Positions 1 through 64,000 of a stretch of 64,000 nucleotides of DNA are shown here, piece by piece. The notes under the pieces were generated by a model, which saw only the letters and a program-made list of their open reading frames with translations, did not search any database and was not told where the DNA came from. This DNA comes from an uncultured Spartobacteria bacterium. Lineage in GTDB: Bacteria; Verrucomicrobiota; Verrucomicrobiia; Chthoniobacterales; Chthoniobacteraceae. The stretch is from contig CAIZLD010000001.1 of assembly GCA_903933715.1 (NCBI GenBank), positions 1 to 64,000 of the forward strand, in the 5' to 3' direction. Both the position numbers and the translations under genes were made by a program. Each line of letters starts with the position of its first letter. Position 1 is the stretch's first letter.

Positions 1-57
1 AGAATACGCGCAAAGAAAAGACCACGCCGCCGGGAGTTTCGAAGCTCGATGGTATTT

Positions 58-95
58 AACACCGAGGCACGGAGGCACAGAGGCACGGAAAAAGG
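58..95. repeat. short tandem purine-rich repeat (aggcacrg)
   Basis: The bases after position 58 repeat an eight-base unit of the form aggcacag/aggcacgg about three times. The flanking 143 bases before the first gene end hold no other feature I can see. The style resembles the aaagacgcaaaggcg repeats later in the window, but the sequence is different. Confidence 0.5.
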
Positions 96-143
96 CAATC
101 GAGGAGGAAACAGAGGGCTCCTTTCTGGATTCGTGAACACGAC

Positions 144-632
144 CTAATAAAACTCCCGGATTTCCCGCATCATTCGCTGGATGTGGCGATATTTGCGGAC
201 CGGTTTAAGACGCCGATAGCTCTCCCACGGGTCGCCCCAATGGAGCACTTCGATGTGGACCCGGCGCACTCCCCATCGGCACATCTCCGAGCGGCTCGGC
301 TGATAAAGGTCGATGGTATTCCTCCCGGCCAGCGCCCATCCATAATCATCCACCTGGCAGATGGCCCCGGTCTCCTGAATCCGAAAAAGCGTTCCGGCAG
401 GCCAGCGCGCCCAATCCGCGGCGGCGCTGTGAATCTTGCGGTCGTAACGCAACGGGGTCCCCAGCGCGGAGAGAGCCCCGTAACGGCGATGATCCCGCTC
501 CGAATGCGTGTAGGCGGTGGTGCGGACCGACTGGATGCGGGTGCGGGGGAGAGGTTCCTCGTAACGGGGGAGAGACCTAATACACCCGGTCATCAGACAG
601 AGCAAAACCAGAAAAGGACAGAGGCGAATCAC
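144..632 (-). CDS. 3D-domain lipoprotein (MltA-type double-psi barrel fold)
   Basis: Probable outer-membrane or periplasmic lipoprotein of about 162 aa. With a GTG start at 632 the protein begins with a hydrophobic segment ending in the lipobox LMTGC (Cys 17). The reading frame stays open to a TTG at 716, but that longer start would overlap the end of the preceding gene and add a polar leader. The mature part contains the pattern of the 3D domain named for its three Asp residues: VRTTAYTHSE at the start of the barrel, then CQVDDYGWALAG and NTIDLYQ, ending with WGVRRVHIEVLHWG. In other proteins this fold occurs in lytic transglycosylases and cell-wall-binding proteins. No separate catalytic domain is visible, so the enzymatic role is unknown. 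It lies directly downstream of a small gene on the same strand and may be co-transcribed with it. Confidence 0.65.
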   Translation of the reverse strand: MIRLCPFLVLLCLMTGCIRSLPRYEEPLPRTRIQSVRTTAYTHSERDHRRYGALSALGTPLRYDRKIHSAAADWARWPAGTLFRIQETGAICQVDDYGWALAGRNTIDLYQPSRSEMCRWGVRRVHIEVLHWGDPWESYRRLKPVRKYRHIQRMMREIREFY

Positions 633-691
633 AGGAGGGAACGTGCTTGGCGCAGCATAATTAACTCCCGCCTCCGCGCAATCTCTTTCCT

Positions 692-898
692 CTATTTTTG
701 CCGGGCAAAGATCCAATCATTATTGCGCGCTGCCTGCCACGGCGGAATGATCCCCAACCGCTCCCATTCCAGCAACTTGCGCTCGCAAGCCAGTCGAACG
801 TCGTCGTAGTTATCGTATTCCTGTCGAGCCACCCCGCAGGTATCCTTGTGGAGCCGTTTAAATTTAATCTTGGGCTGCTCCAATTGCGTTTCGTCCAT
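692..898 (-). CDS. small conserved hypothetical protein, 68 aa
   Basis: A short basic/acidic cytoplasmic protein of unknown function. The start was chosen at the ATG at 898 because AAGGAGG lies five bases upstream on the minus strand, one of the few strong Shine-Dalgarno sequences in this window. The frame runs further upstream without a stop but has no comparable signal. The protein has no signal peptide or membrane segment. It starts MDETQLEQPKIKF and is rich in charged residues, with an aromatic C-terminal half (LLEWERLGIIPPW). I recognise no family. Its stop lies close to the following lipoprotein gene on the same strand, so the two may share a transcript. Confidence 0.65.
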   Translation of the reverse strand: MDETQLEQPKIKFKRLHKDTCGVARQEYDNYDDVRLACERKLLEWERLGIIPPWQAARNNDWIFARQK

Positions 899-1168
899 TA
901 AAACCTCCTTTTTTAAGGCGAATCCCCCCGATGAGATATCCCCCCCGGATCCCCGGGACGGCATCGGATCGTTCGCGTTGGTGTACTACACCCGCGAAGA
1001 AATAGCTCCGAACCGTCTTCGGCAACAAGACACGGCAGGGCGATTGGCGCAAAAAGACCGCCGCGAACCGCTGTTTGGTAAAGGAAGATGATTGAACGCA
1101 AAAATCAGCTTTCTTCGCGGCGATCTGAGGAATAGACTCCGAAGGTAACGTCCCCATCGACAACCCTC
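899..1168. other. intergenic region without recognisable gene
   Basis: This divergent gap of 270 bases separates the small minus-strand gene from the membrane-protein gene on the plus strand, so promoters for both directions must lie here. Frames are open on the minus strand, but they have no start signal or recognisable protein character. I see no hairpin repeat or RNA. Confidence 0.4.
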
Positions 1169-1672
1169 ATGGACTACACACTTTCGCCGCTTCCTTTAGA
1201 CATCACCCCGGTGCCCTCTGCCGCGCGCAGGCGGCATCGCCGGAGCAAATGGAAGAACGGCCGGTTTTACGTTTTCCTGATTTTTATTTGGCTGCGGATG
1301 GTCGATGTCTTCACTCTGACTTGCGTCTACCCCCAATTGCCAATGAGCCAAAAACCGCCCGTGATTGCCTGGGTTCTCGTGACCGCCATCTGGACCACGG
1401 TGCTTCTTTTGGCCATCTGGTTACGGCAGAGTTGGGCCAAGCATATCCTTGCAGGCAGCCTCTTGAGCGCCGTGATCTTCATGTTGACCGGGATTCCCGG
1501 GCTGCCGGACGTCCCTCATCCAAAAAGGGATTTTATGTTGATCATGCAGTTCACCGTCGCTTATTTCCCCGTGGCGTTGATCCTGATGGCTTCCCGCAAA
1601 ATTCATAAGCTCACGATGCAGAGTCTTAAAGTCGCGGGGGACAAACCGAGCGGCTGGCCAGGCGGGCATTGA
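1169..1672 (+). CDS. hypothetical membrane protein, 167 aa
   Basis: Predicted inner-membrane protein with about four transmembrane segments: roughly residues 31-52, 66-85, 92-110 and 125-143. A short basic stretch (ARRRHRRSKWKNGR) precedes the first helix, and the positive-inside rule would place the N-terminus in the cytoplasm. The C-terminal 25 residues are polar. I recognise no catalytic motif or family, so the function is unknown. The ATG at 1169 is the first in frame. The next gene, a flavoprotein, starts 44 bases after the stop on the same strand, so a weak operon is possible. Confidence 0.6.
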   Translation: MDYTLSPLPLDITPVPSAARRRHRRSKWKNGRFYVFLIFIWLRMVDVFTLTCVYPQLPMSQKPPVIAWVLVTAIWTTVLLLAIWLRQSWAKHILAGSLLSAVIFMLTGIPGLPDVPHPKRDFMLIMQFTVAYFPVALILMASRKIHKLTMQSLKVAGDKPSGWPGGH

Positions 1673-1716
1673 TAAGGTTCGCCAGCCTGAAACGGGCGTG
1701 CTAGGGTTCGGCTCAC

Positions 1717-2943
1717 ATGAATATCGCCATTATCGGAGGCGGTCCGGCCGGTATGCGCGCAGCGGAAATCGCCGCGGCCGGAAACGCCTCTGTCACACTT
1801 TTTGACGCCAAACCGTCTGTCGGGCGCAAATTTCTGGTTGCCGGGACGGGCGGTCTTAATCTTACCCGAGCCGAAACTGCGGAACGGCTTGCCACCCGTT
1901 ACAGCGGCCATGGAATGCCCGAACATCTCTGGCCTTCGCTGATCGCCGATTTCGATTCCAGTGCTTTCCGCGAATGGGCCCACGGGTTGGGCATCGAAAC
2001 GTTTGCCGCCTCCTCGGGACGCGTTTATCCGGTCGGCCTCAAAGCCGCCCGGCTGCTGCGCCGCTGGAAAGCGCGGCTCGATGAATTGGGCGTTTGCTTC
2101 AAAATGCGCCACCGTTGGACGGGGTTTGCGACCAACCCGACACCCGACGATCTCCAACTCAAAATGATTTCGCCCGAAGGCCACCCCGTTGTGTTCAAGG
2201 CGGACGCGGTGATCCTGGCACTCGGGGGCGGTTCCTGGCCGTTGACCGGATCGGATGGGAGCTGGATCAAAATCCTCGAACAGCAAGGGGTCGCCATCGC
2301 CCCGCTGGAACCGGCCAACTGCGGCTGGGAAGTCGGATGGCCCGCGAGCGTTCTCGAAAAGGCCGAAGGCAAGCCGCTCAAAAACATTGTGGCACGGGCC
2401 GGGGAGCAGCAAGTGGAAGGCGAACTGCTTATCACCCGTTACGGGATCGAAGGGGGCGCGCTTTACGCATTGGGAGCCAATCTGCGAGCCCTCAAAAACG
2501 CCAACGGCACGGCGGAATTGAGCCTCGATCTCAAGCCGGGCTCCACCGCCAAGCAACTCATTTCCAGGCTCGGGACTTTGGGGAGATCCCCGCTTAATCT
2601 TCTGGCCGATGCCCGGAGTCGCTGGCGTTTAAGCCCCGCCGCGTTTGCACTTCTGGAAAGCCGAAGCCCCTACGCCACGCCCGGGGAACTAGTGGAAGCC
2701 GCTAAAGATTTTCGGCTCACGTTGCGCGGACCCCGACCTCTTAATGAGGCAATTTCATCAGCCGGAGGGATTTGCTGGAGCCAACTGACGGACGGCCTGA
2801 TGTTTCGGTATCTGCCGGGAGTTTTTGCCGCCGGGGAGATGATCGACTGGGAAGCCCCCACCGGCGGCTACCTGCTTCAAGGTTGCATGGTGACCGGCCA
2901 CCGGGCCGCCCGTAGCGCCCTGGAGTGGCTCCGCTCGCGATAG
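1717..2943 (+). CDS. FAD-dependent oxidoreductase, HI0933/BaiN-like flavoprotein (TIGR03862-type)
   Basis: Flavoprotein of 408 aa. The N-terminus MNIAIIGGGPAGMRAAEIAA is a Rossmann GxGxxG FAD-binding motif. It is followed at about residue 35 by the family-typical segment PSVGRKFLVAGTGGLNLTRAE. A second nucleotide-contact stretch (ILALGGGSWPLTGSDG) lies near residues 168-183. The C-terminus PTGGYLLQGCMVTGHRAA closes the FAD site as in HI0933-like proteins. Length and motifs fit the uncharacterised PP_4765-like subgroup better than BaiN itself. The substrate is unknown, although related enzymes reduce or dehydrogenate carbon-carbon bonds. It is cytoplasmic, without signal peptide. The histidine kinase gene follows on the same strand. 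Confidence 0.85.
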   Translation: MNIAIIGGGPAGMRAAEIAAAGNASVTLFDAKPSVGRKFLVAGTGGLNLTRAETAERLATRYSGHGMPEHLWPSLIADFDSSAFREWAHGLGIETFAASSGRVYPVGLKAARLLRRWKARLDELGVCFKMRHRWTGFATNPTPDDLQLKMISPEGHPVVFKADAVILALGGGSWPLTGSDGSWIKILEQQGVAIAPLEPANCGWEVGWPASVLEKAEGKPLKNIVARAGEQQVEGELLITRYGIEGGALYALGANLRALKNANGTAELSLDLKPGSTAKQLISRLGTLGRSPLNLLADARSRWRLSPAAFALLESRSPYATPGELVEAAKDFRLTLRGPRPLNEAISSAGGICWSQLTDGLMFRYLPGVFAAGEMIDWEAPTGGYLLQGCMVTGHRAARSALEWLRSR

Positions 2944-3054
2944 CCAGCACTGTTTTGGCGTTAAGTCCAATGCCCTGTGGCTGGAATATGTGTTATATTT
3001 CGCAATACGATTCCGCTCCGGAGCGATAAACTCCGTTCCACCGCGCAACAGTTT

Positions 3055-5784
3055 ATGAACGAGCCTGAAGAGAAGATTCGCGCGATTAACGCCAGCCTGG
3101 AAGAGCGCGTGCGCGAACGGACACGGCAGCTTGCCGAAAGTGAAATGCGCTACCGGATGCTCTACGAGGGTTCGCCTGTGTCCATTTGGCAGGAGGATTG
3201 GACCCGAGTCATTGAAAGCATCAACGAGCTTCGCGCACGGGGAGTCAGCGACTTTCCCGCCTATTTCCGCGAGCATCCGCAGTTTGTTGCCCGCGCACTC
3301 AACGACGTCAAAATCCTGGACATCAATGAGTGGACCCTGCGCATGTTCGGAGCCAAAAATAAGGCGGATTTGCTCAGTTCGCTTGAAACAGTTTTTGGCA
3401 CAGAGACCACCCTGCCGGGTTTTATTGGCGAACTCTGCTCTCTGGCACAAGGAGAAGCGGTTTACCGCGCTGAAATGGCTCTGAACACGCTGAAGGGGGA
3501 CACTATCGACGCTTTGCTGAACATGACCTTCCCCCCGCTCGACTCCCATTATGGCGAGGTGCTGGTGAGTGTTCTGGACATCACCGAGCAAAGGAAAACC
3601 GAAAAGGCGTTAAAAACGGGCGAGGACCGCCTCCGCTTTTTCTTTGAGCGCCAGCTCGTGGGAATGGCGATCACCTCGCCGAAAAAGGGATGGCTCCAGG
3701 TCAACGAAAAATTGTGCCAAATGCTCGGCTATACCCGGGAGGAGCTGGCTGAGGTGACATGGGCGGAAATAACCTATCCTGACGATCTGGCCGCCGATAT
3801 TGCGCAGTTCGAGCGGATGAGCCGGGGAGAAATTGAAGGCTATACGCTGGAAAAACGCTTCGTGCGAAAAGACGGCAGCGTTGTCTTTACAAATCTGGCC
3901 GTCGGCTGTGTGCGGAAAGCGAACGGCTCGCTCGATTATGTGCTCGCGATGTTGGAAGACATTACCGAACGCAAGCGCGCCGAGGAAGCCCTCCGGAATC
4001 TCAATGCAACCTTGGAGGAACACATCGAGCAGCGCACGGCCGAGCTCAAAACTGCCATTACGATGTTGCAAACCGAAGTGGCCGAACGCACGCGCGCGGA
4101 AGATGAACTGCGCCGGATCAACCGCATCTATGCCGTTTTGAGCCAAGTCAACCAGGCCGTCATCCGGGCGGATTCCCACGAAAGGCTCTTGCAGCAGATT
4201 TGCGAGATTTGCATCCAATTCGGCGGCTTCAAGATGGCCTGGGTGGGAACGGTTAATCCTCAAACCCGGCAAGTGGTTCCAGTTGCTTCCGCGGGAGACG
4301 AACGAGGCTATCTCAATAAAATCAGCATCTACGCGGACGACCGGCCTGAAGGCAAAGGCGCTGCGGGAACTTCGATCCGCGAAGCGCGGACATGCGTCAG
4401 TAACGATTTTTTGCATGATCCGGACACTCTCCCCTGGCGTGAGGCCGCCACCGAATCCGGCCTGAAAGCCGCCATCGCGCTCCCGCTCCGAAACCAGAAC
4501 CAGTTGTACGGAACCGTTGTCGTTTACACGGATAATCCGAATTACTTCCACTCCAGAGAGGTGCATCTCCTTGAAGAAGTCGCTTCCGATATTTCGTTCG
4601 CCTTGGATCACCTGGATCAGGAAATCCGGCGCAAACAAAACGAGGAGGCATTGAAGCAAGCCAAAGCATCCGCGGAAGCGGCCAACCGGGCCAAGGATCA
4701 GTTTCTGGCGATGCTCAGCCACGAGTTGCGAACCCCGTTGACTCCGGTGGTCGCGACTCTTTCGGAGCTGAACACGCAAGAGGAATTGCCCGGGGAACTG
4801 CAGGCCGATATGGAGATGATTCTCCGAAATGTGCAAATGGAAGTAAAATTAATCGATGACCTGCTGGACATCACCCGGATCAGCCGCGGAGCGATTGATC
4901 TGCACCCGGAGGTCGTTGATGCGTGCCTTTTGCTTCAATCGGCGCTGGGCATCTGCCAGAAAGATGTCGATTCCAAACACCTGGATATTTCGCTGAGCTT
5001 CCAAGCCAAAACGCGCCACATAAGGGCCGACCCGACACGCATGCGCCAGGTGTTCTGGAACCTAATTAAAAACGCGGTCGCGTACACCCCGGAAGGGGGG
5101 CGGATCACATTGCGCACCTCCAATGCCGATGATCAGTTGAAAATTGAAATCGAGGATACGGGCATCGGGATTCGCTCCGAAGTGTTACCCAAAATCTTTC
5201 AACCTTTCGAGCGGGGCAATCATGCGACGTCCCCCCGGCGCTTTGGCGGTCTGGGGCTGGGCCTGAGTATTGCGAAATCGGTCGTGGAGCTTCATCACGG
5301 CACGATTACAGTATCCAGCCAAGGCTTAAACCAAGGGGCAACCTTTACCGTCAAGCTCCCCCTGGCCACCCCGGCCGAGCCTCCCCAAAAGATCACACCT
5401 CCCCCGGTCATGGGAGAAGCCGCGAAGAAACTTCTTCTCGTCGAAGACCACCCCGACACATTGCTGGCAATGTCCAAGCTTCTTCGCAAATGGGGATACG
5501 CGTTAGTGACAGCCGATTGCGTGCAAGCAGCTCTCGAACGCCTCTCCAGCGAGTCTTTTGACGTGTTGATCAGCGACCTGGGGCTGCCCGATGGCAGTGG
5601 TCTGGAAATCATGCACGCGGCCAAAAATCGACCAAATATCAAAGGGATCTCCCTAAGCGGTTACGGTACGGACGACGATATTCGCAATAGCCTGGAGGCG
5701 GGATTCCTGGAGCACTTGGTCAAACCAATCAGTGCCGAGAACCTGCGCCATGCCGTGCAGCGGGCGGCTTCGCCCCGTGAATAA
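3055..5784 (+). CDS. hybrid sensor histidine kinase (PAS-PAS-GAF-HisKA-HATPase-REC)
   Basis: Cytoplasmic hybrid histidine kinase of about 909 aa. The start is taken at the ATG at 3055, and a GTG at 2977 in the same frame would add 26 residues. Domains in order: short coiled coil (residues 5-25), divergent PAS (about 30-175), PAS with PAC (about 188-305), coiled coil, GAF (about 365-525), then HisKA with MLSHELRTPL, whose His 556 is the phosphorylation site. The HATPase domain has NLIKNAV (N box), EDTGIGI (G1) and GLGLGLS (G2). A C-terminal receiver carries the phosphoacceptor in LISDLGLPDGSG (Asp 841) and Lys in LVKPI. No membrane segment is present, so it probably senses an internal signal. 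No response regulator lies next to it. It is a paralogue of the kinase at 36944-38713. Confidence 0.92.
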   Translation: MNEPEEKIRAINASLEERVRERTRQLAESEMRYRMLYEGSPVSIWQEDWTRVIESINELRARGVSDFPAYFREHPQFVARALNDVKILDINEWTLRMFGAKNKADLLSSLETVFGTETTLPGFIGELCSLAQGEAVYRAEMALNTLKGDTIDALLNMTFPPLDSHYGEVLVSVLDITEQRKTEKALKTGEDRLRFFFERQLVGMAITSPKKGWLQVNEKLCQMLGYTREELAEVTWAEITYPDDLAADIAQFERMSRGEIEGYTLEKRFVRKDGSVVFTNLAVGCVRKANGSLDYVLAMLEDITERKRAEEALRNLNATLEEHIEQRTAELKTAITMLQTEVAERTRAEDELRRINRIYAVLSQVNQAVIRADSHERLLQQICEICIQFGGFKMAWVGTVNPQTRQVVPVASAGDERGYLNKISIYADDRPEGKGAAGTSIREARTCVSNDFLHDPDTLPWREAATESGLKAAIALPLRNQNQLYGTVVVYTDNPNYFHSREVHLLEEVASDISFALDHLDQEIRRKQNEEALKQAKASAEAANRAKDQFLAMLSHELRTPLTPVVATLSELNTQEELPGELQADMEMILRNVQMEVKLIDDLLDITRISRGAIDLHPEVVDACLLLQSALGICQKDVDSKHLDISLSFQAKTRHIRADPTRMRQVFWNLIKNAVAYTPEGGRITLRTSNADDQLKIEIEDTGIGIRSEVLPKIFQPFERGNHATSPRRFGGLGLGLSIAKSVVELHHGTITVSSQGLNQGATFTVKLPLATPAEPPQKITPPPVMGEAAKKLLLVEDHPDTLLAMSKLLRKWGYALVTADCVQAALERLSSESFDVLISDLGLPDGSGLEIMHAAKNRPNIKGISLSGYGTDDDIRNSLEAGFLEHLVKPISAENLRHAVQRAASPRE

Positions 5785-5939
5785 CGAAATCAAAACCGCT
5801 CTAATACTTGTCCCGCCAAATCTGCAAGGCAAAGAAATGCGGATTGCGGTTCTCCATGGACTGGGAGACCTATTTTCGTCCCAGCCCGCCAAAACACTTG
5901 CTCTCGAGCCCGCCTCATGCTTTTTGGTTATTTGTGCGA

Positions 5940-7061
5940 ATGATTCGTCGACTAGTCAGGTTGGTTGCCCTCTGCCTCGCGGCAGTCGCCCCCTTGGCCA
6001 ATGGCCAGGAATTGGCCGTCCAACCGACTCCGTTTACGGTGCTGCTCGATTTCGCCGCGCTGCGCCAGCCGGCCGCCCCCAAACCGGCCCTCCCGATCTG
6101 GCTTGAATCGGTCAAGATCATCCCCGCCGAACCCGCCGGCGAGAGTGCCGTTTCGGGACTCCCTGAATCGAAGGATACGCCTCACACGACGGTCCGAATC
6201 CGGCTACGCTCCCTGCCGGGGCTCAGCGAAGCCGTCCTGTTGCGGCTCTTTTTTGACGACCTCGCAACCGCCCATCCGACCATCACCGCTTGGTCGGAAA
6301 CCGGCGTGCAGAGTTTCAACTCCGGGCCGCTCGGGGCCGGGCTGGACCTCCCGGTCTCCGAATCGATGTCGATCCCGACGCAAGGGGTGGCCTATCTGGA
6401 CATCGACCTTCCCGGCGATGGCTCCAATCTCCGCAAAGCGCTTCTGACGACCCTAAAAAAGAGCACCGTCAATCAACCGCTCGATTTCGCACCCGTCACC
6501 TCTTCGAGCATCACCGAACCGGTCATCGATCCGTTCGGCAACCCGGCTCCGCAACCGGCGGCGGCCAACGACACTTATCTCTTTGGACGAGTGCGCGCCA
6601 CGTTGGAACCCGGCTTGGTCAAACTCGCCGCTCCCAAATTCTCGACCAACCCCGCCCCCGAAAGCGAGGCCACCCCCGAGGTTAAAACTTCGGCGGTTTA
6701 CGAGTTCGATCTCGAAGCTGCCCCCCTCATGGCGCTTGTCACCCTGGACATCCTGAACGCCGATCCCCTCGCCCCTCTCCAAGTCTGGGTCAACAACATG
6801 CCCGTGGGAGTCGTTTCAATGCAACTCGCCGATCTCGCCGATCCCGCCTACGCCGGGGTAGTGCGCCCGCTCCAGGCCATGCGCTTCCATTACGCCGGCT
6901 GGCTTCACGGCCAAATTGTCCTCCCCGGCGCCGCATTGAAAGCGGGCGCCAACACGATCACCCTGCAACTCCCCTCCGGGGCGAGTCCCGTGGCGATTCG
7001 CGCCATCGAGTTGCAACTCAAGCATAATTGGAGAATACTGGACTACCAATTTGCACCCTGA
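5940..7061 (+). CDS. secreted protein of unknown function, paired with a GspG-like pseudopilin
   Basis: Exported protein of about 373 aa. The start at 5940 gives a clear signal peptide: MIRRLVRL basic region, LVALCLAAVAP hydrophobic core, probable cleavage after LANG. An upstream TTG in frame at 5808 would bury this signal. The mature protein is rich in Pro, Ala and Leu with alternating hydrophobic strands. It has two similar-looking parts (about 45-180 and 215-370) separated by a Pro/Ala linker, suggesting beta-sandwich domains. The last part (VLPGAALKAGANTITLQLPSG) resembles the carbohydrate-binding-like end of many secreted beta proteins. I do not recognise a family. The stop codon lies one base before the ATG of the pseudopilin gene, a spacing that implies translational coupling and a shared role. 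Confidence 0.65.
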   Translation: MIRRLVRLVALCLAAVAPLANGQELAVQPTPFTVLLDFAALRQPAAPKPALPIWLESVKIIPAEPAGESAVSGLPESKDTPHTTVRIRLRSLPGLSEAVLLRLFFDDLATAHPTITAWSETGVQSFNSGPLGAGLDLPVSESMSIPTQGVAYLDIDLPGDGSNLRKALLTTLKKSTVNQPLDFAPVTSSSITEPVIDPFGNPAPQPAAANDTYLFGRVRATLEPGLVKLAAPKFSTNPAPESEATPEVKTSAVYEFDLEAAPLMALVTLDILNADPLAPLQVWVNNMPVGVVSMQLADLADPAYAGVVRPLQAMRFHYAGWLHGQIVLPGAALKAGANTITLQLPSGASPVAIRAIELQLKHNWRILDYQFAP

Positions 7062-7062
7062 A

Positions 7063-7530
7063 ATGAAATCACAGCAAAACCGAGTTCACCCATCCCGCCT
7101 GCAAAGCGGCTTTACGCTGCTGGAAATGACCCTGGTCATCTCGATCATCGTGATCTTGATGGGCGTCGCCATCAAACAAATGGGCGGCGCGGTCGATTTC
7201 GGCAAGGAAGTGCGCGTGAAAGCGGACATCCAGTGCCTTTCCACTTCGTTGCGGATGTACAATGCGCAAAACGGTTTTTACCCCACCACCGAACAGGGGC
7301 TCAAGGCGCTCGTCGTCCAACCGACCACCGAACCGCGTCCCCGCCAGTGGCGCTGTGCGTTTGAAGATGGCAAACTGCCGCGCGACCCGTGGGATTGTGA
7401 ATACAGTTTTATCTGCCCCGGCAAACACAACCCGAAGAGCTTCGACATCATTTCCTCCGGCCCGGACCGTCTCCCCAACACCGCCGACGACATCGGCAAC
7501 TGGGACGATTCCAGCTCGAAAATTAACTGA
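7063..7530 (+). CDS. gspG: type II secretion-like major pseudopilin GspG
   Basis: Pseudopilin of 155 aa that would assemble into the periplasmic pseudopilus of a type II secretion or related system. The prepilin peptidase site is SGFTLLEMTLV: cleavage falls after Gly 16, Phe 17 becomes residue 1, and the conserved Glu is at +5. A hydrophobic helix follows (ISIIVILMGVAI). The globular part carries the GspG hallmark YPTTEQGLKALV and the C-terminal DPWDCEYSFICPG and DIISSGPDRLPNTADDIGNW. A TTG at 7051 is in frame but would overlap the preceding gene, so the ATG at 7063 is preferred. No other gsp genes (C, D, E, F) are within this window, so the partner machinery must be elsewhere or this is a specialised copy. 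Confidence 0.85.
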   Translation: MKSQQNRVHPSRLQSGFTLLEMTLVISIIVILMGVAIKQMGGAVDFGKEVRVKADIQCLSTSLRMYNAQNGFYPTTEQGLKALVVQPTTEPRPRQWRCAFEDGKLPRDPWDCEYSFICPGKHNPKSFDIISSGPDRLPNTADDIGNWDDSSSKIN

Positions 7531-7693
7531 TTTTCGGGTGCGCGTGAAAGGTGGATCGCGACCTCCGGGAGCGATGGGGAGTGCGCCTGCCATTTTTGCC
7601 GATCCACGAGCCATCCTCAATTTTGTTAAGTAGCCAGCGATCCATAAAACGGTGTAAAGTCCGATCTTAGCACACCGCCCGGTTTCCAAGCGT

Positions 7694-8596
7694 GTGCGCA
7701 TCAACCAGCCAACCGGTCCCGTGAATCCAGAAATCTTCCTCCTCCATACCCCCCCGTCGCCCGATTACGAACTGCTCGACAGCGGCGAAGGCGAAAAGCT
7801 GGAACGCTACGGCCCCGTCATTTTGCGTCGGCCTGATCCGCAGGCGTTGTGGCATAAATCCCACGCCGCCCTCTGGAAAGAAGCGCACGGCTCGTTTGTT
7901 CGCGAAGGACGGGATGGACGATGGAATTTCACCAAACCCGTTCCCGAAAAATGGACGATCCATTTCGGCGGCCTTGCCTTTCACATCCGCCCGACGGCCT
8001 TTAAGCACACCGGCATTTTTCCCGAACAAGAGCCCAACTGGAATTGGATGCGCGAATGCCTTCGCTCCAGCGGACGCCCGGTTTCCGTGTTGAATCTTTT
8101 TGGCTACACCGGCGGCGCATCGCTGGCCTGCGCGCAAGCGGGCGCAAAGGTGTGCCATGTGGACGCGTCCAAGGCCAGCATCGGCTGGGCCAAAGACAAC
8201 GCGCAAGCCTCCGGTCTGGCCGGGCAGCCGATCCGGTGGATTCTCGACGATGCCAAGGCATTTGTTCAACGGGAACTGCGGCGCGGCAATCGCTACGATG
8301 CCATTGTCATGGACCCGCCCGCGTTCGGACGCGGTCCCGACGGCGATGTGTGGCAGATCGAAGACGACTTTCTGCCGCTGGTGGACTCCTGCAAACGGCT
8401 CTTGAGCGAACACCCGCTCTTTTTCGCCATCAACGGTTACGCCGCCGGATATTCTCAACTGGCCTACCGCTACAATTTGCACGATATGGTCGCGAAGTTC
8501 GGAGGGAAAATCGAATCCGGCGAATTGACACTTCTCGAATCCAAGGGCGGGCGCTATTTGCCCTGCGGGATATTCGCCCGCTGGAGCGAAAAATGA
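7694..8596 (+). CDS. class I SAM-dependent methyltransferase, RlmI-like (23S rRNA cytosine methyltransferase family)
   Basis: Methyltransferase of about 300 aa. The SAM-binding Rossmann domain shows motif I as VLNLFGYTGGASLAC (about residues 132-146), the acidic strand end VDASKASIGWAKDNA, and the catalytic-loop motif VMDPPAFGRGPDG (about 210-222). The combination of the N-terminal half (FHIRPTAFKHTGIFPEQ, a substrate-binding segment) with DPPAF fits the RlmI/RlmK COG1092 group that methylates 23S rRNA. The usual N-terminal PUA domain is missing or replaced. Start is GTG at 7694. A second GTG at 7721 is possible and neither has a clear Shine-Dalgarno sequence. The exact substrate is unproven. 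Confidence 0.8.
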   Translation: MRINQPTGPVNPEIFLLHTPPSPDYELLDSGEGEKLERYGPVILRRPDPQALWHKSHAALWKEAHGSFVREGRDGRWNFTKPVPEKWTIHFGGLAFHIRPTAFKHTGIFPEQEPNWNWMRECLRSSGRPVSVLNLFGYTGGASLACAQAGAKVCHVDASKASIGWAKDNAQASGLAGQPIRWILDDAKAFVQRELRRGNRYDAIVMDPPAFGRGPDGDVWQIEDDFLPLVDSCKRLLSEHPLFFAINGYAAGYSQLAYRYNLHDMVAKFGGKIESGELTLLESKGGRYLPCGIFARWSEK

Positions 8597-8602
8597 CTGC
8601 GC

Positions 8603-8827
8603 TTACGCCACTGCCACATTGATCCGCACATCGCCGATTTCAACCCGCTGACCGGCCCGGATTTTGCATGCCTTGCGCAATTCCACCGCGCCGTCCACCC
8701 GGACTTCGCCGCTCGCGACCAGCTCTTTGGCCTCCGCGCCGCTCTCGGCCACTCCCATGAATTTGAGGAGCTTGTGAAGCTCTATAAAATCCTGGTTCGG
8801 GCGAAGTTGAAAATCGAGAATCTGCAT
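8603..8827 (-). CDS. RNA-binding S4 domain protein, YbcJ-like
   Basis: A 74-aa single-domain S4 RNA-binding protein of the YbcJ type. The core LHKLLKFMGVAESGAEAKEL is the S4 helix-turn-helix. It is followed by GEVRVDGAVELRKACKI, the beta turn typical of the family, and the protein ends in a short strand. Such proteins bind structured RNA and are implicated in ribosome biogenesis or translation. The start is the ATG at 8827. The frame continues upstream across intergenic repeats, but that extension has no protein character. It faces the methyltransferase gene tail-to-tail with only six bases between stops. Confidence 0.85.
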   Translation of the reverse strand: MQILDFQLRPNQDFIELHKLLKFMGVAESGAEAKELVASGEVRVDGAVELRKACKIRAGQRVEIGDVRINVAVA

Positions 8828-8906
8828 GCTGCCAGTGTGAACGATGCCTCTTTGAAATAAAAGAGCATAGAGAGGGGTGGGCTTAAAAATGGTGCGAATT
8901 TTCTCA

Positions 8907-9111
8907 TTCAGCGCCAACGGCGCGGCCCCATACCAGCATGGGTCGGAGCGAAGCGCAGGCCCATGACCCCATGTCCCATATGAAAAGGGCTGTAAGCCCG
9001 CACCATGCAATGACAGAGGCGGATAGTACGGGCTTACAGCCCTGCGTAACCCACACCAAAGACCCAGCCTTTCAGGTTGGGCTGGTATAAGGCCGCGCCG
9101 TTGGCGCTGAA
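8907..9111. repeat. nested inverted-repeat element, 205 bp
   Basis: Arms of 31 bases (8907-8937 and 9081-9111) are inverted repeats with 29 matches. Inside them lie two perfect 15-base arms (8986-9000 and 9029-9043, agggctgtaagcccg and its complement). The element could fold into a large two-tier hairpin. It sits upstream of the S4 gene and belongs to no gene. Adjacent to it is the separate palindromic element at 9120. Confidence 0.8.
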
Positions 9112-9119
9112 GCACCTGA

Positions 9120-9202
9120 TAGGTAGTGTCGTCACGAGAGTCGCATGACAGGCGCAAAAGGCCGAAGTGGATGGCGTGCAAATCTCGTGACGACACTACC
9201 TA
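9120..9202. repeat. 83-bp MITE-like element with 20-bp perfect terminal inverted repeats
   Basis: The ends 9120-9139 and 9183-9202 are perfect 20-base inverted repeats beginning TAGGTAGTGTCGTC. The 43-base interior has no coding capacity. The left 34 bases recur without change at 59570-59603, so it is a dispersed family, not a one-off hairpin. No transposase is encoded in it. Confidence 0.8.
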
Positions 9203-9250
9203 GTTCACACCACATTTAATTCCCCTATAGAAAGGACTTGGCAAGAATAG

Positions 9251-11903
<2,653 letters not shown>

Positions 11904-11928
11904 TAAAACGATCTCCCATTATATTTTG

Positions 11929-12885
11929 TTACTCACCTTGAGTTGCCCGCACCAAATAAAAGTGGGCCAGCGGATTGTTCGTTTCCTGCCGCGTCGTATC
12001 GCTCTGGTTGGCTTCGCAGAGCCGCCGGGCAAAATCCAGCGGCTCGCCGATTACAAAAAAACGGTTCTCCGCCGCCCCAACATTCACCGGGCCGGAATGA
12101 ACCGCAATTCCAAATTCAACCGCGATATTCCACCGCTCCCGACAGGCTTCACAAAACGGTTCGAGTCGCTTTTTTAACATCAGCGCGGCCTCGGACGCTT
12201 GCGAGGCGTGTTCAGGCTCAGGCAACACCGCGCCGAAAGCGGCGACCAGGTGTTCCGCATCCGCCTCGATCAAGACACCGCCCGCTTCCTTCAGCGTTTG
12301 TGAACCGACCTTGAGAAATCGCTTTGAAAAAAGCACGCCATCCCCAAAGGGAAGCGCTTGGGCGATCCGTGTGCCATTCAAAACGCGGCAGACGACCACA
12401 CCCGCTTCTCGTTGCTCCCCCTCAAACGGGAGCGGTTCATTGGAATCCAGCCAGCGGCGAAACGTCTTCCGGGAAATGCGCCCACCCAGCACGGTTTCCA
12501 AAGCCTGCCTTCGCCGCCCCGGTGCGCTCAAATGATAGACCAAGCCAAGAACGGTTCCCAAAATTCCGGCGGTCAGCGTGGTGAATGGACTCCACAAAAT
12601 ACCCCAAAGAAGCAAGACCCAGGAAAGGACCACGACTTCCAGCAGCGCAATCGCAGAAACCACGACCTTGAGCGAAAATGCCCGGATTTCGATACTCGTC
12701 CAAGCCAGCCCGAATCCAAGAAGGATCGCCCCGATCCACTGCACCCAAGCCGGCAACGCAAATCCCGCGCCCGCATCAAAAAATGCAAACCGGTTCAACG
12801 GCTCGAAGATCCCCATGCTCAACAAAAAAATCGAGAGGCTCGAGGCCAATGCGCCGCAGATAAAAGCTGCCCGGAAGGTTCGCAC
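11929..12885 (-). CDS. membrane protein with degenerate class III nucleotidyl cyclase domain
   Basis: Protein of 318 aa beginning with GTG at 12885. Residues about 5-120 contain four hydrophobic helices. Residues about 160-300 follow the outline of a class III adenylate/guanylate cyclase domain: AGVVVCRVLN at the first strand, GGVLIEADAEHLVAAFGAV in the middle, VEFGIAVHSGPVNVG, and the end motif VIGEPLDFARRL. The first metal-binding Asp (usually FxDI) is replaced in VVCRVL, and the Asn of the VNxAxRL motif is Asp, so cyclase activity is doubtful. It starts 17 bases after the Ser/Thr kinase gene on the same strand, so the two are probably one transcript, and the domain may act as a sensor or scaffold for the kinase. 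Homologous CHASE2-cyclase proteins are an alternative frame of reference. Confidence 0.65.
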   Translation of the reverse strand: MRTFRAAFICGALASSLSIFLLSMGIFEPLNRFAFFDAGAGFALPAWVQWIGAILLGFGLAWTSIEIRAFSLKVVVSAIALLEVVVLSWVLLLWGILWSPFTTLTAGILGTVLGLVYHLSAPGRRRQALETVLGGRISRKTFRRWLDSNEPLPFEGEQREAGVVVCRVLNGTRIAQALPFGDGVLFSKRFLKVGSQTLKEAGGVLIEADAEHLVAAFGAVLPEPEHASQASEAALMLKKRLEPFCEACRERWNIAVEFGIAVHSGPVNVGAAENRFFVIGEPLDFARRLCEANQSDTTRQETNNPLAHFYLVRATQGE

Positions 12886-12902
12886 GTTAATTTTTTCGGG
12901 CC

Positions 12903-15224
12903 TTAACGTCCCGACTCGAAAACGGAGAAATCGGCACGCCGATCCGGGCGGAGTTCAACCGCCTTTTTCAAGCGGGCCAGCCCTTCCTTGGAATAACCGG
13001 CTACGCAAGCATAAACGCCGCCGTACCAGAGCTTGTTGGGGTTGGACCCGGAGTCGGCCCAGACGAGCACGGTCGAGGGCATCACATCCGACCACGGAAC
13101 GGAAACCTCGCGGCCATCCACCCGGACCTGGATTTGGGCATCGTCCGCGCGTGAAATCGTCCCGACCAGCCAGGGTCCGCTCCGTCGCGCAATCCAGCGG
13201 GATCCGACGGTCGAGCGAGGCAGTTCATTGATGAGATTTTTTTTGAAATCGTCCACAAACTTCACCTTGCGCAAGAGCGCCTGTTTGCCTGTTTCGTCCG
13301 AACCGGCAACCGGCGTATCGGCAATCAATTGCATAGCCTGCGCCGGCATCATCTCGCTCAAAGCCTTCATCACCCGGGCATACAAGACCGGCAACGGCAC
13401 GGTTCCGCGCTGAACCCCGGAATCGGCGGCCGGCTGCAAATCGGGCTGTAACGATTTTTCATAAACCGCAAGCGCCTCCGGCAAACGGCCTGTTAGTTTG
13501 AGCTTTGCTTTAACCCCGGGAATCCGGGGGAGAATCGCCGCCCGGTTTTCCGGCGTTTTCGCGGATTTGATGAGCTCATCCAAAGCGCGGAAACTGTCGT
13601 AATCGGCGCGATACTGCGCGACCAAAGGTTTGAAATCGTTCAGCCAGACCCAGCCTCCCTTCGGCTTGGCGGCCATGAACCGCTGGAAGAAGTTGTCCGC
13701 GATTTCAAACCGGGAAGCGTCCCATTCCTTCAAACCGGCAATCAGGCATCCGGCCGGTTCATAGGTTTCCGCAGAGGAGGCAACCAAAAACGTATTTTCG
13801 CGAATCCCCATGAGCCCTTTGAGAGCGGCCGAAAATAGCCGTCGCTGCCCATCATCGGCCATATCTTTTCCCGGGACTCCCCCATCGTAGCGCGCAACAA
13901 TGGCGCTCGCGCTCAAGAAGTCTCCCTGTAGCAATTTGGCGATGCAATGGTGCAAAACGATCCAGGTCTTTAGCGGCTCGGTGAGATTCGGCCGATTTCC
14001 GAGCGAAATTAACAATTTAACCGCCTCATCAAAATTGCCTTTGATGATTTCCTTCCGGGCGTTGCCGAGCATTTGTTCGCTGGAATTGGAGGAACGCTCC
14101 ATCTGTTGCCGGGCCAATTCTTCGACGCTGGCGTTGCGGCTGAAAATCGAATCCCGATACAGATAGAGGATCAACCCGAGGATGAGCGTAAACGCGAGCA
14201 TGCTCATCATGATGTACCCCATCACGTTTTGCTGTTTCTCGTCTTCCATGACCACGCGGGTCTTGGGCTGGCGGGCGCTCCCGGCATTTTCCAGCAGTTG
14301 CGAGCGGGCGTATTCCAGATGCTCGATCAACTCGTCGTAAGATTGATAACGGTCGCCGGGGTTCTTCGCCAAGGTCCGGTTGATCACGTAGGCGGTGGGG
14401 CTCGAAATATCGGGCGCAAACGCCTGCAAGCTGACCGCCTGGTTTTTGAGATGCTTGAGCGCAACAAGGGAAGCGTTCTCGGCCTCGAACGGCGGACGAC
14501 CCGCCAGCGCATGGAAGAGCGTCCCCCCCAGGCTGTAAATGTCGCTGCGGAAATCTTCCGGGTCATGGTTGAGTTTTTCGGGAGCAACGTAATAAGGGGT
14601 GCCCCAAATATCGGCCTCCCCCTCCTGCGCTTGCTCCAACGGCATCGCCAGCCCAAAGTCCACGATCTTCGCCGTGTGCGCGTCGGCAAACAGAATATTG
14701 CCCGGCTTGACGTCCCGGTGAATCAATCCGGCTTGGTAGGCGGCTCGCAGCCCCTGCGCCACCTGGCTGCCGATTTCCAGCACTTGCGCCTCGGCGATGC
14801 GTTGTTGCAAATTCATCAGGTCATCGAGGGAACCTTTGTCCACCAGTTCCATCGCGATGTAGTAAACGCTGCGGTCGCAGCCGAACGAGAAAACTTCGAC
14901 GACGTTGGGATGAGCCACCGAAGCGGTGATTTTCGCTTCGGTCTCCAATTTTTCAATATACTCGGCGTCGGCGCTGAACTCCTTGCGCAGCAGCTTGAGC
15001 GCGAGAATCCGGTTCAGGTTGACGTCCCGGGCCTTGTAGACAGTGCCCATTCCGCCCGAGGCGATGAACTCCAGCAGCTCAAAATGATCGAACCGGGTGC
15101 GGACCCGCATGGAGGTATCGCAGCTCGGGCAATTGATTTCTGAAAAAGGCTCCTGCTCGCTGACATCGAGCAAGGCACCGCATTTCGGGCAGGTATGAAG
15201 GACGGTTTCAACTTCGGAAGGCAT
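12903..15224 (-). CDS. membrane-bound Ser/Thr protein kinase with N-terminal zinc ribbon
   Basis: Hanks-type kinase of 773 aa. It opens with a zinc ribbon (CPKCGALLD and CPSCDTSM, residues 12-38). The kinase domain spans about 48-300: glycine loop FIASGGMGTVYKARD, ATP-binding Lys 77 (ALKLL), catalytic loop LIHRDVKPGNILF with Asp 171, DFG Asp 189, and YYVAPEKL. One transmembrane helix (about 335-356) is followed by a large extracytoplasmic part of about 400 aa, helical and repeat-like in places (TPR-type), ending with a strand-rich segment (GTISRADDAQIQVRVDGREV). The start at 15224 was chosen because the open frame further upstream is the antisense of rluD. A cyclase-like gene follows 17 bases downstream. 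Substrates are unknown. Confidence 0.92.
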   Translation of the reverse strand: MPSEVETVLHTCPKCGALLDVSEQEPFSEINCPSCDTSMRVRTRFDHFELLEFIASGGMGTVYKARDVNLNRILALKLLRKEFSADAEYIEKLETEAKITASVAHPNVVEVFSFGCDRSVYYIAMELVDKGSLDDLMNLQQRIAEAQVLEIGSQVAQGLRAAYQAGLIHRDVKPGNILFADAHTAKIVDFGLAMPLEQAQEGEADIWGTPYYVAPEKLNHDPEDFRSDIYSLGGTLFHALAGRPPFEAENASLVALKHLKNQAVSLQAFAPDISSPTAYVINRTLAKNPGDRYQSYDELIEHLEYARSQLLENAGSARQPKTRVVMEDEKQQNVMGYIMMSMLAFTLILGLILYLYRDSIFSRNASVEELARQQMERSSNSSEQMLGNARKEIIKGNFDEAVKLLISLGNRPNLTEPLKTWIVLHHCIAKLLQGDFLSASAIVARYDGGVPGKDMADDGQRRLFSAALKGLMGIRENTFLVASSAETYEPAGCLIAGLKEWDASRFEIADNFFQRFMAAKPKGGWVWLNDFKPLVAQYRADYDSFRALDELIKSAKTPENRAAILPRIPGVKAKLKLTGRLPEALAVYEKSLQPDLQPAADSGVQRGTVPLPVLYARVMKALSEMMPAQAMQLIADTPVAGSDETGKQALLRKVKFVDDFKKNLINELPRSTVGSRWIARRSGPWLVGTISRADDAQIQVRVDGREVSVPWSDVMPSTVLVWADSGSNPNKLWYGGVYACVAGYSKEGLARLKKAVELRPDRRADFSVFESGR

Positions 15225-15323
15225 GGTGGGAGGGGAAAGAATGATTGAGACTTCGTAGTTTGGCTGATTATCTTGCGTTTCGCAACCTTCTCCGCTCTGT
15301 TTTAACCTCCAAACTCGTTCATC

Positions 15324-16223
15324 ATGCCGGAATACCCCGTTTCTGCCGAAGCCGCCGGTCATCGTCTGGATCATTTTCTGGCCACGCTGCTTCCCCATCT
15401 CTCCCGTTCCCGGCTTCAGGCCCTGGTTAAGGAAGGACATATTCTCGTCGATTCCCGACCCGCCAAACCGGCCGATAAATTGCATCCCGGCAGTCTCGTT
15501 TCCGTTCACGAACCGCCTCCCGCCCCGGTCTCGGGAACGCTCGCCGAAGATATTCCCCTGGAAATTCTTTTTGAAGACAGCGACCTCCTGGTTCTCAACA
15601 AACCGGCCGGAATGGTGGTTCATCCGGCCGCAGGCAATCCGGACGGAACGCTCGTGAACGCGCTGCTGCACCATTGCACCGAGCTTTCGGGCATCGGCGG
15701 CGAGCAACGACCCGGAATCATCCATCGGCTCGACAAGGAAACCAGCGGCTGCCTCGTGGTGGCCAAAAACGACCGCGCCCACCAGGGGCTTTCGAAACAA
15801 TTTGCTGAACGCGAGGTGTTAAAGGTTTACCTGGCGCTGGTCGCCGGACATCTCAAGAAAAAATCCGGGGTCATTGAAGCCGAAATCGGGCGGCACCCGG
15901 TTCACCGCAAGAAAATGAGCGTGGTCACGACCGGCCGGGGGCGCCATTCCATCACAGATTACCGGGTTTTACGCGAACTGCCCGCCGCGAGCCTGGTCGA
16001 ATGCACGCTCCATACCGGGCGCACCCATCAGATCCGCGTTCACCTGAAGCATTTGGGCCACCCGCTCCTGGGGGACGAACTTTACGGCAAACGCAGCGGG
16101 TACGCACGCCAGATGCTACATGCCTGGAAGCTTGGCTTTACCCACCCCGGCACCGGCCAGTGGATGGCATTCCAAGCCGCCATCCCGCAAGATTTCATCG
16201 CGGCAGGAGCCGTGCCGGAGTAA
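15324..16223 (+). CDS. rluD: ribosomal large subunit pseudouridine synthase RluD-like
   Basis: Pseudouridine synthase of 299 aa, RluA/RluD family. An N-terminal S4 RNA-binding domain (LDHFLATLLPHLSRSRLQAL, about 14-33) precedes the catalytic domain with IIHRLDKETSGCLVVAKN, where the Asp in HRLDKETSG is the catalytic nucleophile. The C-terminal motif CTLHTGRTHQIRVHLKHLGHP is intact across its two halves. Family members isomerise U1911, U1915 and U1917 (RluD) or other 23S or tRNA uridines. With the S4 domain and length, RluD is the best match. The next gene, a uracil-DNA glycosylase, starts 15 bases later and is likely co-transcribed. Confidence 0.9.
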   Translation: MPEYPVSAEAAGHRLDHFLATLLPHLSRSRLQALVKEGHILVDSRPAKPADKLHPGSLVSVHEPPPAPVSGTLAEDIPLEILFEDSDLLVLNKPAGMVVHPAAGNPDGTLVNALLHHCTELSGIGGEQRPGIIHRLDKETSGCLVVAKNDRAHQGLSKQFAEREVLKVYLALVAGHLKKKSGVIEAEIGRHPVHRKKMSVVTTGRGRHSITDYRVLRELPAASLVECTLHTGRTHQIRVHLKHLGHPLLGDELYGKRSGYARQMLHAWKLGFTHPGTGQWMAFQAAIPQDFIAAGAVPE

Positions 16224-16238
16224 TTTTAATCTGCAATC

Positions 16239-17024
16239 ATGAACAAGAAACCGTTTGATCAAGCCGTCTCCCTCGCTTGCGATGCCCTCGCCGGATTGCG
16301 CGAGAACCCCGCCGGACCGCTCCCCCGTGCTTCCCATGCCTCTTTGGAGCGCCTCGTCAACGCGAAAGCGGCTCCCATCGCCGCCGCTCCCACCAGTACG
16401 GGCAGCAAAGCCGAACGACTCGAAGCGTTGCGTGCCGAAATCGGCGACTGCTGCAAATGCCCTCATTTGGTAAAAAGCCGCTCGAATCTGGTATTCGGGG
16501 TTGGCGACCCGGAGGCGCGCCTCATGTTCGTGGGGGAAGCTCCCGGCGCGGACGAAGATTTGATGGGGGAACCGTTCGTCGGCAAAGCGGGTCAACTCTT
16601 GACCAAAATCATCGAGGCGATGGGGTTCCAGCGGAGCGAGGTCTACATTGCCAACGTCCTCAAATGCCGCCCCGATATGCCTCCCGGCGAAAGCGGCAAC
16701 CGCAAACCGCGCGCCGAAGAAATGGCCACCTGCTTGCCGTTTTTGATCCGCCAAATTGAAATCATCGAGCCGCAATGTCTCGTCGCCTTGGGGGCCACCG
16801 CCATGGAGGGACTCTTGGGGGAACCGGTCGTCATGCGCGATGTCCGGGGCCGCTGGCATTCGTTCAAAGGCATCCCGCTCATGGCCACTTACCACCCCGC
16901 TTACCTGCTTCGCAACCAGTCGCTCACCGAAAAACGGAAGGTCTGGGAAGACATGCTCCTTGTTCTCGAACGCCTTGGCGAACCGATCTCGGCCCGGCAG
17001 CGCGGCTTCTTTTTGCCCAAATAA
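16239..17024 (+). CDS. type-4 uracil-DNA glycosylase (4Fe-4S)
   Basis: Uracil-DNA glycosylase of 261 aa that removes uracil arising from cytosine deamination. The catalytic motif GEAPGADED spans about residues 99-107. Four cluster Cys are visible at about 71, 74, 143 (VLKCRP) and 165 (MATCLPF), the family-4 pattern. The C-terminal [12 protein letters not shown] supplies the leucine-loop region. The N-terminal 60 residues are a low-complexity Ala/Pro-rich extension before the glycosylase core, longer than in thermophilic enzymes. It is the second gene of a short unit with rluD. Confidence 0.92.
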
Positions 17025-17226
17025 AGGCCGCAAAAAGCATAAGCAGAGCTTTTGCGCAAAGGGAACGCAAAAGGCGCAAAAATGGACAGGCCTTGGGAGG
17101 TGTTCACGAATTCTGAAATACCGCTGATTCGTATTCAAAAAAATCTAAACGCTCTAAATTTTGCGCTTGTGCCTTTTTTCACAAGTTTGCGCTTGCCCGC
17201 AAAATCCCTAAACGTAGAGTAGTGCC
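17025..17226. other. intergenic spacer with A/T-rich palindromes before nuoB
   Basis: The spacer contains a 9-base imperfect hairpin (cgcaaaaagc with gcttttgcg at 17029-17056) and runs of gcgcaaaa repeated in both orientations. It is probably repeat debris together with the promoter for nuoBC. I cannot place a promoter box with confidence. Confidence 0.35.
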
Positions 17227-17751
17227 ATGGTTTCTCAGACACCGGTTGCTTTTGACACCAAGTTCGAAAACAACGTCATCTTCACCAAACTAGACGAAGC
17301 CATCAACTGGATGCGGAAAAACTCGCTCTGGCCCATGCCGATGGGCTTGGCGTGTTGCGCCATTGAGTTGATGGGCACGGCTTCTTCGCGCTATGATATT
17401 TCCCGTTTTGGCGCCGAAGTGATGCGTTTCTCGCCCCGGCAAAGCGACGTCATGATTGTCGCGGGAACCGTGACTTACAAGATGGCCCTGGCCGTCCAGC
17501 GGATTTACGAGCAGATGCCCGAGCCCAAATGGGTGATCGCGATGGGAGCCTGCGCTTCCAGCGGCGGCATGTATCGCAGCTATTCCACGCTCCAAGGGGT
17601 CGATCAAATCATCCCCGTTGACGTCTACGTCTCCGGCTGCCCTCCCCGGCCCGAAGCCCTCATTGAAGGCCTCCTCACCCTCCAGCGAAAAGTGATGACC
17701 GCCAAATCGCTTCTCGCCCAAAAACGCTTAACCAACGCCAACTTGTCATGA
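17227..17751 (+). CDS. nuoB: NADH-quinone oxidoreductase subunit B
   Basis: NuoB of 174 aa, the peripheral-arm subunit of complex I that carries iron-sulfur cluster N2, the last carrier before quinone. Its cluster ligands are visible: the adjacent Cys pair in [10 protein letters not shown], Cys in [10 protein letters not shown], and Cys in [12 protein letters not shown]. Length is normal. The stop overlaps the start of nuoC in ATGA, so translation is coupled. No other nuo genes lie in this window on either side, which is unusual for complex I and suggests a split operon. Confidence 0.95.
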
Positions 17752-18314
17752 TTCTCGCCGACGCCATTGCCTCCCTGGAGAGCCAGTTCACCGTTTTAGG
17801 GAAAAAAGAGTTCCGGGGTCAGACAACTCTGATCGTGGAGCGGCATCTTATTGCCGACATTTGCTCGGTTGCCAAAAGCCAGCTCGGCTTCGATCTTCTC
17901 TCGAATCTCTGCTCGGTAGATAATTTTGGCAGCGAACCCCGTTTTGAAGTCGTTTACGAACTTTATTCTGTCGAACACAACCATTCCCTGCGCCTTAAAA
18001 TCGCCGTTTCTGAGGACGAGCTGGAAGTCCCCACCGTCAGTGCCGTCTGGGGCGGCGCAAATTGGCTGGAGCGGGAAGTGTACGACATGATGGGCATTCG
18101 CTTTAGCGGCCATCCCGATCTGCGCCGGATTCTGATGTGGGAAGGATATCCTTTTTACCCGTTGCGCAAAGATTTCCCGCTGGCCGGACGTCCCAGTGAA
18201 GTGACGGGCGTCGCTTTCACCAAAGCGGCCCCCCTTGAGGGCGGCCCTTATGTCACCACCCCCTCCCCCGCAGGCAGCCGGGAGCGTGAACCGCGTTCGA
18301 AACGCCTGGAGTAG
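17748..18314 (+). CDS. nuoC: NADH-quinone oxidoreductase subunit C
   Basis: NuoC of 188 aa, the 30-kDa peripheral-arm subunit of complex I. The signature [20 protein letters not shown], followed by [19 protein letters not shown], is clear. The ATG overlaps the nuoB stop. It is a stand-alone NuoC rather than a NuoCD fusion, and nuoD does not follow. After the conserved GRPSE motif the last 40 residues are poorly conserved and end in a basic tail ([13 protein letters not shown]). The repeat cluster at 18353 begins 39 bases downstream. Confidence 0.93.
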
Positions 18315-18917
18315 GCGCTTTGGAGCCTGTAAAAAGTCTTCTCTTCTCACGCTGGCTCAGCCTCACACTGGCTTAGCAAAAGGACGCCGGGCTTTAGCCG
18401 GCTCACCAAAAGGATCGCCGAGTGTCAAAGTCGGTAACCCCATGGCTCAGCCTCACAATGGCTCAGCAAAAGGATGCCGGGCTTTAGCCGGCTAATCCGC
18501 TTTTTGCCACCGGCTTCAGCCGGTGGTTTGGGTCCAACCCGGCGCCCCAGCCGGCTTTAGCCGGGCTTTTCCTTTTCACAAGAGAAGCCCGGCGTCCCGC
18601 ACTTTTTTCACGGGCTCTTGTTTGCCCTCCCCGCCTGGCCTTCCATCCGTCCGAGATGGCTTGGCAAACGTAACTATTTATAGGGAGGCAGACCATGAAC
18701 AAGGCGAACCGGTGTCTCTTACATCTCGCGTGCATCGCCATTAAATTACCTCACGGTGCTCCGGTCCGTTGGCATTGGGACCACATCCTGAGGGAATTTG
18801 GGCGCGGCGTTTACAGCAAGCGGTTTCGTCCCGATAATACCCACAGCGTGTCATGATACCGGTGAAATAATTTCCCGGTTCTTGGCAGCGGACGCTGTTT
18901 CGGGTAAATCCTTGGGG
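18315..18917. repeat. 603-base intergenic repeat cluster between nuoC and terC
   Basis: A 51-base unit occurs twice in the same orientation, at 18353-18403 and 18443-18493, with three mismatches and a 90-base period. Each copy ends with the palindrome gccgggctttagccggct. More palindromes follow: ccaccggcttcagccggtgg at 18507-18526 and agccggctttagccgggctt at 18549-18568. The last 300 bases before terC look unstructured. I saw no convincing gene here. Confidence 0.65.
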
Positions 18918-19658
18918 ATGAATTGGTTTTTTGAGCCGCAAACTTGGATCAGCCTCGCCACCTTGACCTTCCTTGAGATCGTTCTCGGGATCGACAATGT
19001 GATTTTTATTTCGATTCTCGCCGGGAAAGTGGCCCGTGAGAAGCAAGCCAAAGCCCGTCGGCTTGGGTTGATTTTTGCACTGGTAACCCGGGTGGCCCTG
19101 CTTTGCACGCTGGCCTGGCTGATCGGGTTAACGGAGCCGTTTGTCACGATCCTTGGCAAGGGAATCTCCGGCAAAGACCTTATTCTGCTGCTGGGCGGCT
19201 TGTTCTTGATCGGCAAGAGCACGCACGAAATTCACGGAAGCCTGGAAGGGTGCGAACCGGAACAAGCCGTAGGCAAAGCCGGGGCGTCGCTCCTTTCCGT
19301 GGTGCTTCAAATCGCGGTGATCGACATCGTCTTCTCGCTTGATTCCGTCATTACCGCAGTTGGGCTGGCGCAACATCTCCCGGTGATGATCGCGGCGGTC
19401 GTCCTGGCGATGATCGTCATGCTTTGGTTATCCGGAACAATCAGCGATTTTGTGAACCGGCATCCGACGGTCAAGATGCTGGCGTTGAGCTTCCTGCTGC
19501 TGATCGGCGTCGTGCTCGTCGCCGAAGGGTTCGGGCAGCACATCTCGAAGGGCTACATTTATTTTGCGATGGCGTTCTCCTTTGGCGTGGAGATGCTGAA
19601 CATCCGGGTCCGCGCCGTGCGCACCCCGGTGCATCTGCACAGCCGGGTTGGGGAGTAG
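18918..19658 (+). CDS. TerC-family integral membrane protein
   Basis: TerC-like protein of 246 aa with seven or eight hydrophobic helices. The family signature is present: FLEIVLGIDNVIFISIL in the first helix, VVLQIAVIDIVFSLDSVITA in the middle, and AFSFGVEMLNIRV near the end. The Asp residues within helices are thought to bind metal. Family members act in Mn2+ export, metallation of exported proteins and tellurite resistance. The start was taken at 18918. An upstream in-frame start at 18798 would add 40 residues that are not membrane-like. No manganese riboswitch was recognisable in the leader. Confidence 0.88.
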   Translation: MNWFFEPQTWISLATLTFLEIVLGIDNVIFISILAGKVAREKQAKARRLGLIFALVTRVALLCTLAWLIGLTEPFVTILGKGISGKDLILLLGGLFLIGKSTHEIHGSLEGCEPEQAVGKAGASLLSVVLQIAVIDIVFSLDSVITAVGLAQHLPVMIAAVVLAMIVMLWLSGTISDFVNRHPTVKMLALSFLLLIGVVLVAEGFGQHISKGYIYFAMAFSFGVEMLNIRVRAVRTPVHLHSRVGE

Positions 19659-19682
19659 GTCTAGTCAGGGCGTGACGCTCTC

Positions 19683-19848
19683 AGAAGCTGTCTAAAAAAT
19701 GAGCGGGAGGCAGATTGGAGCGAATTTTTGAGGCTGGAAGACGGCCCGTGCGCAGCGCCTGTATTTGAAAATACAGGCCAAGCACGGGATGACTTCCAGA
19801 CCAAAAAGGTGCCCAAGATGCGCCCGATTCAATTTTCAGACAGCTTCT
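19683..19848. repeat. 166-bp full-length hairpin element (family E)
   Basis: Termini AGAAGCTGTCT (19683-19693) and its complement (19838-19848) bound a segment that is complementary to itself along its whole length. Paired blocks include ctggaag with cttccag, cccgtgc with gcacggg, and at the apex gcctgtatt-tgaa-aatacaggc. The right end lies inside the last codons of the phosphodiesterase gene. Size and apex resemble the element at 41506-41673. Confidence 0.8.
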
Positions 19849-20740
19849 CAAATGCCGAGGTGACCGGGCGTCCCCAGAACGATTCCGGCACCTCGATCCC
19901 CAAGAGCCAAAGCGCCGTGGCCGCCGTGTCGTAGATCACCACCGAAGAGGTGATCGTAAAATGCCGTTTGACCCCCTTGCCCCAGGCGATCCAAGGGATC
20001 ACAACGTCCTCGGTGGCGGGGGAGCCGTGAGTCCCGGTCACACCTTTCTTCGCCTCTGCCGGAATCACGTCATGGCCGCCATGATCGGCGGTAAGGAGGA
20101 TGACACTCGAATCGGCCAGCCCTGCATCGTTAATGGCTTTCCTGATCACGTCCAATGCCGCATCACAATCCGCAAACGCCCGCATTTTCTCCGGCGAGAA
20201 CATTCCGAATTGATGCCCGGCCACGTCGGGGTCTCCAAAGTGAATAAAACAGAGGTTCGGTTTGAGCTTCCCGACCTCGGCGGCAAACGCCCCGGCCACC
20301 GCTATGGCGTTGGGATTTTCCGGTAAGACAAAAACGTCCACGCTGCCGGGCAGTTCGAGCGTCCTGAACTTCGGTTTAGAGACAAACATCGCGGTGACAA
20401 ACCCGTGCTCCTTCGCAATGCTGAAGATCGTGGGCACTTTGACAAAGCCTTTGACCGGATCGAAATCGTTCCACAGCACCTGGTGTTTTTGGATGCCGAC
20501 GCCGGTGAGCATCGAAGCATGGGATGGCAGGGTGAGGCTCGGCACGATCGTATAAGCCTCCCAAGTGTGGGCTCCCTCGTCGGCCATTTTCTTGAAAAAC
20601 GGCATCTCGCTTTTTTGAACGCCGCTGGGCGCGCCTTGATCGAAACTGACGATGAAAACGTGGGGGGCTCGCGGCGCACCCGCAAGCGAGGTGACGGCCA
20701 GAACGAAAACCGCTTGGATAATGAGCAGGAGCTGTTTCAT
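19829..20740 (-). CDS. secreted type I phosphodiesterase / alkaline phosphatase superfamily protein
   Basis: Exported hydrolase of about 303 aa of the alkaline phosphatase superfamily, nucleotide pyrophosphatase/phosphodiesterase type. The start at 20740 gives the signal peptide MKQLLLIIQAVFVLAVTSLAG. Catalytic elements: metal Asp in VFIVSFDQG, nucleophile Thr or Ser in PSLTLPSHASMLTG, metal ligands in HFGDPDVAGHQFG and LTADHGGHDV, and a late His in GTHGSP. The protein ends SAFEKLSEN, and these last residues are encoded by the end of the hairpin element at 19683-19848. The gene is the last of a minus-strand pair after the PHP-glycosyltransferase. Confidence 0.85.
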   Translation of the reverse strand: MKQLLLIIQAVFVLAVTSLAGAPRAPHVFIVSFDQGAPSGVQKSEMPFFKKMADEGAHTWEAYTIVPSLTLPSHASMLTGVGIQKHQVLWNDFDPVKGFVKVPTIFSIAKEHGFVTAMFVSKPKFRTLELPGSVDVFVLPENPNAIAVAGAFAAEVGKLKPNLCFIHFGDPDVAGHQFGMFSPEKMRAFADCDAALDVIRKAINDAGLADSSVILLTADHGGHDVIPAEAKKGVTGTHGSPATEDVVIPWIAWGKGVKRHFTITSSVVIYDTAATALWLLGIEVPESFWGRPVTSAFEKLSEN

Positions 20741-20751
20741 AGGGGAGCTAA

Positions 20752-23157
20752 TTACTGCGGTGAAAGATCCCAAAACGTCCGAAACGCGCGAGACCAGTCG
20801 CGATTCTGCACGCCTTGCCGGGCTTGTTCCCCGAGCTTTTTGCGCAATGGGCCGTCGAGCACGAGCGAACGCACGGCCCGGGTGAAATCGTCCACATCCA
20901 GGCTGCGGGTGACGGTTCCGTTAAACCCGTCGCAGACAAGTTCCTTCGGCCCGCCGGTATCGGAAACGACCGTCGGCAGCCCGGAAGCGTGCGCCTCGAC
21001 GACGACGTTGCCGTAGGTATCCGTGGTGCTGGGGAAAAGGAATACGTCTGCGGAAGCGTAAGCTGTGGCGAGATCGGTCCCGTAAAGCGCCCCGGTAAAG
21101 CACGCCTCGGGAAGCGCCTGGCTCAACTCCTTTAGATACGGGCCATCGCCGACAAACACCATTTGGACCGGGAGCTTTTCTTCCTGCAACCGTCGGCATG
21201 CGGCGGCGATGATGTCGAGATCTTTCTCTTTTGAGACGCGTCCAATGTAGAGCAGGATCACTTTGTCCCGCCATTGCCCGAAACGTTTCCAAAAATCCCG
21301 GTTCCGTTGCCGGGGGTGAAAAAATTCGGTATCGAGCCCGCGCGGAAGAATGGCGATCTTGTGCGCTTTGATCCCCCGATCGATCCAGGCTTTGCGGTAA
21401 TCGGCGCTGTTGACGTAGAGCAGATCAAGCTGGGAATAGAACCCGTGCATGTATTTCCAGGTTAGCGTTTCCAGGAAATTGTCGTCGGTGAGAATGCGGA
21501 CGTATTGCGGAAAATCGGTGTGATAAATTCCGCAGGCCCGCAATCCCAAAAGCTTGGCGGCCATCAACGCCGTGAGCCCCACCGGCCCCGGCGTGCTGAT
21601 GATCAGCTCCGTAAATTGCTCGCGCTGGATGTAATCAAGCATTTCCAGAATGGGCGGGAAGCTCAGTTTTTGCAGCTCGTATTCCGGTAATTCGAACTCG
21701 CCAATCGGATCAAAATTCTTGATCGGGATATCAGTGATATGCGTCTCGGCACGCGACGTGACGACAATGAGCTGCTCTCCGGCGGCGACTCCCGCGGCAG
21801 TCATTTTACGAATCGTGGTGGCCACGCCATTGACATCTTCGAGCGTATCGGTGAACCAGGCACGCCTGGAGTTGCGCAGTAGCGGCGGAATCTCCCCGGT
21901 GATCCGCTCACAAATTTCGCGCAAGAGTAAGCGGGGCGGCGATTGGGTGTGGAACGAGTAAATATAAGGGCTGACCGTCAGCAAAATCGGGGCCAGGACG
22001 CTCACATCCTGGATCGCCTCGATCAGGTTGCCCGAGGAGACTTGCTTGACGAATTTTGTAAAAAACTGGAACACCAGCCGGCTCACAAACAAATTGGCCA
22101 TCATGAACGCACGCCGCTCCGGCTCTTCAATCCCCTCCGTTTGCCGGGCAATGAGTTGTTTGAGATCGCTGTCGGAGAAAGCCGCCGAGAGCTGTTTCCA
22201 CAGTGAAGCGTGCGCCGGTTTGGCGAGTTCAAAAATCTTGCCTGAGACGATGCCTTGAGCAAGCAGCCCGATTTTGTCGGTAAACGAAAACTCGGTCGGA
22301 TCGCGACCCTCCATGAAGCGCGAGAATACTTTGGCAATCAGGCCGGAACTCCCCTCCCCTCCGCTCGTGAATTTGTCGCGCGCGAACGAATAGATGGTGT
22401 TATAAAGGCCGTGGGAAAGCGCCAGCGGAGTGCCGCCTTTCCCGGCCACCTCGCATCGGCCGCACTGGACGTGGCGAAGGAAATCGGCGGCCGTTTTGCA
22501 ACGGGGCGTAACCGTCCATGCCACTCCGGGAAAAAGCCCGCCGTGGTCATCGGAGCCGCCCACCACGATTTTTTTCCAGGGCTCGGAATGGGTGGGCGCA
22601 AGGTTGTGCCGTGTCGATAACTCGTCAATTTTCTCTGGGGTAAGCTTCCCGAAAAGATGCCGCGTGACGTCGTTCAAAAGAGCGTTGCGCAAGCCGTTAA
22701 GCCCCTCAAAATGCCGGAAGAGGAGAATCAGTTTTTCAAAATTATCGGCGCTTTGTTTGTCGTCCAGCCGGTAGAGCGGGTGCGCGACGGCATGAACAAT
22801 GCCCGACTGGGCCAGATAACCCTGCAAATCATAGATATTCTCGCGCAACGCCTGGATCTCACGATGCTGGGCCTCGGTGATCCCCCACGCGAGCAGTTCC
22901 ACCCGGCTGCGGTCTTCGGGAAAAACGGTCGAGATCTGTTCGCTGATGAAAACCCCGGGCTGATCGGCAATGGCGAGACATCCCTCAATGTCGTTGTGAT
23001 CGGTCAGCGTCACAAACGACATTCCGTCCTTTCTCAGCCTTTTATAAAGCGACAGCGGGTCCGAATAGCTATCCGGGAAATTAAGCCGCCTCAGCACCCA
23101 CTCGGCCGAGCGGGCGCTATGACGGGAATGAAGATGGAGGTCGGCTTTGGAAGGCAT
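20752..23157 (-). CDS. PHP-domain / GT4 glycosyltransferase fusion
   Basis: An 801-aa cytoplasmic protein. Residues 1 to about 240 form a PHP (polymerase and histidinol phosphatase) domain with its metal motifs ADLHLHSRHS (5-14), LTDHNDIEG (51-59), AVAHP near 125 and GGSDDHGG near 200. A helical middle of about 180 residues follows. Residues about 420-801 are a GT4 glycosyltransferase of GT-B fold: IYHTDFPQYVR acceptor region, LYIGRVSKEKDLDI donor region, and the retaining EX7E-type motif VVVEAHASGLPTVVSDTGGP. The PHP metal ligands look intact, so it may be a phosphoesterase working with the transferase. The substrate is unknown. The phosphodiesterase gene follows after 11 bases. Confidence 0.85.
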   Translation of the reverse strand: MPSKADLHLHSRHSARSAEWVLRRLNFPDSYSDPLSLYKRLRKDGMSFVTLTDHNDIEGCLAIADQPGVFISEQISTVFPEDRSRVELLAWGITEAQHREIQALRENIYDLQGYLAQSGIVHAVAHPLYRLDDKQSADNFEKLILLFRHFEGLNGLRNALLNDVTRHLFGKLTPEKIDELSTRHNLAPTHSEPWKKIVVGGSDDHGGLFPGVAWTVTPRCKTAADFLRHVQCGRCEVAGKGGTPLALSHGLYNTIYSFARDKFTSGGEGSSGLIAKVFSRFMEGRDPTEFSFTDKIGLLAQGIVSGKIFELAKPAHASLWKQLSAAFSDSDLKQLIARQTEGIEEPERRAFMMANLFVSRLVFQFFTKFVKQVSSGNLIEAIQDVSVLAPILLTVSPYIYSFHTQSPPRLLLREICERITGEIPPLLRNSRRAWFTDTLEDVNGVATTIRKMTAAGVAAGEQLIVVTSRAETHITDIPIKNFDPIGEFELPEYELQKLSFPPILEMLDYIQREQFTELIISTPGPVGLTALMAAKLLGLRACGIYHTDFPQYVRILTDDNFLETLTWKYMHGFYSQLDLLYVNSADYRKAWIDRGIKAHKIAILPRGLDTEFFHPRQRNRDFWKRFGQWRDKVILLYIGRVSKEKDLDIIAAACRRLQEEKLPVQMVFVGDGPYLKELSQALPEACFTGALYGTDLATAYASADVFLFPSTTDTYGNVVVEAHASGLPTVVSDTGGPKELVCDGFNGTVTRSLDVDDFTRAVRSLVLDGPLRKKLGEQARQGVQNRDWSRAFRTFWDLSPQ

Positions 23158-23289
23158 GAGCCTCGATAATTATGCCTCCCCAAAACGCCGTGACAAGGCA
23201 GGAGAATATCCCCCGCCCGTGCTGGGACTTCATCTTCTTCCCGGGTTGACCCCCTCTTGAGAGGCTGATAGGCTTTCCCTTCCGATCCG

Positions 23290-26016
23290 ATGAGCACGAA
23301 TTACAAAGATACGCTGAATCTCCCCAAAACGGACTTCCCGATGAAGGCCGACCTCATTACCCGCGAGCCCGCACGGTTGGCAAAATGGGAAAGCGAAGCG
23401 CTTTATGCCCGGATTCAGGATGCCCGCAAAGACGCCCCCCTCTTTGTGCTTCATGATGGCCCGCCTTTTGCCAATGGCGACGTCCACATGGGCACCGCGC
23501 TCAACAAAATTTTGAAAGACGTGATCGTCAAATCCAAGACGATGCTCGGCCACCGCGCCCCGTTCATCCCCGGCTGGGATTGCCACGGGCTGCCGATCGA
23601 ATTCAAGGTCGTCAAGGAATCCCGCGGCCTCTCGCCCCTGGAAATCCGCCAAAAATCGGAGGCTTACGCCCGCAAATTTATCGATATCCAACGCCGTCAA
23701 TTCCGGCGTTTGGGAGTTCTCGGAGATTGGGAAAATCCGTACCTGACGCTCGCGCCCGAATACGAATCCGAGATCATCCGCACTTTCGGGACGTTTGTGG
23801 AAAAAGGGTTGGTTTACCAGAGCATGAAGCCGGTCTACTGGAGTACCGGGGCTCAAACTGCCCTCGCCGAGGCGGAAGTGGAATACGCCGACCGCACCGA
23901 TCCCGCGATTTTCGTCAAGTTTGCCATCACCTCCGGGCCGCTTGCCGGCAAAGCAAATATGGTGGTCTGGACCACGACGCCCTGGACGCTTCCGGCCAAT
24001 GTCGCCATCGCCGTCCACCCCCGCTTTAAATACGTAGCCAAGACCTTCAAGCATGCGGAAAGCGGCCGCTGCGAAACGCTGGTCATTGCCGAAGGGCTCG
24101 TGGAACAGTTTGCCAACCAAACCGGCTGGCAACCGACTGAAGGCGAAACGCATGAATTGACCGGCGCGGAGCTGGAGGCGACGAAAACCTGCCATCCGTT
24201 CCTGGACCGCATTTCGCCCGTCATTCTCGCCGATTTCGTCACGCTCGAAACCGGCACCGGCCAAGTTCACATCGCCCCCGGACACGGTTCGGACGACTAC
24301 ATGGCGGGCATCAGATACGGGCTGCCCATCCTTTCCCCCGTTGACGAACGCGGCTGCCTGACCGAGGAAGCGGGCGTCCCGGCATGGACCGGCAAATACG
24401 TTTTCGACGTCAACGCGGAAGTGGTGGAGTTCCTGCGCGGCAACGGTTCCCTTTTGGGCGAGCAAAGCTATACCCACTCGTATCCCCATTGCTGGCGTTC
24501 CAAAACGCCGGTCGTCTTTCGGGCGCTCGAACAGTTCTTCATCCGCATCGACGCGCTGCGCGAAAAAGCGCTCGCCGAGATCGATTCCGTCAACTGGATT
24601 CCGCATTGGGGGCGCAACCGCATTTATGGAACCGTGGAATCGCGGCCCGACTGGTGCATCTCGCGCCAACGTTGCTGGGGCGTGCCGCTGCCGGTCTTTT
24701 ATAGCACCGCGGGCGAACCGATCCTCGATGCAGCCATTGCGCGCAAAGTGGCCGACCTCGTGGAGCAACACGGGACCAACCTCTGGTTTGAAAAAGACGA
24801 CCTATGGTGGGCGCAAGCGGTGGGACTGCCGGAAGGCACGACCCGGCGCAACGACACCCTCGACGTCTGGCTCGACTCCGGCGTCTCGCACGCCGCCGTG
24901 CTCAAAAAACGCCCGGAATTGCGGTTCCCTGCGGACGTCTACCTCGAAGCCACCGACCAGCATCGCGGCTGGTTCCAGTCGTCGCTGATGACCAGCGTGG
25001 GGGTCAATGAAAAAGCCCCCTACAAGACCGTCATCACGCACGGGTTTGTGGTCGATAAGGACGGCAAAAAGATTTCGAAATCGAGCAGCTATCAGAAACC
25101 GATGGACGCCGAACATTTTGTCGGCAAATACGGCGCGGATATTGTGCGCCTCTGGGTTTCAAGCGTGCAGTTCACCGACGAAGTCCCTTTCTCCGAGGAA
25201 GCCTTTACGCGCCTGGGAGAAGCCTACCGGCTCTTCCGCAACACCTTGCGCATTTTGCTGGCGAACCTGAGCGACTTCGATCCCGCTCAACATGCTGCGC
25301 CGCGCGAAGACTGGACTTTCATCGACCGCTGGGTCATGTCGCGGCTCCAGAACGTCATTGCCACCTGCCGCGAGGCTTACGATGCCTACGAATTCCGCCG
25401 CGTATTCCAGACCTTGAACCAGTTCTGCGCGGTTGATCTAAGCGCTCTCTATGTTGATGTCACCAAAGACCGGATGTACTGCGACGGGATCAATTCCCCG
25501 CGCCGCCGCGCCACGCAAACCGTAATGCACGCCGTCTTTGACGCGCTCACGCGGCTGCTCGCGCCGATCCTCGTCTACACTGCCGACGAAGCCTGGGAAT
25601 TCGCGGGCAACCCGACCGGCGCGGTGCATTTGCAAACCTTCCCCGAAGGAGACGCTACGTTTGCGGACGCGGCGCTCGAAACACATGTCGAGAAGCTCCT
25701 CGCCCTGCGCGGCGTCATTGCCCAAGCCATTGAACCGGCCCGAAAAGAGAAGCTCATTGGCAACGCGCTGGAAGCATCGGTCACGCTGCAAATCGCAGAT
25801 CCCGCGCTCCTGGCCCAACTGCAAGGCCACGAGAGTGAACTCGAAGAGTTCTTCATCCTGAGCAAGCTGACCCTCGAAGCGGGAGCTGAAACCAAAGCCA
25901 TGCTGATTCGCACGCCGGACGCCAAATGCAGCCGTTGCTGGCGGCACAAGGAAACCGTCGGCGCAGACCCCGCCAAGCCGGAGCTGTGCGACCGTTGCGC
26001 GGCGGAAGTGCGGTAA
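23290..26016 (+). CDS. ileS: isoleucyl-tRNA synthetase
   Basis: Isoleucyl-tRNA synthetase of 908 aa, the expected size. The HIGH motif reads HMGT in PPFANGDVHMGTALNKILKD, the KMSKS motif is KKISKSS, and the intermediate GWDCHGLPIEF is conserved. The editing (CP1) insertion is present with VVWTTTPWTLPANVAIAVHP. The C-terminal zinc ribbon CSRCWRH with CDRCAAEV is of the bacterial type. The enzyme charges tRNA-Ile and clears mischarged Val. The start ATG at 23290 follows a 133-base spacer. No T-box leader is visible. Confidence 0.96.
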   Translation: MSTNYKDTLNLPKTDFPMKADLITREPARLAKWESEALYARIQDARKDAPLFVLHDGPPFANGDVHMGTALNKILKDVIVKSKTMLGHRAPFIPGWDCHGLPIEFKVVKESRGLSPLEIRQKSEAYARKFIDIQRRQFRRLGVLGDWENPYLTLAPEYESEIIRTFGTFVEKGLVYQSMKPVYWSTGAQTALAEAEVEYADRTDPAIFVKFAITSGPLAGKANMVVWTTTPWTLPANVAIAVHPRFKYVAKTFKHAESGRCETLVIAEGLVEQFANQTGWQPTEGETHELTGAELEATKTCHPFLDRISPVILADFVTLETGTGQVHIAPGHGSDDYMAGIRYGLPILSPVDERGCLTEEAGVPAWTGKYVFDVNAEVVEFLRGNGSLLGEQSYTHSYPHCWRSKTPVVFRALEQFFIRIDALREKALAEIDSVNWIPHWGRNRIYGTVESRPDWCISRQRCWGVPLPVFYSTAGEPILDAAIARKVADLVEQHGTNLWFEKDDLWWAQAVGLPEGTTRRNDTLDVWLDSGVSHAAVLKKRPELRFPADVYLEATDQHRGWFQSSLMTSVGVNEKAPYKTVITHGFVVDKDGKKISKSSSYQKPMDAEHFVGKYGADIVRLWVSSVQFTDEVPFSEEAFTRLGEAYRLFRNTLRILLANLSDFDPAQHAAPREDWTFIDRWVMSRLQNVIATCREAYDAYEFRRVFQTLNQFCAVDLSALYVDVTKDRMYCDGINSPRRRATQTVMHAVFDALTRLLAPILVYTADEAWEFAGNPTGAVHLQTFPEGDATFADAALETHVEKLLALRGVIAQAIEPARKEKLIGNALEASVTLQIADPALLAQLQGHESELEEFFILSKLTLEAGAETKAMLIRTPDAKCSRCWRHKETVGADPAKPELCDRCAAEVR

Positions 26017-26033
26017 TCGCTGCAATTTTTAAA

Positions 26034-26108
26034 TCTCTCGCAAAGACGCAAAGGCGCAAAGGAAAGACAAGTCTGTACTTCTTTGCGCCTTTGCGTCTTT
26101 GCGAGAGA
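26034..26108. repeat. perfect 28-bp inverted repeat downstream of ileS
   Basis: Arms 26034-26061 and 26081-26108 are perfectly complementary for 28 bases (aaagacgcaaaggcg type), with a 19-base loop. The left part, from 26025 to 26070, recurs at 34075-34120. There is no T run after either arm, so it is not a typical intrinsic terminator, but it lies between convergent gene ends and could block read-through. Confidence 0.85.
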
Positions 26109-26199
26109 CAAGTTCCTATTCGGGCGCAAACCAAGCTTGAACCGCAAAAAAACGGCGTGGTTTCCCACGCCGTTTGAACTACTTAGCGCCTGCCACCGA

Positions 26200-26287
26200 A
26201 GCAGCGTCGCGAAGCACGCTGCATCGCGCGGAAGCGCGAACCGGGTCCAGCGTCACGCTGGCGTCACGCTGGCGTCACGCTGGCTGG
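26200..26287. repeat. short tandem repeat (cgtcacgctgg) before the cyclophilin stop
   Basis: The unit cgtcacgctgg occurs three times in tandem near 26252-26285, ending just before the minus-strand stop codon. A palindromic stretch gaagcacgctgcatcgcgcggaagcgc precedes it in two short pieces. This is simple-sequence structure only. Confidence 0.45.
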
Positions 26288-26896
26288 CTACTTCATCTTT
26301 GCGTTCCAGTCAGCGATGCGGTCGGCCTTGGCCGCGAAGAGATCGTCCACGGGATCGAGAATATCGATGCCGGTGATCTTGTCGCCCTGAGCCACCGCAT
26401 TCACCACATCCTGGCCGTTCGTCACCGCACCAAAGATCGTGTGCTTGCCATTGAGCCACGGAGTCGCCACATGCGTGATGAAAAACTGAGAGCCGTTCGT
26501 CCCGGGACCGGCATTGGCCATCGCGAGATAACCGGGCTTGTCAAAGCGAAGCTCCGGAACGCACTCGTCCTCAAACTTGTAGCCGCGGTCGCCGCGGCCG
26601 GTGCCGGTCGGATCGCCGCCCTGGATCATGAAATCGGCAATGACCCGGTGAAAAACGATGCCGTCGTATTTCCCCTGCTTGGCGAGGTTAAGGAAACTGG
26701 CAACAGTGACCGGCGCTTTGGAAGGGAACAACGTCAGTTCGATGTTGCCCTTGCTGGTTTTCATGACGATACGGATGTCTTTCATTTTGGAGATATCGGG
26801 TTGGGTTGATGCCGCTTTTTCTTGCGCCACGCCCACGAGTGGGATGGCCAGGCCGAGCAGCACTGCGGCGATTTTAACAAAAATTTTGCAGTTCAT
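26288..26896 (-). CDS. exported cyclophilin-type peptidyl-prolyl isomerase
   Basis: Cyclophilin of 202 aa. The start at 26896 gives the signal peptide MNCKIFVKIAAVLLGLAIPLVGVAQ. A frame extension upstream lacks signal character. The isomerase domain (about 40-200) has FHRVIADFMIQGGD with the catalytic Arg, the following GTGRGDRGYKFEDE, LAMANAGPGTNGSQFFIT, and WLNGKHTIFGAV. It would catalyse proline isomerisation during folding of periplasmic or outer-membrane proteins. The gene is transcribed alone toward ileS and stands back-to-back with the agu genes. Confidence 0.9.
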   Translation of the reverse strand: MNCKIFVKIAAVLLGLAIPLVGVAQEKAASTQPDISKMKDIRIVMKTSKGNIELTLFPSKAPVTVASFLNLAKQGKYDGIVFHRVIADFMIQGGDPTGTGRGDRGYKFEDECVPELRFDKPGYLAMANAGPGTNGSQFFITHVATPWLNGKHTIFGAVTNGQDVVNAVAQGDKITGIDILDPVDDLFAAKADRIADWNAKMK

Positions 26897-27078
26897 GGAA
26901 AAATGCAAAATAGGAGCCATTGAGCCGGTTGTCGAGCGTTCTGCTACGGCTCCGCTTCGCACCCGCGAGAAAACTCAAACGCGCAAGAAAAATCCTGTTT
27001 TTCCGAAAAAAATTTAAACCACATTTTGCCCCAAAAAAGTTCTCCCCAGCGATTGGATTTAGGCTATTTTGCGTCCAG

Positions 27079-27969
27079 ATGGCAACTCAACCCACCCAAG
27101 TCAAAGTCGCGCTCGTGCAAACGAGCTGCTCTGCGGACCCTGCCGCGAACTTCGCAAAAGCCGTTGACAAAATCGGCGAAGCGGCGCGCCAGGGGGCGAA
27201 TATTGTCTGCCTCCAGGAACTGTTCTCCAGCGTCTACTTTTGCCAGGTCGAGGATCACGATTACTTCAAGCTCGCCGAGCCAATCCCCGGGCCGTCCACC
27301 GACGCCCTTTGCAAAGCCGCCAAAACGCACGGGGTCGTCATCGTCGCCTCGCTTTTCGAAAAACGGGCTGCCGGGCTCTATCACAACACCGCTGCCGTGA
27401 TTGATGCCGACGGGACGTTCCTCGGAAGTTATCGCAAGATGCATATTCCGGACGATCCGCTCTTTCTCGAAAAATTTTACTTCACTCCGGGCGACCTGGG
27501 GTTCCGCGCCTGGGAAACCCGGTTTGGCAAAATCGGCGTCTGCATCTGCTGGGATCAGTGGTATCCCGAAGCGGCCCGGATCACCGCATTGCAAGGGGCG
27601 CAAATTCTTTTTTACCCGACCGCCATCGGCTGGCATCCGGCGGAAAAAGCGCAATACGGCGAACGCCAGCACAATTCATGGGAAACCATCCAGCGATCCC
27701 ACGCCATCGCCAACGGCTGCTACGTCGCGGCCGTCAACCGCGTGGGGCACGAGGCGCCCAACGGCGGCCCCGGGATCGAATTCTGGGGGCAAAGTTTTGT
27801 GGCCGACCCGAGCGGCCAAATCGTGAGCAAAGCCAGCGTGGACCGTGAGGAAATCCTTGTAGTCGACGTGGACCTTGCCGCGCTCGACACCCAGCGGGTC
27901 CACTGGCCTTTCCTTCGAGACCGCCGCGTGGACGCCTATCAACCCATCAACCAACGTTTCATCGACTAG
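27079..27969 (+). CDS. aguB: N-carbamoylputrescine amidase
   Basis: Nitrilase-superfamily amidohydrolase of 296 aa. The catalytic triad is visible as Glu in CLQELFSSVYF (about residue 43), Lys in SYRKMHIPDD and Cys in VCICWDQWYPEAARI. The segments FYFTPGD and QRSHAIANGCYVAAVNRVG are typical of AguB. It hydrolyses N-carbamoylputrescine to putrescine, CO2 and ammonia. The ATG at 27079 gives the family-standard N-terminus; the frame extends further upstream only as a basic, low-quality stretch. The agmatine deiminase gene follows after 27 bases, completing the pathway. Confidence 0.93.
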   Translation: MATQPTQVKVALVQTSCSADPAANFAKAVDKIGEAARQGANIVCLQELFSSVYFCQVEDHDYFKLAEPIPGPSTDALCKAAKTHGVVIVASLFEKRAAGLYHNTAAVIDADGTFLGSYRKMHIPDDPLFLEKFYFTPGDLGFRAWETRFGKIGVCICWDQWYPEAARITALQGAQILFYPTAIGWHPAEKAQYGERQHNSWETIQRSHAIANGCYVAAVNRVGHEAPNGGPGIEFWGQSFVADPSGQIVSKASVDREEILVVDVDLAALDTQRVHWPFLRDRRVDAYQPINQRFID

Positions 27970-27996
27970 TTCCCCTCCCCCCAGCGCCCCTTTTGT

Positions 27997-29085
27997 ATGT
28001 CTTTGTCTGAATCCACGTCCTCTTTTGATGCAACCCCCGCCGCGCCCACCCCGGCCCAACTCGGTTACCGTATGCCTGCCGAGTGGGAGCCGCATGAAGC
28101 CACCTGGCTCTCCTGGCCACGCCGCGACGGAATCAGTTTCCCCGGCTCGTACGACTCAATCCCGCCCGTGCTCGCAAAAATGGTGGACGCTCTGGCCGAT
28201 TCCGAAACCGTTTGCATCAACGTCTCGGGACCGGCCCAGGAGCGCGAAGTGCGCGACGTCTTGAGCCGCTGCCGCGCCCGCTCCAAGCACGTCCGGTTTT
28301 TCCATATCCCCACCAACGAACCGTGGTGCCGCGATCACGGCCCGAGCTTCCTGAAACGGGAGGGAGATTCCAAGCTGGCCATCGTCGATTGGGACTACAA
28401 CGCGTGGGGCTGGAAATACCCGCCTTTTGACCTCGACGATGTGGTGCCCACCGAGATCGGCAAAGCGCTGGGGCTCGAAGTTTTCAACCCCGGCATCGTG
28501 ATGGAAGGCGGCTCCATCGACGTCAACGGCTCGGGCTCGCTCCTGACAACCGACTCCTGCCTGCTCAACCCAAACCGCAATCCCGACCTGACCAAAGCGC
28601 AAATTGAACAAAAGCTGCGCGATTACCTGGGGGTCACCAACATTCTCTGGCTGGGCGACGGCATCGAAGGCGACGACACCGACGGGCATGTGGACGATTT
28701 GACGCGCTTTGTCAGCCGCACCTCCGTCGTCACCTGCGTCGAGGACGAGCAAGACGACCCCAACTATGAGGCGCTCCAGGAAAACCTGGCCAAACTGCGC
28801 GCCATGGACGTGGAAGACGGCACGCCGTTGCAAGTCCACACCCTGCCAATGCCCGGCAAGATCGTTCGCGACGGCCAGCGGCTCCCGGCCAGCTACGCCA
28901 ATTTCTACATCGCCAACAAAGTCGTGCTGATGCCAACCTTCGGCGACAGCGCCGACGGCTGGGCTTCCTCCGTGCTCCAAACCGTTTTCCCGGATCGGCA
29001 GGTTATCGGCATCGATTGCCGCGAATTGATCTGGGGTCTGGGGGCATTCCATTGCCTCACCCAGCAACAGCCCAAAGCGAACTAA
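27997..29085 (+). CDS. aguA: agmatine deiminase
   Basis: Agmatine deiminase of 362 aa (guanidino-group-modifying fold). It converts agmatine to N-carbamoylputrescine. Conserved segments: MPAEWEPHEATWLSWP, NEPWCRDHGPSFL, VMEGGSIDVNGSGSLLTT, EGDDTDGHVDDLTRFV and the end motif FHCLTQQQP, whose Cys is the catalytic nucleophile. The N-terminal 20 residues are a Ser/Thr/Ala extension. It is in operon with aguB; together the two enzymes make putrescine from agmatine. Arginine decarboxylase is not in this window. Confidence 0.94.
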   Translation: MSLSESTSSFDATPAAPTPAQLGYRMPAEWEPHEATWLSWPRRDGISFPGSYDSIPPVLAKMVDALADSETVCINVSGPAQEREVRDVLSRCRARSKHVRFFHIPTNEPWCRDHGPSFLKREGDSKLAIVDWDYNAWGWKYPPFDLDDVVPTEIGKALGLEVFNPGIVMEGGSIDVNGSGSLLTTDSCLLNPNRNPDLTKAQIEQKLRDYLGVTNILWLGDGIEGDDTDGHVDDLTRFVSRTSVVTCVEDEQDDPNYEALQENLAKLRAMDVEDGTPLQVHTLPMPGKIVRDGQRLPASYANFYIANKVVLMPTFGDSADGWASSVLQTVFPDRQVIGIDCRELIWGLGAFHCLTQQQPKAN

Positions 29086-29184
29086 GAGGTTTTATCCGCA
29101 GATTGCGCACCATTTCTGAAAATCTGTGATCTGCCTACTCCTCTGATTTGCAGAATTTGTGATCACTACCCAATCCCCTCTCCC

Positions 29185-30459
29185 ATGATCAAGCGCCTGG
29201 CCTTCCTTCTTCTGCTGGTCACATCAGCCATCGCGCAGACCCCGCAGGGGACGGCACTGGACGCCGCGCTGGCCCTGCCGGCACTCTGGGAAACGCCCGC
29301 CGCCTCGTGGGTTGAGGGCAACCAGCAACTCGGCTTCCGTTGGATCTCTGCCGCACATAATATCGCGCAATCCACCCTCAAGGACGCGACTTTCTTGGGA
29401 CAACCGGTCTGCCAGACAATTCTGCGCTGCGAGGCAGACAAAATCGTCGAGTTGAACGTCCTCTTCTATAACCGGGGCGACATGGGAGAGATTAATTCCG
29501 TTCAATACGGAGACCTCATCAAGAAAACCATTGCGGCGATTTCGGCAGCAACGCAAATGACGTTCACGCCAAAAAAAAGAGACCCCGCCAACGTGGTCAA
29601 AGCGGATGGCGTTAGTTGGACCACCCCGGTATCGACCTATTTGCTGGAATATTCCTGCACCAAATCGCCCGCCTTCCGTTCGGAATTTGTGCGATTGCAG
29701 ATCATCCCCACGCCGAAGCCGAAAAATCTGGTCCAAGAGGCGCTCGATAACGCCAAAAAGCAATCTGCCCGTTTTCGCGGCCTTGACCACGTCACGCGCG
29801 ACTCCGCCTCGGGCGACGTGGTGATCAAAGACGTGCCGATGGTTGACCAGGGGCAAAAGGGCTATTGCGTCGTCGCCACGGCCGAACGGGTCATGCGCTA
29901 TTATGGAATCAAAACCGACGAGCACGAATTGGCGCAATTGGCCAATAGCGACGCGGAAAAAGGGACCAATTACAATGCGATGACCGAGTCGTTGAAAAAG
30001 CTCACCGCCCGATTGAAAATCCGGGTGCGCTCCCTGTGCGATATCGATTACGGATCGACCGTCAACGATTACAACCTGGCCGCCAAACGCGCCCGGGTTA
30101 ACCCGGTCAACATCGGCGCAGGGGATGCGAGCGTTGTTTTCAGCCAGATGAAGCCGGAGATTTTGCGGGAATCGCGAAACAAAAGCCGGGCCGCCTTTGG
30201 ATCGTTTCAGCGCCAGATCAAGACGAGGATTGACGATGGCATTCCACTGCTCTGGTCGGTGATGCTGGGTGTTCTGGACACAGACGGCAGCCATGCCAAA
30301 AGCCCCGGCGGTCACACGCGGCTCATCATCGGGTACAACGAGAAAACAAGCGAAATCCTTTACAGCGACTCGTGGGGCGCGGGGCACGAACTCAAGCGAA
30401 TGTCCGCTTCGGACGCCTGGACCATCTCCCACGGCCTCGTCACCATCGAGCCGATTTAA
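29185..30459 (+). CDS. secreted C39-like cysteine peptidase
   Basis: Exported protein of 424 aa with signal peptide MIKRLAFLLLLVTSAIAQ. The N-terminal 190 residues form a domain without a recognised family. The C-terminal part (about 205-424) resembles peptidase C39-like (papain fold): KDVPMVDQGQKGYCVVATAERVM holds the catalytic Cys, GGHTRLIIGYN the His, and YSDSWGAGHE the Asp/Asn. Such domains cleave double-Gly leaders in bacteriocin export or act as general cysteine peptidases; here no transporter is near. The aguA gene ends 99 bases upstream. Confidence 0.75.
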   Translation: MIKRLAFLLLLVTSAIAQTPQGTALDAALALPALWETPAASWVEGNQQLGFRWISAAHNIAQSTLKDATFLGQPVCQTILRCEADKIVELNVLFYNRGDMGEINSVQYGDLIKKTIAAISAATQMTFTPKKRDPANVVKADGVSWTTPVSTYLLEYSCTKSPAFRSEFVRLQIIPTPKPKNLVQEALDNAKKQSARFRGLDHVTRDSASGDVVIKDVPMVDQGQKGYCVVATAERVMRYYGIKTDEHELAQLANSDAEKGTNYNAMTESLKKLTARLKIRVRSLCDIDYGSTVNDYNLAAKRARVNPVNIGAGDASVVFSQMKPEILRESRNKSRAAFGSFQRQIKTRIDDGIPLLWSVMLGVLDTDGSHAKSPGGHTRLIIGYNEKTSEILYSDSWGAGHELKRMSASDAWTISHGLVTIEPI

Positions 30460-30513
30460 ATCCAGCAGGAAGAACCAGTGGGATGGGCGGCTGTGAACCA
30501 GCCAAGAAGACGA

Positions 30514-30906
30514 TCACCACCGTAAAACAGTCAGCCCTGAAATCCGTGTGAAGTGATCATCACAGGTTGCCAGCGGCAGGCCGGTCTGGATGGCCATTGC
30601 AGCGATCCAAACGTCATTTTGAGGAATGGGTGTTCCGGCCAACGCCAACGCTGTGGCGATTTGTCCATAGAGTTGGGACGTTTCTTCGTCGGGATTCAAT
30701 ACGTCTACCGCCCCAAGGAAACGCTCGATTTGAGCCAGATGCTTTTCAGGCCCGGTCGAGCGATACGCCCCGTAATAAAGTTCGCCCAAGGCTTGTTGCG
30801 GCAAAAACAGGTTTTCATACGCCGACAATTCATCGGCCACGGCTGTTGCGTCCCGGAAATGTTTGACTACCACGCAGGTGTCCAGCAAAAGACTATTTCC
30901 AAGCAT
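30514..30906 (-). CDS. vapC: VapC-type PIN-domain toxin
   Basis: PIN-domain ribonuclease of 130 aa, toxin of a type II toxin-antitoxin pair. Acidic active-site residues are visible: LLLDTCVVVKHF (first Asp), the Glu in QALGELYYGA, and the Asp residues in IPQNDVWIAAMAIQTGLPLATCDDHF. The start at 30906 overlaps the antitoxin gene by 14 bases. The frame extends upstream through the antitoxin in another frame, so the longer version is not credible. VapC enzymes cut tRNA or rRNA when freed from VapB. Confidence 0.9.
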   Translation of the reverse strand: MLGNSLLLDTCVVVKHFRDATAVADELSAYENLFLPQQALGELYYGAYRSTGPEKHLAQIERFLGAVDVLNPDEETSQLYGQIATALALAGTPIPQNDVWIAAMAIQTGLPLATCDDHFTRISGLTVLRW

Positions 30907-31114
30907 CGGGATCAATCCGTTCGGCTTCTTCGTTGACGGCTTTTTCGAAGGTTTCACCTTCCTCGCCAGGCATGCACCCGCCCACTGCCCGCAGCGCGGC
31001 CATCCGTTCGCTACGGCGTTTCGGATTGAAATGACTGACATACTGGGCCACCTCCACCAGCTTTGACGCGGGTAGCGCCTCCAAATCTCTGAGGATGGAT
31101 TCCATGACTGTCAT
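30893..31114 (-). CDS. vapB: VapB-type antitoxin
   Basis: Small acidic-basic protein of 73 aa encoded directly upstream of the PIN toxin, with its stop inside the toxin start region. The N-terminus MTVMESILRDLEALPASKLVEVAQYVSHF is an amphipathic helical stretch like those of DUF2281-type antitoxins, and the C-terminus (EEGETFEKAVNEEAERIDPDAW) is acidic and would wrap the toxin. It would neutralise VapC and autoregulate the pair. A second in-frame ATG at 31105 is possible. The DNA-binding fold is not certain. Confidence 0.75.
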   Translation of the reverse strand: MTVMESILRDLEALPASKLVEVAQYVSHFNPKRRSERMAALRAVGGCMPGEEGETFEKAVNEEAERIDPDAWK

Positions 31115-31287
31115 GTTTTAATTCTAGCAGCTTACCAATGGGGCTTCAAGCGGTCCTTTCTCCGGTTCAGGCCTCCAGCATTTTTGGACGCTTTCCTGGA
31201 TTAACTGAGATATTTCAAACCTGCCCAACGCCTCCCGCGCGGATTTATTGGAAATTTCCGCGCGGATGCTCTACTAAGAACCCGCAC

Positions 31288-32439
31288 ATGATCCTTCTGG
31301 ACCGTTACATCCTTCGCAATTTCCTCACCCCGTTCCTGCTTTGCTTCTTCGGGTTCCTTGGCATTTGGCTCGTATTCGACTTGCAAAGCAACACGGGGGA
31401 CTTCCTCGAAGCCCACGTTTCCCTCAAATGGGTGACCTATTTTTACCTCACGCAAGTGCCGCAATTCATGATGATTTGCATCCCGGTCGGGCTGCTCTTG
31501 GCGCTTCTCTTTTGCCTGAGCAAAATGTCCCGCTCCAACGAGATCATCGCAATGCTCACGGCGGGCCAGAGCCTGGTCCGCCTGCTCATGCCGCTCATCA
31601 TTGCAGGGATCGTCCTGACTGGCGTCTGTGCGGGCCTCAATTACAGCATGGCCCCGCATTCGGACTCGCTCAAAAAGGAGCTCAAAAACGGGATCAGCAA
31701 GAAATCGGATAAAAAAGCAGTGCTTGACGGCCAACTCTTCTGCAACCGCACCGACCGCCGGTTTTGGTTCGTTCGCAAAATGCCCGCCAATCCCCACGAC
31801 CGTTCGATCCTGCAAAACGTGACGATTCTGGAACAAAACAAGGCCGGGGCAATCACCTCCGAATGGCTTGCGGCCACGGCCAGCTACAAACCGGAAACCA
31901 AGGCGTGGCTCTTTTCCCAGGGCAACGCCGTGCAATTCGCCCCGGATGGGACGATCCGGAGCAGCAAGCCGTTTACGGTTCTCCAAATTGACAACTGGAG
32001 CGAGACTCCGTGGCGCATTGCCAGTTCCAACCTCGACCCGCAAGGGCTCTCCGTGCCGCAACTGCGCGATTACCTTCGGTTTAATTCCGATTTTTCAGCG
32101 GCTCAACTCGCCCAATACCGCACCCATCTCCAATACCGCTGGGCGTTGCCCTTCCAATGTCTCGTGGTCGTTCTATTCACCGGTCCGCTGGCCATCGTTT
32201 TTTCGCGACGCGGGGTGCTCACGGGAATCGCGGGTGCGATCTTTCTTTTTGCGGGAATGACCTTCTTTAGCTTTCTCATGCTCGCTTTTGGCAAGGGAGC
32301 CCGCGTCTCAGACGTTACGGCCGCGTGGTCGCCCATCGTAATCTTCGGCTGCATCGGCCTCTACCTGCTTTACATGAAAGGCTCCAACCGGGAATTTCCG
32401 AAACTCGCCGAGCTTTTCCCTTCCAAACCCAAACGGTAA
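31288..32439 (+). CDS. LptF/LptG-type lipopolysaccharide export permease (YjgP/YjgQ)
   Basis: Inner-membrane permease of 383 aa, a component of the LPS ABC exporter LptBFG. The start ATG at 31288 gives MILLDRYILRNFLTPFLLCFFGFL, the canonical N-terminal helix. Six membrane segments are visible: three before and three after a periplasmic domain of about 170 residues (from about 130 to 300). The C-terminal part FTGPLAIVFSRRGVLTGIAGAI is family-typical. Whether it is LptF or LptG cannot be decided. A single such gene occurs here. The next gene, a small conserved protein, begins seven bases after its stop. Confidence 0.9.
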   Translation: MILLDRYILRNFLTPFLLCFFGFLGIWLVFDLQSNTGDFLEAHVSLKWVTYFYLTQVPQFMMICIPVGLLLALLFCLSKMSRSNEIIAMLTAGQSLVRLLMPLIIAGIVLTGVCAGLNYSMAPHSDSLKKELKNGISKKSDKKAVLDGQLFCNRTDRRFWFVRKMPANPHDRSILQNVTILEQNKAGAITSEWLAATASYKPETKAWLFSQGNAVQFAPDGTIRSSKPFTVLQIDNWSETPWRIASSNLDPQGLSVPQLRDYLRFNSDFSAAQLAQYRTHLQYRWALPFQCLVVVLFTGPLAIVFSRRGVLTGIAGAIFLFAGMTFFSFLMLAFGKGARVSDVTAAWSPIVIFGCIGLYLLYMKGSNREFPKLAELFPSKPKR

Positions 32440-32446
32440 ACGCGCC

Positions 32447-32935
32447 ATGGCCAACGAATGGGAAATCAAAGGACGCAGCCACGTCTGCACCGCCACGGGA
32501 CACGAGTTTGCCGACGGAGAGCCTTTTTACACGCTTCTCTTCGATGAACGGGGCGGCTTCCGACGCGAGGATCTTTGCGAGGAAGCGTGGCGATCGCGCG
32601 ACCAAACCAAAGCCCCCCATTCGTTTTGGCGCAATCGATATGAGATCCCGCCTCCCCCTGCGCCGGAAGCGCTCGGCAAGCAAACCGCCGAAAGCCTGCT
32701 TCGCCGCTACATGAGCGAACCGGGCGAAGAACATGCCAACGTGCGCTTCATCCTGGCCCTCATGCTGGAACGCAAACGGCTCCTAAAACCAATCGAAGTC
32801 AAAGAAGAAGACGGCAAGCGTCTCCAGATTTATCTCCACGCAAAAACCGGTGAAGTTTTCGTGATCCCCGATCCCGGTCTCCACCTCGACCAGATCGAAA
32901 CCGTGCAAAACGAAGTCGCGGGACTGTTGGGGTAA
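32447..32935 (+). CDS. conserved hypothetical protein, 162 aa
   Basis: Cytoplasmic protein of unknown function in operon with the LPS permease. The N-terminus has a possible zinc or fold motif (HVCTATGHEFADGEPFYTLLF, split across residues 12-32) followed by a second Cys in REDLCEEAW. A polar linker of Pro and Ala (PPPPAPEALG) precedes a helical region with VRFILALMLERKRLLKPIEV and a C-terminal strand pair (GEVFVIPDPGL). I do not recognise a named family. It follows the permease after seven bases, so a shared transcript is likely. Confidence 0.65.
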   Translation: MANEWEIKGRSHVCTATGHEFADGEPFYTLLFDERGGFRREDLCEEAWRSRDQTKAPHSFWRNRYEIPPPPAPEALGKQTAESLLRRYMSEPGEEHANVRFILALMLERKRLLKPIEVKEEDGKRLQIYLHAKTGEVFVIPDPGLHLDQIETVQNEVAGLLG

Positions 32936-32940
32936 AGAAA

Positions 32941-33074
32941 GACGATAGAGGGGGGAGATGATAGATTATAGACGCCGTCCGTTGCTCGTGAACCCCGTTG
33001 CGCCTCGACATTTTGTTCCTAAAAAAGCCCCTCTCCTCCCTCTATAATCTCCTCCCTCTATAATCTCCTCCCGC
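32941..33074. repeat. tandem 16-bp pyrimidine repeat and its inverse before the Dus gene
   Basis: The unit cctccctctataatct occurs twice in tandem (33035-33050, 33051-33066) with a third partial copy up to 33072, ending two bases before the Dus ATG. At 32941-32974 a reverse-complement-like version occurs (gacgatagaggggggagatg). The run upstream of the tgt-mnmC gene (9252-9295) has the same vocabulary. Confidence 0.6.
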
Positions 33075-34043
33075 ATGCTTCCCTGGTTCCAAGATCGTTT
33101 TCCGCTTTATCTCGCGCCGATGGCCGGGGTGACGGATCAGATTTTTCGCACGCTGTGCAAAGAACAAGGGGCGGATGTGATGGTCACCGAATTTGTTTCC
33201 GCCGAGGGGATCTTCCGCAAGAACGCGCGGACCATCGAATACCTTGAGTTCACCCCGGCGGAACGCCCGCTGGGAGTCCAGCTTTTCGGAGCCGACCCGG
33301 ACCACCTGGGCGAAGCGGCACGTAGGGTGCGCGACTGGGTCGGGCCCGATTTCCTCGATCTCAACTTCGGCTGTCCCGTCAACAAAGTCGTCTCGCGCAA
33401 TGGCGGCTCGGCCTTGCTGAAAGACCTGCCGTTGCTGGAGCGCGTCGCCCGCAGCGTCGTCCAGGCGGCAGCCCCCTGCCCCGTTACCGCGAAGATTCGC
33501 ATTGGCTGGAGCCGTGACGCCGTCAATGCGCTCGAAACCGCAAAAATTCTCGAAGATGCGGGGATCCAGGCGCTCGCCGTCCATGGGCGCACCAAAGACC
33601 AGGCCTACGGCGGGGAAGCGGATTGGGAGGTGATCGGCGAAGTGGCGCAAAGCGTCCGCATCCCGGTCATTGGCAACGGCGACATCAAAACCGCGCACGA
33701 TGCCGCCCGCCGGAAATGTGAGACGCCGGTCGCGGGTCTTATGATTGGCCGCGCCGCCATGTCCTCCCCATGGATTTTCCATGAGATAAAAAGCTATTTT
33801 GCAACCGGACAACTGCCGCCGCCCCCGACCCTTGCGGCTCAATGGGAACTCGTTCGGCGGCACTGCGCCCTCGCCATTGAAGCCCGTGGAGCCGAACGCC
33901 CCGCCATTCATTCCCTCCGCGCCCGCCTGATGGCCTACGCCCATGGAATGCCCGGTGCCAAAACCTTGCGAAGCCGCTTTGCCGTCATGGAAAGCCTCAC
34001 CCAGCTTGACGAGATCATCGCCGCAAGCCTCGCAGAAGTTTAG
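33075..34043 (+). CDS. tRNA-dihydrouridine synthase
   Basis: FMN-dependent Dus enzyme of 322 aa that reduces uridine to dihydrouridine in tRNA. Motifs: LYLAPMAGVTDQIFRTLC at the N-terminus, DLNFGCPVNKVVSRNGGSALL, where the Cys is the general acid, VTAKIRIGW for FMN, LAVHGRTKDQAYGGEADW, and IPVIGNGDIKTAHDA. The subfamily is closest to DusB-like enzymes by length. No fis gene is adjacent, unlike in gammaproteobacteria. The start ATG at 33075 abuts a pyrimidine tandem repeat and no Shine-Dalgarno sequence is present. Confidence 0.92.
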   Translation: MLPWFQDRFPLYLAPMAGVTDQIFRTLCKEQGADVMVTEFVSAEGIFRKNARTIEYLEFTPAERPLGVQLFGADPDHLGEAARRVRDWVGPDFLDLNFGCPVNKVVSRNGGSALLKDLPLLERVARSVVQAAAPCPVTAKIRIGWSRDAVNALETAKILEDAGIQALAVHGRTKDQAYGGEADWEVIGEVAQSVRIPVIGNGDIKTAHDAARRKCETPVAGLMIGRAAMSSPWIFHEIKSYFATGQLPPPPTLAAQWELVRRHCALAIEARGAERPAIHSLRARLMAYAHGMPGAKTLRSRFAVMESLTQLDEIIAASLAEV

Positions 34044-34074
34044 GACATGTTCATAAATTACGGCGACCCTTTAG

Positions 34075-34120
34075 TTTTTAAATCTCTCGCAAAGACGCAA
34101 AGGCGCAAAGGAAAGACAAG
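34075..34120. repeat. half copy of the ileS-downstream inverted repeat
   Basis: These 46 bases match 26025-26070 exactly, covering the left arm and loop start of the 28-bp inverted repeat. The right arm is missing here. It lies directly before the RAYT transposable unit. Confidence 0.8.
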
Positions 34121-34138
34121 CCTCCTCTTCTTTCCCCC

Positions 34139-34192
34139 TCTCGTTCCCAATCTCATGATTGGGAACGCGGTTGTCCCCGAAACTCCGTTTCG
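34139..34192. repeat. left REP of the RAYT unit
   Basis: A 54-base REP-like sequence with an internal palindrome (cgttcccaatc and gattgggaacg). It is the inverted counterpart of 34747-34800, 50 of 54 bases identical. Its end overlaps the region just after the transposase stop codon. Confidence 0.85.
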
Positions 34193-34201
34193 AAACCCCC
34201 G

Positions 34202-34732
34202 CTATCGCCAAGGATCGCACTCAATCAACGGCTTTGTTTCCGGCAACCAGGCGTGTGCCGAAGAATAGCGCCAATGCTCCGGCGCGGTCACAAAACCAGC
34301 CCTGACGGGATTGTGATGCAGGTAATCCAGTTTCTGGAGCATCATCTCATCGGAAATGATTGCCTGAGGGTGGAATCCCTCCTGCCAGATTTGGTGCGCG
34401 GCAGCTTTGTGGGCCGCCCGGTAATAGCTCAGTTGATTTAGGAGCCAATCGCACCGTTTTTCAGCAAGCCTCGCCAGAATACCTCGGGCCGTGAATTTCT
34501 TGAAATCAGCCATAACTCCGCTCAAATCCGGTGCCGAAACAATGGCGTGAAAGTGAGTGGGGAGAATCACCCATGCGTGCAGTTGAAGCGCCTTGCGCTC
34601 ACGGCAGAATTGCAGGGACTCCACCAGAATGTCACAGCAACCCGTGGAACTAAAGATGGGCAACCACTCAACGATGCTGGAGGTGATGAAGTGCGCAAGA
34701 TGAGGTTCGTGAACACGGTAGCGGTTGCGCAT
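34202..34732 (-). CDS. REP-associated tyrosine transposase (RAYT)
   Basis: IS200-like Y1 transposase of 176 aa. The HUH motif lies in HAWVILPTHFHAIVS (His-Phe-His binds the metal). The catalytic Tyr is probably the one in YLHHNPVRAGFV. The start is taken at 34732 (MRNRYRVHEPHLAHF), as in other RAYTs; an upstream start would lie inside the REP. The gene is bracketed by two inverted REPs (34139-34192 and 34747-34800). RAYT proteins bind and cleave REP DNA and are thought to disperse REPs and REPINs. It is a single copy in this window. Confidence 0.92.
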   Translation of the reverse strand: MRNRYRVHEPHLAHFITSSIVEWLPIFSSTGCCDILVESLQFCRERKALQLHAWVILPTHFHAIVSAPDLSGVMADFKKFTARGILARLAEKRCDWLLNQLSYYRAAHKAAAHQIWQEGFHPQAIISDEMMLQKLDYLHHNPVRAGFVTAPEHWRYSSAHAWLPETKPLIECDPWR

Positions 34733-34746
34733 GATGGCGAGGTTAA

Positions 34747-34800
34747 CGAAACGGAGTTTCGCCGACAAGCGCGTTCCCAATCAGGAGATTGGGAACGAGA
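34747..34800. repeat. right REP of the RAYT unit
   Basis: Inverted counterpart of 34139-34192, with 50 matches in 54 bases. It lies upstream of the transposase start, and on the minus strand its internal palindrome would be in the leader of the transposase mRNA. Confidence 0.85.
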
Positions 34801-34856
34801 AGCCGCGAGCTTTTTGCTCGTTCCCAAGCTCCATTCGTGCTTGAAAAGAAGGCGAC

Positions 34857-35873
34857 ATGATTCCGCCGCTTCTCTACGATCACCTCGTCCGCCCGTTGCT
34901 TTTCCAATTCGACCCGGAAACGGTTCACCATATCGCCATGAAGGCGTTGAAAGCGCTGGAGCTGCTTCCGTTCAAGCCGACCCACGATCCCACGCTCCAA
35001 CGCACCGTCTTTGGCCTGAAATTCCCCAACCCGATCGGGCTCGCCGCCGGGTTTGACAAGGAGGGGGAAGTTCTCAATGCCTGGCAAACGCTCGGGTTCG
35101 GCTTTGTCGAAGCCGGCACCATCACGGCGCTCCCGCAGCCCGGGAATCCGCGGCCGCGCATCTTCCGGTTCCCTGAAATGGGCGGCGTCATCAACCGGAT
35201 GGGATTCAATAATAGCGGGGCCGAAGCGATTGCCCTGCGCATGGAAGCCCAACGCGCAAAGGGGCACTGGCCGACCATCCCCATCGGGATCAATCTCGGC
35301 AAAAACAAGATCACCCCGCTGGAGGAAGCTCCTCAAAATTACCTGCTCTCGTTTGAACGCCTCTTCGAGCTGGGCGACTACTTTGCCCTCAACGTCAGTT
35401 CCCCCAACACCCCCGGCCTGCGCACCTTGCAAGGTAAGGCCGAACTCAACGAACTGCTCGGCGCGGTCATGGCCGCCAACCGCGCGAAAACGAACCCCAA
35501 ACCGCTCCTGTTGAAAATCGCGCCCGATCTGGAATGGTCGCAAATCGACGAAATCCTGGAACTCATCACCGAGCACGGCCTCGCGGGATTGATCGCCACC
35601 AACACGACGCTCGACCACTCGTGCGTCGCCGCCGAACGGGATCAGACCGGCGGGTTGAGCGGCAAACCGTTGCGGGCTCGCTCCACGGAAATCGTCCGCT
35701 ACGTCTGCAAACATACCGATCTGCCGGTCATCGCCGTGGGCGGGATTTTCGACGCGGAGGCGGCCCTGGAAAAACTGGACGCGGGAGCCGCGCTCATCGA
35801 GCTGTACACCGGCTTCATTTACCGGGGTCCTGCGCTCATCGAAGAAATCTGCGAGGCGCTGAAACAAAAATAG
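34857..35873 (+). CDS. pyrD: dihydroorotate dehydrogenase (quinone), class 2
   Basis: Dihydroorotate dehydrogenase of 338 aa, pyrimidine synthesis step four. The membrane-associated N-terminal helices (LYDHLVRPLLFQFDPETVHH) mark class 2, which passes electrons to quinone. FMN-binding: FPNPIGLAAGFDKEGEV; the catalytic Ser lies in LNVSSPNTPGLR; Lys and Asn contacts in LLKIAPDL and IATNTTLD; C-terminal GGIFDAEAAL and ELYTGFIYRGP. The mqnC gene starts three bases after the stop, so quinone supply and quinone use are encoded side by side. It starts downstream of the RAYT unit. Confidence 0.94.
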   Translation: MIPPLLYDHLVRPLLFQFDPETVHHIAMKALKALELLPFKPTHDPTLQRTVFGLKFPNPIGLAAGFDKEGEVLNAWQTLGFGFVEAGTITALPQPGNPRPRIFRFPEMGGVINRMGFNNSGAEAIALRMEAQRAKGHWPTIPIGINLGKNKITPLEEAPQNYLLSFERLFELGDYFALNVSSPNTPGLRTLQGKAELNELLGAVMAANRAKTNPKPLLLKIAPDLEWSQIDEILELITEHGLAGLIATNTTLDHSCVAAERDQTGGLSGKPLRARSTEIVRYVCKHTDLPVIAVGGIFDAEAALEKLDAGAALIELYTGFIYRGPALIEEICEALKQK

Positions 35874-35876
35874 CTT

Positions 35877-36962
35877 ATGGTTTCACTCGACCCGGCCCTT
35901 GGCGAAAAAGTCCTTTCGGGAGAACGCATCTCCACAGCCGACGCGTTGGCGCTTTATCGTGCGCCGCTTGAAGAACTCGGCGCGCTGGCCAACGCCCGCC
36001 GCAAACAGATCAAAGGGGCGGCTTACGACGGACGCGGCAACGAGATCGTCACTTACATCGTCGATCGCAACATCAATTACACCAACGTTTGCGATGTCCA
36101 TTGCAAATTCTGCGCGTTTTACCGGCCCGAACACCATAAGCAAGGGTACGTCATCACCCGGGATGAGCTGGATCAAAAATTGCAGGAACTGAGCGACATC
36201 GGCGGGGTGCAAGTCTTGCTGCAAGGAGGCCACCATCCGTCCCTTAAAATTGATTGGTATCTGGAAATGCTCGCCCACATTCGGGAACGCTTTCCGCAAA
36301 TCGCCATTCACGGGTTCAGCCCGCCGGAGTTCCAGCATTTTGCCAAAATTTTTGCGATGCCGTTGCGCGAAGTTCTCGCCAAGTTCAAGGAAGCGGGGTT
36401 GACCTCCATCCCCGGCGGCGGCGGCGAGATCCTCGTGGACCGAGTCCGCAACCAGATCGCCCCGCGCAAATGCAACACCGATCAATGGCTCGAAGTCATG
36501 GATGTGGCGCACAGCCTCGGCCTCACCTCCAGCGCCACGATGATGTTCGGCCATGTGGAAACCATCGAGGACCGCATCGAGCATCTACACCGGCTGCGCG
36601 AGCAACAAGCGCGCTCCGGCGGCTTTACGGCATTCATTTGCTGGACTTTCCAGCCCGAGCATACCGCGCTCAAAGCCCCAACCGTCGGCGCGATGGAATA
36701 CCTGCGCACGTTAGCCGTCGCGCGGCTCGTATTGGATAACTTCGAAAACCTCCAAAGCTCGTGGGTCACCCAGGGGCCGCAAATTGGCCAGATCTCGCTG
36801 GAATACGGCGCGAACGACTTTGGTTCGGTGATGATGGAAGAAAACGTCGTGAGCAGCGCGGGCGCTCATTTCCAGCTCCAAAAAGAGGAGATCCAGATGC
36901 TGATCCGAGATGCCGGATACGAACCGCGTCTGCGTAACACCCGTTACGCGCTGCTCGATTGA
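35877..36962 (+). CDS. mqnC: cyclic dehypoxanthinyl futalosine synthase
   Basis: Radical-SAM enzyme of 361 aa in the futalosine route to menaquinone. The 4Fe-4S motif is CDVHCKFCAFYRP (Cys-x3-Cys-x2-Cys, about residues 69-76), preceded by the family-typical IVDRNINYTN. Later segments IQMLIRDAGYEPRLRNTRYAL and SIPGGGGEIL fit MqnC rather than MqnE. It cyclises dehypoxanthine futalosine. The 3' end overlaps the hybrid kinase gene by 19 bases, tail-to-tail. No mqnA, B, D or E is in the window. Confidence 0.93.
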   Translation: MVSLDPALGEKVLSGERISTADALALYRAPLEELGALANARRKQIKGAAYDGRGNEIVTYIVDRNINYTNVCDVHCKFCAFYRPEHHKQGYVITRDELDQKLQELSDIGGVQVLLQGGHHPSLKIDWYLEMLAHIRERFPQIAIHGFSPPEFQHFAKIFAMPLREVLAKFKEAGLTSIPGGGGEILVDRVRNQIAPRKCNTDQWLEVMDVAHSLGLTSSATMMFGHVETIEDRIEHLHRLREQQARSGGFTAFICWTFQPEHTALKAPTVGAMEYLRTLAVARLVLDNFENLQSSWVTQGPQIGQISLEYGANDFGSVMMEENVVSSAGAHFQLQKEEIQMLIRDAGYEPRLRNTRYALLD

Positions 36963-38713
36963 ACCAGCATCTGATCAAGTGCCACTCGGAACGCGCTGAA
37001 ATTCACCGGCTTCACGAAATGTTTCTCAAACCCGGCGAGACGGCTGGCGCGGAAATCTTCTTCGGTTCCGAAACCGCTCATGGCGATCCCGGGCAGCCCG
37101 TAAAGCTCTTTAAGCCGTTTCATAATCTCCATGCCGCTGCCATCGGGCAACCCGAGATCGCTCACCAAGCCATCGAATTTATGCTCCGCCGCCGCTTTGA
37201 TCGCCCCCTGGACCGACATTGCCGTCACTACCGAATAGCCCCATTTTTCCAGCAATCTGCGAAAGATTTGCAGCGTATCGGCGTGGTCGTCCACTAAAAG
37301 AAGAAGCGGGCTTTGTTTGGCCTCTGGCATGGCAGATGGAGCCGAATTGAAAACCGTACCGCTGAGCGGCAATTCCACCATAAAAACGGCCCCTTTGTTT
37401 TTGCCTTCGCTGGTCGCGGTTAATTGCCCGCCATGCAATTCCACCAGATTCTTAGCCAGGCTGAGCCCCAGCCCGAGACCCCCAAAAAGCCGCTTCCGGG
37501 TCCGTTCCCCCTGCTCAAACGGGCGAAACAAGCGGGCCAGTGTCTCCGGCTCGATCCCAACCCCGGTATCGGAAATCTGAATCCGGATCCGGTCGCCCAA
37601 GTTCAATGTGCACACGCGCAGCCTCCCCCCTTCGGGCGTAAATTTGATCGCGTTTTTTAATAAGCTCCAGAATACCTGCTGCAAGCGCCCGGAATCCCCA
37701 CAGACAATCGCATTTGCAGCCTCCAGAGTTTGCGTCAATTCCAGGCGCCGGAGTTCAATCTCGGAGCGGCATAGATCCAAAGCCCCTTTGAGGCAATTGT
37801 GGACATTCACGGTTTCACGGGTGATTTCGACCGTGCCCCGGATCATCCGGGTCAAATCCAGGAGATCGTCGATCAATCGCGATTCCATCTCCAGGTTGCG
37901 CCGGATCACCTCCAGGTCTCTCCGGGCCTCGGGCGGGACTTCTCCCCCGCTCAAAGCCGCGATTGCGGCCAGCGCGGGCGTCAGCGGGGTGCGCAGTTCA
38001 TGGCTGATCACAGCGATGAACTCGTCTTTGGCGTGATTGGCAGCTTCGGCCGATTCCTTGGCGTTTTTGAGATCGATTTCGATGCGCTTGTGTTCGGTAA
38101 TATCCCGGAAAACCCCGAGAATACATGGGCGGCGATCCAATTCCAATCCGGTCCCATTAATATCGGCGTAAAAAACCGTGCCATTCTTGCGTTGAACGGC
38201 GATATCAGTCAGGAGATTAGCGCCTCCACCCATCTCCTTAAAAACCGCTCTCACCCGGGGCAGCACCTCGGCGGGATGGAGATCGGAAATTTTGAGATTT
38301 CGGATTTCCTCCCTGCTGTAGCCGAGCATTTTAGAAAAAGCTTCATTGGCTATAGATAGCTGACTCGTTTCCAAATCGACCACAGCGATTCCGTCGGTAA
38401 TTTCCTCAAAGAGCGTTCGGAACTTGCGTTCGCTCAGTTGCCAGGAATGGCTCGCGTTCCAGAGTTTCGAAGTCAACCGGGCGATCAACAAATAAAGCAT
38501 CATCGCCGTCACGAAGACAAAGACGAAACCTTTCAGGATCGACCACTCCAACAGCATTTTCGAATCCGGAACCAGTGCGGAAAGAAGCCGATCGGAGAAA
38601 AAGATCCAGCCAGCCGCAACCAAAACATACGCAAATACAATGCCGCGGATTTTACGGAGCATCTGGGAATATCCAGTCTCTTTGAATTTTTTTGGCTGTT
38701 TGTTTGCCGTCAT
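36944..38713 (-). CDS. membrane hybrid sensor histidine kinase (PAS-HisKA-HATPase-REC)
   Basis: Hybrid histidine kinase of 589 aa with two N-terminal transmembrane helices (about 25-40 and 58-80), so its sensory input is likely at the membrane. Domains: PAS (about 98-210), HisKA with VISHELRTPL (His 238), HATPase with NAIKFTPEGG and GLGLGLSL, and receiver with LVSDLGLPDGSG (Asp 519) and HFVKPV. It shares its kinase-receiver core with the kinase at 3055-5784, down to LTPxxAxxxxL after the His box and DLGLPDGSG, so the two are paralogues. No response regulator is adjacent. It converges on mqnC. Confidence 0.9.
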   Translation of the reverse strand: MTANKQPKKFKETGYSQMLRKIRGIVFAYVLVAAGWIFFSDRLLSALVPDSKMLLEWSILKGFVFVFVTAMMLYLLIARLTSKLWNASHSWQLSERKFRTLFEEITDGIAVVDLETSQLSIANEAFSKMLGYSREEIRNLKISDLHPAEVLPRVRAVFKEMGGGANLLTDIAVQRKNGTVFYADINGTGLELDRRPCILGVFRDITEHKRIEIDLKNAKESAEAANHAKDEFIAVISHELRTPLTPALAAIAALSGGEVPPEARRDLEVIRRNLEMESRLIDDLLDLTRMIRGTVEITRETVNVHNCLKGALDLCRSEIELRRLELTQTLEAANAIVCGDSGRLQQVFWSLLKNAIKFTPEGGRLRVCTLNLGDRIRIQISDTGVGIEPETLARLFRPFEQGERTRKRLFGGLGLGLSLAKNLVELHGGQLTATSEGKNKGAVFMVELPLSGTVFNSAPSAMPEAKQSPLLLLVDDHADTLQIFRRLLEKWGYSVVTAMSVQGAIKAAAEHKFDGLVSDLGLPDGSGMEIMKRLKELYGLPGIAMSGFGTEEDFRASRLAGFEKHFVKPVNFSAFRVALDQMLVQSSSA

Positions 38714-39082
38714 GATTCAGGGGTTTTCACAACGAGCGTTTGCACCGCCGTCTGCATGCCTGAAAGCTGACCGGTTTTGGTGAAGATGTTTTTGCAAACC
38801 GGTTTCGAGGCTGGCGCAAATATTTTTTATAGGTTCCATAGCGGCTCAAAGCGATTTCCGCAGTCCACCAAACATCCCGGTGTATGATATCACACCCGCT
38901 GTCACCCGTCAAACTTTGGTCATAAATCAGCAGAACAGGGCTGGCGCAAATCAATTCCTGTTCCAGCAATTTATTTTGCACCAATTTTCGTTTTACAGCA
39001 GCAACCTGAAAGCAGCGCCCCGGCGCGTCAGAACGGGACCGCTCTTTACCGTGCGATCCCGTTCTTTTGTGGGGGGAGGGCT
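38714..39082. other. 369-base intergenic region with short repeats
   Basis: The words ggctggcgcaaat occur twice (near 38812 and 38940). A hairpin with nine-base stem, agaacggga and tcccgttct, lies at about 39029-39067. The hairpin lies downstream of the minus-strand transglutaminase-like gene but lacks a T run on that strand. I saw no gene. Confidence 0.4.
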
Positions 39083-39649
39083 CTATCTGTGGCTCCGGCT
39101 TCGCCCTGCCACCGGGCGGCTCGTGCGCGGCGCTGGATGACAGTAGGAACCGTTGCGATTGTAGGAGTAATTCACAAGGTAATCATCCGGTCCAACCGCC
39201 TCGGCGGGAATCGGTTCAGCGGTGTTGGTCGGATCCAGAATCCACCAGCGCCCATCCTTCTTCCACATCAACCAGGCGTGGCTGATCTTGGAGGTCAACC
39301 TTGCTTTTCCAATCACATAAAGCACATCCTTATCGTTCATACAACTCGCCAGCCACAGCGACTTGGCCTTGCAATCGCCCGAACGCTTGGCGGCGGTCAC
39401 TTCAGGCATGGCGGCCAGGTATGGGGAGTCAAAGGAGTATTTGAAGGCAAATCCCTGCCGCATCAAAGCCTCGACACGCTCCATGCTCGGTGAGCCGCCA
39501 TCGAGCCGGTGCAAAACGGCATCCACGGGACGACAATACGGATCATAGGGAGTCGGGCCGGGCCGGCTATTGCTAAGATCAGGCCGGGCGCCGGCAAATG
39601 TGGCACTGACCAGGAGGACAACAGATGTAAACAGATGTGTAAGTCGCAT
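39083..39649 (-). CDS. secreted transglutaminase-like cysteine-fold protein
   Basis: Exported protein of 188 aa with the signal peptide MRLTHLFTSVVLLVSATFAGA; the start was set at 39649 because upstream codons overlap repeat-like sequence. The mature protein carries a transglutaminase-like Cys-His-Asp array: Cys in KRSGDCKAKSLWLASC, His in KISHAWLMW, and Asp in WWILDPTNTAEP. Fold, length and spacing suggest a bacterial transglutaminase-like (BTLCP) or peptidase C93 relative. The C-terminal 30 residues are basic. A substrate is not apparent. The degenerate phosphatase is divergent from it. Confidence 0.7.
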   Translation of the reverse strand: MRLTHLFTSVVLLVSATFAGARPDLSNSRPGPTPYDPYCRPVDAVLHRLDGGSPSMERVEALMRQGFAFKYSFDSPYLAAMPEVTAAKRSGDCKAKSLWLASCMNDKDVLYVIGKARLTSKISHAWLMWKKDGRWWILDPTNTAEPIPAEAVGPDDYLVNYSYNRNGSYCHPAPRTSRPVAGRSRSHR

Positions 39650-39835
39650 CGTAAGTGCGACAACAGTTGTATTGAACCTTGCATCAGTCAACCCCCTACC
39701 CCTAAATAATGGAGATTTTTTTCGGAAGCGGTTGACGCCGTCGCAACCCCTCCCCAAGCTCTGCGCATTGATTGGAATTCCTGCTTTTCTCGTTTCTCAA
39801 TGCCGGGATTCCTGCTTTTCTTGAGGGCACGCCAA

Positions 39836-41131
39836 ATGAAACTTCGGAATCAACTTCTCGCTCTGGTCTGCTTACTGGTCTTTATCGGGTTTGGGTTTGT
39901 GTTTTTCCACAACTGGGTGGAACAGAAGCCGTTCGGGATCATCCTTTTTGTCACCGACGGACTCTCCACCAACACCCTCGCGGCCACGCGGCTTTATCAA
40001 AACGGCGCCAACGAACGCCTGGCCGTGGAATCGTTCCCCCACCTGGCCCTGCTGCGCAATGCTTCCAATGATTATGCCGTGCCGGATGCTGCCGCTGCCG
40101 CCACCTCGATTGCTACGGGGATCAAAGGCAACAACCGGGCTCTGGCCATGGAGCCGGGCGGCAAACCGATCGTTTCGATTCTGGCCCTGGCCCACGATGC
40201 GGGCCGCGGGACCGGCCTCATCAGCACCGGCGACCTCACTGATCCCACCCCTGCCGCCTTTTACGCCCACGCCACGGACGCAAAAGACCGGCAAGCCATC
40301 GCCGAACAGTTGATCGGGAGCGATTTTGTTGACATCACCCTGGGCGGCGGCCTCTCCAATTTCACCCCCGAAAGCAAAGGCGGCCTCCGTAAAGATGGAC
40401 GGGATTTGTGGCTGGAACTGCGTGGCAAGGGACATTCGCTGACACGCACAAAAGCCGAACTGGAAAGCACGCCCGCTTTCCTGACGACCCCTTTGACCGG
40501 TATCTTTGCCGACACCGACCTCGCCTTCTCATCCCAGATGGAGAGCGGCAGCCAGCAGCCATCGCTTTCCGACATGGTGCGGCGATCCATCCAGTTCCTC
40601 CAAAACAACCGGCGCGGCTACTTGCTGGTCATTGATGCGGCACTGGTTTCGCGGGCTGCCGAGCAAAACAAGGGGGAACGGGTCTTGAGCGAAACCGCCG
40701 ATTTCGACCGCGCAGTGGCGACCGCCCTGCAGTATGCGGGCGAAAAAGCGCTGATCCTCTGCATTGGCAAAAGCGACTTGGGCGGCTTGAGCCTCAACGG
40801 GCATCCGCTCCGGGACGACCACGGCGTGGCCTTGCTGGGCACCAATGCGGCCGGTTATCCGGCCCTCACCTGGAGCACTGGCCCCAACGGTCCTCGCAAA
40901 AACGACCCTTCTGCGCAATCTCAGCTATCGGCCAACCCCACCGCCTCCCCCTCACCCGCAGCAACACCTGCCGCCGCCGCCGAATCAGCTGAACCGGCCG
41001 CTTTTGGAACCGCTCAAGCGATCCCCACCGCCCGCGACATGATCGGAGTCGCCACCGGCCCGGGATCGGAAGGACTCAACGGCTTTATCGACAACACCGA
41101 GATTTTCAAAATCATTCAAAAAGGGTTATAG
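39836..41131 (+). CDS. alkaline phosphatase homologue, probably catalytically inactive
   Basis: Membrane-anchored protein of 431 aa. The start at 39836 gives an N-terminal helix (LLALVCLLVFIGFGFVFFHN). The body aligns with the alkaline phosphatase family: VTDGLSTNT for IGDGMG, VPDAAAAATSIATG for TDSAAAATALATG, and GDLTDPTPAAFYAH for the VTHATPAAFxAH segment. The nucleophile Ser is replaced by Ala (Ala 85). The zinc-binding DHAGH and ADH segments have become ALVSRAAEQN and IGKSDLGG. Asp 41 remains. It therefore looks like a pseudoenzyme. A Pro/Ala-rich linker (about 365-395) precedes the C-terminus. A terminator follows. Confidence 0.75.
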   Translation: MKLRNQLLALVCLLVFIGFGFVFFHNWVEQKPFGIILFVTDGLSTNTLAATRLYQNGANERLAVESFPHLALLRNASNDYAVPDAAAAATSIATGIKGNNRALAMEPGGKPIVSILALAHDAGRGTGLISTGDLTDPTPAAFYAHATDAKDRQAIAEQLIGSDFVDITLGGGLSNFTPESKGGLRKDGRDLWLELRGKGHSLTRTKAELESTPAFLTTPLTGIFADTDLAFSSQMESGSQQPSLSDMVRRSIQFLQNNRRGYLLVIDAALVSRAAEQNKGERVLSETADFDRAVATALQYAGEKALILCIGKSDLGGLSLNGHPLRDDHGVALLGTNAAGYPALTWSTGPNGPRKNDPSAQSQLSANPTASPSPAATPAAAAESAEPAAFGTAQAIPTARDMIGVATGPGSEGLNGFIDNTEIFKIIQKGL

Positions 41132-41157
41132 CAATTCAAACCGTCTGTTGATCACGC

Positions 41158-41192
41158 AAAAAAAGCCGCCCTCAATGAGAGCGGCTTTTTCT
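41158..41192. terminator. bidirectional intrinsic terminator
   Basis: The ten-base stem aaaaagccgc pairs with gcggcttttt (41160-41169 and 41181-41190), with a run of T on the plus strand and of A before the stem. It lies between the plus-strand phosphatase-like gene and the minus-strand ribbon-helix-helix gene, so it can serve both. Confidence 0.85.
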
Positions 41193-41209
41193 TAAACCCG
41201 AAAAGAGAA

Positions 41210-41401
41210 TTAGCTGTTTTTATCTTGCTTGCCGCGCGCAGCGCCAGCTTCTTCCAAAGCACCATCGTCCAAGCTGGCGACGTCTTTGTCGATCAGAGTG
41301 ATTAGATAGTTGCTCAGAGAGCGGCGGTCGCGCTTGGCTCGAGTCTTTGCTTTCTCAAGCAAATCTTCGGGACAACGGAATGCGGTGTATTTGCTGCTCA
41401 T
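41210..41401 (-). CDS. ribbon-helix-helix DNA-binding protein, 63 aa
   Basis: Small protein with an Arc/MetJ-type ribbon-helix-helix: a short strand YTAFRCPEDL, then helices EKAKTRAKRDRRS and LSNYLITLIDKD. Such proteins bind DNA as dimers, often as antitoxins or copy-number regulators. No toxin gene is adjacent on either side, so it is either a free regulator or an orphan antitoxin. The C-terminal 15 residues are polar and disordered. The terminator at 41158-41192 lies just downstream. Confidence 0.8.
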   Translation of the reverse strand: MSSKYTAFRCPEDLLEKAKTRAKRDRRSLSNYLITLIDKDVASLDDGALEEAGAARGKQDKNS

Positions 41402-41505
41402 TGGAGATCTGAGTTAAATATTGGTTTTTTGTGAACGACCAGTTTACAGCATAACACCCCCCGGAAGTAAAGCGTTTTGTTTAACCGCCGTTCCATCCAT
41501 CCTTT

Positions 41506-41673
41506 TAGAGCGTTTTAAATTGAAGTGTTTACAATGATGCGAGAGCGCCGCGGGTTGATGCACGGGCTCTTCAAGCGAAGTGGCTGTATTTCCAATACTG
41601 CCCGAGCTTGAAAGACCGCGCAGCGGCCCGCGCCGCCGAGCAGCGTGTAAACAATAAAATTTAAACCGCTCTA
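41506..41673. repeat. 168-bp full-length hairpin element (family F)
   Basis: Terminal arms 41506-41533 and 41646-41673 match inverted at 24 of 28 positions, and the interior remains self-complementary to an apex ctgtatt-tcc-aatactg. Size and apex (gcctgtatt in the other copy) are close to the element at 19683-19848, so they may be diverged copies of one family. It ends 15 bases from the stop codon of the tgt gene. Confidence 0.75.
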
Positions 41674-41688
41674 GCTTATCGATGGCAG

Positions 41689-42825
41689 CTACGGCTCCTG
41701 CGCATTCCAGGGGATGTAATTAGCGACAAATTCCCGCCGGAAACGATCAAACGTTCCGGCCTCGATTTCCGCCCGCGCCCGCGCCATCAGCGTGAGGTAA
41801 AAATGAAGATTATGGAGCGAGATGAGCCGCAACCCGAGGATTTCCTCCGACTTGACGAGGTGCCGCAAATAGCCGCGCGAAAATTCCCGGCACGCCGGAC
41901 AGGTGCATCCTTCTTCAATCGGCCCCTTGTCCAGGATATACGGGTTGTTCTTTAAATTGATCGTCCCCCGGGCGGTGAACGCGGTGCCGTTGCGGGCGAT
42001 CCGGGTCGGCAAAACGCAGTCAAACATATCGACTCCGAGCGCTATCATGTTGAGCATCTGCGGCGGCGTCCCAAGCCCCATCGCATACCGGGCCTTGTTG
42101 ACCGGCAAAAACGGTTCGGCGTTTTGAACGGCCGCCATCATTTCCGTCTCCGGTTCCCCCACGCTCACCCCGCCAATCGCGTAGCCGTCGAAATTCATTT
42201 CCACGAGCGCTTCGGCGCTCGCCCGGCGCAACTCGGCAAAGGTCGCCCCCTGGACGATCCCAAACACCGCCCCGCGCTGCTCCCCTGCGGCGTCCCTGGC
42301 TTGCGCCCATTGACGGCATCGTTGAGCCCAGCGCAAAGTGAGTTCCAGGCTCCTGGCCGCGTAATCGTATTCGCACGGGTAAGGGGGGCATTCGTCAAAC
42401 GCCATCGCGATATCCGAACCCAGCGTCGCCTGGATATCCATCGAGGTTTCCGGGCCGATGAAGCACGGCGCACCGTCCAGGTGACTCTGGAAATGAACCC
42501 CCTCCTCGGTGATCTTGCGCAGTTTCGCCAGTGAAAACACCTGGAACCCGCCACTGTCAGTCAGGATTGGCCGATCCCAGTTCATAAACCGGTGAAGCCC
42601 CTCGAAATGGCGCATTACATGCAAGCCGGGCCGGATAAACAGATGGTAGGTATTGCCGAGAATGATTTGCGCATCGAGTTCCTTTAGCTCCCGGGGACTG
42701 ACCGCCTTCACCGTCCCTTGCGTCCCCACGGGCATGAAAATCGGCGTCTCGATGACTCCGTGGCGGGTGGTCAGACGGCCCCGGCGGGCCTTGGAAACGG
42801 GATCAGTGGCTAGAAGTTCAAACAC
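41689..42825 (-). CDS. tgt: canonical tRNA-guanine(34) transglycosylase
   Basis: Stand-alone Tgt of about 378 aa, the usual length. GTG at 42825 gives the normal N-terminus FELLATDPVSKARRG; longer in-frame starts overlap the next gene's promoter side. Active-site residues are intact: [31 protein letters not shown], nucleophile in VDMFDCVLPTRIARNG, which keeps both RNA-contact Arg, and zinc ligands in CTCPAC and LHNLHFY. It exchanges G34 for a queuosine precursor in Asn, Asp, His and Tyr tRNAs. It is a paralogue of the first half of the fusion at 9296-11320. The BamD-like gene is divergent from it. Confidence 0.94.
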   Translation of the reverse strand: MFELLATDPVSKARRGRLTTRHGVIETPIFMPVGTQGTVKAVSPRELKELDAQIILGNTYHLFIRPGLHVMRHFEGLHRFMNWDRPILTDSGGFQVFSLAKLRKITEEGVHFQSHLDGAPCFIGPETSMDIQATLGSDIAMAFDECPPYPCEYDYAARSLELTLRWAQRCRQWAQARDAAGEQRGAVFGIVQGATFAELRRASAEALVEMNFDGYAIGGVSVGEPETEMMAAVQNAEPFLPVNKARYAMGLGTPPQMLNMIALGVDMFDCVLPTRIARNGTAFTARGTINLKNNPYILDKGPIEEGCTCPACREFSRGYLRHLVKSEEILGLRLISLHNLHFYLTLMARARAEIEAGTFDRFRREFVANYIPWNAQEP

Positions 42826-42976
42826 AACGTGAAAATAGGGGAGGAAGGGGAGCTTGGGAAACAACAAAAAGTTGCCGGGCCAAAAACACCGCATTCCAGA
42901 TCAGCGATTCCCTGAGCTTCAAATTGCACCGCCACCCTTGACGCCTTCCGTCTCTTCCACTAGCGTCATTCCCGAT

Positions 42977-44155
42977 ATGCGGAAGCTCATTGTTTTATCA
43001 TCGCTCACCCTGGCTTTGCTGATGTTTCAGGTTCCGCCAGTCTGCGCTGCGACGGTTTACCGCCCCGGCGAAGGTTTCCACAGCGAAGATGAAGATTCAG
43101 GAGTCCTGGAACAATCCGCCAGCGAACAGCTTCAAAAAGCCCGCGCGCTGGAAGCCGAGGGGAATCTCAAAAAAGCGATCGGCGCTTACCGAGCCCTGAT
43201 CAAAGGCTTTCCCGGCTCCGGCGCCTCCCCTCAAGCCCAATTCAAAATCGCGGAACTTTGCGAGCAAATCGGCGAACCCGAACGGGCCTTCAAAGCCTAT
43301 AGCCAATACATAGCCGATTACCCGCGCGGCAAAGAATTTGACAGCGTGGTCGAACACCAGTTCGGGATTGCCAAAGCGTTCCTCAACGGCGAACGCCGCA
43401 AACTTTTTGGCGTCAAAGCGTTCCCGTCCATGGAGCGGGCCCAGAAGATGTTCGAGGAGATCGTCAAAACCGCCCCTTACAGTAAATTCGCGCCGCTTGC
43501 CCAGTTTAACATCGGCATGGCGCTCGAAAAACAGACCCGGTATCCGGAAGCGCTCGCCGCTTACCAGCTTACCGTAGACAAATATCCCAACGACGATATC
43601 GCTGGCGATGCTCAATACCAGATCGGCTACGTCCAGATGCACCTGATCGATACCGGCTCCAACGACCGGGCGGCCCGGGTCAAAGCCCGCGACGCATTCG
43701 AAGACTTCCTGGTCCGCTATCCGCAGAGCGAGAAAGTCCAGCAAGCCCAAGCCAACGTCACCAAGCTCTCCGATAGGAATCTCAAAAAAACATTGGAAGT
43801 CGCCCGGTTCTACAACAAAACCAAAAATTACAAGGCGGCCGTCATCTACTACAACCAGATCCTTCAGGATGGCAAGAATACCCCCGAAGGCGAAGAAGCG
43901 AGCAAAAGCTTGGAGCAGCTAAAGCAAAACGTCGATCCCGAGGCACTTCGCGCCGGGCCGGAACTCGCCGAAACCGGCGGCAAAGCCCAGGAACGCCGTA
44001 AACTCCAGGCCCAAGTCGATACCGCTTCGCGCCCCGACTTTGCCGGCCCGCCCGCACCGGCCAGTGCGCCTGAGGAGACCGCTCCCGAAGCGCCCAAGCT
44101 GCGCACTCCCGGCAACCTCCCCCCCCCGCCCGAACCCGCACTGCCCGCCCAATAG
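42977..44155 (+). CDS. BamD-like exported TPR protein
   Basis: Exported protein of 392 aa with the signal peptide MRKLIVLSSLTLALLMFQVPPVCA; no lipobox Cys follows, so it is not a classic BamD lipoprotein. The body holds four or five TPR-type repeats: LQKARALEAEGNLKKAIGAY, QFKIAELCEQIGEPERAFKAY, AQFNIGMALEKQTRYPEALAAY, and one more near 270-290. Spacing matches the outer-membrane BamD/ComL fold. The C-terminal 70 residues are Pro/Ala-rich. It would help assemble or organise outer-membrane proteins. The LptE-like gene starts 11 bases after its stop. Confidence 0.8.
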   Translation: MRKLIVLSSLTLALLMFQVPPVCAATVYRPGEGFHSEDEDSGVLEQSASEQLQKARALEAEGNLKKAIGAYRALIKGFPGSGASPQAQFKIAELCEQIGEPERAFKAYSQYIADYPRGKEFDSVVEHQFGIAKAFLNGERRKLFGVKAFPSMERAQKMFEEIVKTAPYSKFAPLAQFNIGMALEKQTRYPEALAAYQLTVDKYPNDDIAGDAQYQIGYVQMHLIDTGSNDRAARVKARDAFEDFLVRYPQSEKVQQAQANVTKLSDRNLKKTLEVARFYNKTKNYKAAVIYYNQILQDGKNTPEGEEASKSLEQLKQNVDPEALRAGPELAETGGKAQERRKLQAQVDTASRPDFAGPPAPASAPEETAPEAPKLRTPGNLPPPPEPALPAQ

Positions 44156-44166
44156 CCCCGCCTGCA

Positions 44167-44682
44167 ATGAAGTCCACGATTTTTGCCCTCGCGCTCGCCA
44201 TCACCATGCTCTTGAGCGGTTGTGCGGGATACCATATTGGCGCCACCGTTCCTAAAAAAATGGAATGCGTCCGGACGCTTGCCGTCCCGACTTTCCATAA
44301 CGATACCCTCGTCCCGCGTCTCGAATCGCTGGCCGCCAGCACCGTCGTCCGGGCGTTTCAGCAAGACGGCACATTGCAAATCCGCAGTTGCCAGGACGCC
44401 GATGCCATTCTTGAGGGAAGAATCGAGGGGATTCGCCGCCGGGGGGCACGTTCCGTCCGCAGCGACATCATCAAACAGCAGGAATATCTCCTCACCGTCA
44501 ACATTTTCTACGTCATCAAGAGCCGCACGACAGGAGAAGTGATCGACCAGGGGACCATCGTCGGCAACACGAGCTTTTTTGTCTCCGGCAATGATGTCAA
44601 TCAGGACGAACGGCAAGCCATTCCGCTCGCCATCGAAAACGCGGCCTCGCGCATCGTCAGCCGCGTCACGACCGGTTGGTAA
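44167..44682 (+). CDS. LptE-like outer-membrane lipoprotein
   Basis: Lipoprotein of 171 aa with signal and lipobox LLSGCAGYHIG (Cys near 19). The following GATVPKKMECVRTLAVPTFHNDT and FVSGNDVNQDERQAIPLAIE match the LptE/RlpB family, which plugs the LptD barrel for LPS insertion. The N-terminal PxFxN-type motif VPTFHNDTLVPRLE is typical of non-proteobacterial members. It is in operon with the BamD-like gene, consistent with an envelope-assembly unit. No lptD is in this window. Confidence 0.85.
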   Translation: MKSTIFALALAITMLLSGCAGYHIGATVPKKMECVRTLAVPTFHNDTLVPRLESLAASTVVRAFQQDGTLQIRSCQDADAILEGRIEGIRRRGARSVRSDIIKQQEYLLTVNIFYVIKSRTTGEVIDQGTIVGNTSFFVSGNDVNQDERQAIPLAIENAASRIVSRVTTGW

Positions 44683-44801
44683 TCGCCTTTGGAAAGATTC
44701 GTTTTTCTGATTTCGGCAAAAAACATTGCAATCGGGCCGTCCTGGGCCTTTCCTTGAGCTGATCTAACCAGCAACCAGCAATGAAAGGAGTTGAAACCAG
44801 C

Positions 44802-44915
44802 ATGTTTAAAGCACTCGTACTTCTCGCAGTCGCAGTGTCTCTTCTGAACCTCGGCGCTTGCGCCGGCAAGAAAGAAGTGACCACGACCCACGTTTCCACC
44901 ACTCACGCCAAGTAA
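44802..44915 (+). CDS. small lipoprotein, 37 aa
   Basis: Very short gene ending in TAA at 44913-44915. The start ATG at 44802 follows AAAGGAG at 44783-44789; an upstream in-frame ATG at 44781 is possible. The product has a hydrophobic segment (MFKALVLLAVAVSLLNLG) and a lipobox LGACAGKKE, then a Thr/His-rich tail (TTTHVSTTHAK). It resembles entericidin-type or other tiny surface lipoproteins. An intrinsic terminator follows at once, so it may be a separate unit after lptE. Confidence 0.65.
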   Translation: MFKALVLLAVAVSLLNLGACAGKKEVTTTHVSTTHAK

Positions 44916-44930
44916 GCGGTAAAACACACC

Positions 44931-44963
44931 AAAAGGCCAGACCGCAAGGTCTGGCCTTTTTGT
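44931..44963 (+). terminator. intrinsic terminator after the small lipoprotein gene
   Basis: Thirteen-base stem aaaaggccagacc with its complement ggtctggcctttt, a gcaa loop and a T run. It ends the LptE/small-lipoprotein transcription. Confidence 0.88.
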
Positions 44964-45078
44964 ATTAGGAAAAGGCAAGAGCGCTGTAGTATCTCGGTTT
45001 TTTTCGGAAGAAGAGAATCCGCAGATTGCGCAGATGAACGCAGATTTATGCTGATATAATCGGCCAAATTTTGCTTCT

Positions 45079-47259
45079 TCAGAAAAGCAGGTCATGGAAA
45101 TCCGCAACCGTTCTCACTGGCGGGCGGCATGCCGATTTCTCGCACAGATAAGCGGCACCCGCCGTTTCGTCGTGCTTCGCCCGGAATACCGAATGCGGAG
45201 AACCGCCGTCGGCTGCCTGCGCGGCGGGCTTTGAGGCAAAGCTCGCCGTATCCGCAAGCGCAAACCGGTGCGCCAGCCAGCGTTGCCCGGGGCCGCCATC
45301 TGCAAAAAGGACGATCTTCCGGGGGATGTAATGGGCGTGGAGCTCTTTCCTGAGGGGATGCGTCTCCTCAAAGGTGCCCGCAAAAACGATCCGCTTGGGC
45401 GGGTTGAGTGCAAAATCGAGCGCCACCAGCATTTGGGGCATTGCCATGGGCGCGCGGTGCAGCAAATTTGAAAAGGCGCGGAGCGTCGCTTCCCCTCGCC
45501 CGATCAAACCCGGTTCGTCGAGCATATGCCCAAGGCGCAGGGCATTGAGCGCCGCCACCGAATTGGGCGACGGCTCCGCCCCGTCATAATCCTCTTTCAT
45601 TCGCAAGAGTTGCGCTTCGCCCTCCCGCTTCGACTGCCAATATCCGCCCTCCCCGGCGTCGTAAAACTGCACATCCAGCGATTGCTGGAGTTCAGTTGCC
45701 CACTGAAGCCAACGGATATCCGCCCCCGCTTCGTAAAGATCCAGGAGCCCTTGAATCAAAAAAGCGTAGTCGGCGGCGAATGCTGGAATCTGGCTTACCC
45801 CTTCCCGGTAGCTACGCCATAAAACCCCGTCGTGCCAAAGCTGTTCGTTTAAAAAAACGGCAGTGGTCTCGGCGCACTCCAGGTAAGCGGGGTCATCGAG
45901 CACCTGGGCAGCACGGGCAAACGCCGAGAGCATCAGCCCGTTCCAGGCCGTCACGATTTTGTCATCCAAATGAGGTTTCGGGCGTTTCGAGCGGCGTTCA
46001 AAAAGAATGCCGCGGCTGCGGGAGAGCGATTCGGCGATTTCCCCGGCGGACCGCCCCATTTGCCGCGCGAATTCGTCCAACGATTCCCGCCCGATGAAGA
46101 TGTTTTTTCCGGTGAACTCTCCCATTGGATCGCTTCCGGCCGGGGCATTGCCGCCCGTTTGAACGCCATAGAACCGGCAGAAAATAGCCGCATCGTCTGG
46201 CGGGAGGGCCGATTCGATTTCCGCTTGGGACCAAATATAAAAGGCTCCCTCGCCCAGCTTCCCGGGATTTTCCGGCAACGGGCTGTCGGCATCCTGAGCG
46301 CAGTAAAATCCACCCCCCGGGGCCGCCAGATCGCGCCGGACGTATTCCAGGGTGCCGCGGGCCACCTCCGAATAAAAACGCTCTCCCGTGATCTGGAAGG
46401 CGTCGAGGTAAATCGACGCCAACTGTGCCTGATCGTAGAGCATTTTCTCGAAATGCGGCACATGCCAGAAATGGTCCACCGAGTAACGGTGAAAGCCGCC
46501 GCCCAAAAAGTCGTGAATCCCGCCTGCCGCCATTTTATCGAGGGTTAAAAGGACCATCTCGCGGGCATGAACCGCCTCCGCGCTTTGCGGAGAGAGCGCC
46601 TGGAACCGGAGCAAAAATTGAAGCGGCGCGGGATACGGAAACTTCGGCGCGGGAGAAAAACCGCCCATTTGCGGATCAAAATTCCGGGCGATCTGCTGAT
46701 AGGCGCCATCCATCAACTCCGGGTCGAGCTTCACGCCGGGCCGCGCGGTCTCCACTGTCGCCTCGCGCAATGCGTCGAGCATCTCCCGGCCTTGGGCGAC
46801 GATGTTGGGGCGGTCATCCTTCCACGCCTGCGCTATCCGTTGCAGTAAGGAGGCAAAACCAACCTGCCCGGGACGGTCTTGCGGAGGGAAATACGACCCC
46901 CCGTAAAATGGCACCCGGTCCGGAGTCAAAAAGACGCTCATCGGCCAGCCGCCGCTGCCAGTGGTCGCCTGGACAAACGCCATGTAAACCCGGTCCACAT
47001 CAGGGCGTTCTTCCCGGTCCACTTTGATTGAGACAAAATGGTCGTTAAGCAACCCGGCGACCTGCTGGTTTTCAAACGATTCGCGCGCCATCACATGGCA
47101 CCAGTGGCAGGTGGAATAGCCGACCGACAGAAAGATCGGCTTCTGTTCCCTGCGCGCTTTTTCAAACGCCTCGGTCCCCCACGGATACCAGTCCACAGGG
47201 TTGTGTTGGTGTTCAAGCAGGTAGGGCGACTTTTCCTTGGAGAGGCGATTGGTGCTCAT
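45079..47259 (-). CDS. thioredoxin-domain protein of the YyaL/DUF255 family
   Basis: Protein of about 726 aa. The N-terminal domain is thioredoxin-like with the active-site-like [14 protein letters not shown] (Cys-x-x-Cys) and [16 protein letters not shown] at the start, both typical of the YyaL/SSP411 (DUF255) family. The rest is a helical (alpha/alpha)6-barrel-type region with [19 protein letters not shown], as in N-acylglucosamine epimerase-like domains. Function is unproven; redox or carbohydrate roles are proposed for the family. The start at 47259 matches relatives better than the ATG at 47277. It is followed on the opposite side by bioF-like and others transcribed the same way. Confidence 0.85.
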
Positions 47260-47332
47260 CGGTGGTACAGTTCCCATCGTTCACCGGCTGCCGCCGGATT
47301 CATTTCCATTAATTTGGCCCGATTAACCCAAC

Positions 47333-48496
47333 TTATGCCAGCTTCCAAAGCGCTTCGGTAACTGCCTGGATCTCCTCCGGCTCATGCGCCGCCGAGAGGG
47401 TCAATCGCAACCGGGCCGCGCCTCGGGCAACCGTGGGATACCGGATCGCGGGAACGAAAAAACCGCGATCAAAGAACATCCTGGAAGCCGCCAGCGCCCG
47501 CTCTTCGTCACCCAGCATCACCGGCACAATCGCACTGCGGAGCTTCTCCGGCGTCAATCCCGGAGGAAGACCTTCGGCGAGCACCTTGAGGTTTTCCCAA
47601 AGCTTACGCCGTCGCGCTTCCCCTTCCGGGCTCGACAGGAACTCGATCGAGGCCAATGCCGCCGCCGCCATGGCCGGAGGCATCGCCGTCGAGTAAACAA
47701 AAGAGCGCGCCCGGTTGATAAGCCAATCAATCAATGGTCGGCGTCCGCAAATATAACCGCCGCTCACGCCGATGGCCTTGCTCAAAGTCCCCATCTGGAT
47801 ATCGACGCGTCCGGCCAGCCCAAGCAACTCGGCCAAGCCCCGTCCATTCGCGCCGACCACTCCCACCGCGTGCGCTTCATCCAGCAACAGCAACGCGCCG
47901 TGCCGGTCTTTGGCAGCCACGATCTCCGCCAGGGGGGCACGGTCACCGTCCATGCTGAAAATCGATTCGGTCACAACGACCACCCTCGCTTCGGGATGCG
48001 TTTGCCGGGCCCATTCCAGATGGCTTTCCAGCTTGGTGACATCGTTATGGGGGAAAACCCTCAAATTCGCACCGCTCAACCGGGCTCCGTCAATCAGCGA
48101 AGCATGGGCGAGCTTGTCGAGGATGATCACGTCGTCCTTGCCCGCCAGCGCCCCGAGCGTCCCGACCGCTGTCGCGTAACCGCTGGAGAAGCTCAAAGCC
48201 GCCTCGGTGCCTTTGAAGAGGGCAAGCTTCTCTTCCAGTTCCACATGGGGCGCCAAGGTGCCGCAGACCAGCCGCGAAGCCCCTGCCCCGAGGCCGTAAT
48301 CATCAATGGCTTTCTTGGCCGCTTCCCGCAAGAACGGCTCCCCGGCCAGCCCCAGGTAATCATTGGATGAGAAATTGACGAGGATTCGCCCTCCATAGGT
48401 GATCGCAGTCCCCATGGTGGAATGGATTTCGCGTAATTTTCTCAGCAACGATTGTTGCTTGAGTTCGTCGAGTTCTGTTTCGAAGGTGCGTGCCAT
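47333..48496 (-). CDS. bioF: 8-amino-7-oxononanoate synthase-like alpha-oxoamine synthase
   Basis: PLP-dependent enzyme of 387 aa. Hallmarks: NFSSNDYLGLA, GAGASRLVCGT, LALFKGTEAALSFSSGYAT, DEAHAVGVVGANGRG, and the PLP Lys in MGTLSKAIGVSGGYI. These fit 8-amino-7-oxononanoate synthase, which joins pimeloyl-ACP or pimeloyl-CoA and alanine in biotin synthesis. Glycine C-acetyltransferase (Kbl) is a close alternative that cannot be ruled out from motifs alone. No other bio gene lies in this window. The D-Ala-D-Ala carboxypeptidase gene is upstream on the same strand, 19 bases away. Confidence 0.85.
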   Translation of the reverse strand: MARTFETELDELKQQSLLRKLREIHSTMGTAITYGGRILVNFSSNDYLGLAGEPFLREAAKKAIDDYGLGAGASRLVCGTLAPHVELEEKLALFKGTEAALSFSSGYATAVGTLGALAGKDDVIILDKLAHASLIDGARLSGANLRVFPHNDVTKLESHLEWARQTHPEARVVVVTESIFSMDGDRAPLAEIVAAKDRHGALLLLDEAHAVGVVGANGRGLAELLGLAGRVDIQMGTLSKAIGVSGGYICGRRPLIDWLINRARSFVYSTAMPPAMAAAALASIEFLSSPEGEARRRKLWENLKVLAEGLPPGLTPEKLRSAIVPVMLGDEERALAASRMFFDRGFFVPAIRYPTVARGAARLRLTLSAAHEPEEIQAVTEALWKLA

Positions 48497-48515
48497 GGGG
48501 ATGTCATCTCGCTTT

Positions 48516-49394
48516 CTATAACGAGAGCCCCCAGGCGAGCAGTGAACTGGAATCGCGCCAGAGGCACGAGCGGTCTTTGTCGCCCAGCACCACCGCGATC
48601 ACCTCGCGCCCATTGCGCGTTCCGCTGGAAACCAGGCAATGCCCGGCGGCTTGCGTGTAGCCGGTTTTCATCCCGTTGCAGAACGGAGAATCGCGCAAGA
48701 TGCGGTTGGTATTTCTAAACGCTTCCAGCCGCCCGTCGGCGAATTCGAACACGAGGCTTTTGGTGGAAACGATGGAGCGAATGGTCGGGCTGCGGTATGC
48801 GGCCAAGGCAAGCCGCGCCATGTCGCGTGCCGAGGAATACTGGTCCGGTGCCGGAAGGCCGTTGGGGTTGACGAAATGAGATTTTTTCATCCCCAGTTCC
48901 TGCGCCTTGGCGTTCATTTTATCCGCAAACTCCGCGACGCTCCCGGCGTTGTCGCGGGCGAGAACACAAGCCACGTCGTTGACGCTGTGAACCAGCAAAA
49001 CCTGCAACAGCTCGCGGCGGGTATAAACCTCGCCCGGCTTGATGCCCAAGGTCACGGGCTCAACGCGCGTGTCACTCGCGGCCACCATCACCCGCTTGTC
49101 GAGATTCCCGGCCTCGACGATGAGAAGCGCCGTAAGCAGCTTCTGCGTGCTGGCGGGCGGACGTTGCTGGTCGGCGTTTTTCTCGTAAAGCACCTGCCCG
49201 GTTGTGGCGTCCGCCACCAATACCGAGGCAGCCCGGGTCCGGGGGATTCCCGAAGAATCTTCCGCCGTTTCCGCAGCCGGTTCGACCTGCCGGGGCGCTC
49301 TTCTCGATCTTTTTTTAGTCGCCCCTTCGGCAGGCAACGCACAAGCAGCCAGCAAGGCAGCGATCACACTCGAACGGATAAAATGACGAATCAT
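48516..49394 (-). CDS. D-alanyl-D-alanine carboxypeptidase (S11, penicillin-binding)
   Basis: Exported penicillin-binding protein of 292 aa. Its signal peptide IRSSVIAALLAACALPAEGA precedes a basic linker. The serine triad motifs are SxxK as STQK in PASTQKLLTALLI, SxN as SVN in LLVHSVNDVACVLA, and KTG in GMKTGYTQAAGHCL. It trims the terminal D-Ala of peptidoglycan stem peptides in the periplasm. The C-terminal extension of class C low-mass PBPs is short or absent. Followed on the same strand by bioF. Confidence 0.9.
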   Translation of the reverse strand: MIRHFIRSSVIAALLAACALPAEGATKKRSRRAPRQVEPAAETAEDSSGIPRTRAASVLVADATTGQVLYEKNADQQRPPASTQKLLTALLIVEAGNLDKRVMVAASDTRVEPVTLGIKPGEVYTRRELLQVLLVHSVNDVACVLARDNAGSVAEFADKMNAKAQELGMKKSHFVNPNGLPAPDQYSSARDMARLALAAYRSPTIRSIVSTKSLVFEFADGRLEAFRNTNRILRDSPFCNGMKTGYTQAAGHCLVSSGTRNGREVIAVVLGDKDRSCLWRDSSSLLAWGLSL

Positions 49395-49440
49395 TGGTTA
49401 AAAATTTTCCCGGGCATTTTTCCCGCCCGATTCGGAATTG

Positions 49441-50016
49441 TTATTCTTTACTCCCATTGATCTGTTTTTCAACCAGCGAATCGGGAGCAGCCCCAAGGTC
49501 GCGGGCGCGATAGTAATGGCGGCGGGCCAGTTCCAGCAGCGGCGGGTTCTCTTGCAGGTAGACCACGGCGAGGTTGAAATGGACATCCGCGAGGCTTTCG
49601 TCGAGTTCCAGCGCCCGCTGAAACTCCGCCTCCGCGCCGTCGCGCCATCCTTTGCGCCCCAGAGTCACCCCGAGATAGCTGTGGGCTTTGGCGTTCCCGG
49701 GCTCCAGCCAGACCGCCTGCGCAAGCGCCGCCATCGAGGCGTTCAGTTTGCCCATATCGCAGGTCACCACCCCCAGAGCCAGCCAGGCCGGGGCGGATTT
49801 CGGTTGGGCCAGGGTCGCCCGGCGAAGTAGCTTCTCGGCCTCGTCCAAATGCCGGGCGCGGTATTCGATTTCTCCCAGCCCGATCAAGGCCGGGACGTTG
49901 GCGGGCTCTTTTTCCAAGAGGGCTTCAAGCCGGGAGCGGACCGCCGCCTCCGGCTTGGACTCCCCGGAAGCGAATGCCGTGCAAACACAGAGGATGAAAA
50001 AGAGGGCGGCTTTCAC
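49441..50016 (-). CDS. exported TPR-repeat protein
   Basis: Protein of about 191 aa. A GTG at 50016 gives the signal peptide VKAALFFILCVCTAFASGE; the longer frame would overlap proC. Four TPR repeats cover most of the rest, for example IGLGEIEYRARHLDEAEKLL, WLALGVVTCDMGKLNASMAAL, SYLGVTLGRKGWRDGAEAEF, and FNLAVVYLQENPPLLELARR. It would be a periplasmic scaffold of unknown partners. It follows proC after seven bases on the same strand and probably shares its transcript. Confidence 0.75.
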   Translation of the reverse strand: MKAALFFILCVCTAFASGESKPEAAVRSRLEALLEKEPANVPALIGLGEIEYRARHLDEAEKLLRRATLAQPKSAPAWLALGVVTCDMGKLNASMAALAQAVWLEPGNAKAHSYLGVTLGRKGWRDGAEAEFQRALELDESLADVHFNLAVVYLQENPPLLELARRHYYRARDLGAAPDSLVEKQINGSKE

Positions 50017-50023
50017 AAAAAAC

Positions 50024-50821
50024 CTACGCGCCCAATTCGCGGGAGCGTTCCGTGGCCGCACGCACCGCGTTCATCAATGCCGCGCGCACGGCGGCTTCTT
50101 CGAGTTGTTCCATCCCGGCGATCGTTGTTCCACCGGGGCTGGTCACCTGATCCCTCAGCGCCGCCGGATGTTGCCCGGTCTGGAGCACCATCGCCGCAGA
50201 GCCCGCCACGGTTTGCGCGGCCAGCTTCAAGGCAAGATCGCGCGGAAGCCCCATGAGCACCCCGCCGTCCGCGAGCGCCTCGATGACGAGATAGATATAA
50301 GCCGGGCCGCTGCCGCTCAAGCCGGTGACCGCATCCAGGAGCGACTCTTTGACCTCCGCCGCGCATCCCACGGCGGAAAGGATCTTCGAAACCAAATCCG
50401 CATCGTTCCGGTTCGCGGTGCTTCCAATCGCAAACGCCGCCGCCCCCTGCCCGACCAGCGCAGGGGTGTTTGGCATGACTCTCACCACGCGGGTTGACGA
50501 TCCGGCGGCCTTTTCCAGGGCGGCAATCGAAAGCCCCGCCACGATGGAAATCACCAGTTTACCCCCCAGTTTTCCATCCAGGCCGCGAAGGGCGTCCAAG
50601 GCGTCCGCCGGCTTGACGCAAAGCACCAGCGCGTCCACCTCCTCCGCAAGCGCTCCGGCGTTGGCAACAGCTGTTACGCCGGTCTTTTGACCCAGCGCTT
50701 CCGAAGCCGCCGGGACACAATCATAGACCCGGATGGATTCCGCTGGAAAAACGCCTGTTTTAAGCACGCCGCCCACGAGCGCAGTCGCCATTTTGCCGCA
50801 ACCGAGAAAGCCTAGTTTCAT
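50024..50821 (-). CDS. proC: pyrroline-5-carboxylate reductase
   Basis: Pyrroline-5-carboxylate reductase of 265 aa, last step of proline synthesis. It has the N-terminal NADPH-binding MKLGFLGCGKMATALVGG, the family motif VVRVMPNTPALVGQGAAAFA, and the C-terminal catalytic region VTGLSGSGPAYIYLVIEALADGG across its halves, with MVLQTGQHPAALRDQVTSPGG. It is the first gene of a minus-strand unit with the TPR gene. Confidence 0.95.
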   Translation of the reverse strand: MKLGFLGCGKMATALVGGVLKTGVFPAESIRVYDCVPAASEALGQKTGVTAVANAGALAEEVDALVLCVKPADALDALRGLDGKLGGKLVISIVAGLSIAALEKAAGSSTRVVRVMPNTPALVGQGAAAFAIGSTANRNDADLVSKILSAVGCAAEVKESLLDAVTGLSGSGPAYIYLVIEALADGGVLMGLPRDLALKLAAQTVAGSAAMVLQTGQHPAALRDQVTSPGGTTIAGMEQLEEAAVRAALMNAVRAATERSRELGA

Positions 50822-50913
50822 CTGGAAAGGAATATACCCGAACCGAGCCGACGCAAATCAGAAAAAACGCCGGATTTGCTTTCTCTGGATCGAGGGGGCG
50901 TTATCTTGAATCG

Positions 50914-52077
50914 ATGTCTCGTATCTACCTGGACCACAACGCCACCACGCCGCTTGCCCCGGAAGCGCTGGCCGCGATGTTGCCATTCCTCTCAGACGAG
51001 GAAGGGGGGCGATTCGGGAATCCGTCGGCCATTAGCAGCGAAGGCCGGGTGACACGGGCCGCCGTGGATGAAGCCCGGGAGACGCTTGCGCAAATTTTGG
51101 GCGCGTCACGGCCCCAGGAAATCATTTTTACCAGCGGCGGCACCGAGTCCGACAACCTCGCCGTCATCGGCTTGTGCCGCAGCCGGGTGGAAAAAAACGG
51201 TTGTCGGCGCCACCTCATCACCTCGCAAACCGAGCACCACGCCGTCTTGCATGCTGCCGATTTTTTGGAAAAACACGAGCAGTTCCAAGTGACCCGCCTG
51301 CCGGTGGACGCGCGGGGATTGGTGGATTTGGACGCCTTGCGCGAAGCCCTTACCCCGCAAACCGCGCTCGTTTCCATTCACGCCGTCAATAACGAAACCG
51401 GCACGATCCAGCCCGTTCCCGAGATCGCTGCGATTTGCCGCGAACACGGCGTCCCGTTCCACAGCGATTGCGTCCAGGCGTTTGGGAAAATCCCGGTGAA
51501 TTGCGAAAGCCCGGACGCCATCTCCCTCGCGGCACACAAGTTTCACGGACCGCGAGGCGCGGGACTGCTTTGGCTTCGGTCCGGCTTTTCCATCGAGCCG
51601 ATCCTCTTTGGCGGCGCTCAGGAAAACGAGCGGCGGCCGGGGACCGAAAACGTCCCGGCCATCGTCGGAATGGCGGCAGCAGCCCAATGGGCCATTCAAA
51701 ACCTGGAATCCGAAGCGGACCGGCAAACAACGCTTCGGGAACGGCTCTGGGAAGGAATTGTCGCGGCGTTCCCCCAAGCCGTGCGCAACGGGGCTTGGGA
51801 CGAACCGGGCCGCCAGCTCGCCAACACGCTCAACATCTCGTTTCCCGGGCTCGACAGCGAAGCCCTCCTCATCAACTTTGATTTGGAAGGAATCGCGATT
51901 TCAGGCGGCTCGGCGTGCATGGCCGGTTCGACGCAACCGTCCCACGTCTTGATGGCGATGGGCGTGCCCAAAGAAACGGCGAGCGTCCGGTTCTCGCTGG
52001 GCAAAGGAACCAGCGCCGAACGGATCGAAACGGTTATCGCTCGCCTCCCCCGAATCTTCGCGCGCTGCCGCCTTTGA
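50914..52077 (+). CDS. cysteine desulfurase (NifS/IscS type)
   Basis: PLP-dependent cysteine desulfurase of 387 aa that takes sulfur from cysteine for iron-sulfur clusters or thio-modification. Motifs: YLDHNATTPLAPEAL, FTSGGTESDNLAVIGL, NNETGTIQPVPEIA, the PLP Lys in LAAHKFHGPRGAG, and the nucleophile Cys in SGGSACMAGSTQPSHVL. Whether it serves ISC, SUF or thiouridine is not shown by context, since no scaffold gene is adjacent. The gene starts 92 bases from proC and is transcribed in the opposite direction. Confidence 0.92.
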   Translation: MSRIYLDHNATTPLAPEALAAMLPFLSDEEGGRFGNPSAISSEGRVTRAAVDEARETLAQILGASRPQEIIFTSGGTESDNLAVIGLCRSRVEKNGCRRHLITSQTEHHAVLHAADFLEKHEQFQVTRLPVDARGLVDLDALREALTPQTALVSIHAVNNETGTIQPVPEIAAICREHGVPFHSDCVQAFGKIPVNCESPDAISLAAHKFHGPRGAGLLWLRSGFSIEPILFGGAQENERRPGTENVPAIVGMAAAAQWAIQNLESEADRQTTLRERLWEGIVAAFPQAVRNGAWDEPGRQLANTLNISFPGLDSEALLINFDLEGIAISGGSACMAGSTQPSHVLMAMGVPKETASVRFSLGKGTSAERIETVIARLPRIFARCRL

Positions 52078-52085
52078 GGAATCGA

Positions 52086-52937
52086 TTATAGATTTTGCCC
52101 GAACGCCAGGAATGGCCGGTATTCCTCCAAAATGCTATCCAGTGCCGCGACAGTTGCCTGGACCTGAAGCTCAAAAGGCTCTTCTTGCGGCGTCTCGAAA
52201 ATCAGCTCAAACGGAGCCGGTTTCAGTTCCACCGGATTCGACAATACCCCGTCGAAGCATTGCCCGTGAATGAGCGCGTCCTTTGCGTTAAACCCGTCGA
52301 TAATCAGCTCCTTGGCCCGCGGCAAAAACGCTTCGGCGGCTTTAATCGCAGGCCGGGCCAACGCTTCGGTGAGCGTTGCGCCCCGCACGTACGCATAGAC
52401 GCCGGAGGTGGTGTCGTCCGCGTGCAGGGCGATGACTCCCTGGAACAAAAGCACCCCCAATTCCCGTTCCAGGTAATAGACTTCCGGCTCGGCTGAGCCT
52501 TTCCAGAACTCGCGGTTGAGATCCTTGCCCGAATGCGAATGGCGCGTGTTGTTTTCAACCCCGGTCGGGTTGCAGACCGGGTAGACATAAAGCTCGTAGC
52601 CGCGTGCCCGCTCCGGCTCCTCCAAAAGCCGCCGCAAAAACTCCAGCGCGGCGTGAGCAGTTTCCGGTTCGTCGCCGTGAATCGCCGCGAAAATCCCAAT
52701 CCGCACCGGTTCATCCTGCACCCCCGGCCCCCGGAAGAAGAAGCGCGGGATCGCATAGGTCGCCCCGCCATGTTTGAATTTGCCGATTTCGGAGAAAAAC
52801 AGATGCTCGGATCGTTCGGAATCGCGTCGAAGCTGCTCGATCAAATGAAACACGGTCTCATCATAGCACTCCCGCGACACCGTTGGAAGCTTCACCGAAA
52901 GCGGATCGTAGGTTGAGCGTGGCATAAGGAGATTCAT
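52086..52937 (-). CDS. succinylglutamate desuccinylase/aspartoacylase-family metallopeptidase (M14-like)
   Basis: Zinc carboxypeptidase-like protein of 283 aa. The metal site is IFAAIHGDEPETAHAALEF (His and Glu), with a second His in VIALHADDT. The Arg/substrate loop CNPTGVENNTRHSHSGKDLN is present. Such enzymes remove N-acyl groups from amino acids or cut carboxy-terminal residues. The natural substrate is unknown. Start ATG is at 52937, with an alternative ATG at 52925. It lies at the far side of the repeat region 53108-53367. Confidence 0.75.
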   Translation of the reverse strand: MNLLMPRSTYDPLSVKLPTVSRECYDETVFHLIEQLRRDSERSEHLFFSEIGKFKHGGATYAIPRFFFRGPGVQDEPVRIGIFAAIHGDEPETAHAALEFLRRLLEEPERARGYELYVYPVCNPTGVENNTRHSHSGKDLNREFWKGSAEPEVYYLERELGVLLFQGVIALHADDTTSGVYAYVRGATLTEALARPAIKAAEAFLPRAKELIIDGFNAKDALIHGQCFDGVLSNPVELKPAPFELIFETPQEEPFELQVQATVAALDSILEEYRPFLAFGQNL

Positions 52938-53107
52938 GAGTTGGGTTTAAAGCATCGGATGTTGCGTTAATCTCTATCGGGTTTATGTATATTACGGTTT
53001 CCAACCGATTGGAAAGCTTTTTTGAGAAAAATCTACGTAGGAAAATCCTATCGCCCTCTCAGGTGGATCGCGACCCGGCGCGATAGGCGGATGCGCTGCC
53101 GCTCTAA

Positions 53108-53367
53108 GCTGAATCGACATTCAGATCGAGCCAAACCCAAAGGGTTTGAAGCCCATAGCCGGTGGTTGAGCGTTAGCGACACCACCGGATCAATGCAAAA
53201 CCGCGCCTCACCCCCAAAGGGGTGGCAGAGACCATCGCCTCGTTTTCTGCCACCCCGTTGGGGTGAATTCTTTCAAACACCTCATCCGGTGGTGTCGCTA
53301 ACGCTCAACCACCGGCTATTTGCTGGCAACCCTTCGGGTTGCGGCGGCTTTTAAATGTCGATTCAGC
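53108..53367. repeat. 260-bp double-arm inverted repeat (REPIN-like, family G)
   Basis: Two inverted arms of about 120 bases. Perfect 33-base core arms lie at 53157-53189 and 53285-53317; outer ends gctgaatcgacat (53108-53120) and its complement (53355-53367) agree as well. Inner stretches are cacccccaaaggggtggcaga and tctgccaccccgttggggtg. The right end stops one base before the stop codon of the PLP-enzyme gene. A single arm occurs at 56537-56723. The flanking 52938-53107 is otherwise empty. Confidence 0.85.
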
Positions 53368-54840
53368 CTAAAGTCCCTCGCTCAAAGCCGCTTCGAGGCG
53401 GTTCCACAATTCCTCGCTCCGTTCGAGTCCGGCAGAAATGCGGATCAAATAACGGGGCACGCCGCAAGCTTCAGCCCATTCGAGTTCAGTGTAATGAGCC
53501 AGGATGGTAAACGGACAGGCAAGCGTGAAAACCGTTCCGAGGCTGGGCCCTTTGCAGAAAGCCAGCGCATCATAGATTCGCGGGGCGGCCGTCTCGGCAT
53601 TTTTCGGCAGGAACGTGATAAGCGAACCCCAGCCTCCCTCGGGCCGGCGCACGGCCTCGTAGATTTCACTGAATTCCCACTTGGGATACCAAACCCGCTC
53701 CACCGCCGGGTGATTGCGCAGTTTTTCCGCCAAAAAAAGGCCATTCTCGTTATGCCGCTTCATCCGCTCGGGAAACCGGTGCGCTTGCGCGTCGATAACG
53801 GCCGCATCGCCGGAGAAAAGCAATTCTTCGTGCTGCGCCTGCAGAATCGGTTTTAACTCGTGATAAAAAGGGGACTTCGGATTGCAGATCACCGCCCCGC
53901 CCATCACGTCTCCGGTTCCGGCAATATACTTGGTGAGACTGGTGGCGACGAGATCGGCGTGTTCGCTCAAATCGACATTGAACGGGGTCGCCACGACATC
54001 GTCAATGACCAGCGGCACGCGATGGCGGCGCAAGAGTGGCGTAATCCGGCGCACATCGGCCGAACCGAGCGTCGGGTTGCCGGGGATTTCACAAAAGCAG
54101 GCCGCGAGCCTTCGCCGGGCAAGAAGTCCCTCCAAATCCGGCGCAATCGATTTCAAGTCGTGAAGGAGGGTCGCCCCGGAGCCGAATTTTTGTTGCAGCT
54201 TGAGGGTATCGACATACGGGAACCCGAGTTGCGCCGTTTGGTGCCCCGGGCTGCGTTCGCGGACGGCTTTCAGCGCGGCGAATTGCGCCGCCATGCCGGT
54301 GGGGGTTAAAAAAACGTCCTCTTCGCCGCAGCCGTAAAACCCCGCAAGCTGATGGCGCAACGAGCGATGCTCCCCGTCGTTTTTCATCCCCTCACCCGCC
54401 AGAAACGCTTCCGCCCGGCGCGTGGAAACAATCAACCCGGTATGCTGCCAAAACGCACGCAGAAACGGGAAACCGGCCTCAGTTGTCGCGACACCGTGAA
54501 TGCTTGCCGATCGGTTGGAACCGGAGAGAACGTTAGCGGATTCGCCGCTGTTTTTTTGGACGAACTCCGCGCAAAGTTGCGCTACGCGAGCCGACGCGAA
54601 CGGCAGGCACGGTCGCCCGCCCCCGAGTTTTTGCGCGACGGTTTCCACCAGCGGATGAATGACAAAACGGGGGTAGCCCCCACGCAACCGCGCCATCACA
54701 GCCGGAGTTTTTTCTTCGTAACCAACGACATCCTCCCAGCGAGGCAGGGCGACCGAAACCGCATGGACCGAATCCGGGAGCGGCGCACCCAAATCCGCTG
54801 CTTGCCAAAGGGGCGCCTGGAGCAGGCTGGGGTTTTTCAT
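53368..54840 (-). CDS. cystathionine gamma-synthase-like PLP enzyme (Cys/Met family), long form
   Basis: PLP enzyme of 490 aa. The N-terminal 120 residues are an extension not found in the short family members. From about residue 130 the Cys/Met-metabolism fold is visible: LTPTGMAAQFAALKAV, CEIPGNPTLGSADV, VIDDVVATPFNVDLSEHADL, and the PLP Lys in ATSLTKYIAGTGDVMGG. Length and pattern recall fungal-type cystathionine gamma-synthase. The ATG overlaps the stop of the preceding gene in ATGA, so translation is coupled. It is third in an operon after an Rrf2 regulator and a second PLP enzyme. Substrate specificity is not determined. Confidence 0.8.
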   Translation of the reverse strand: MKNPSLLQAPLWQAADLGAPLPDSVHAVSVALPRWEDVVGYEEKTPAVMARLRGGYPRFVIHPLVETVAQKLGGGRPCLPFASARVAQLCAEFVQKNSGESANVLSGSNRSASIHGVATTEAGFPFLRAFWQHTGLIVSTRRAEAFLAGEGMKNDGEHRSLRHQLAGFYGCGEEDVFLTPTGMAAQFAALKAVRERSPGHQTAQLGFPYVDTLKLQQKFGSGATLLHDLKSIAPDLEGLLARRRLAACFCEIPGNPTLGSADVRRITPLLRRHRVPLVIDDVVATPFNVDLSEHADLVATSLTKYIAGTGDVMGGAVICNPKSPFYHELKPILQAQHEELLFSGDAAVIDAQAHRFPERMKRHNENGLFLAEKLRNHPAVERVWYPKWEFSEIYEAVRRPEGGWGSLITFLPKNAETAAPRIYDALAFCKGPSLGTVFTLACPFTILAHYTELEWAEACGVPRYLIRISAGLERSEELWNRLEAALSEGL

Positions 54841-55994
54841 TCGAGAGTGGCGCGGAGGGCTTGGTCGAGGTCGGCGCGCAAATCCTCCACGTTTTCAATC
54901 CCGACCGAAAAGCGGACCAATCCATCCCGGATACCTACGGCGTGGCGGACTTTGACCGGGACTTGCGCGTGCGTCATCGTGGGCGGGTGGCAGACGAGGC
55001 TTTCGACCCCGCCGAGGCTTTCGGCCAGGGTGAAGAGCCGAAGCCGCCGGCAAAATTCCAACGCTTTTTGAGCCGGAAAATCGAACTCGGCAACGATCAT
55101 CCCCGAGCCGCCACGCATCTGCTTTTGAGCCAGCTCAAACTGCGGGTGACTGGGCAAAAACGGGTAGCGGACCAGCCGCACGCCGGGTTGGGTTTCAAGC
55201 CAGCGGGCCAGCTCCAGCGCGTTTGAGCAATGGCGTTCCATCCGAAGCGCAAGGGTCCGTTGGCCGCGTGTGGTCAGCCAGGCGTCGAACGGCCCCGGTT
55301 GCAGCCCGAGCGCTTTCTGCGCAAAAACCATCCGGGCGTGCCACGCTTTATCATTCGTGGCGACGATCCCGCCGAGGCAATCGCTGTGGCCGTTGATATA
55401 TTTGGTGGTTGAAGAAAGCGAGAGGGTCGCGCCGAGTTCCAGCGGCCGCTGAAGATACGGAGAGGCAAAAGTGTTATCGACCAGCGTGGGGGCGTCCACT
55501 TCGGCGGCGACCTTGGCAATCCCGGCGATGTCGATGATTTTGAGGAGCGGATTGGTCGGGCTTTCCAGCCAAACGAGCGTCGGACGGGCGCGCCGGATCT
55601 CCTCCCAATTCTCCTCGCGGCTCAAATCAACGTAGCGAACCTGTAGGCCGAATTTGTTGAAAACCCGCTCAAAAAGACGGTAAGTGCAGCCGTAAAGATT
55701 CTCCTCAGCCAAAACAAGGTCGCCGCTTTTAAGGCTCGAAACGACCGCCGTAATTGCGGAGACGCCGCTCGCAAAGCAGGTTGCAAACGAAGCCCCTTCC
55801 ATCGCCCCTACGCTCTCTTCGAGCAGCCGGAAATTGGGATTTCCCGAGCGGGTGTAGTCGAACCCGTCCAAATTGCCGCTTTCAAAAGTGGAGGTGAGGT
55901 AAACCGGCGGCATCACGGCTCCGGTTGAGCCGGTGAATCCCCGTCCTGAATGAACCGCCCGCGTCCCAAATCCGTCTCCATTTTCCGGTTGCAT
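54837..55994 (-). CDS. cystathionine gamma-synthase/lyase-type PLP enzyme, short form
   Basis: PLP enzyme of 385 aa, typical size for MetB/MetC/cystathionine gamma-lyase. Motifs: FGTRAVHSGRGFTGSTGAV, DYTRSGNPNFRLLEE, SGVSAITAVVSSLKSGD, LVWLESPTNPLL, VDNTFASPYLQRPLELGA and the PLP Lys in SSTTKYINGHSDCLGG. C-terminal LAESLGGVESLVCHPPTMTH and RFSVGIENVEDL are conserved. The pair of neighbouring family members may catalyse successive transsulfuration steps. It follows the Rrf2 gene after six bases. Confidence 0.88.
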   Translation of the reverse strand: MQPENGDGFGTRAVHSGRGFTGSTGAVMPPVYLTSTFESGNLDGFDYTRSGNPNFRLLEESVGAMEGASFATCFASGVSAITAVVSSLKSGDLVLAEENLYGCTYRLFERVFNKFGLQVRYVDLSREENWEEIRRARPTLVWLESPTNPLLKIIDIAGIAKVAAEVDAPTLVDNTFASPYLQRPLELGATLSLSSTTKYINGHSDCLGGIVATNDKAWHARMVFAQKALGLQPGPFDAWLTTRGQRTLALRMERHCSNALELARWLETQPGVRLVRYPFLPSHPQFELAQKQMRGGSGMIVAEFDFPAQKALEFCRRLRLFTLAESLGGVESLVCHPPTMTHAQVPVKVRHAVGIRDGLVRFSVGIENVEDLRADLDQALRATLE

Positions 55995-56000
55995 AAAGAT

Positions 56001-56459
56001 TTAGATCACGTAATCAGGCCCGTTAGCATCGGCGCTCAAGTTGCGGGCGCGCTCGCAAAGATCGGCAAGCGTGATGCTTTCGAGGACTTTCAAGACCGCC
56101 TCGCCGACTTCCTTCATCACGCTTCGAATGGCAAGCTGGACCTCGTCCGGTTTCTCCCGTTTGTGTCCCGGCCCGTCGTTTTCCGGGGGAGCAGGCAAGA
56201 GCCCCCCTTCCACATAACGGATCAGTTCCGCCAGGGTAATCTGCTCCGGGGGCCGCGCCAATTGATAGCCGCCCGCAATGCCCCGGCGGCTTTCCACAAA
56301 TCCTCCCGTTTTTACGTCATTGAGAATTTGTTCGAGGAACCGTTTGGGAATGTTTTGCTGCTCAGAGATCGCCTGAATCCGAATGATCCCTTTGCCATAA
56401 TGCTCCCCCAGCACGATAAGCGCGCGCAAAGCATAATCCCCACGAAGCGAAAGTTTCAT
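56001..56459 (-). CDS. Rrf2-family transcriptional regulator
   Basis: Rrf2 repressor of 152 aa. The winged helix-turn-helix covers MKLSLRGDYALRALIVLGEH to RIQAISEQQNIPKRFLEQIL, and wing SRRGIAGGYQLARPPEQI. It has a single Cys (ADLCERA) and lacks the three-Cys cluster of IscR, so it is more like CymR, the regulator of cysteine metabolism. It is the first gene of an operon with two sulfur amino-acid PLP enzymes, which fits. A candidate promoter and palindrome lie directly upstream; the ATG is about six bases from the -10 box, suggesting a leaderless mRNA. Confidence 0.9.
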   Translation of the reverse strand: MKLSLRGDYALRALIVLGEHYGKGIIRIQAISEQQNIPKRFLEQILNDVKTGGFVESRRGIAGGYQLARPPEQITLAELIRYVEGGLLPAPPENDGPGHKREKPDEVQLAIRSVMKEVGEAVLKVLESITLADLCERARNLSADANGPDYVI

Positions 56460-56465
56460 CCCAAC

Positions 56466-56494
56466 ATTATCGTAATCTCAATAGAGAAAATCAA
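56466..56494 (-). promoter_or_regulatory. putative sigma70-like promoter with overlapping palindrome, upstream of the Rrf2 gene
   Basis: On the minus strand, TTGATT (56489-56494) and GATAAT (56466-56471) are separated by 17 bases. The spacer includes TCTCTATTGAGA (56476-56487), near-palindromic with TCTC/GAGA arms, placed where an Rrf2 dimer would block RNA polymerase. The expected start of transcription falls at the ATG. This is inferred from sequence only. Confidence 0.5.
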
Positions 56495-56536
56495 GTTTAG
56501 AGTATCTCTCAAAAAACTTTTCGTAATTCAATGCTT

Positions 56537-56723
56537 TCTGCCACCCCGTTGGGGTGAGGCGCTTTGGCTTTGGCTTCCGGTGGTATCGCTGACGCTCAAC
56601 CACCGGCTATTGGCTTTGAATCCTTCGGACTCATTCCTGTTGATTCGTTCCTGTTTAGCACCACTCGCGCTAAACAGGAACATGGATTCAGAAAACCGCG
56701 ACTGCTTTAGATGTCGATTCTGC
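56537..56723. repeat. single-arm copy of the family G repeat
   Basis: It begins tctgccaccccgttggggtg, carries the ccggtggtatcgctgacgctcaaccaccgg core at 56578-56608, and ends atgtcgattctgc at 56711-56723. The next base is the first of the minus-strand stop codon of the old-yellow-enzyme gene. Inside is a 12-base hairpin (56648-56659 and 56669-56680, ttcctgtttagc). Confidence 0.8.
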
Positions 56724-58178
56724 TTACCCCTTCTTGATCTGCTTCAAAAGCGGAGCCTCCGGCGCGCTCTTGTAAAAGTGATCCAGCGGATAGCACCCCG
56801 AAGGCAGCCCGTTGCGGGGGGCGGTCGTGCAATCGCTAAACGTGCGGCAAATCAAGCGGGTTTCCAATTTCCCCGTTTCCGTCGCATCGGCCAGCATGCG
56901 CGGATACGAGAGCGCCGTGCGCCCGATGCCTACGCTATCCACAAATCCGTTGCGCAAATAATATTGAGCCACCTGCGGCATGTACTCCTGCAAATAGGAA
57001 TACCCGGTCCCCACCAAAATCAAATCAGGGAAGTGCGCCTTGAGTTCCTTGACGACATTAATCTGCCGCGCACAGCCCACGAGCGGCTCCTCCAGTAATT
57101 GATAGCCATCTGAAGGCGGATAAGCCGCCGGACGCCCGATGTGCGGATTGTAGTAAGGACTGCCCGCCGAGAGGTTCACAAGCCGGATATCGAGCTGCTG
57201 GCAAAGATTCAAAAACTCAATGGTCTCTGTTAAATCGTATTGTGTAGGGTTCTCTTGATTGATCCCAAATCCGTAACGATACGGCAGGCAATGCGAAAAC
57301 TCCTCGGGGATGCCGGGCCCAAGGCAACCCGGCTGGCTCAAAGTGGGATCGGGCTTGTACGGAACGGCATCAAAGGCGCTTAACCGCACGCCGATTCCCA
57401 TGGTCGGAACCGTGGCGCGGATCGCCGCGACAATTTCGCGCAGCGGCCGCGTCCGATTTTCAAACGAGCCGCCATAAATGCCGGGCCGCGTGTGGGCTCC
57501 GAGAAACTCGTGCAGCAAATAGCCATGGCAATGCTTGATATCGACAAAATCCGCGCCGACTTCCGACGCGATCTTAGCCGCTTTTGCATAATCATCCACC
57601 AGCCGCTTCATCTCGTCGTCCGACATGATTTGCGCGTCGCTCGTGACGTTGAATTTTTTGTCGAGAATCGGGTGCCGATACGCCACGCGCGATTCGAGCC
57701 GCTTTTTGTCATTGGGGCGGCAGAACCGTCCTGAATGCGTGAGCTGAAAGCCGACGATGAGATCGCCGGTCGATCCAAAATTTTTCTGATGCGCGGCCAC
57801 GAGCGCCTCGCGGAGCTTTGCCAGCCCGGCCTTGTTCTCCTCGTTGATGATGATCTGGTTGGGGTTGGCCCGCCCCTCCGGCTTGACGGCCATCGCCTCG
57901 CCGCCCCAGATCAGCTTGGCCCCGCTCTCGCCAAAACGCTCCCAACGGCGAATCATCGGCTCGGTGATCCCGCCCGTGGTCGTCCCGTCCCAGCCTTCCA
58001 TCGGGTGAACGCACCAGCGGTTGCCGATCGTGCGGCCTTGCCACGGAATCGCGGCGGTCAATGGAGATTCGGCGCCCAGGGCTATGGTGTCCTCGGCCTG
58101 GAGGTCGATCCCGAGCGAAGCCACATATTCGCGGAACGCTTCAATGGTGCGGAGAGTGGGAATGCGTGTGATTTTCAT
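56724..58178 (-). CDS. old-yellow-enzyme-family NADH:flavin oxidoreductase
   Basis: FMN-dependent TIM-barrel oxidoreductase of 484 aa. The start at 58178 avoids an upstream tract overlapping the GH88 gene. Motifs: NRWCVHPMEGWDGTTTGGI at the FMN end, ESGAKLIWGGEAMAVKPEG, FQLTHSGRFCRPND, the substrate-binding HCHGYLLHEFLGAHTRPGIY and GSFENRTRPLREIV, and a late FMN-phosphate site VGTGYSYLQ. Cofactor donor and substrate are unknown. It is the last gene of a three-gene minus-strand unit behind an SDR and a GH88-like enzyme, suggesting a carbohydrate-related role. Confidence 0.85.
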   Translation of the reverse strand: MKITRIPTLRTIEAFREYVASLGIDLQAEDTIALGAESPLTAAIPWQGRTIGNRWCVHPMEGWDGTTTGGITEPMIRRWERFGESGAKLIWGGEAMAVKPEGRANPNQIIINEENKAGLAKLREALVAAHQKNFGSTGDLIVGFQLTHSGRFCRPNDKKRLESRVAYRHPILDKKFNVTSDAQIMSDDEMKRLVDDYAKAAKIASEVGADFVDIKHCHGYLLHEFLGAHTRPGIYGGSFENRTRPLREIVAAIRATVPTMGIGVRLSAFDAVPYKPDPTLSQPGCLGPGIPEEFSHCLPYRYGFGINQENPTQYDLTETIEFLNLCQQLDIRLVNLSAGSPYYNPHIGRPAAYPPSDGYQLLEEPLVGCARQINVVKELKAHFPDLILVGTGYSYLQEYMPQVAQYYLRNGFVDSVGIGRTALSYPRMLADATETGKLETRLICRTFSDCTTAPRNGLPSGCYPLDHFYKSAPEAPLLKQIKKG

Positions 58179-58188
58179 GGGATTCGGT

Positions 58189-59562
58189 CTATTTAAAAAA
58201 TTGAAGATACGGCTTTTGTTCGGCTTCGCGTTGAATGAGCAAGGCGAGTTCGCGGGCATGGTAATCGCCCCACATACTCGACTCTCCGCACGGGACTTGC
58301 TGGCCTGTGGGGATATGATCCCAGCCATTGGGCCGGTGATAAACGCTGTGAAGAATCAACCCCTGGTGGTTCGGGTCCGCACTCAAATAAATATCGCCAA
58401 AAAGGGTTTCAGCCACGGTAAGCCCGGCCTGCCAGTAGCGTTTCCCGGCCTCGTCACCCCGCGCCATCAAATAGCGTCCGAGCCGGAGCAGCCCTTGCGC
58501 CGCAATCGCCGCCGCCGAACTGTCCACCGGTTCGTATTCGTTGAATGGCTCTGCCGGACGGTCCAGATAATCGCCCAGTTTATGCAACAGCGGCGCGCCT
58601 GCATCCCAGTAAGGAATCCCATCGGTGGGGGTTTCTTTTAAATAAAAATCCGCCGTCGCCAATGCGGGGCGCAGGAACTCCTCCTCCAGCGCGGCACGCC
58701 CGCCGAACGGCTCCAGCTCTGCATCGGCGAGCGTAGCCAAAAATTCCAGCTGCTCCGGATAACCGCACAAAATCCAGGCGAGCCCGCGAGTCCAGGTCGT
58801 GAACGGAGCATACCCTTGCTGGGAATTGGGGCAGCGGTAAGCGCCGTTGTTGACGTTGAAAAGACTCTCGTGCGCGGTGCGCCCCCAAACGTCGTAGGCA
58901 TCGCGTCCCTCCCCGTAATAAACCGCGTATTTTGCCGTGGCGCGCGCGTGTAAAACCAGGCGTTCCAAAAGCGAAATCTTCAAATCCTGCTCGCCCATCA
59001 ATGATTGCCCAAGCTGGTGCGCCACGGCCAGCGCCCGCAAGGAACGAATGGTGTCCGCAAACAGCGAATGCGGCCCATTGAATGAATAGATAAACCCGCC
59101 GCCATCCACCGTTGGAGTCCAGCGCGTGGCCTGCACCGCGCCCGAGCATTTCAGCGCGAGATCGTAAAAATGGCGCTCATATTCTCCGGCATCAAAGCGC
59201 CCCTCGCCCGCCAACCGGCGCAGATTCCCATAGGAGCTGACGTTGTTGAACCCGTGATCGTGAACCCCGGTATGCGTGAGGTGATGCGACATCCGCGTCA
59301 ATGTCTTGTGGCGTCCCAGCTCCAGAAACGCGGTGTCCCCGGTGGCGTCAAATTGTAAAATCGCCGAGCCATAGACAAACCCCTGGGTCCACTCTGTCCA
59401 GCCCCGGGCCGTGTATCTGCCCTGGACTGTGAAAACCGGCGTCGCATTTCCCGGCACGTCGTCCCGGTCAATGGAAAGAATTTTGGGGGCGGACGCCTCC
59501 CACAAATTGCGGATTTTCCCGAGGAGCCCTGCGGGGGTGATTTGGTGATTGATTTGAATCAT
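58189..59562 (-). CDS. GH88-like unsaturated glucuronyl hydrolase-family protein
   Basis: Protein of 457 aa with an (alpha/alpha)6-barrel pattern. The segment GVHDHGFNNVSSYG (about residues 99-112) matches the catalytic HDxGF motif of glycoside hydrolase family 88. Further: TTWTRGLAWILCGYPEQ, PTDGIPYWDAGAP, VDSSAAAIAAQGLLRLGRYL, and CGESSMWGDYHARELALL near the end. Family members release unsaturated uronic residues from oligosaccharides produced by lyases. No signal peptide is seen, so it probably acts on imported oligosaccharides. The half MITE lies seven bases upstream of its start. Confidence 0.8.
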   Translation of the reverse strand: MIQINHQITPAGLLGKIRNLWEASAPKILSIDRDDVPGNATPVFTVQGRYTARGWTEWTQGFVYGSAILQFDATGDTAFLELGRHKTLTRMSHHLTHTGVHDHGFNNVSSYGNLRRLAGEGRFDAGEYERHFYDLALKCSGAVQATRWTPTVDGGGFIYSFNGPHSLFADTIRSLRALAVAHQLGQSLMGEQDLKISLLERLVLHARATAKYAVYYGEGRDAYDVWGRTAHESLFNVNNGAYRCPNSQQGYAPFTTWTRGLAWILCGYPEQLEFLATLADAELEPFGGRAALEEEFLRPALATADFYLKETPTDGIPYWDAGAPLLHKLGDYLDRPAEPFNEYEPVDSSAAAIAAQGLLRLGRYLMARGDEAGKRYWQAGLTVAETLFGDIYLSADPNHQGLILHSVYHRPNGWDHIPTGQQVPCGESSMWGDYHARELALLIQREAEQKPYLQFFK

Positions 59563-59569
59563 AACGGGT

Positions 59570-59610
59570 TAGGTAGTGTCGTCACGAGAGTCGCATGACA
59601 GGCACAAAGG
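59570..59610. repeat. truncated copy of the 83-bp MITE-like element
   Basis: The first 34 bases match 9120-9153 exactly (taggtagtgtcgtcacgaga and on), then it decays after 59603. The right inverted end is absent. It lies between the SDR and GH88 genes. Confidence 0.75.
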
Positions 59611-59642
59611 ATTTTTTTGATATCATTTTTTCGCCACTCTCT

Positions 59643-60425
59643 CTAAAGCGTGCGAATGTGAAAGCCGCCGTCGATCTGGAAAATTTGACCTGTTGAGTAG
59701 GGAAACGCTCCCCCGGCAATCGAGACGACGCATTTGCCGATGTCCGACGGGGTTCCCCACCGGTTGATCGGCGCGAGGCCTTCGGCAAAAAGGCGGTCGT
59801 ATTTTTCCTTCACTGCCCCGGTCATTTCCGTGGCAATCACGCCCGGCTGGATTTCGTAGACATTGATCCCAAACTCCGCGAGCCGGGCTGCGTAAAGTTT
59901 GGTCATCATCGAGAGCCCCGCCTTCGCCACGCAATAATCGCCCCGGTTCACCGAAGCCGTGAATGCCGAAATGCTCGTCAACGTGACCACCGCGCGCGGG
60001 CAACCGGGCAGCGGCTCACAACTGGCCATGAACTTGGCCGCGAGCTGCGTCAGAAAATAGGGACCTTTCAAATTGATCGCAATCAACCGGTCAAAGCTCT
60101 CCTCCCCGGCTTCGAGCAGATCGGCGCGGACATTGGGGGCGACCCCGGCGTTATTGACCAGCAAATCGAGCCGCCCAAACTCCGAGCGCACAAACTCGAT
60201 CAGTCGGACCCGGTCGCCTTCGAGCGAAATATCGGCTTGAGCAATTTTGACGCGGATCGGATGCCCGCCCGCCGCCGCCTGGCAAAGCTGCTGGCATTCG
60301 AGAGCCGCCGCTTGGTTTCCCGCGTAATTAATCACGAGGTCGTGGGTGCCTGCCTGGGCGAGTTCAAGAGCGATCCCCCGGCCAATGCCACGGGAGGAAC
60401 CAGTAATGAGGGCAACGGGATTCAT
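59643..60425 (-). CDS. short-chain dehydrogenase/reductase (3-ketoacyl-ACP reductase-like)
   Basis: SDR of 260 aa. NAD(P) motif [17 protein letters not shown] at residues 6-22, NNAG in [15 protein letters not shown], Ser in TLTSISAF, catalytic Tyr and Lys in GDYCVAKAG, and the end pattern [18 protein letters not shown]. It reads most like 3-oxoacyl-ACP reductase but the operon (GH88-like hydrolase and OYE) suggests a sugar or sugar-acid dehydrogenase. It is first in the unit and faces the AraC regulator. Confidence 0.87.
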
Positions 60426-60460
60426 GGGGCGACAATATAGGAAAAAGAGATCCCTTTGGA

Positions 60461-60488
60461 TAGCACAGCGCCGTTAATTATTAGCACA
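60461..60488. promoter_or_regulatory. candidate AraC operator: two TAGCACA direct repeats
   Basis: TAGCACA occurs at 60461-60467 and 60482-60488, start-to-start 21 bases, the spacing of two turns of DNA preferred by AraC-type dimers. It lies in the divergent region between the SDR gene and the AraC gene. A binding role is inferred. Confidence 0.5.
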
Positions 60489-60558
60489 AAATCACCCAAA
60501 TGGACCGGATTGAGTTGCAGCCCGGGCCGTTTTGGCGCAGTTTAAGAGCAGTTTTCCG

Positions 60559-61533
60559 ATGCCAAATCCGCCCCAATTGATCCAGAGCCCGCTCAACCCC
60601 CACTGGTTGATCCCCAAAGGCTGGGAGCAGATTCTGGGAATGCAGATCGATTACCGGCTGGGGCATTCCGCGCTCCATCTCTGGCGGGTTCAATGGAACC
60701 AGCATATCGGCCTGGACAAAGGGGCAAAACCGCACGCCCACCCTCATCACCAGCTCTTGTATTATCAGCGTGGCGAAGGCCATTTGCGCGCCAACGGCGA
60801 GCAGTACACTGTTAAAAAAGGGAGCATTTTTTTTGTTCCGGCCGGTTGCGAGCATGAATTCACCAGCGCCCATGCGGAAGCTGCGCTTTGCCTCGCGCTC
60901 GATTTCACCATCGCGCAGGACGCCGCGTTTGACCAACTCGACATCAGCGGGTTGCCGATGAACGACGAAGAGGCGGTATTATTAAGCCTGCTTCACCCCG
61001 AACTGGCCCGCCCTTTTGCCTTGCGCCCGGTGGATCAAACCCAGGTGGACGCATGCATCGAGGCAATTGTGGGCGAGAACGACCGCCGGGAACTCGGCTA
61101 TGCGCCGATGATCCAGGCCCACTTGTTGCGCCTGATCTCGCATTGTCTGCGAGCAACGCAACGGGCGCACGGATTTGGCGAACATTTCCGGCACACAGCC
61201 TGGCGGCACACGTTGATGGCCGAACGCGCCTTGGCCATCATCCATGAGCACGCGACCCGGATCGATCCGGATTTGAGGCTCGCGGAAGTCGCTCGCGCCT
61301 GTTCGGTGAGCCCCAATCAGCTCAACCGGATTTTGAAGCGAGCTGCCGGATCGACTTTCCGGCAAATCGTCCTCCGGCATCGGCTCGAACACGCGGCGGA
61401 ACTGCTCCGTTCGGGTCAGGCAAACTGCACCGAAGCCGCGTTCGATGCCGGTTTTAGCGACAGCAACTATTTTGCGCGGGCGTTCCGGAAAGTATTTGGG
61501 CATTCGCCGTCCGATCTGGGCCGCAAAGGTTGA
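60559..61533 (+). CDS. AraC-family transcriptional regulator with cupin sensor domain
   Basis: Regulator of 324 aa. The N-terminal cupin (about 20-130) includes HAHPHHQLLYYQRGEGHLRA and VKKGSIFFVPAGCEHEF, typical of carbohydrate sensors. The C-terminal AraC DNA-binding domain (about 225-320) has two helix-turn-helix units: LRLAEVARACSVSPNQLNRI and CTEAAFDAGFSDSNYFARAF with RKVFGHSPSDL. Start ATG at 60559; a TTG at 60532 is in frame. It is divergent to the SDR/GH88/OYE operon, so it probably controls that operon. Confidence 0.9.
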   Translation: MPNPPQLIQSPLNPHWLIPKGWEQILGMQIDYRLGHSALHLWRVQWNQHIGLDKGAKPHAHPHHQLLYYQRGEGHLRANGEQYTVKKGSIFFVPAGCEHEFTSAHAEAALCLALDFTIAQDAAFDQLDISGLPMNDEEAVLLSLLHPELARPFALRPVDQTQVDACIEAIVGENDRRELGYAPMIQAHLLRLISHCLRATQRAHGFGEHFRHTAWRHTLMAERALAIIHEHATRIDPDLRLAEVARACSVSPNQLNRILKRAAGSTFRQIVLRHRLEHAAELLRSGQANCTEAAFDAGFSDSNYFARAFRKVFGHSPSDLGRKG

Positions 61534-61544
61534 GCCACTTTCAA

Positions 61545-61871
61545 TCAATTCTTGCGCGGTTTGACGAAGCCGTCCAGGAGATGCAAAAAAGCGAGGATCG
61601 GGTGGCGCAGGGCCATCCGTGGCCCGGCATAACGCATCACTTCTCTCACCGCCTCCCGCATCGCCGGACGGTAACAATGGACGGCACATTTCGCACACGT
61701 CGGTTTCGCCGCCTGGAATGGGCACCGATCGATGCGCTGCATCGCATACCCGGCCAATTGCGCGCACGACGCGCAAAGCGTTCTGCCGCCATGCCGCCCA
61801 CGACAAAATATCCCGATCATTAACCGAACGGTATCCCGCTCCCGCTGCATTCGCTTTTGGCTCTTGGTCAT
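61545..61871 (-). CDS. YgbA-family protein (nitrous-oxide/NO-stimulated promoter group)
   Basis: Small cytoplasmic protein of 108 aa matching the YgbA family. Family-typical pieces: [14 protein letters not shown], a Cys-rich middle [15 protein letters not shown] with [19 protein letters not shown], and the end [20 protein letters not shown]. Four to six Cys may bind a cluster or zinc. In gammaproteobacteria the gene is induced by nitrogen oxides; the function is unknown. It is tail-to-tail with araC and divergent from aroF. Confidence 0.85.
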
Positions 61872-61947
61872 CTCCTCAGGATGTGCGTATAATGGCGCAA
61901 AATACGCGCTTCCGCTTGGAAAGCCAAGCCACAGCCGACCCTATCTT

Positions 61948-62961
61948 ATGATTCTCATCACCAAACCGAACACGACCGAAGCCCAGATCGACCATATCAT
62001 CGAACGCATTGCCCAATGGGGGTTGCGCTGCGAAGTGAGCCGGGGCGAGTCCCGGGTGGTCATCGGGGTCATTGGAGCCGAAGATCACATTCGCGAAAAA
62101 CCGCTCGCCGCTCTGCCCGGGGTCGAGTCGGTCACTCCGGTTTTGAAGCCCTACAAGCTCGTTTCTTATGAATTTCGCGGAATGCACAGCCCGGTTTCGG
62201 TTGGCGGAGTTCAGGTGGGCGGGGCGGAAGTGGTGGTAATGAGCGGGCCGTGCTCGGTGGAAAGCCGCGAACAGATCGTCTCGATTGCACAAGATATCAA
62301 AGCGGCCGGGGCGCGCATTCTCCGGGGCGGAGCTTTTAAACCGCGCACTTCCCCCTATTCGTTCCAGGGGCTGGGCGTGGAGGGGCTCAAACTGCTCGCC
62401 GAAGCCCGGGAAGTCACCGGCCTGCCAGTGATTACAGAGATCATGGACACCAAGGATCTGGAAGCCGTCGAAGATTATGCCGACTGTTTGCAGGTCGGGG
62501 CGCGCAACATGCAGAACTTCTCGCTTTTAAAGGAAGTGGGGCGCAGCAAGCTCCCGGTGATGCTCAAACGCGGCATGAGCGCCACGATCAAAGATTTCCT
62601 GATGAGCGCGGAATACATTTTAAGTGAGGGAAACTTCAATGTCATCCTCTGCGAGCGGGGCATCCGCACCTTCGAGACATATACGCGGAACACGCTCGAT
62701 CTCAATGCCATTCCGGTTTTGAAAGCCGAGACCCACCTGCCGGTTGTGGTGGACCCGACCCACGGGATCGGGTTGCGCGAGCACGTCGCCGCGATGTCTG
62801 CCGCAGCCGTTGCCGCCGGAGCGGACGGTTTGATGGTGGAAGTCCATAACTCCCCCGAACTCGCCAAGAGCGACGGCGAACAGGCGCTGCTGCCCGAAGA
62901 ATTCGGATGTCTGATGGCCCGTGTCCGCGCGGTAGCTCACGCCGTGGGCCGGAGCGCGTAA
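61948..62961 (+). CDS. aroF: 3-deoxy-7-phosphoheptulonate (DAHP) synthase, type I beta with N-terminal ferredoxin-like domain
   Basis: DAHP synthase of 337 aa, first step of the shikimate pathway. Residues 1 to about 72 form a small ferredoxin-like regulatory domain ([20 protein letters not shown]). The catalytic TIM barrel follows: [84 protein letters not shown] and [16 protein letters not shown]. Domain order is like that of the Thermotoga enzyme. The start at 61948 is the first ATG directly before the domain; in-frame codons further upstream have no domain character. Confidence 0.93.
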
Positions 62962-62969
62962 CTGACGCC

Positions 62970-63251
62970 CTACCAAGTTCCAAACGGCGGAGCTTGTTCC
63001 CAGTTCAGGTTGTCGGGCTGATAATAGAGCGGGCCTCCGGCCAAATGCCAGAGCCCGTCGGGATCATTCTGATCCATCAAGCTCGAATAGCAGTTTAACG
63101 GCGGCTTGAAGCTCGCACCCATTTGCGCGCAAACATCGCGGTTTTCGACCCGGCATTCCCGAACCGGGATCGGGCATTGGCAACCGGTCATCAACAGACC
63201 GGAAAATGAAAGACAAAGCGCCGCGACGCTTTGAATCTTTGTTGACTCCAT
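62970..63251 (-). CDS. small lipoprotein, 93 aa
   Basis: Exported lipoprotein of 93 aa. The start at 63251 yields a signal peptide with SGLLMTGCQCP lipobox (Cys near 24). The mature part is short with several Cys (VRECRVENRDVCAQMG and LNCYSSL) that could form disulfides and ends GGPLYYQPDNLNWEQ. No family is recognised. The end lies eight bases from the aroF stop, tail-to-tail, and the next gene upstream is the receiver-HPt protein. Confidence 0.6.
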   Translation of the reverse strand: MESTKIQSVAALCLSFSGLLMTGCQCPIPVRECRVENRDVCAQMGASFKPPLNCYSSLMDQNDPDGLWHLAGGPLYYQPDNLNWEQAPPFGTW

Positions 63252-63340
63252 GCCCCGATTTCGGGCTGAGCGGGCATTTCGGCCCGGCAAAAGAGGCCCA
63301 CCGGGGTGGCAAGGATAATAGCCCGTAATGGCTAACCACG

Positions 63341-64000
63341 TTACGGGGCGGGCTTCCTGGTCACGTTGAGGATTTCCAGCATCGCCTTTTCAATTCTCCC
63401 ATAAAGCTTTAAAGCACCGGGAAAATCGTGGGAACGCAGATCGGCCTCCATCACTGCCACCAGTTCCGAGGTTTCCCGGGCTCCGACCGAGTCGAGCGAG
63501 GCTTTCAAATTTCGGGCCAACCTCTCGGCGTCGGCGATTTTTGAGGCATTGAGGGCTTCCCCCAACTCTTTCAGCAGACCGGGAGTTAATTCGCCAAAAA
63601 GATCGCAGACTCCCCGCAACAGCGTTTCGTCCCCGCCCATCGCCTTGAGAAGACTCTCCAGCGATACGCCGCGACCCGGGTTGGCCTCTGGAGCGGCACC
63701 TTTCCCGGGACTAACTCCCAGCGATTTGACCAGAAAATAGAGCTCGTCCTTGTGGAAAGGTTTGGAGATGTAATGGTCCATGCCCGAGGCCAGGAATCGC
63801 TCGCGATCCCCCTTCATTGCATGGGCCGTCATGGCAACAATCGGCAGGGTGGACCGCTGGTCGGGCATGGCACGGATCAGGCGGGTTGCCTCCATCCCGT
63901 CGATTTCCGGCATCTGCACGTCCATAAGCACCAAATCGAATGACTCGCGAGCCACCGCTTCAACCGCTTCCTTTCCATTGGAAACCTTGACCACCGAACA
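63341..64000 (-). CDS. receiver-HPt protein, N-terminus cut by the window end
   Basis: The frame is open to the window edge, so only the C-terminal 217 residues or so are seen. The receiver domain has the phosphoacceptor motif DLVLMDVQMPEIDGM, Thr in IVAMTAHAMKGDR and Lys in YISKPFHKDELY. A linker with Gly/Pro precedes an HPt-like helical bundle whose family core is AERLARNLKASLDSVGA. At the position of the phosphorylated His in AHTLKG-type motifs this protein has Arg or Asn. It is probably the tail of a large hybrid sensor kinase. The lost His suggests the HPt does not take part in phosphotransfer. Confidence 0.8.
   Translation of the reverse strand, partial: CSVVKVSNGKEAVEAVARESFDLVLMDVQMPEIDGMEATRLIRAMPDQRSTLPIVAMTAHAMKGDRERFLASGMDHYISKPFHKDELYFLVKSLGVSPGKGAAPEANPGRGVSLESLLKAMGGDETLLRGVCDLFGELTPGLLKELGEALNASKIADAERLARNLKASLDSVGARETSELVAVMEADLRSHDFPGALKLYGRIEKAMLEILNVTRKPAP

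Follow-up and report, generated by a model that had tools for sequence, protein, structure and literature searches.

A gene for a membrane Ser/Thr protein kinase followed closely by one for a class III cyclase-like membrane protein raises the question of whether the second product still cyclises nucleotides and, if not, what it does beside a kinase. Both genes lie in the window, i.e. the whole stretch of 64,000 nucleotides that was analysed, from a contig of an uncultured Spartobacteria bacterium. The positions, common strand and spacing of the two genes given in an earlier note were confirmed; recR, the next gene downstream, was absent from that note (Table 1). The cyclase-like protein is called the pseudocyclase here.

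Table 1. Features of the kinase-pseudocyclase locus (window coordinates for genes, residue numbers for protein regions)
Feature	Location	Strand	Remarks
recR	window 11298..11903	-	25 bases downstream of pseudocyclase, same strand
Cyclase-like membrane protein (pseudocyclase), 318 aa, GTG start	window 11929..12885	-	open reading frame and family profile
Kinase-pseudocyclase gap, 17 bases	window 12886..12902	-	ClpX-like gene here in several related families
Membrane Ser/Thr protein kinase, 773 aa	window 12903..15224	-	Pfam match and motif reading
rluD-type pseudouridine synthase gene	window 15324..16223	+	divergent from kinase; recurrent cluster border
Pseudocyclase, hydrophobic N-terminal region	residues about 3-104		
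Pseudocyclase, basic stretch	residues 118-140		
Pseudocyclase, class III cyclase lobe	residues about 155-290		

The kinase domain covers residues 49-302 (Pkinase PF00069, E=1.6e-49 in a Pfam scan) and carries the Hanks-type motifs GGMGTV, ALKLL, HRDVKPGN, DFGLA and APEK, with the Lys, HRD, DFG and APE elements all found. Judged by its sequence, the kinase is intact and of the normal bacterial signalling type; its PADLOC matches are mostly to PD-T4-6 kinase models. The zinc ribbon (C12, C15, C32 and C35) and the single transmembrane helix (hydrophobic segment 333-357) described for it are both present. As to the large extracytoplasmic region also attributed to the protein, the size holds, with a C-terminal part of 416 residues, while its location outside the membrane is probable. 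The charge pattern leads us to expect both the kinase domain and the cyclase-like lobe in the cytoplasm.

The pseudocyclase retains the outline of a cyclase, as had been proposed, with VEFGIAVHSGPVNVG at residues 256-270 and VIGEPLDFARRL at residues 278-289. Its active site is more degenerate than the earlier note assumed: the loss of a metal-binding Asp is real, but both are gone (R167 and E211). The catalytic (transition-state) Asn is replaced by Asp (D284), as already recognised, and the neighbouring Arg is kept as R288. At the base-selecting positions, the protein has E207 (the Lys position) and F277; as the Lys is replaced by Glu in the solved cyclase 2w01 too, E207 alone is no argument against activity. 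When searched alone, the window pseudocyclase had no match in Pfam or NCBIfam, and its best match among solved chains reached only E=0.37. A peptide-pattern scan of the genome returned a single weak relative only (L001), and a single-sequence AlphaFold2 model was poor (mean pLDDT 43.3, pTM 0.26).

The relationship becomes visible at the level of the family. A profile built from 21 relatives, including the window copy, matched 43 distinct solved sequences in the PDB, every one of them named a cyclase, with a best E of 3.6e-28. Among the three best matches, aligned over the whole lobe, were 2w01, which we take to be Cya2, and 3r5g (CyaB); compared with these two, the family has both metal Asp residues and the Asn substituted. 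PF00211 was matched by 15 of the 21 short members at E<=0.01, and by these profile comparisons the family is homologous to the class III catalytic domain. Residues were counted in 55 short members and in 19 longer cyclases, a hand-picked subset of the many longer matches in related genomes; the counts derive from 75 rows after removal of a duplicate half-gene of G047, and loci L102-L131 were excluded as duplicates. Of 49 genomes with a P0001 match, 35 are represented within the 55 and 14 are outside (G005, G007, G016, G021, G024, G027, G029, G030, G031, G032, G034, G035, G037 and G039).

The complete set of Asp, Asp and Asn is found in 18 of the 19 longer cyclases and in 0/55 short members. 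Taken singly, the first metal position (Me1) is Asp in 5/55 and Ser, Thr, Ala, Arg, Gln, His or Val in 25/55, including R167 of the window; the second (Me2) is Asp in 2/55, and the Asn position never holds Asn (0/55). Both metal sites are acidic in 28/55, the transition-state Arg is retained in 40/55, and the Lys position is Lys in 0/55 and Glu in 37/55. At the same time, the former active site shows a conservation specific to the family, namely C166 (43/55), N170 (51/55), C208 (42/55), E211 (45/55), R214 (45/55) and R287 (43/55). A single 100/100 branch separates the 55 short members from the 19 longer cyclases on a tree, of which only this split was used because it rests on few columns and has long branches. 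By these residue patterns, the degeneracy is a property of an old bacterial family and not a local event. A loss of activity local to the window genome was ruled out, as all 55 short members lack the Asp, Asp, Asn set.

Gene order gives an indication of possible partners. recR lies downstream of the family gene in 42/55 genomes, a ClpX-like unfoldase gene directly before the pseudocyclase in 21/55 short members, and a kinase of the window type upstream of it in 20/55. Conservation of the gene pair held in part: the order kinase-pseudocyclase-recR, without a ClpX-like gene, occurs in all five genomes of the window genus, in which no ClpX-like paralogue was found either, and kinase, ClpX-like gene and pseudocyclase follow one another in 10 genomes from five other families of the order, whereas in the rest of the window's own family this kinase was found within 5.5 kb upstream in 0/16 members examined, although for five of these (G006, G013, G014, G022 and G028) the upstream sequence available was shorter than that. 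G047 is an eleventh genome with the three-gene order; its linkage (L091) stands outside the counts of 21 and 20 because it is split over two contigs. In G006, which was counted as unlinked to a kinase, the kinase and the start of the ClpX-like gene end one contig, and the end of the ClpX-like gene, the pseudocyclase and recR begin another. Here one cluster has apparently been split by a contig break, and further links may have escaped notice where contigs or stretches are short. Kinase and pseudocyclase also each occur without the other, and the linked kinases are spread over more than one clade (8 label changes on the kinase tree). Five of the 20 linked cases may be non-orthologous to the window kinase, since of the five linked kinases of family f13 the only two that passed the filter for the tree were both divergent. 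The ClpX-like frames have a Walker A motif in 23/24 cases and the pore loop GYVG in 23/24; an N-terminal Cys4 zinc pattern, uncalibrated on ordinary ClpX, was found in 0/24, three of them cut by contig ends. One ClpX-like member scanned with the curated ClpX model scored 329.2 bits against a cut-off of 359.

The explanation towards which the evidence tips slightly is that the locus is the remnant of an ancient cluster, in which the pseudocyclase would act as a membrane-anchored, non-catalytic sensor or scaffold of class III cyclase fold, with the kinase or a ClpX-like unfoldase as its partner. The old cluster would have comprised a divergent rluD, the membrane Ser/Thr kinase, the ClpX-like unfoldase, the pseudocyclase and recR, from which the window lineage would have retained kinase and pseudocyclase. 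As the catalytic residues were lost long ago and yet the family was kept, the pseudocyclase is probably a sensor or scaffold, presumably unable to cyclise nucleotides. The lobe is probably a dimer like its enzymatic relatives, its rebuilt pocket would bind a ligand or partner, and the state of the lobe would be passed on to a partner protein. In the ancestor this partner could have been the kinase or the unfoldase; in the window genus the kinase alone seems to remain, to which the lobe may be coupled, signalling presumably in this direction. Against this explanation stand the missing kinase link in 16/16 other family members (upstream sequence short in 5), the occurrence of either gene without the other, the lack of a single clade of linked kinases, the fast evolution and lost conserved parts in the window genus, which also fit decay, and the Glu at the Lys position, which is compatible with a guanylate-type cyclase (2w01). 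Ligand binding and the dimer are unsupported by structure, the only model having a mean pLDDT of 43. A bolder form of this explanation, which we consider speculative and unlikely, is an undescribed module of a Ser/Thr kinase, a ClpX-like unfoldase devoid of a zinc domain and a membrane pseudocyclase whose pocket is rebuilt and conserved; here a former synthase turned ligand receptor would govern phosphorylation-dependent proteolysis, with the window genus carrying a stripped kinase-pseudocyclase version. The recurrent gene order points to the kinase and the ClpX-like unfoldase as testable partners, and the window genus offers a clean test case for the role of the pseudocyclase.

Other explanations have to be weighed against a non-catalytic sensor or scaffold. 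It is very improbable that the family has kept enzymatic activity with a changed chemistry, in which a nucleotide reaction would depend on Glu at both metal positions together with the remaining Arg. The members with two acidic metal sites (28/55) or the Arg (40/55), the Glu shared with 2w01 (37/55) and the conserved family-specific pocket would fit such an enzyme, but Me1 is non-acidic in 25/55, the Asn is absent throughout, and the pseudocyclases of two genus-mates, G001 and G003, stop before the Asn/Arg helix. Since 0/55 short members keep the Asp, Asp, Asn set and the frames of these two truncated genes are nevertheless open with a dN/dS of 0.19, the proposal of a degenerate cyclase that is no longer an enzyme is well supported. 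PF00211 had no match in the window genome (G000) or its four genus-mates, so that there is no recognisable catalytic partner in these five genomes and cAMP synthesis by the pseudocyclase, alone or with a class III partner, is unlikely. That the pseudocyclase of the window genome pairs with a true cyclase as a heterodimer was rejected for the same lack of a match, with the qualification that the genome is 97% complete and a gene may have been missed. The suggestion of the earlier note that the pseudocyclase is a kinase substrate or signalling platform is plausible. In a more specific form of this suggestion, the neighbouring kinase would phosphorylate the lobe directly, the pseudocyclase would serve as its docking platform at the membrane, and the phosphorylated lobe would recruit or release effectors. 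This form is doubtful: the two genes are adjacent in 5/5 window-genus genomes and probably co-transcribed, given their spacing, the kinase motifs are intact, a cytoplasmic position is expected for both domains and in G001 and G003 each of the two genes has a shortened 3' end, but a phosphosite is not readable from sequence and the link was not found in any of the 16 other family members (upstream sequence short in 5).

The window-genus gene could also be a departing remnant, which would have lost its ClpX-like partner and the true cyclases and, under relaxed constraint, more than once its C-terminal part. This seems rather unlikely, even though several findings agree with it. In the genus, the ratio of pseudocyclase to RecR distance is 3.90 (10 pairs), as opposed to 1.83 (120 pairs) among the other family members, so that within the genus the pseudocyclase diverges, relative to recR, at about twice the rate. 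Three of the five genus copies are shortened by two different deletions, and the window copy is missing some 79 residues beyond residue 299 that full-length relatives have and shows changes at the family-conserved C208, G210 and R214. On the other hand, the frames are open in 5/5 genomes, which rules out a pseudogene by frameshift, and dN/dS is 0.19-0.44 in the 9 of 10 genus pairs with finite dS, dS being near saturation, with the lowest value in the closest pair, G001-G003, both truncated. The window copy also keeps the C-terminal tail of the family in frame, and in other genera of the family copies of full length persist in members that lack a ClpX-like paralogue (e.g. G008, G012, G014 and G015).

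Among known proteins, the close comparisons include the CHASE2-type class III cyclases of related genomes (PF05226 and PF00211), which have the same catalytic-domain fold by profile and whose match with the pseudocyclase extends into the membrane segments preceding the lobe. They differ in length, since the short family has about 420 aa and all but one of the 19 longer cyclases have 685-838 aa, and in the CHASE2 domain, as a scan of 21 short members gave no match to PF05226. Non-catalytic GGDEF proteins such as LapD and PelD, which act as receptors and derive from c-di-GMP synthases, are well known. They likewise are membrane sensors made from a second-messenger synthase fold; however, they belong to another enzyme class and have known ligands, whereas a ligand of the pseudocyclase is only proposed. 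Searches of open-licence papers listed no description of a bacterial class III cyclase branch that is old, vertically kept and without catalytic function. According to Ramakrishnan et al. 2016, distant class III cyclase-like proteins of Actinobacteria, Bacteroidetes and Proteobacteria, some of which depart from the usual residues at the Asn and base positions, have the metal Asp in almost all cases and no transmembrane helices (PMC4886424); 'verrucomicrob' does not occur in the main text of that paper. The pseudocyclase family differs from the proteins described there in being membrane-bound and in having the metal Asp replaced. The same paper notes that the Asn is replaceable in atypical cyclases, e.g. 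by His in Rv1900c (PMC4886424). Identity with the anti-phage Pycsar cyclase PycC is not supported, as the PADLOC profile match is weak (E=0.0022 for the window pseudocyclase, 7.5e-11 for the G049 copy) and the metal Asp and Asn are missing. TOMM kinase/cyclase fusions (TIGR03903) also combine a Ser/Thr kinase with a class III cyclase domain, in one polypeptide as opposed to the two genes of the window. Scores against this model were 97.3 bits for the kinase and 28.1 and 26.1 bits for two pseudocyclase relatives, the latter far below the cut-off of 705.75 bits.

Genes at the window locus (positions within the window)
Feature	Coordinates	Strand	Remarks
Membrane Ser/Thr kinase	12903-15224	minus	773 aa
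Cyclase-like protein (P0001)	11929-12885	minus	318 aa; GTG start; 17 bases after the kinase
recR	11298-11903	minus	25 bases after the cyclase-like gene
rluD-type gene	15324-16223		divergent; borders the kinase

The earlier note had described a kinase with a zinc ribbon and a transmembrane helix, closely followed on the same strand by a degenerate cyclase-like partner, and the gene spacing agrees with this. The kinase has the usual kinase motifs, four zinc-ribbon cysteines (12/15/32/35) and a single strongly hydrophobic segment (333-357). The N-terminal part of P0001 is hydrophobic (about 3-104); a basic stretch (six K/R in 118-140) follows, and the protein also has a lobe of the class III cyclase type. 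The predicted membrane orientation at the locus is read from charge.

The window copy by itself is too eroded for recognition, with no match to any Pfam or NCBIfam family and E=0.37 against solved chains, and it is the relatives that settle its likeness to cyclases. A search with P0001 gave matches in 49 of 57 genomes, its own included (E<=0.001), the weaker of which look like ordinary cyclases. A profile of 21 sequences including P0001 matched 43 distinct PDB sequences, each bearing the name of an adenylate, guanylate or nucleotide cyclase, with 6fht, 2w01 and 3r5g (CyaB) at the top, and 15 of the 21, P0001 not among them, matched PF00211 individually (E<=0.01). In a tree of the 55 short members of this family and 19 hand-picked longer cyclases from related genomes, one branch separates the two groups with support 100/100, with a warning of few columns and long branches. 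Scans for a CHASE2 domain gave a match in five of seven longer cyclases and in none of 21 short members.

Catalytic positions were assigned by alignment to the longer cyclases (FSD / DKYIGDA / YTVxGDxVNLASRL). The loss of a metal Asp, as previously claimed, holds except for the number, since both are replaced in the window copy (R167, E211); Asp does stand for the catalytic Asn (D284), the Lys and Thr positions are E207 and F277, and the Arg is retained (R288). Among the 55 short members the first metal position is E in 25, S in 10, R in 6, D in 5, T in 4, A in 2 and Q, H and V in one each, while the second is E in 45, D in 2 and other residues in the remainder. The Asn position is E in 34, D in 15 and never N, the Lys position is E in 37 and never K, and the Arg is retained in 40. 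As the solved cyclase 2w01 likewise has Glu at the Lys position, this alone is no sign of lost activity. Both metal Asp and the Asn occur together in none of the 55 short members versus 18 of the 19 longer cyclases, which upholds the description as degenerate; to judge from these residues, it is very unlikely that the pseudocyclase functions as a cyclase. Metal, substrate and transition-state residues, the three features taken here as defining, are those named in PMC4886424, in which the proteins are other divergent class III cyclase-like proteins with the metal Asp mostly kept.

The pocket of the short members is rebuilt, with its own conserved residues at positions that differ in the longer cyclases: C166 (43/55; S in 15/19 longer cyclases), N170 (51/55; G in 15/19), C208 (42/55; Y or F in 19/19), E211 (45/55; D in 18), R214 (45/55; M in 15) and R287 (43/55; S or A in 17). 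This looks like re-use rather than plain decay. For the window copy, the rival reading that it is simply decaying deserves weight. It retains C166, N170, E211, R287 and R288 but no longer has C208, G210 and R214, and about 79 residues are missing internally after residue 299. The pseudocyclase is shortened in three of the five window-genus copies, those of G001 and G003 sharing an end before the Asn/Arg helix. The kinase frames of these two genomes are also short (609 codons, L062:3177-5006; 608, L064:11109-12935), some 160 residues below the window's, a longer G001 frame also being obtained. Pseudocyclase evolution is fast in the genus, with a median pseudocyclase/RecR distance ratio of 3.90 (10 pairs) versus 1.83 (120 pairs) elsewhere in the family and 2.03 (231 pairs) among other families. 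The kinase ratio has no such jump (2.48, 10 pairs, versus 2.23 in its family, three pairs only), although it exceeds the 1.44 of other families (66 pairs). The pseudocyclase frames nevertheless remain open, and between G001 and G003 dN is 0.24 and dS 1.26, a ratio of 0.19 that is approximate because dS is near saturation but still well under 1 (kinase 0.10, recR 0.05). PF00211 has no match in any of the five window-genus genomes and 2-13 in each other genome of the family, where recognisable pseudocyclases may be included; it is also missing from five of the 21 other-family genomes in the set (G041, G044, G045, G046, G050). One CRP-like cNMP-binding protein remains in the window genome (L172).

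Neighbours were ordered relative to the pseudocyclase. Among 55 genomes, recR lies <=700 bases downstream in 42, a ClpX-like gene <=400 bases upstream in 21 and a same-strand kinase of the window type <=5.5 kb upstream in 20. These 20 comprise the five window-genus genomes, five from family f13 and ten in which the ClpX-like gene intervenes (families f2, f6, f8, f9, f12). Examples of the order rluD, kinase, ClpX-like, pseudocyclase, recR are G053, G051, G202, G206, G232 and G148, the last with its kinase split over two frames; rluD is more distant in G043, and the G052 cluster has an extra thioredoxin-like gene. Within the family f8 cluster such a gene lies at L081:10931-11839 and L080:11402-12301. 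In f13 the kinase is 367-472 bases upstream without a ClpX-like gene, and the two f13 kinases included in the kinase tree are both divergent. Conservation of the gene pair is partial: the kinase adjoins the pseudocyclase in all five window-genus genomes and is at this place in none of the 16 other members of the family examined, although for five of these the sequence covered upstream is <5.5 kb. In the kinase tree, linked kinases are interspersed with unlinked ones (8 changes versus a shuffled mean of 12.6), and from this and the linkage counts the link is recurrent, probably old and not obligatory.

In several related families the gene that separates the kinase from the pseudocyclase encodes the ClpX-like protein, an AAA+ protein with a long C-terminal extension (L078:9286-10830 and relatives). 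Against a G049 query it scores 352-1136 bits (one contig-end piece 227), and a shorter match of 187-233 bits (fragments lower), taken to be ordinary ClpX, occurs in almost all genomes, which marks the cluster protein as a paralogue. The zinc-domain Cys pattern is absent from all 24 frames, three of them cut by contig ends; 23 frames retain Walker A, 23 the GYVG pore loop, 21 an IGF-type loop and 20 Walker B. The window genus has the short match only (G000-G003), with none at threshold in G004.

That the family is kept across an order without the catalytic set and with its own conserved pocket argues for a non-catalytic role as sensor, regulator or scaffold. The strongest candidate for a partner is the kinase in the window genus and the ClpX-like unfoldase in the relatives. 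No paper on the family or cluster was found in searches of the open-licence literature, which is weak evidence of absence. With the G049 copy as query, matches occur in 10 of 337 genomes sampled from the phylum (E<=1e-42), a lower bound because the window genome itself fails this threshold, and all ten belong to the window's order or to a single further family in its class (f35).

Other degenerate cyclases were also seen. A HAMP protein (L001:4041-5465) has a degenerate cyclase domain (VAELCGF, SLEKSADES) that is apparently an independent case, and a 508-aa cyclase-like protein (L161:610-2136) with G, G and S at the two metal and Asn positions represents a separate loss, as it groups with the longer cyclases.
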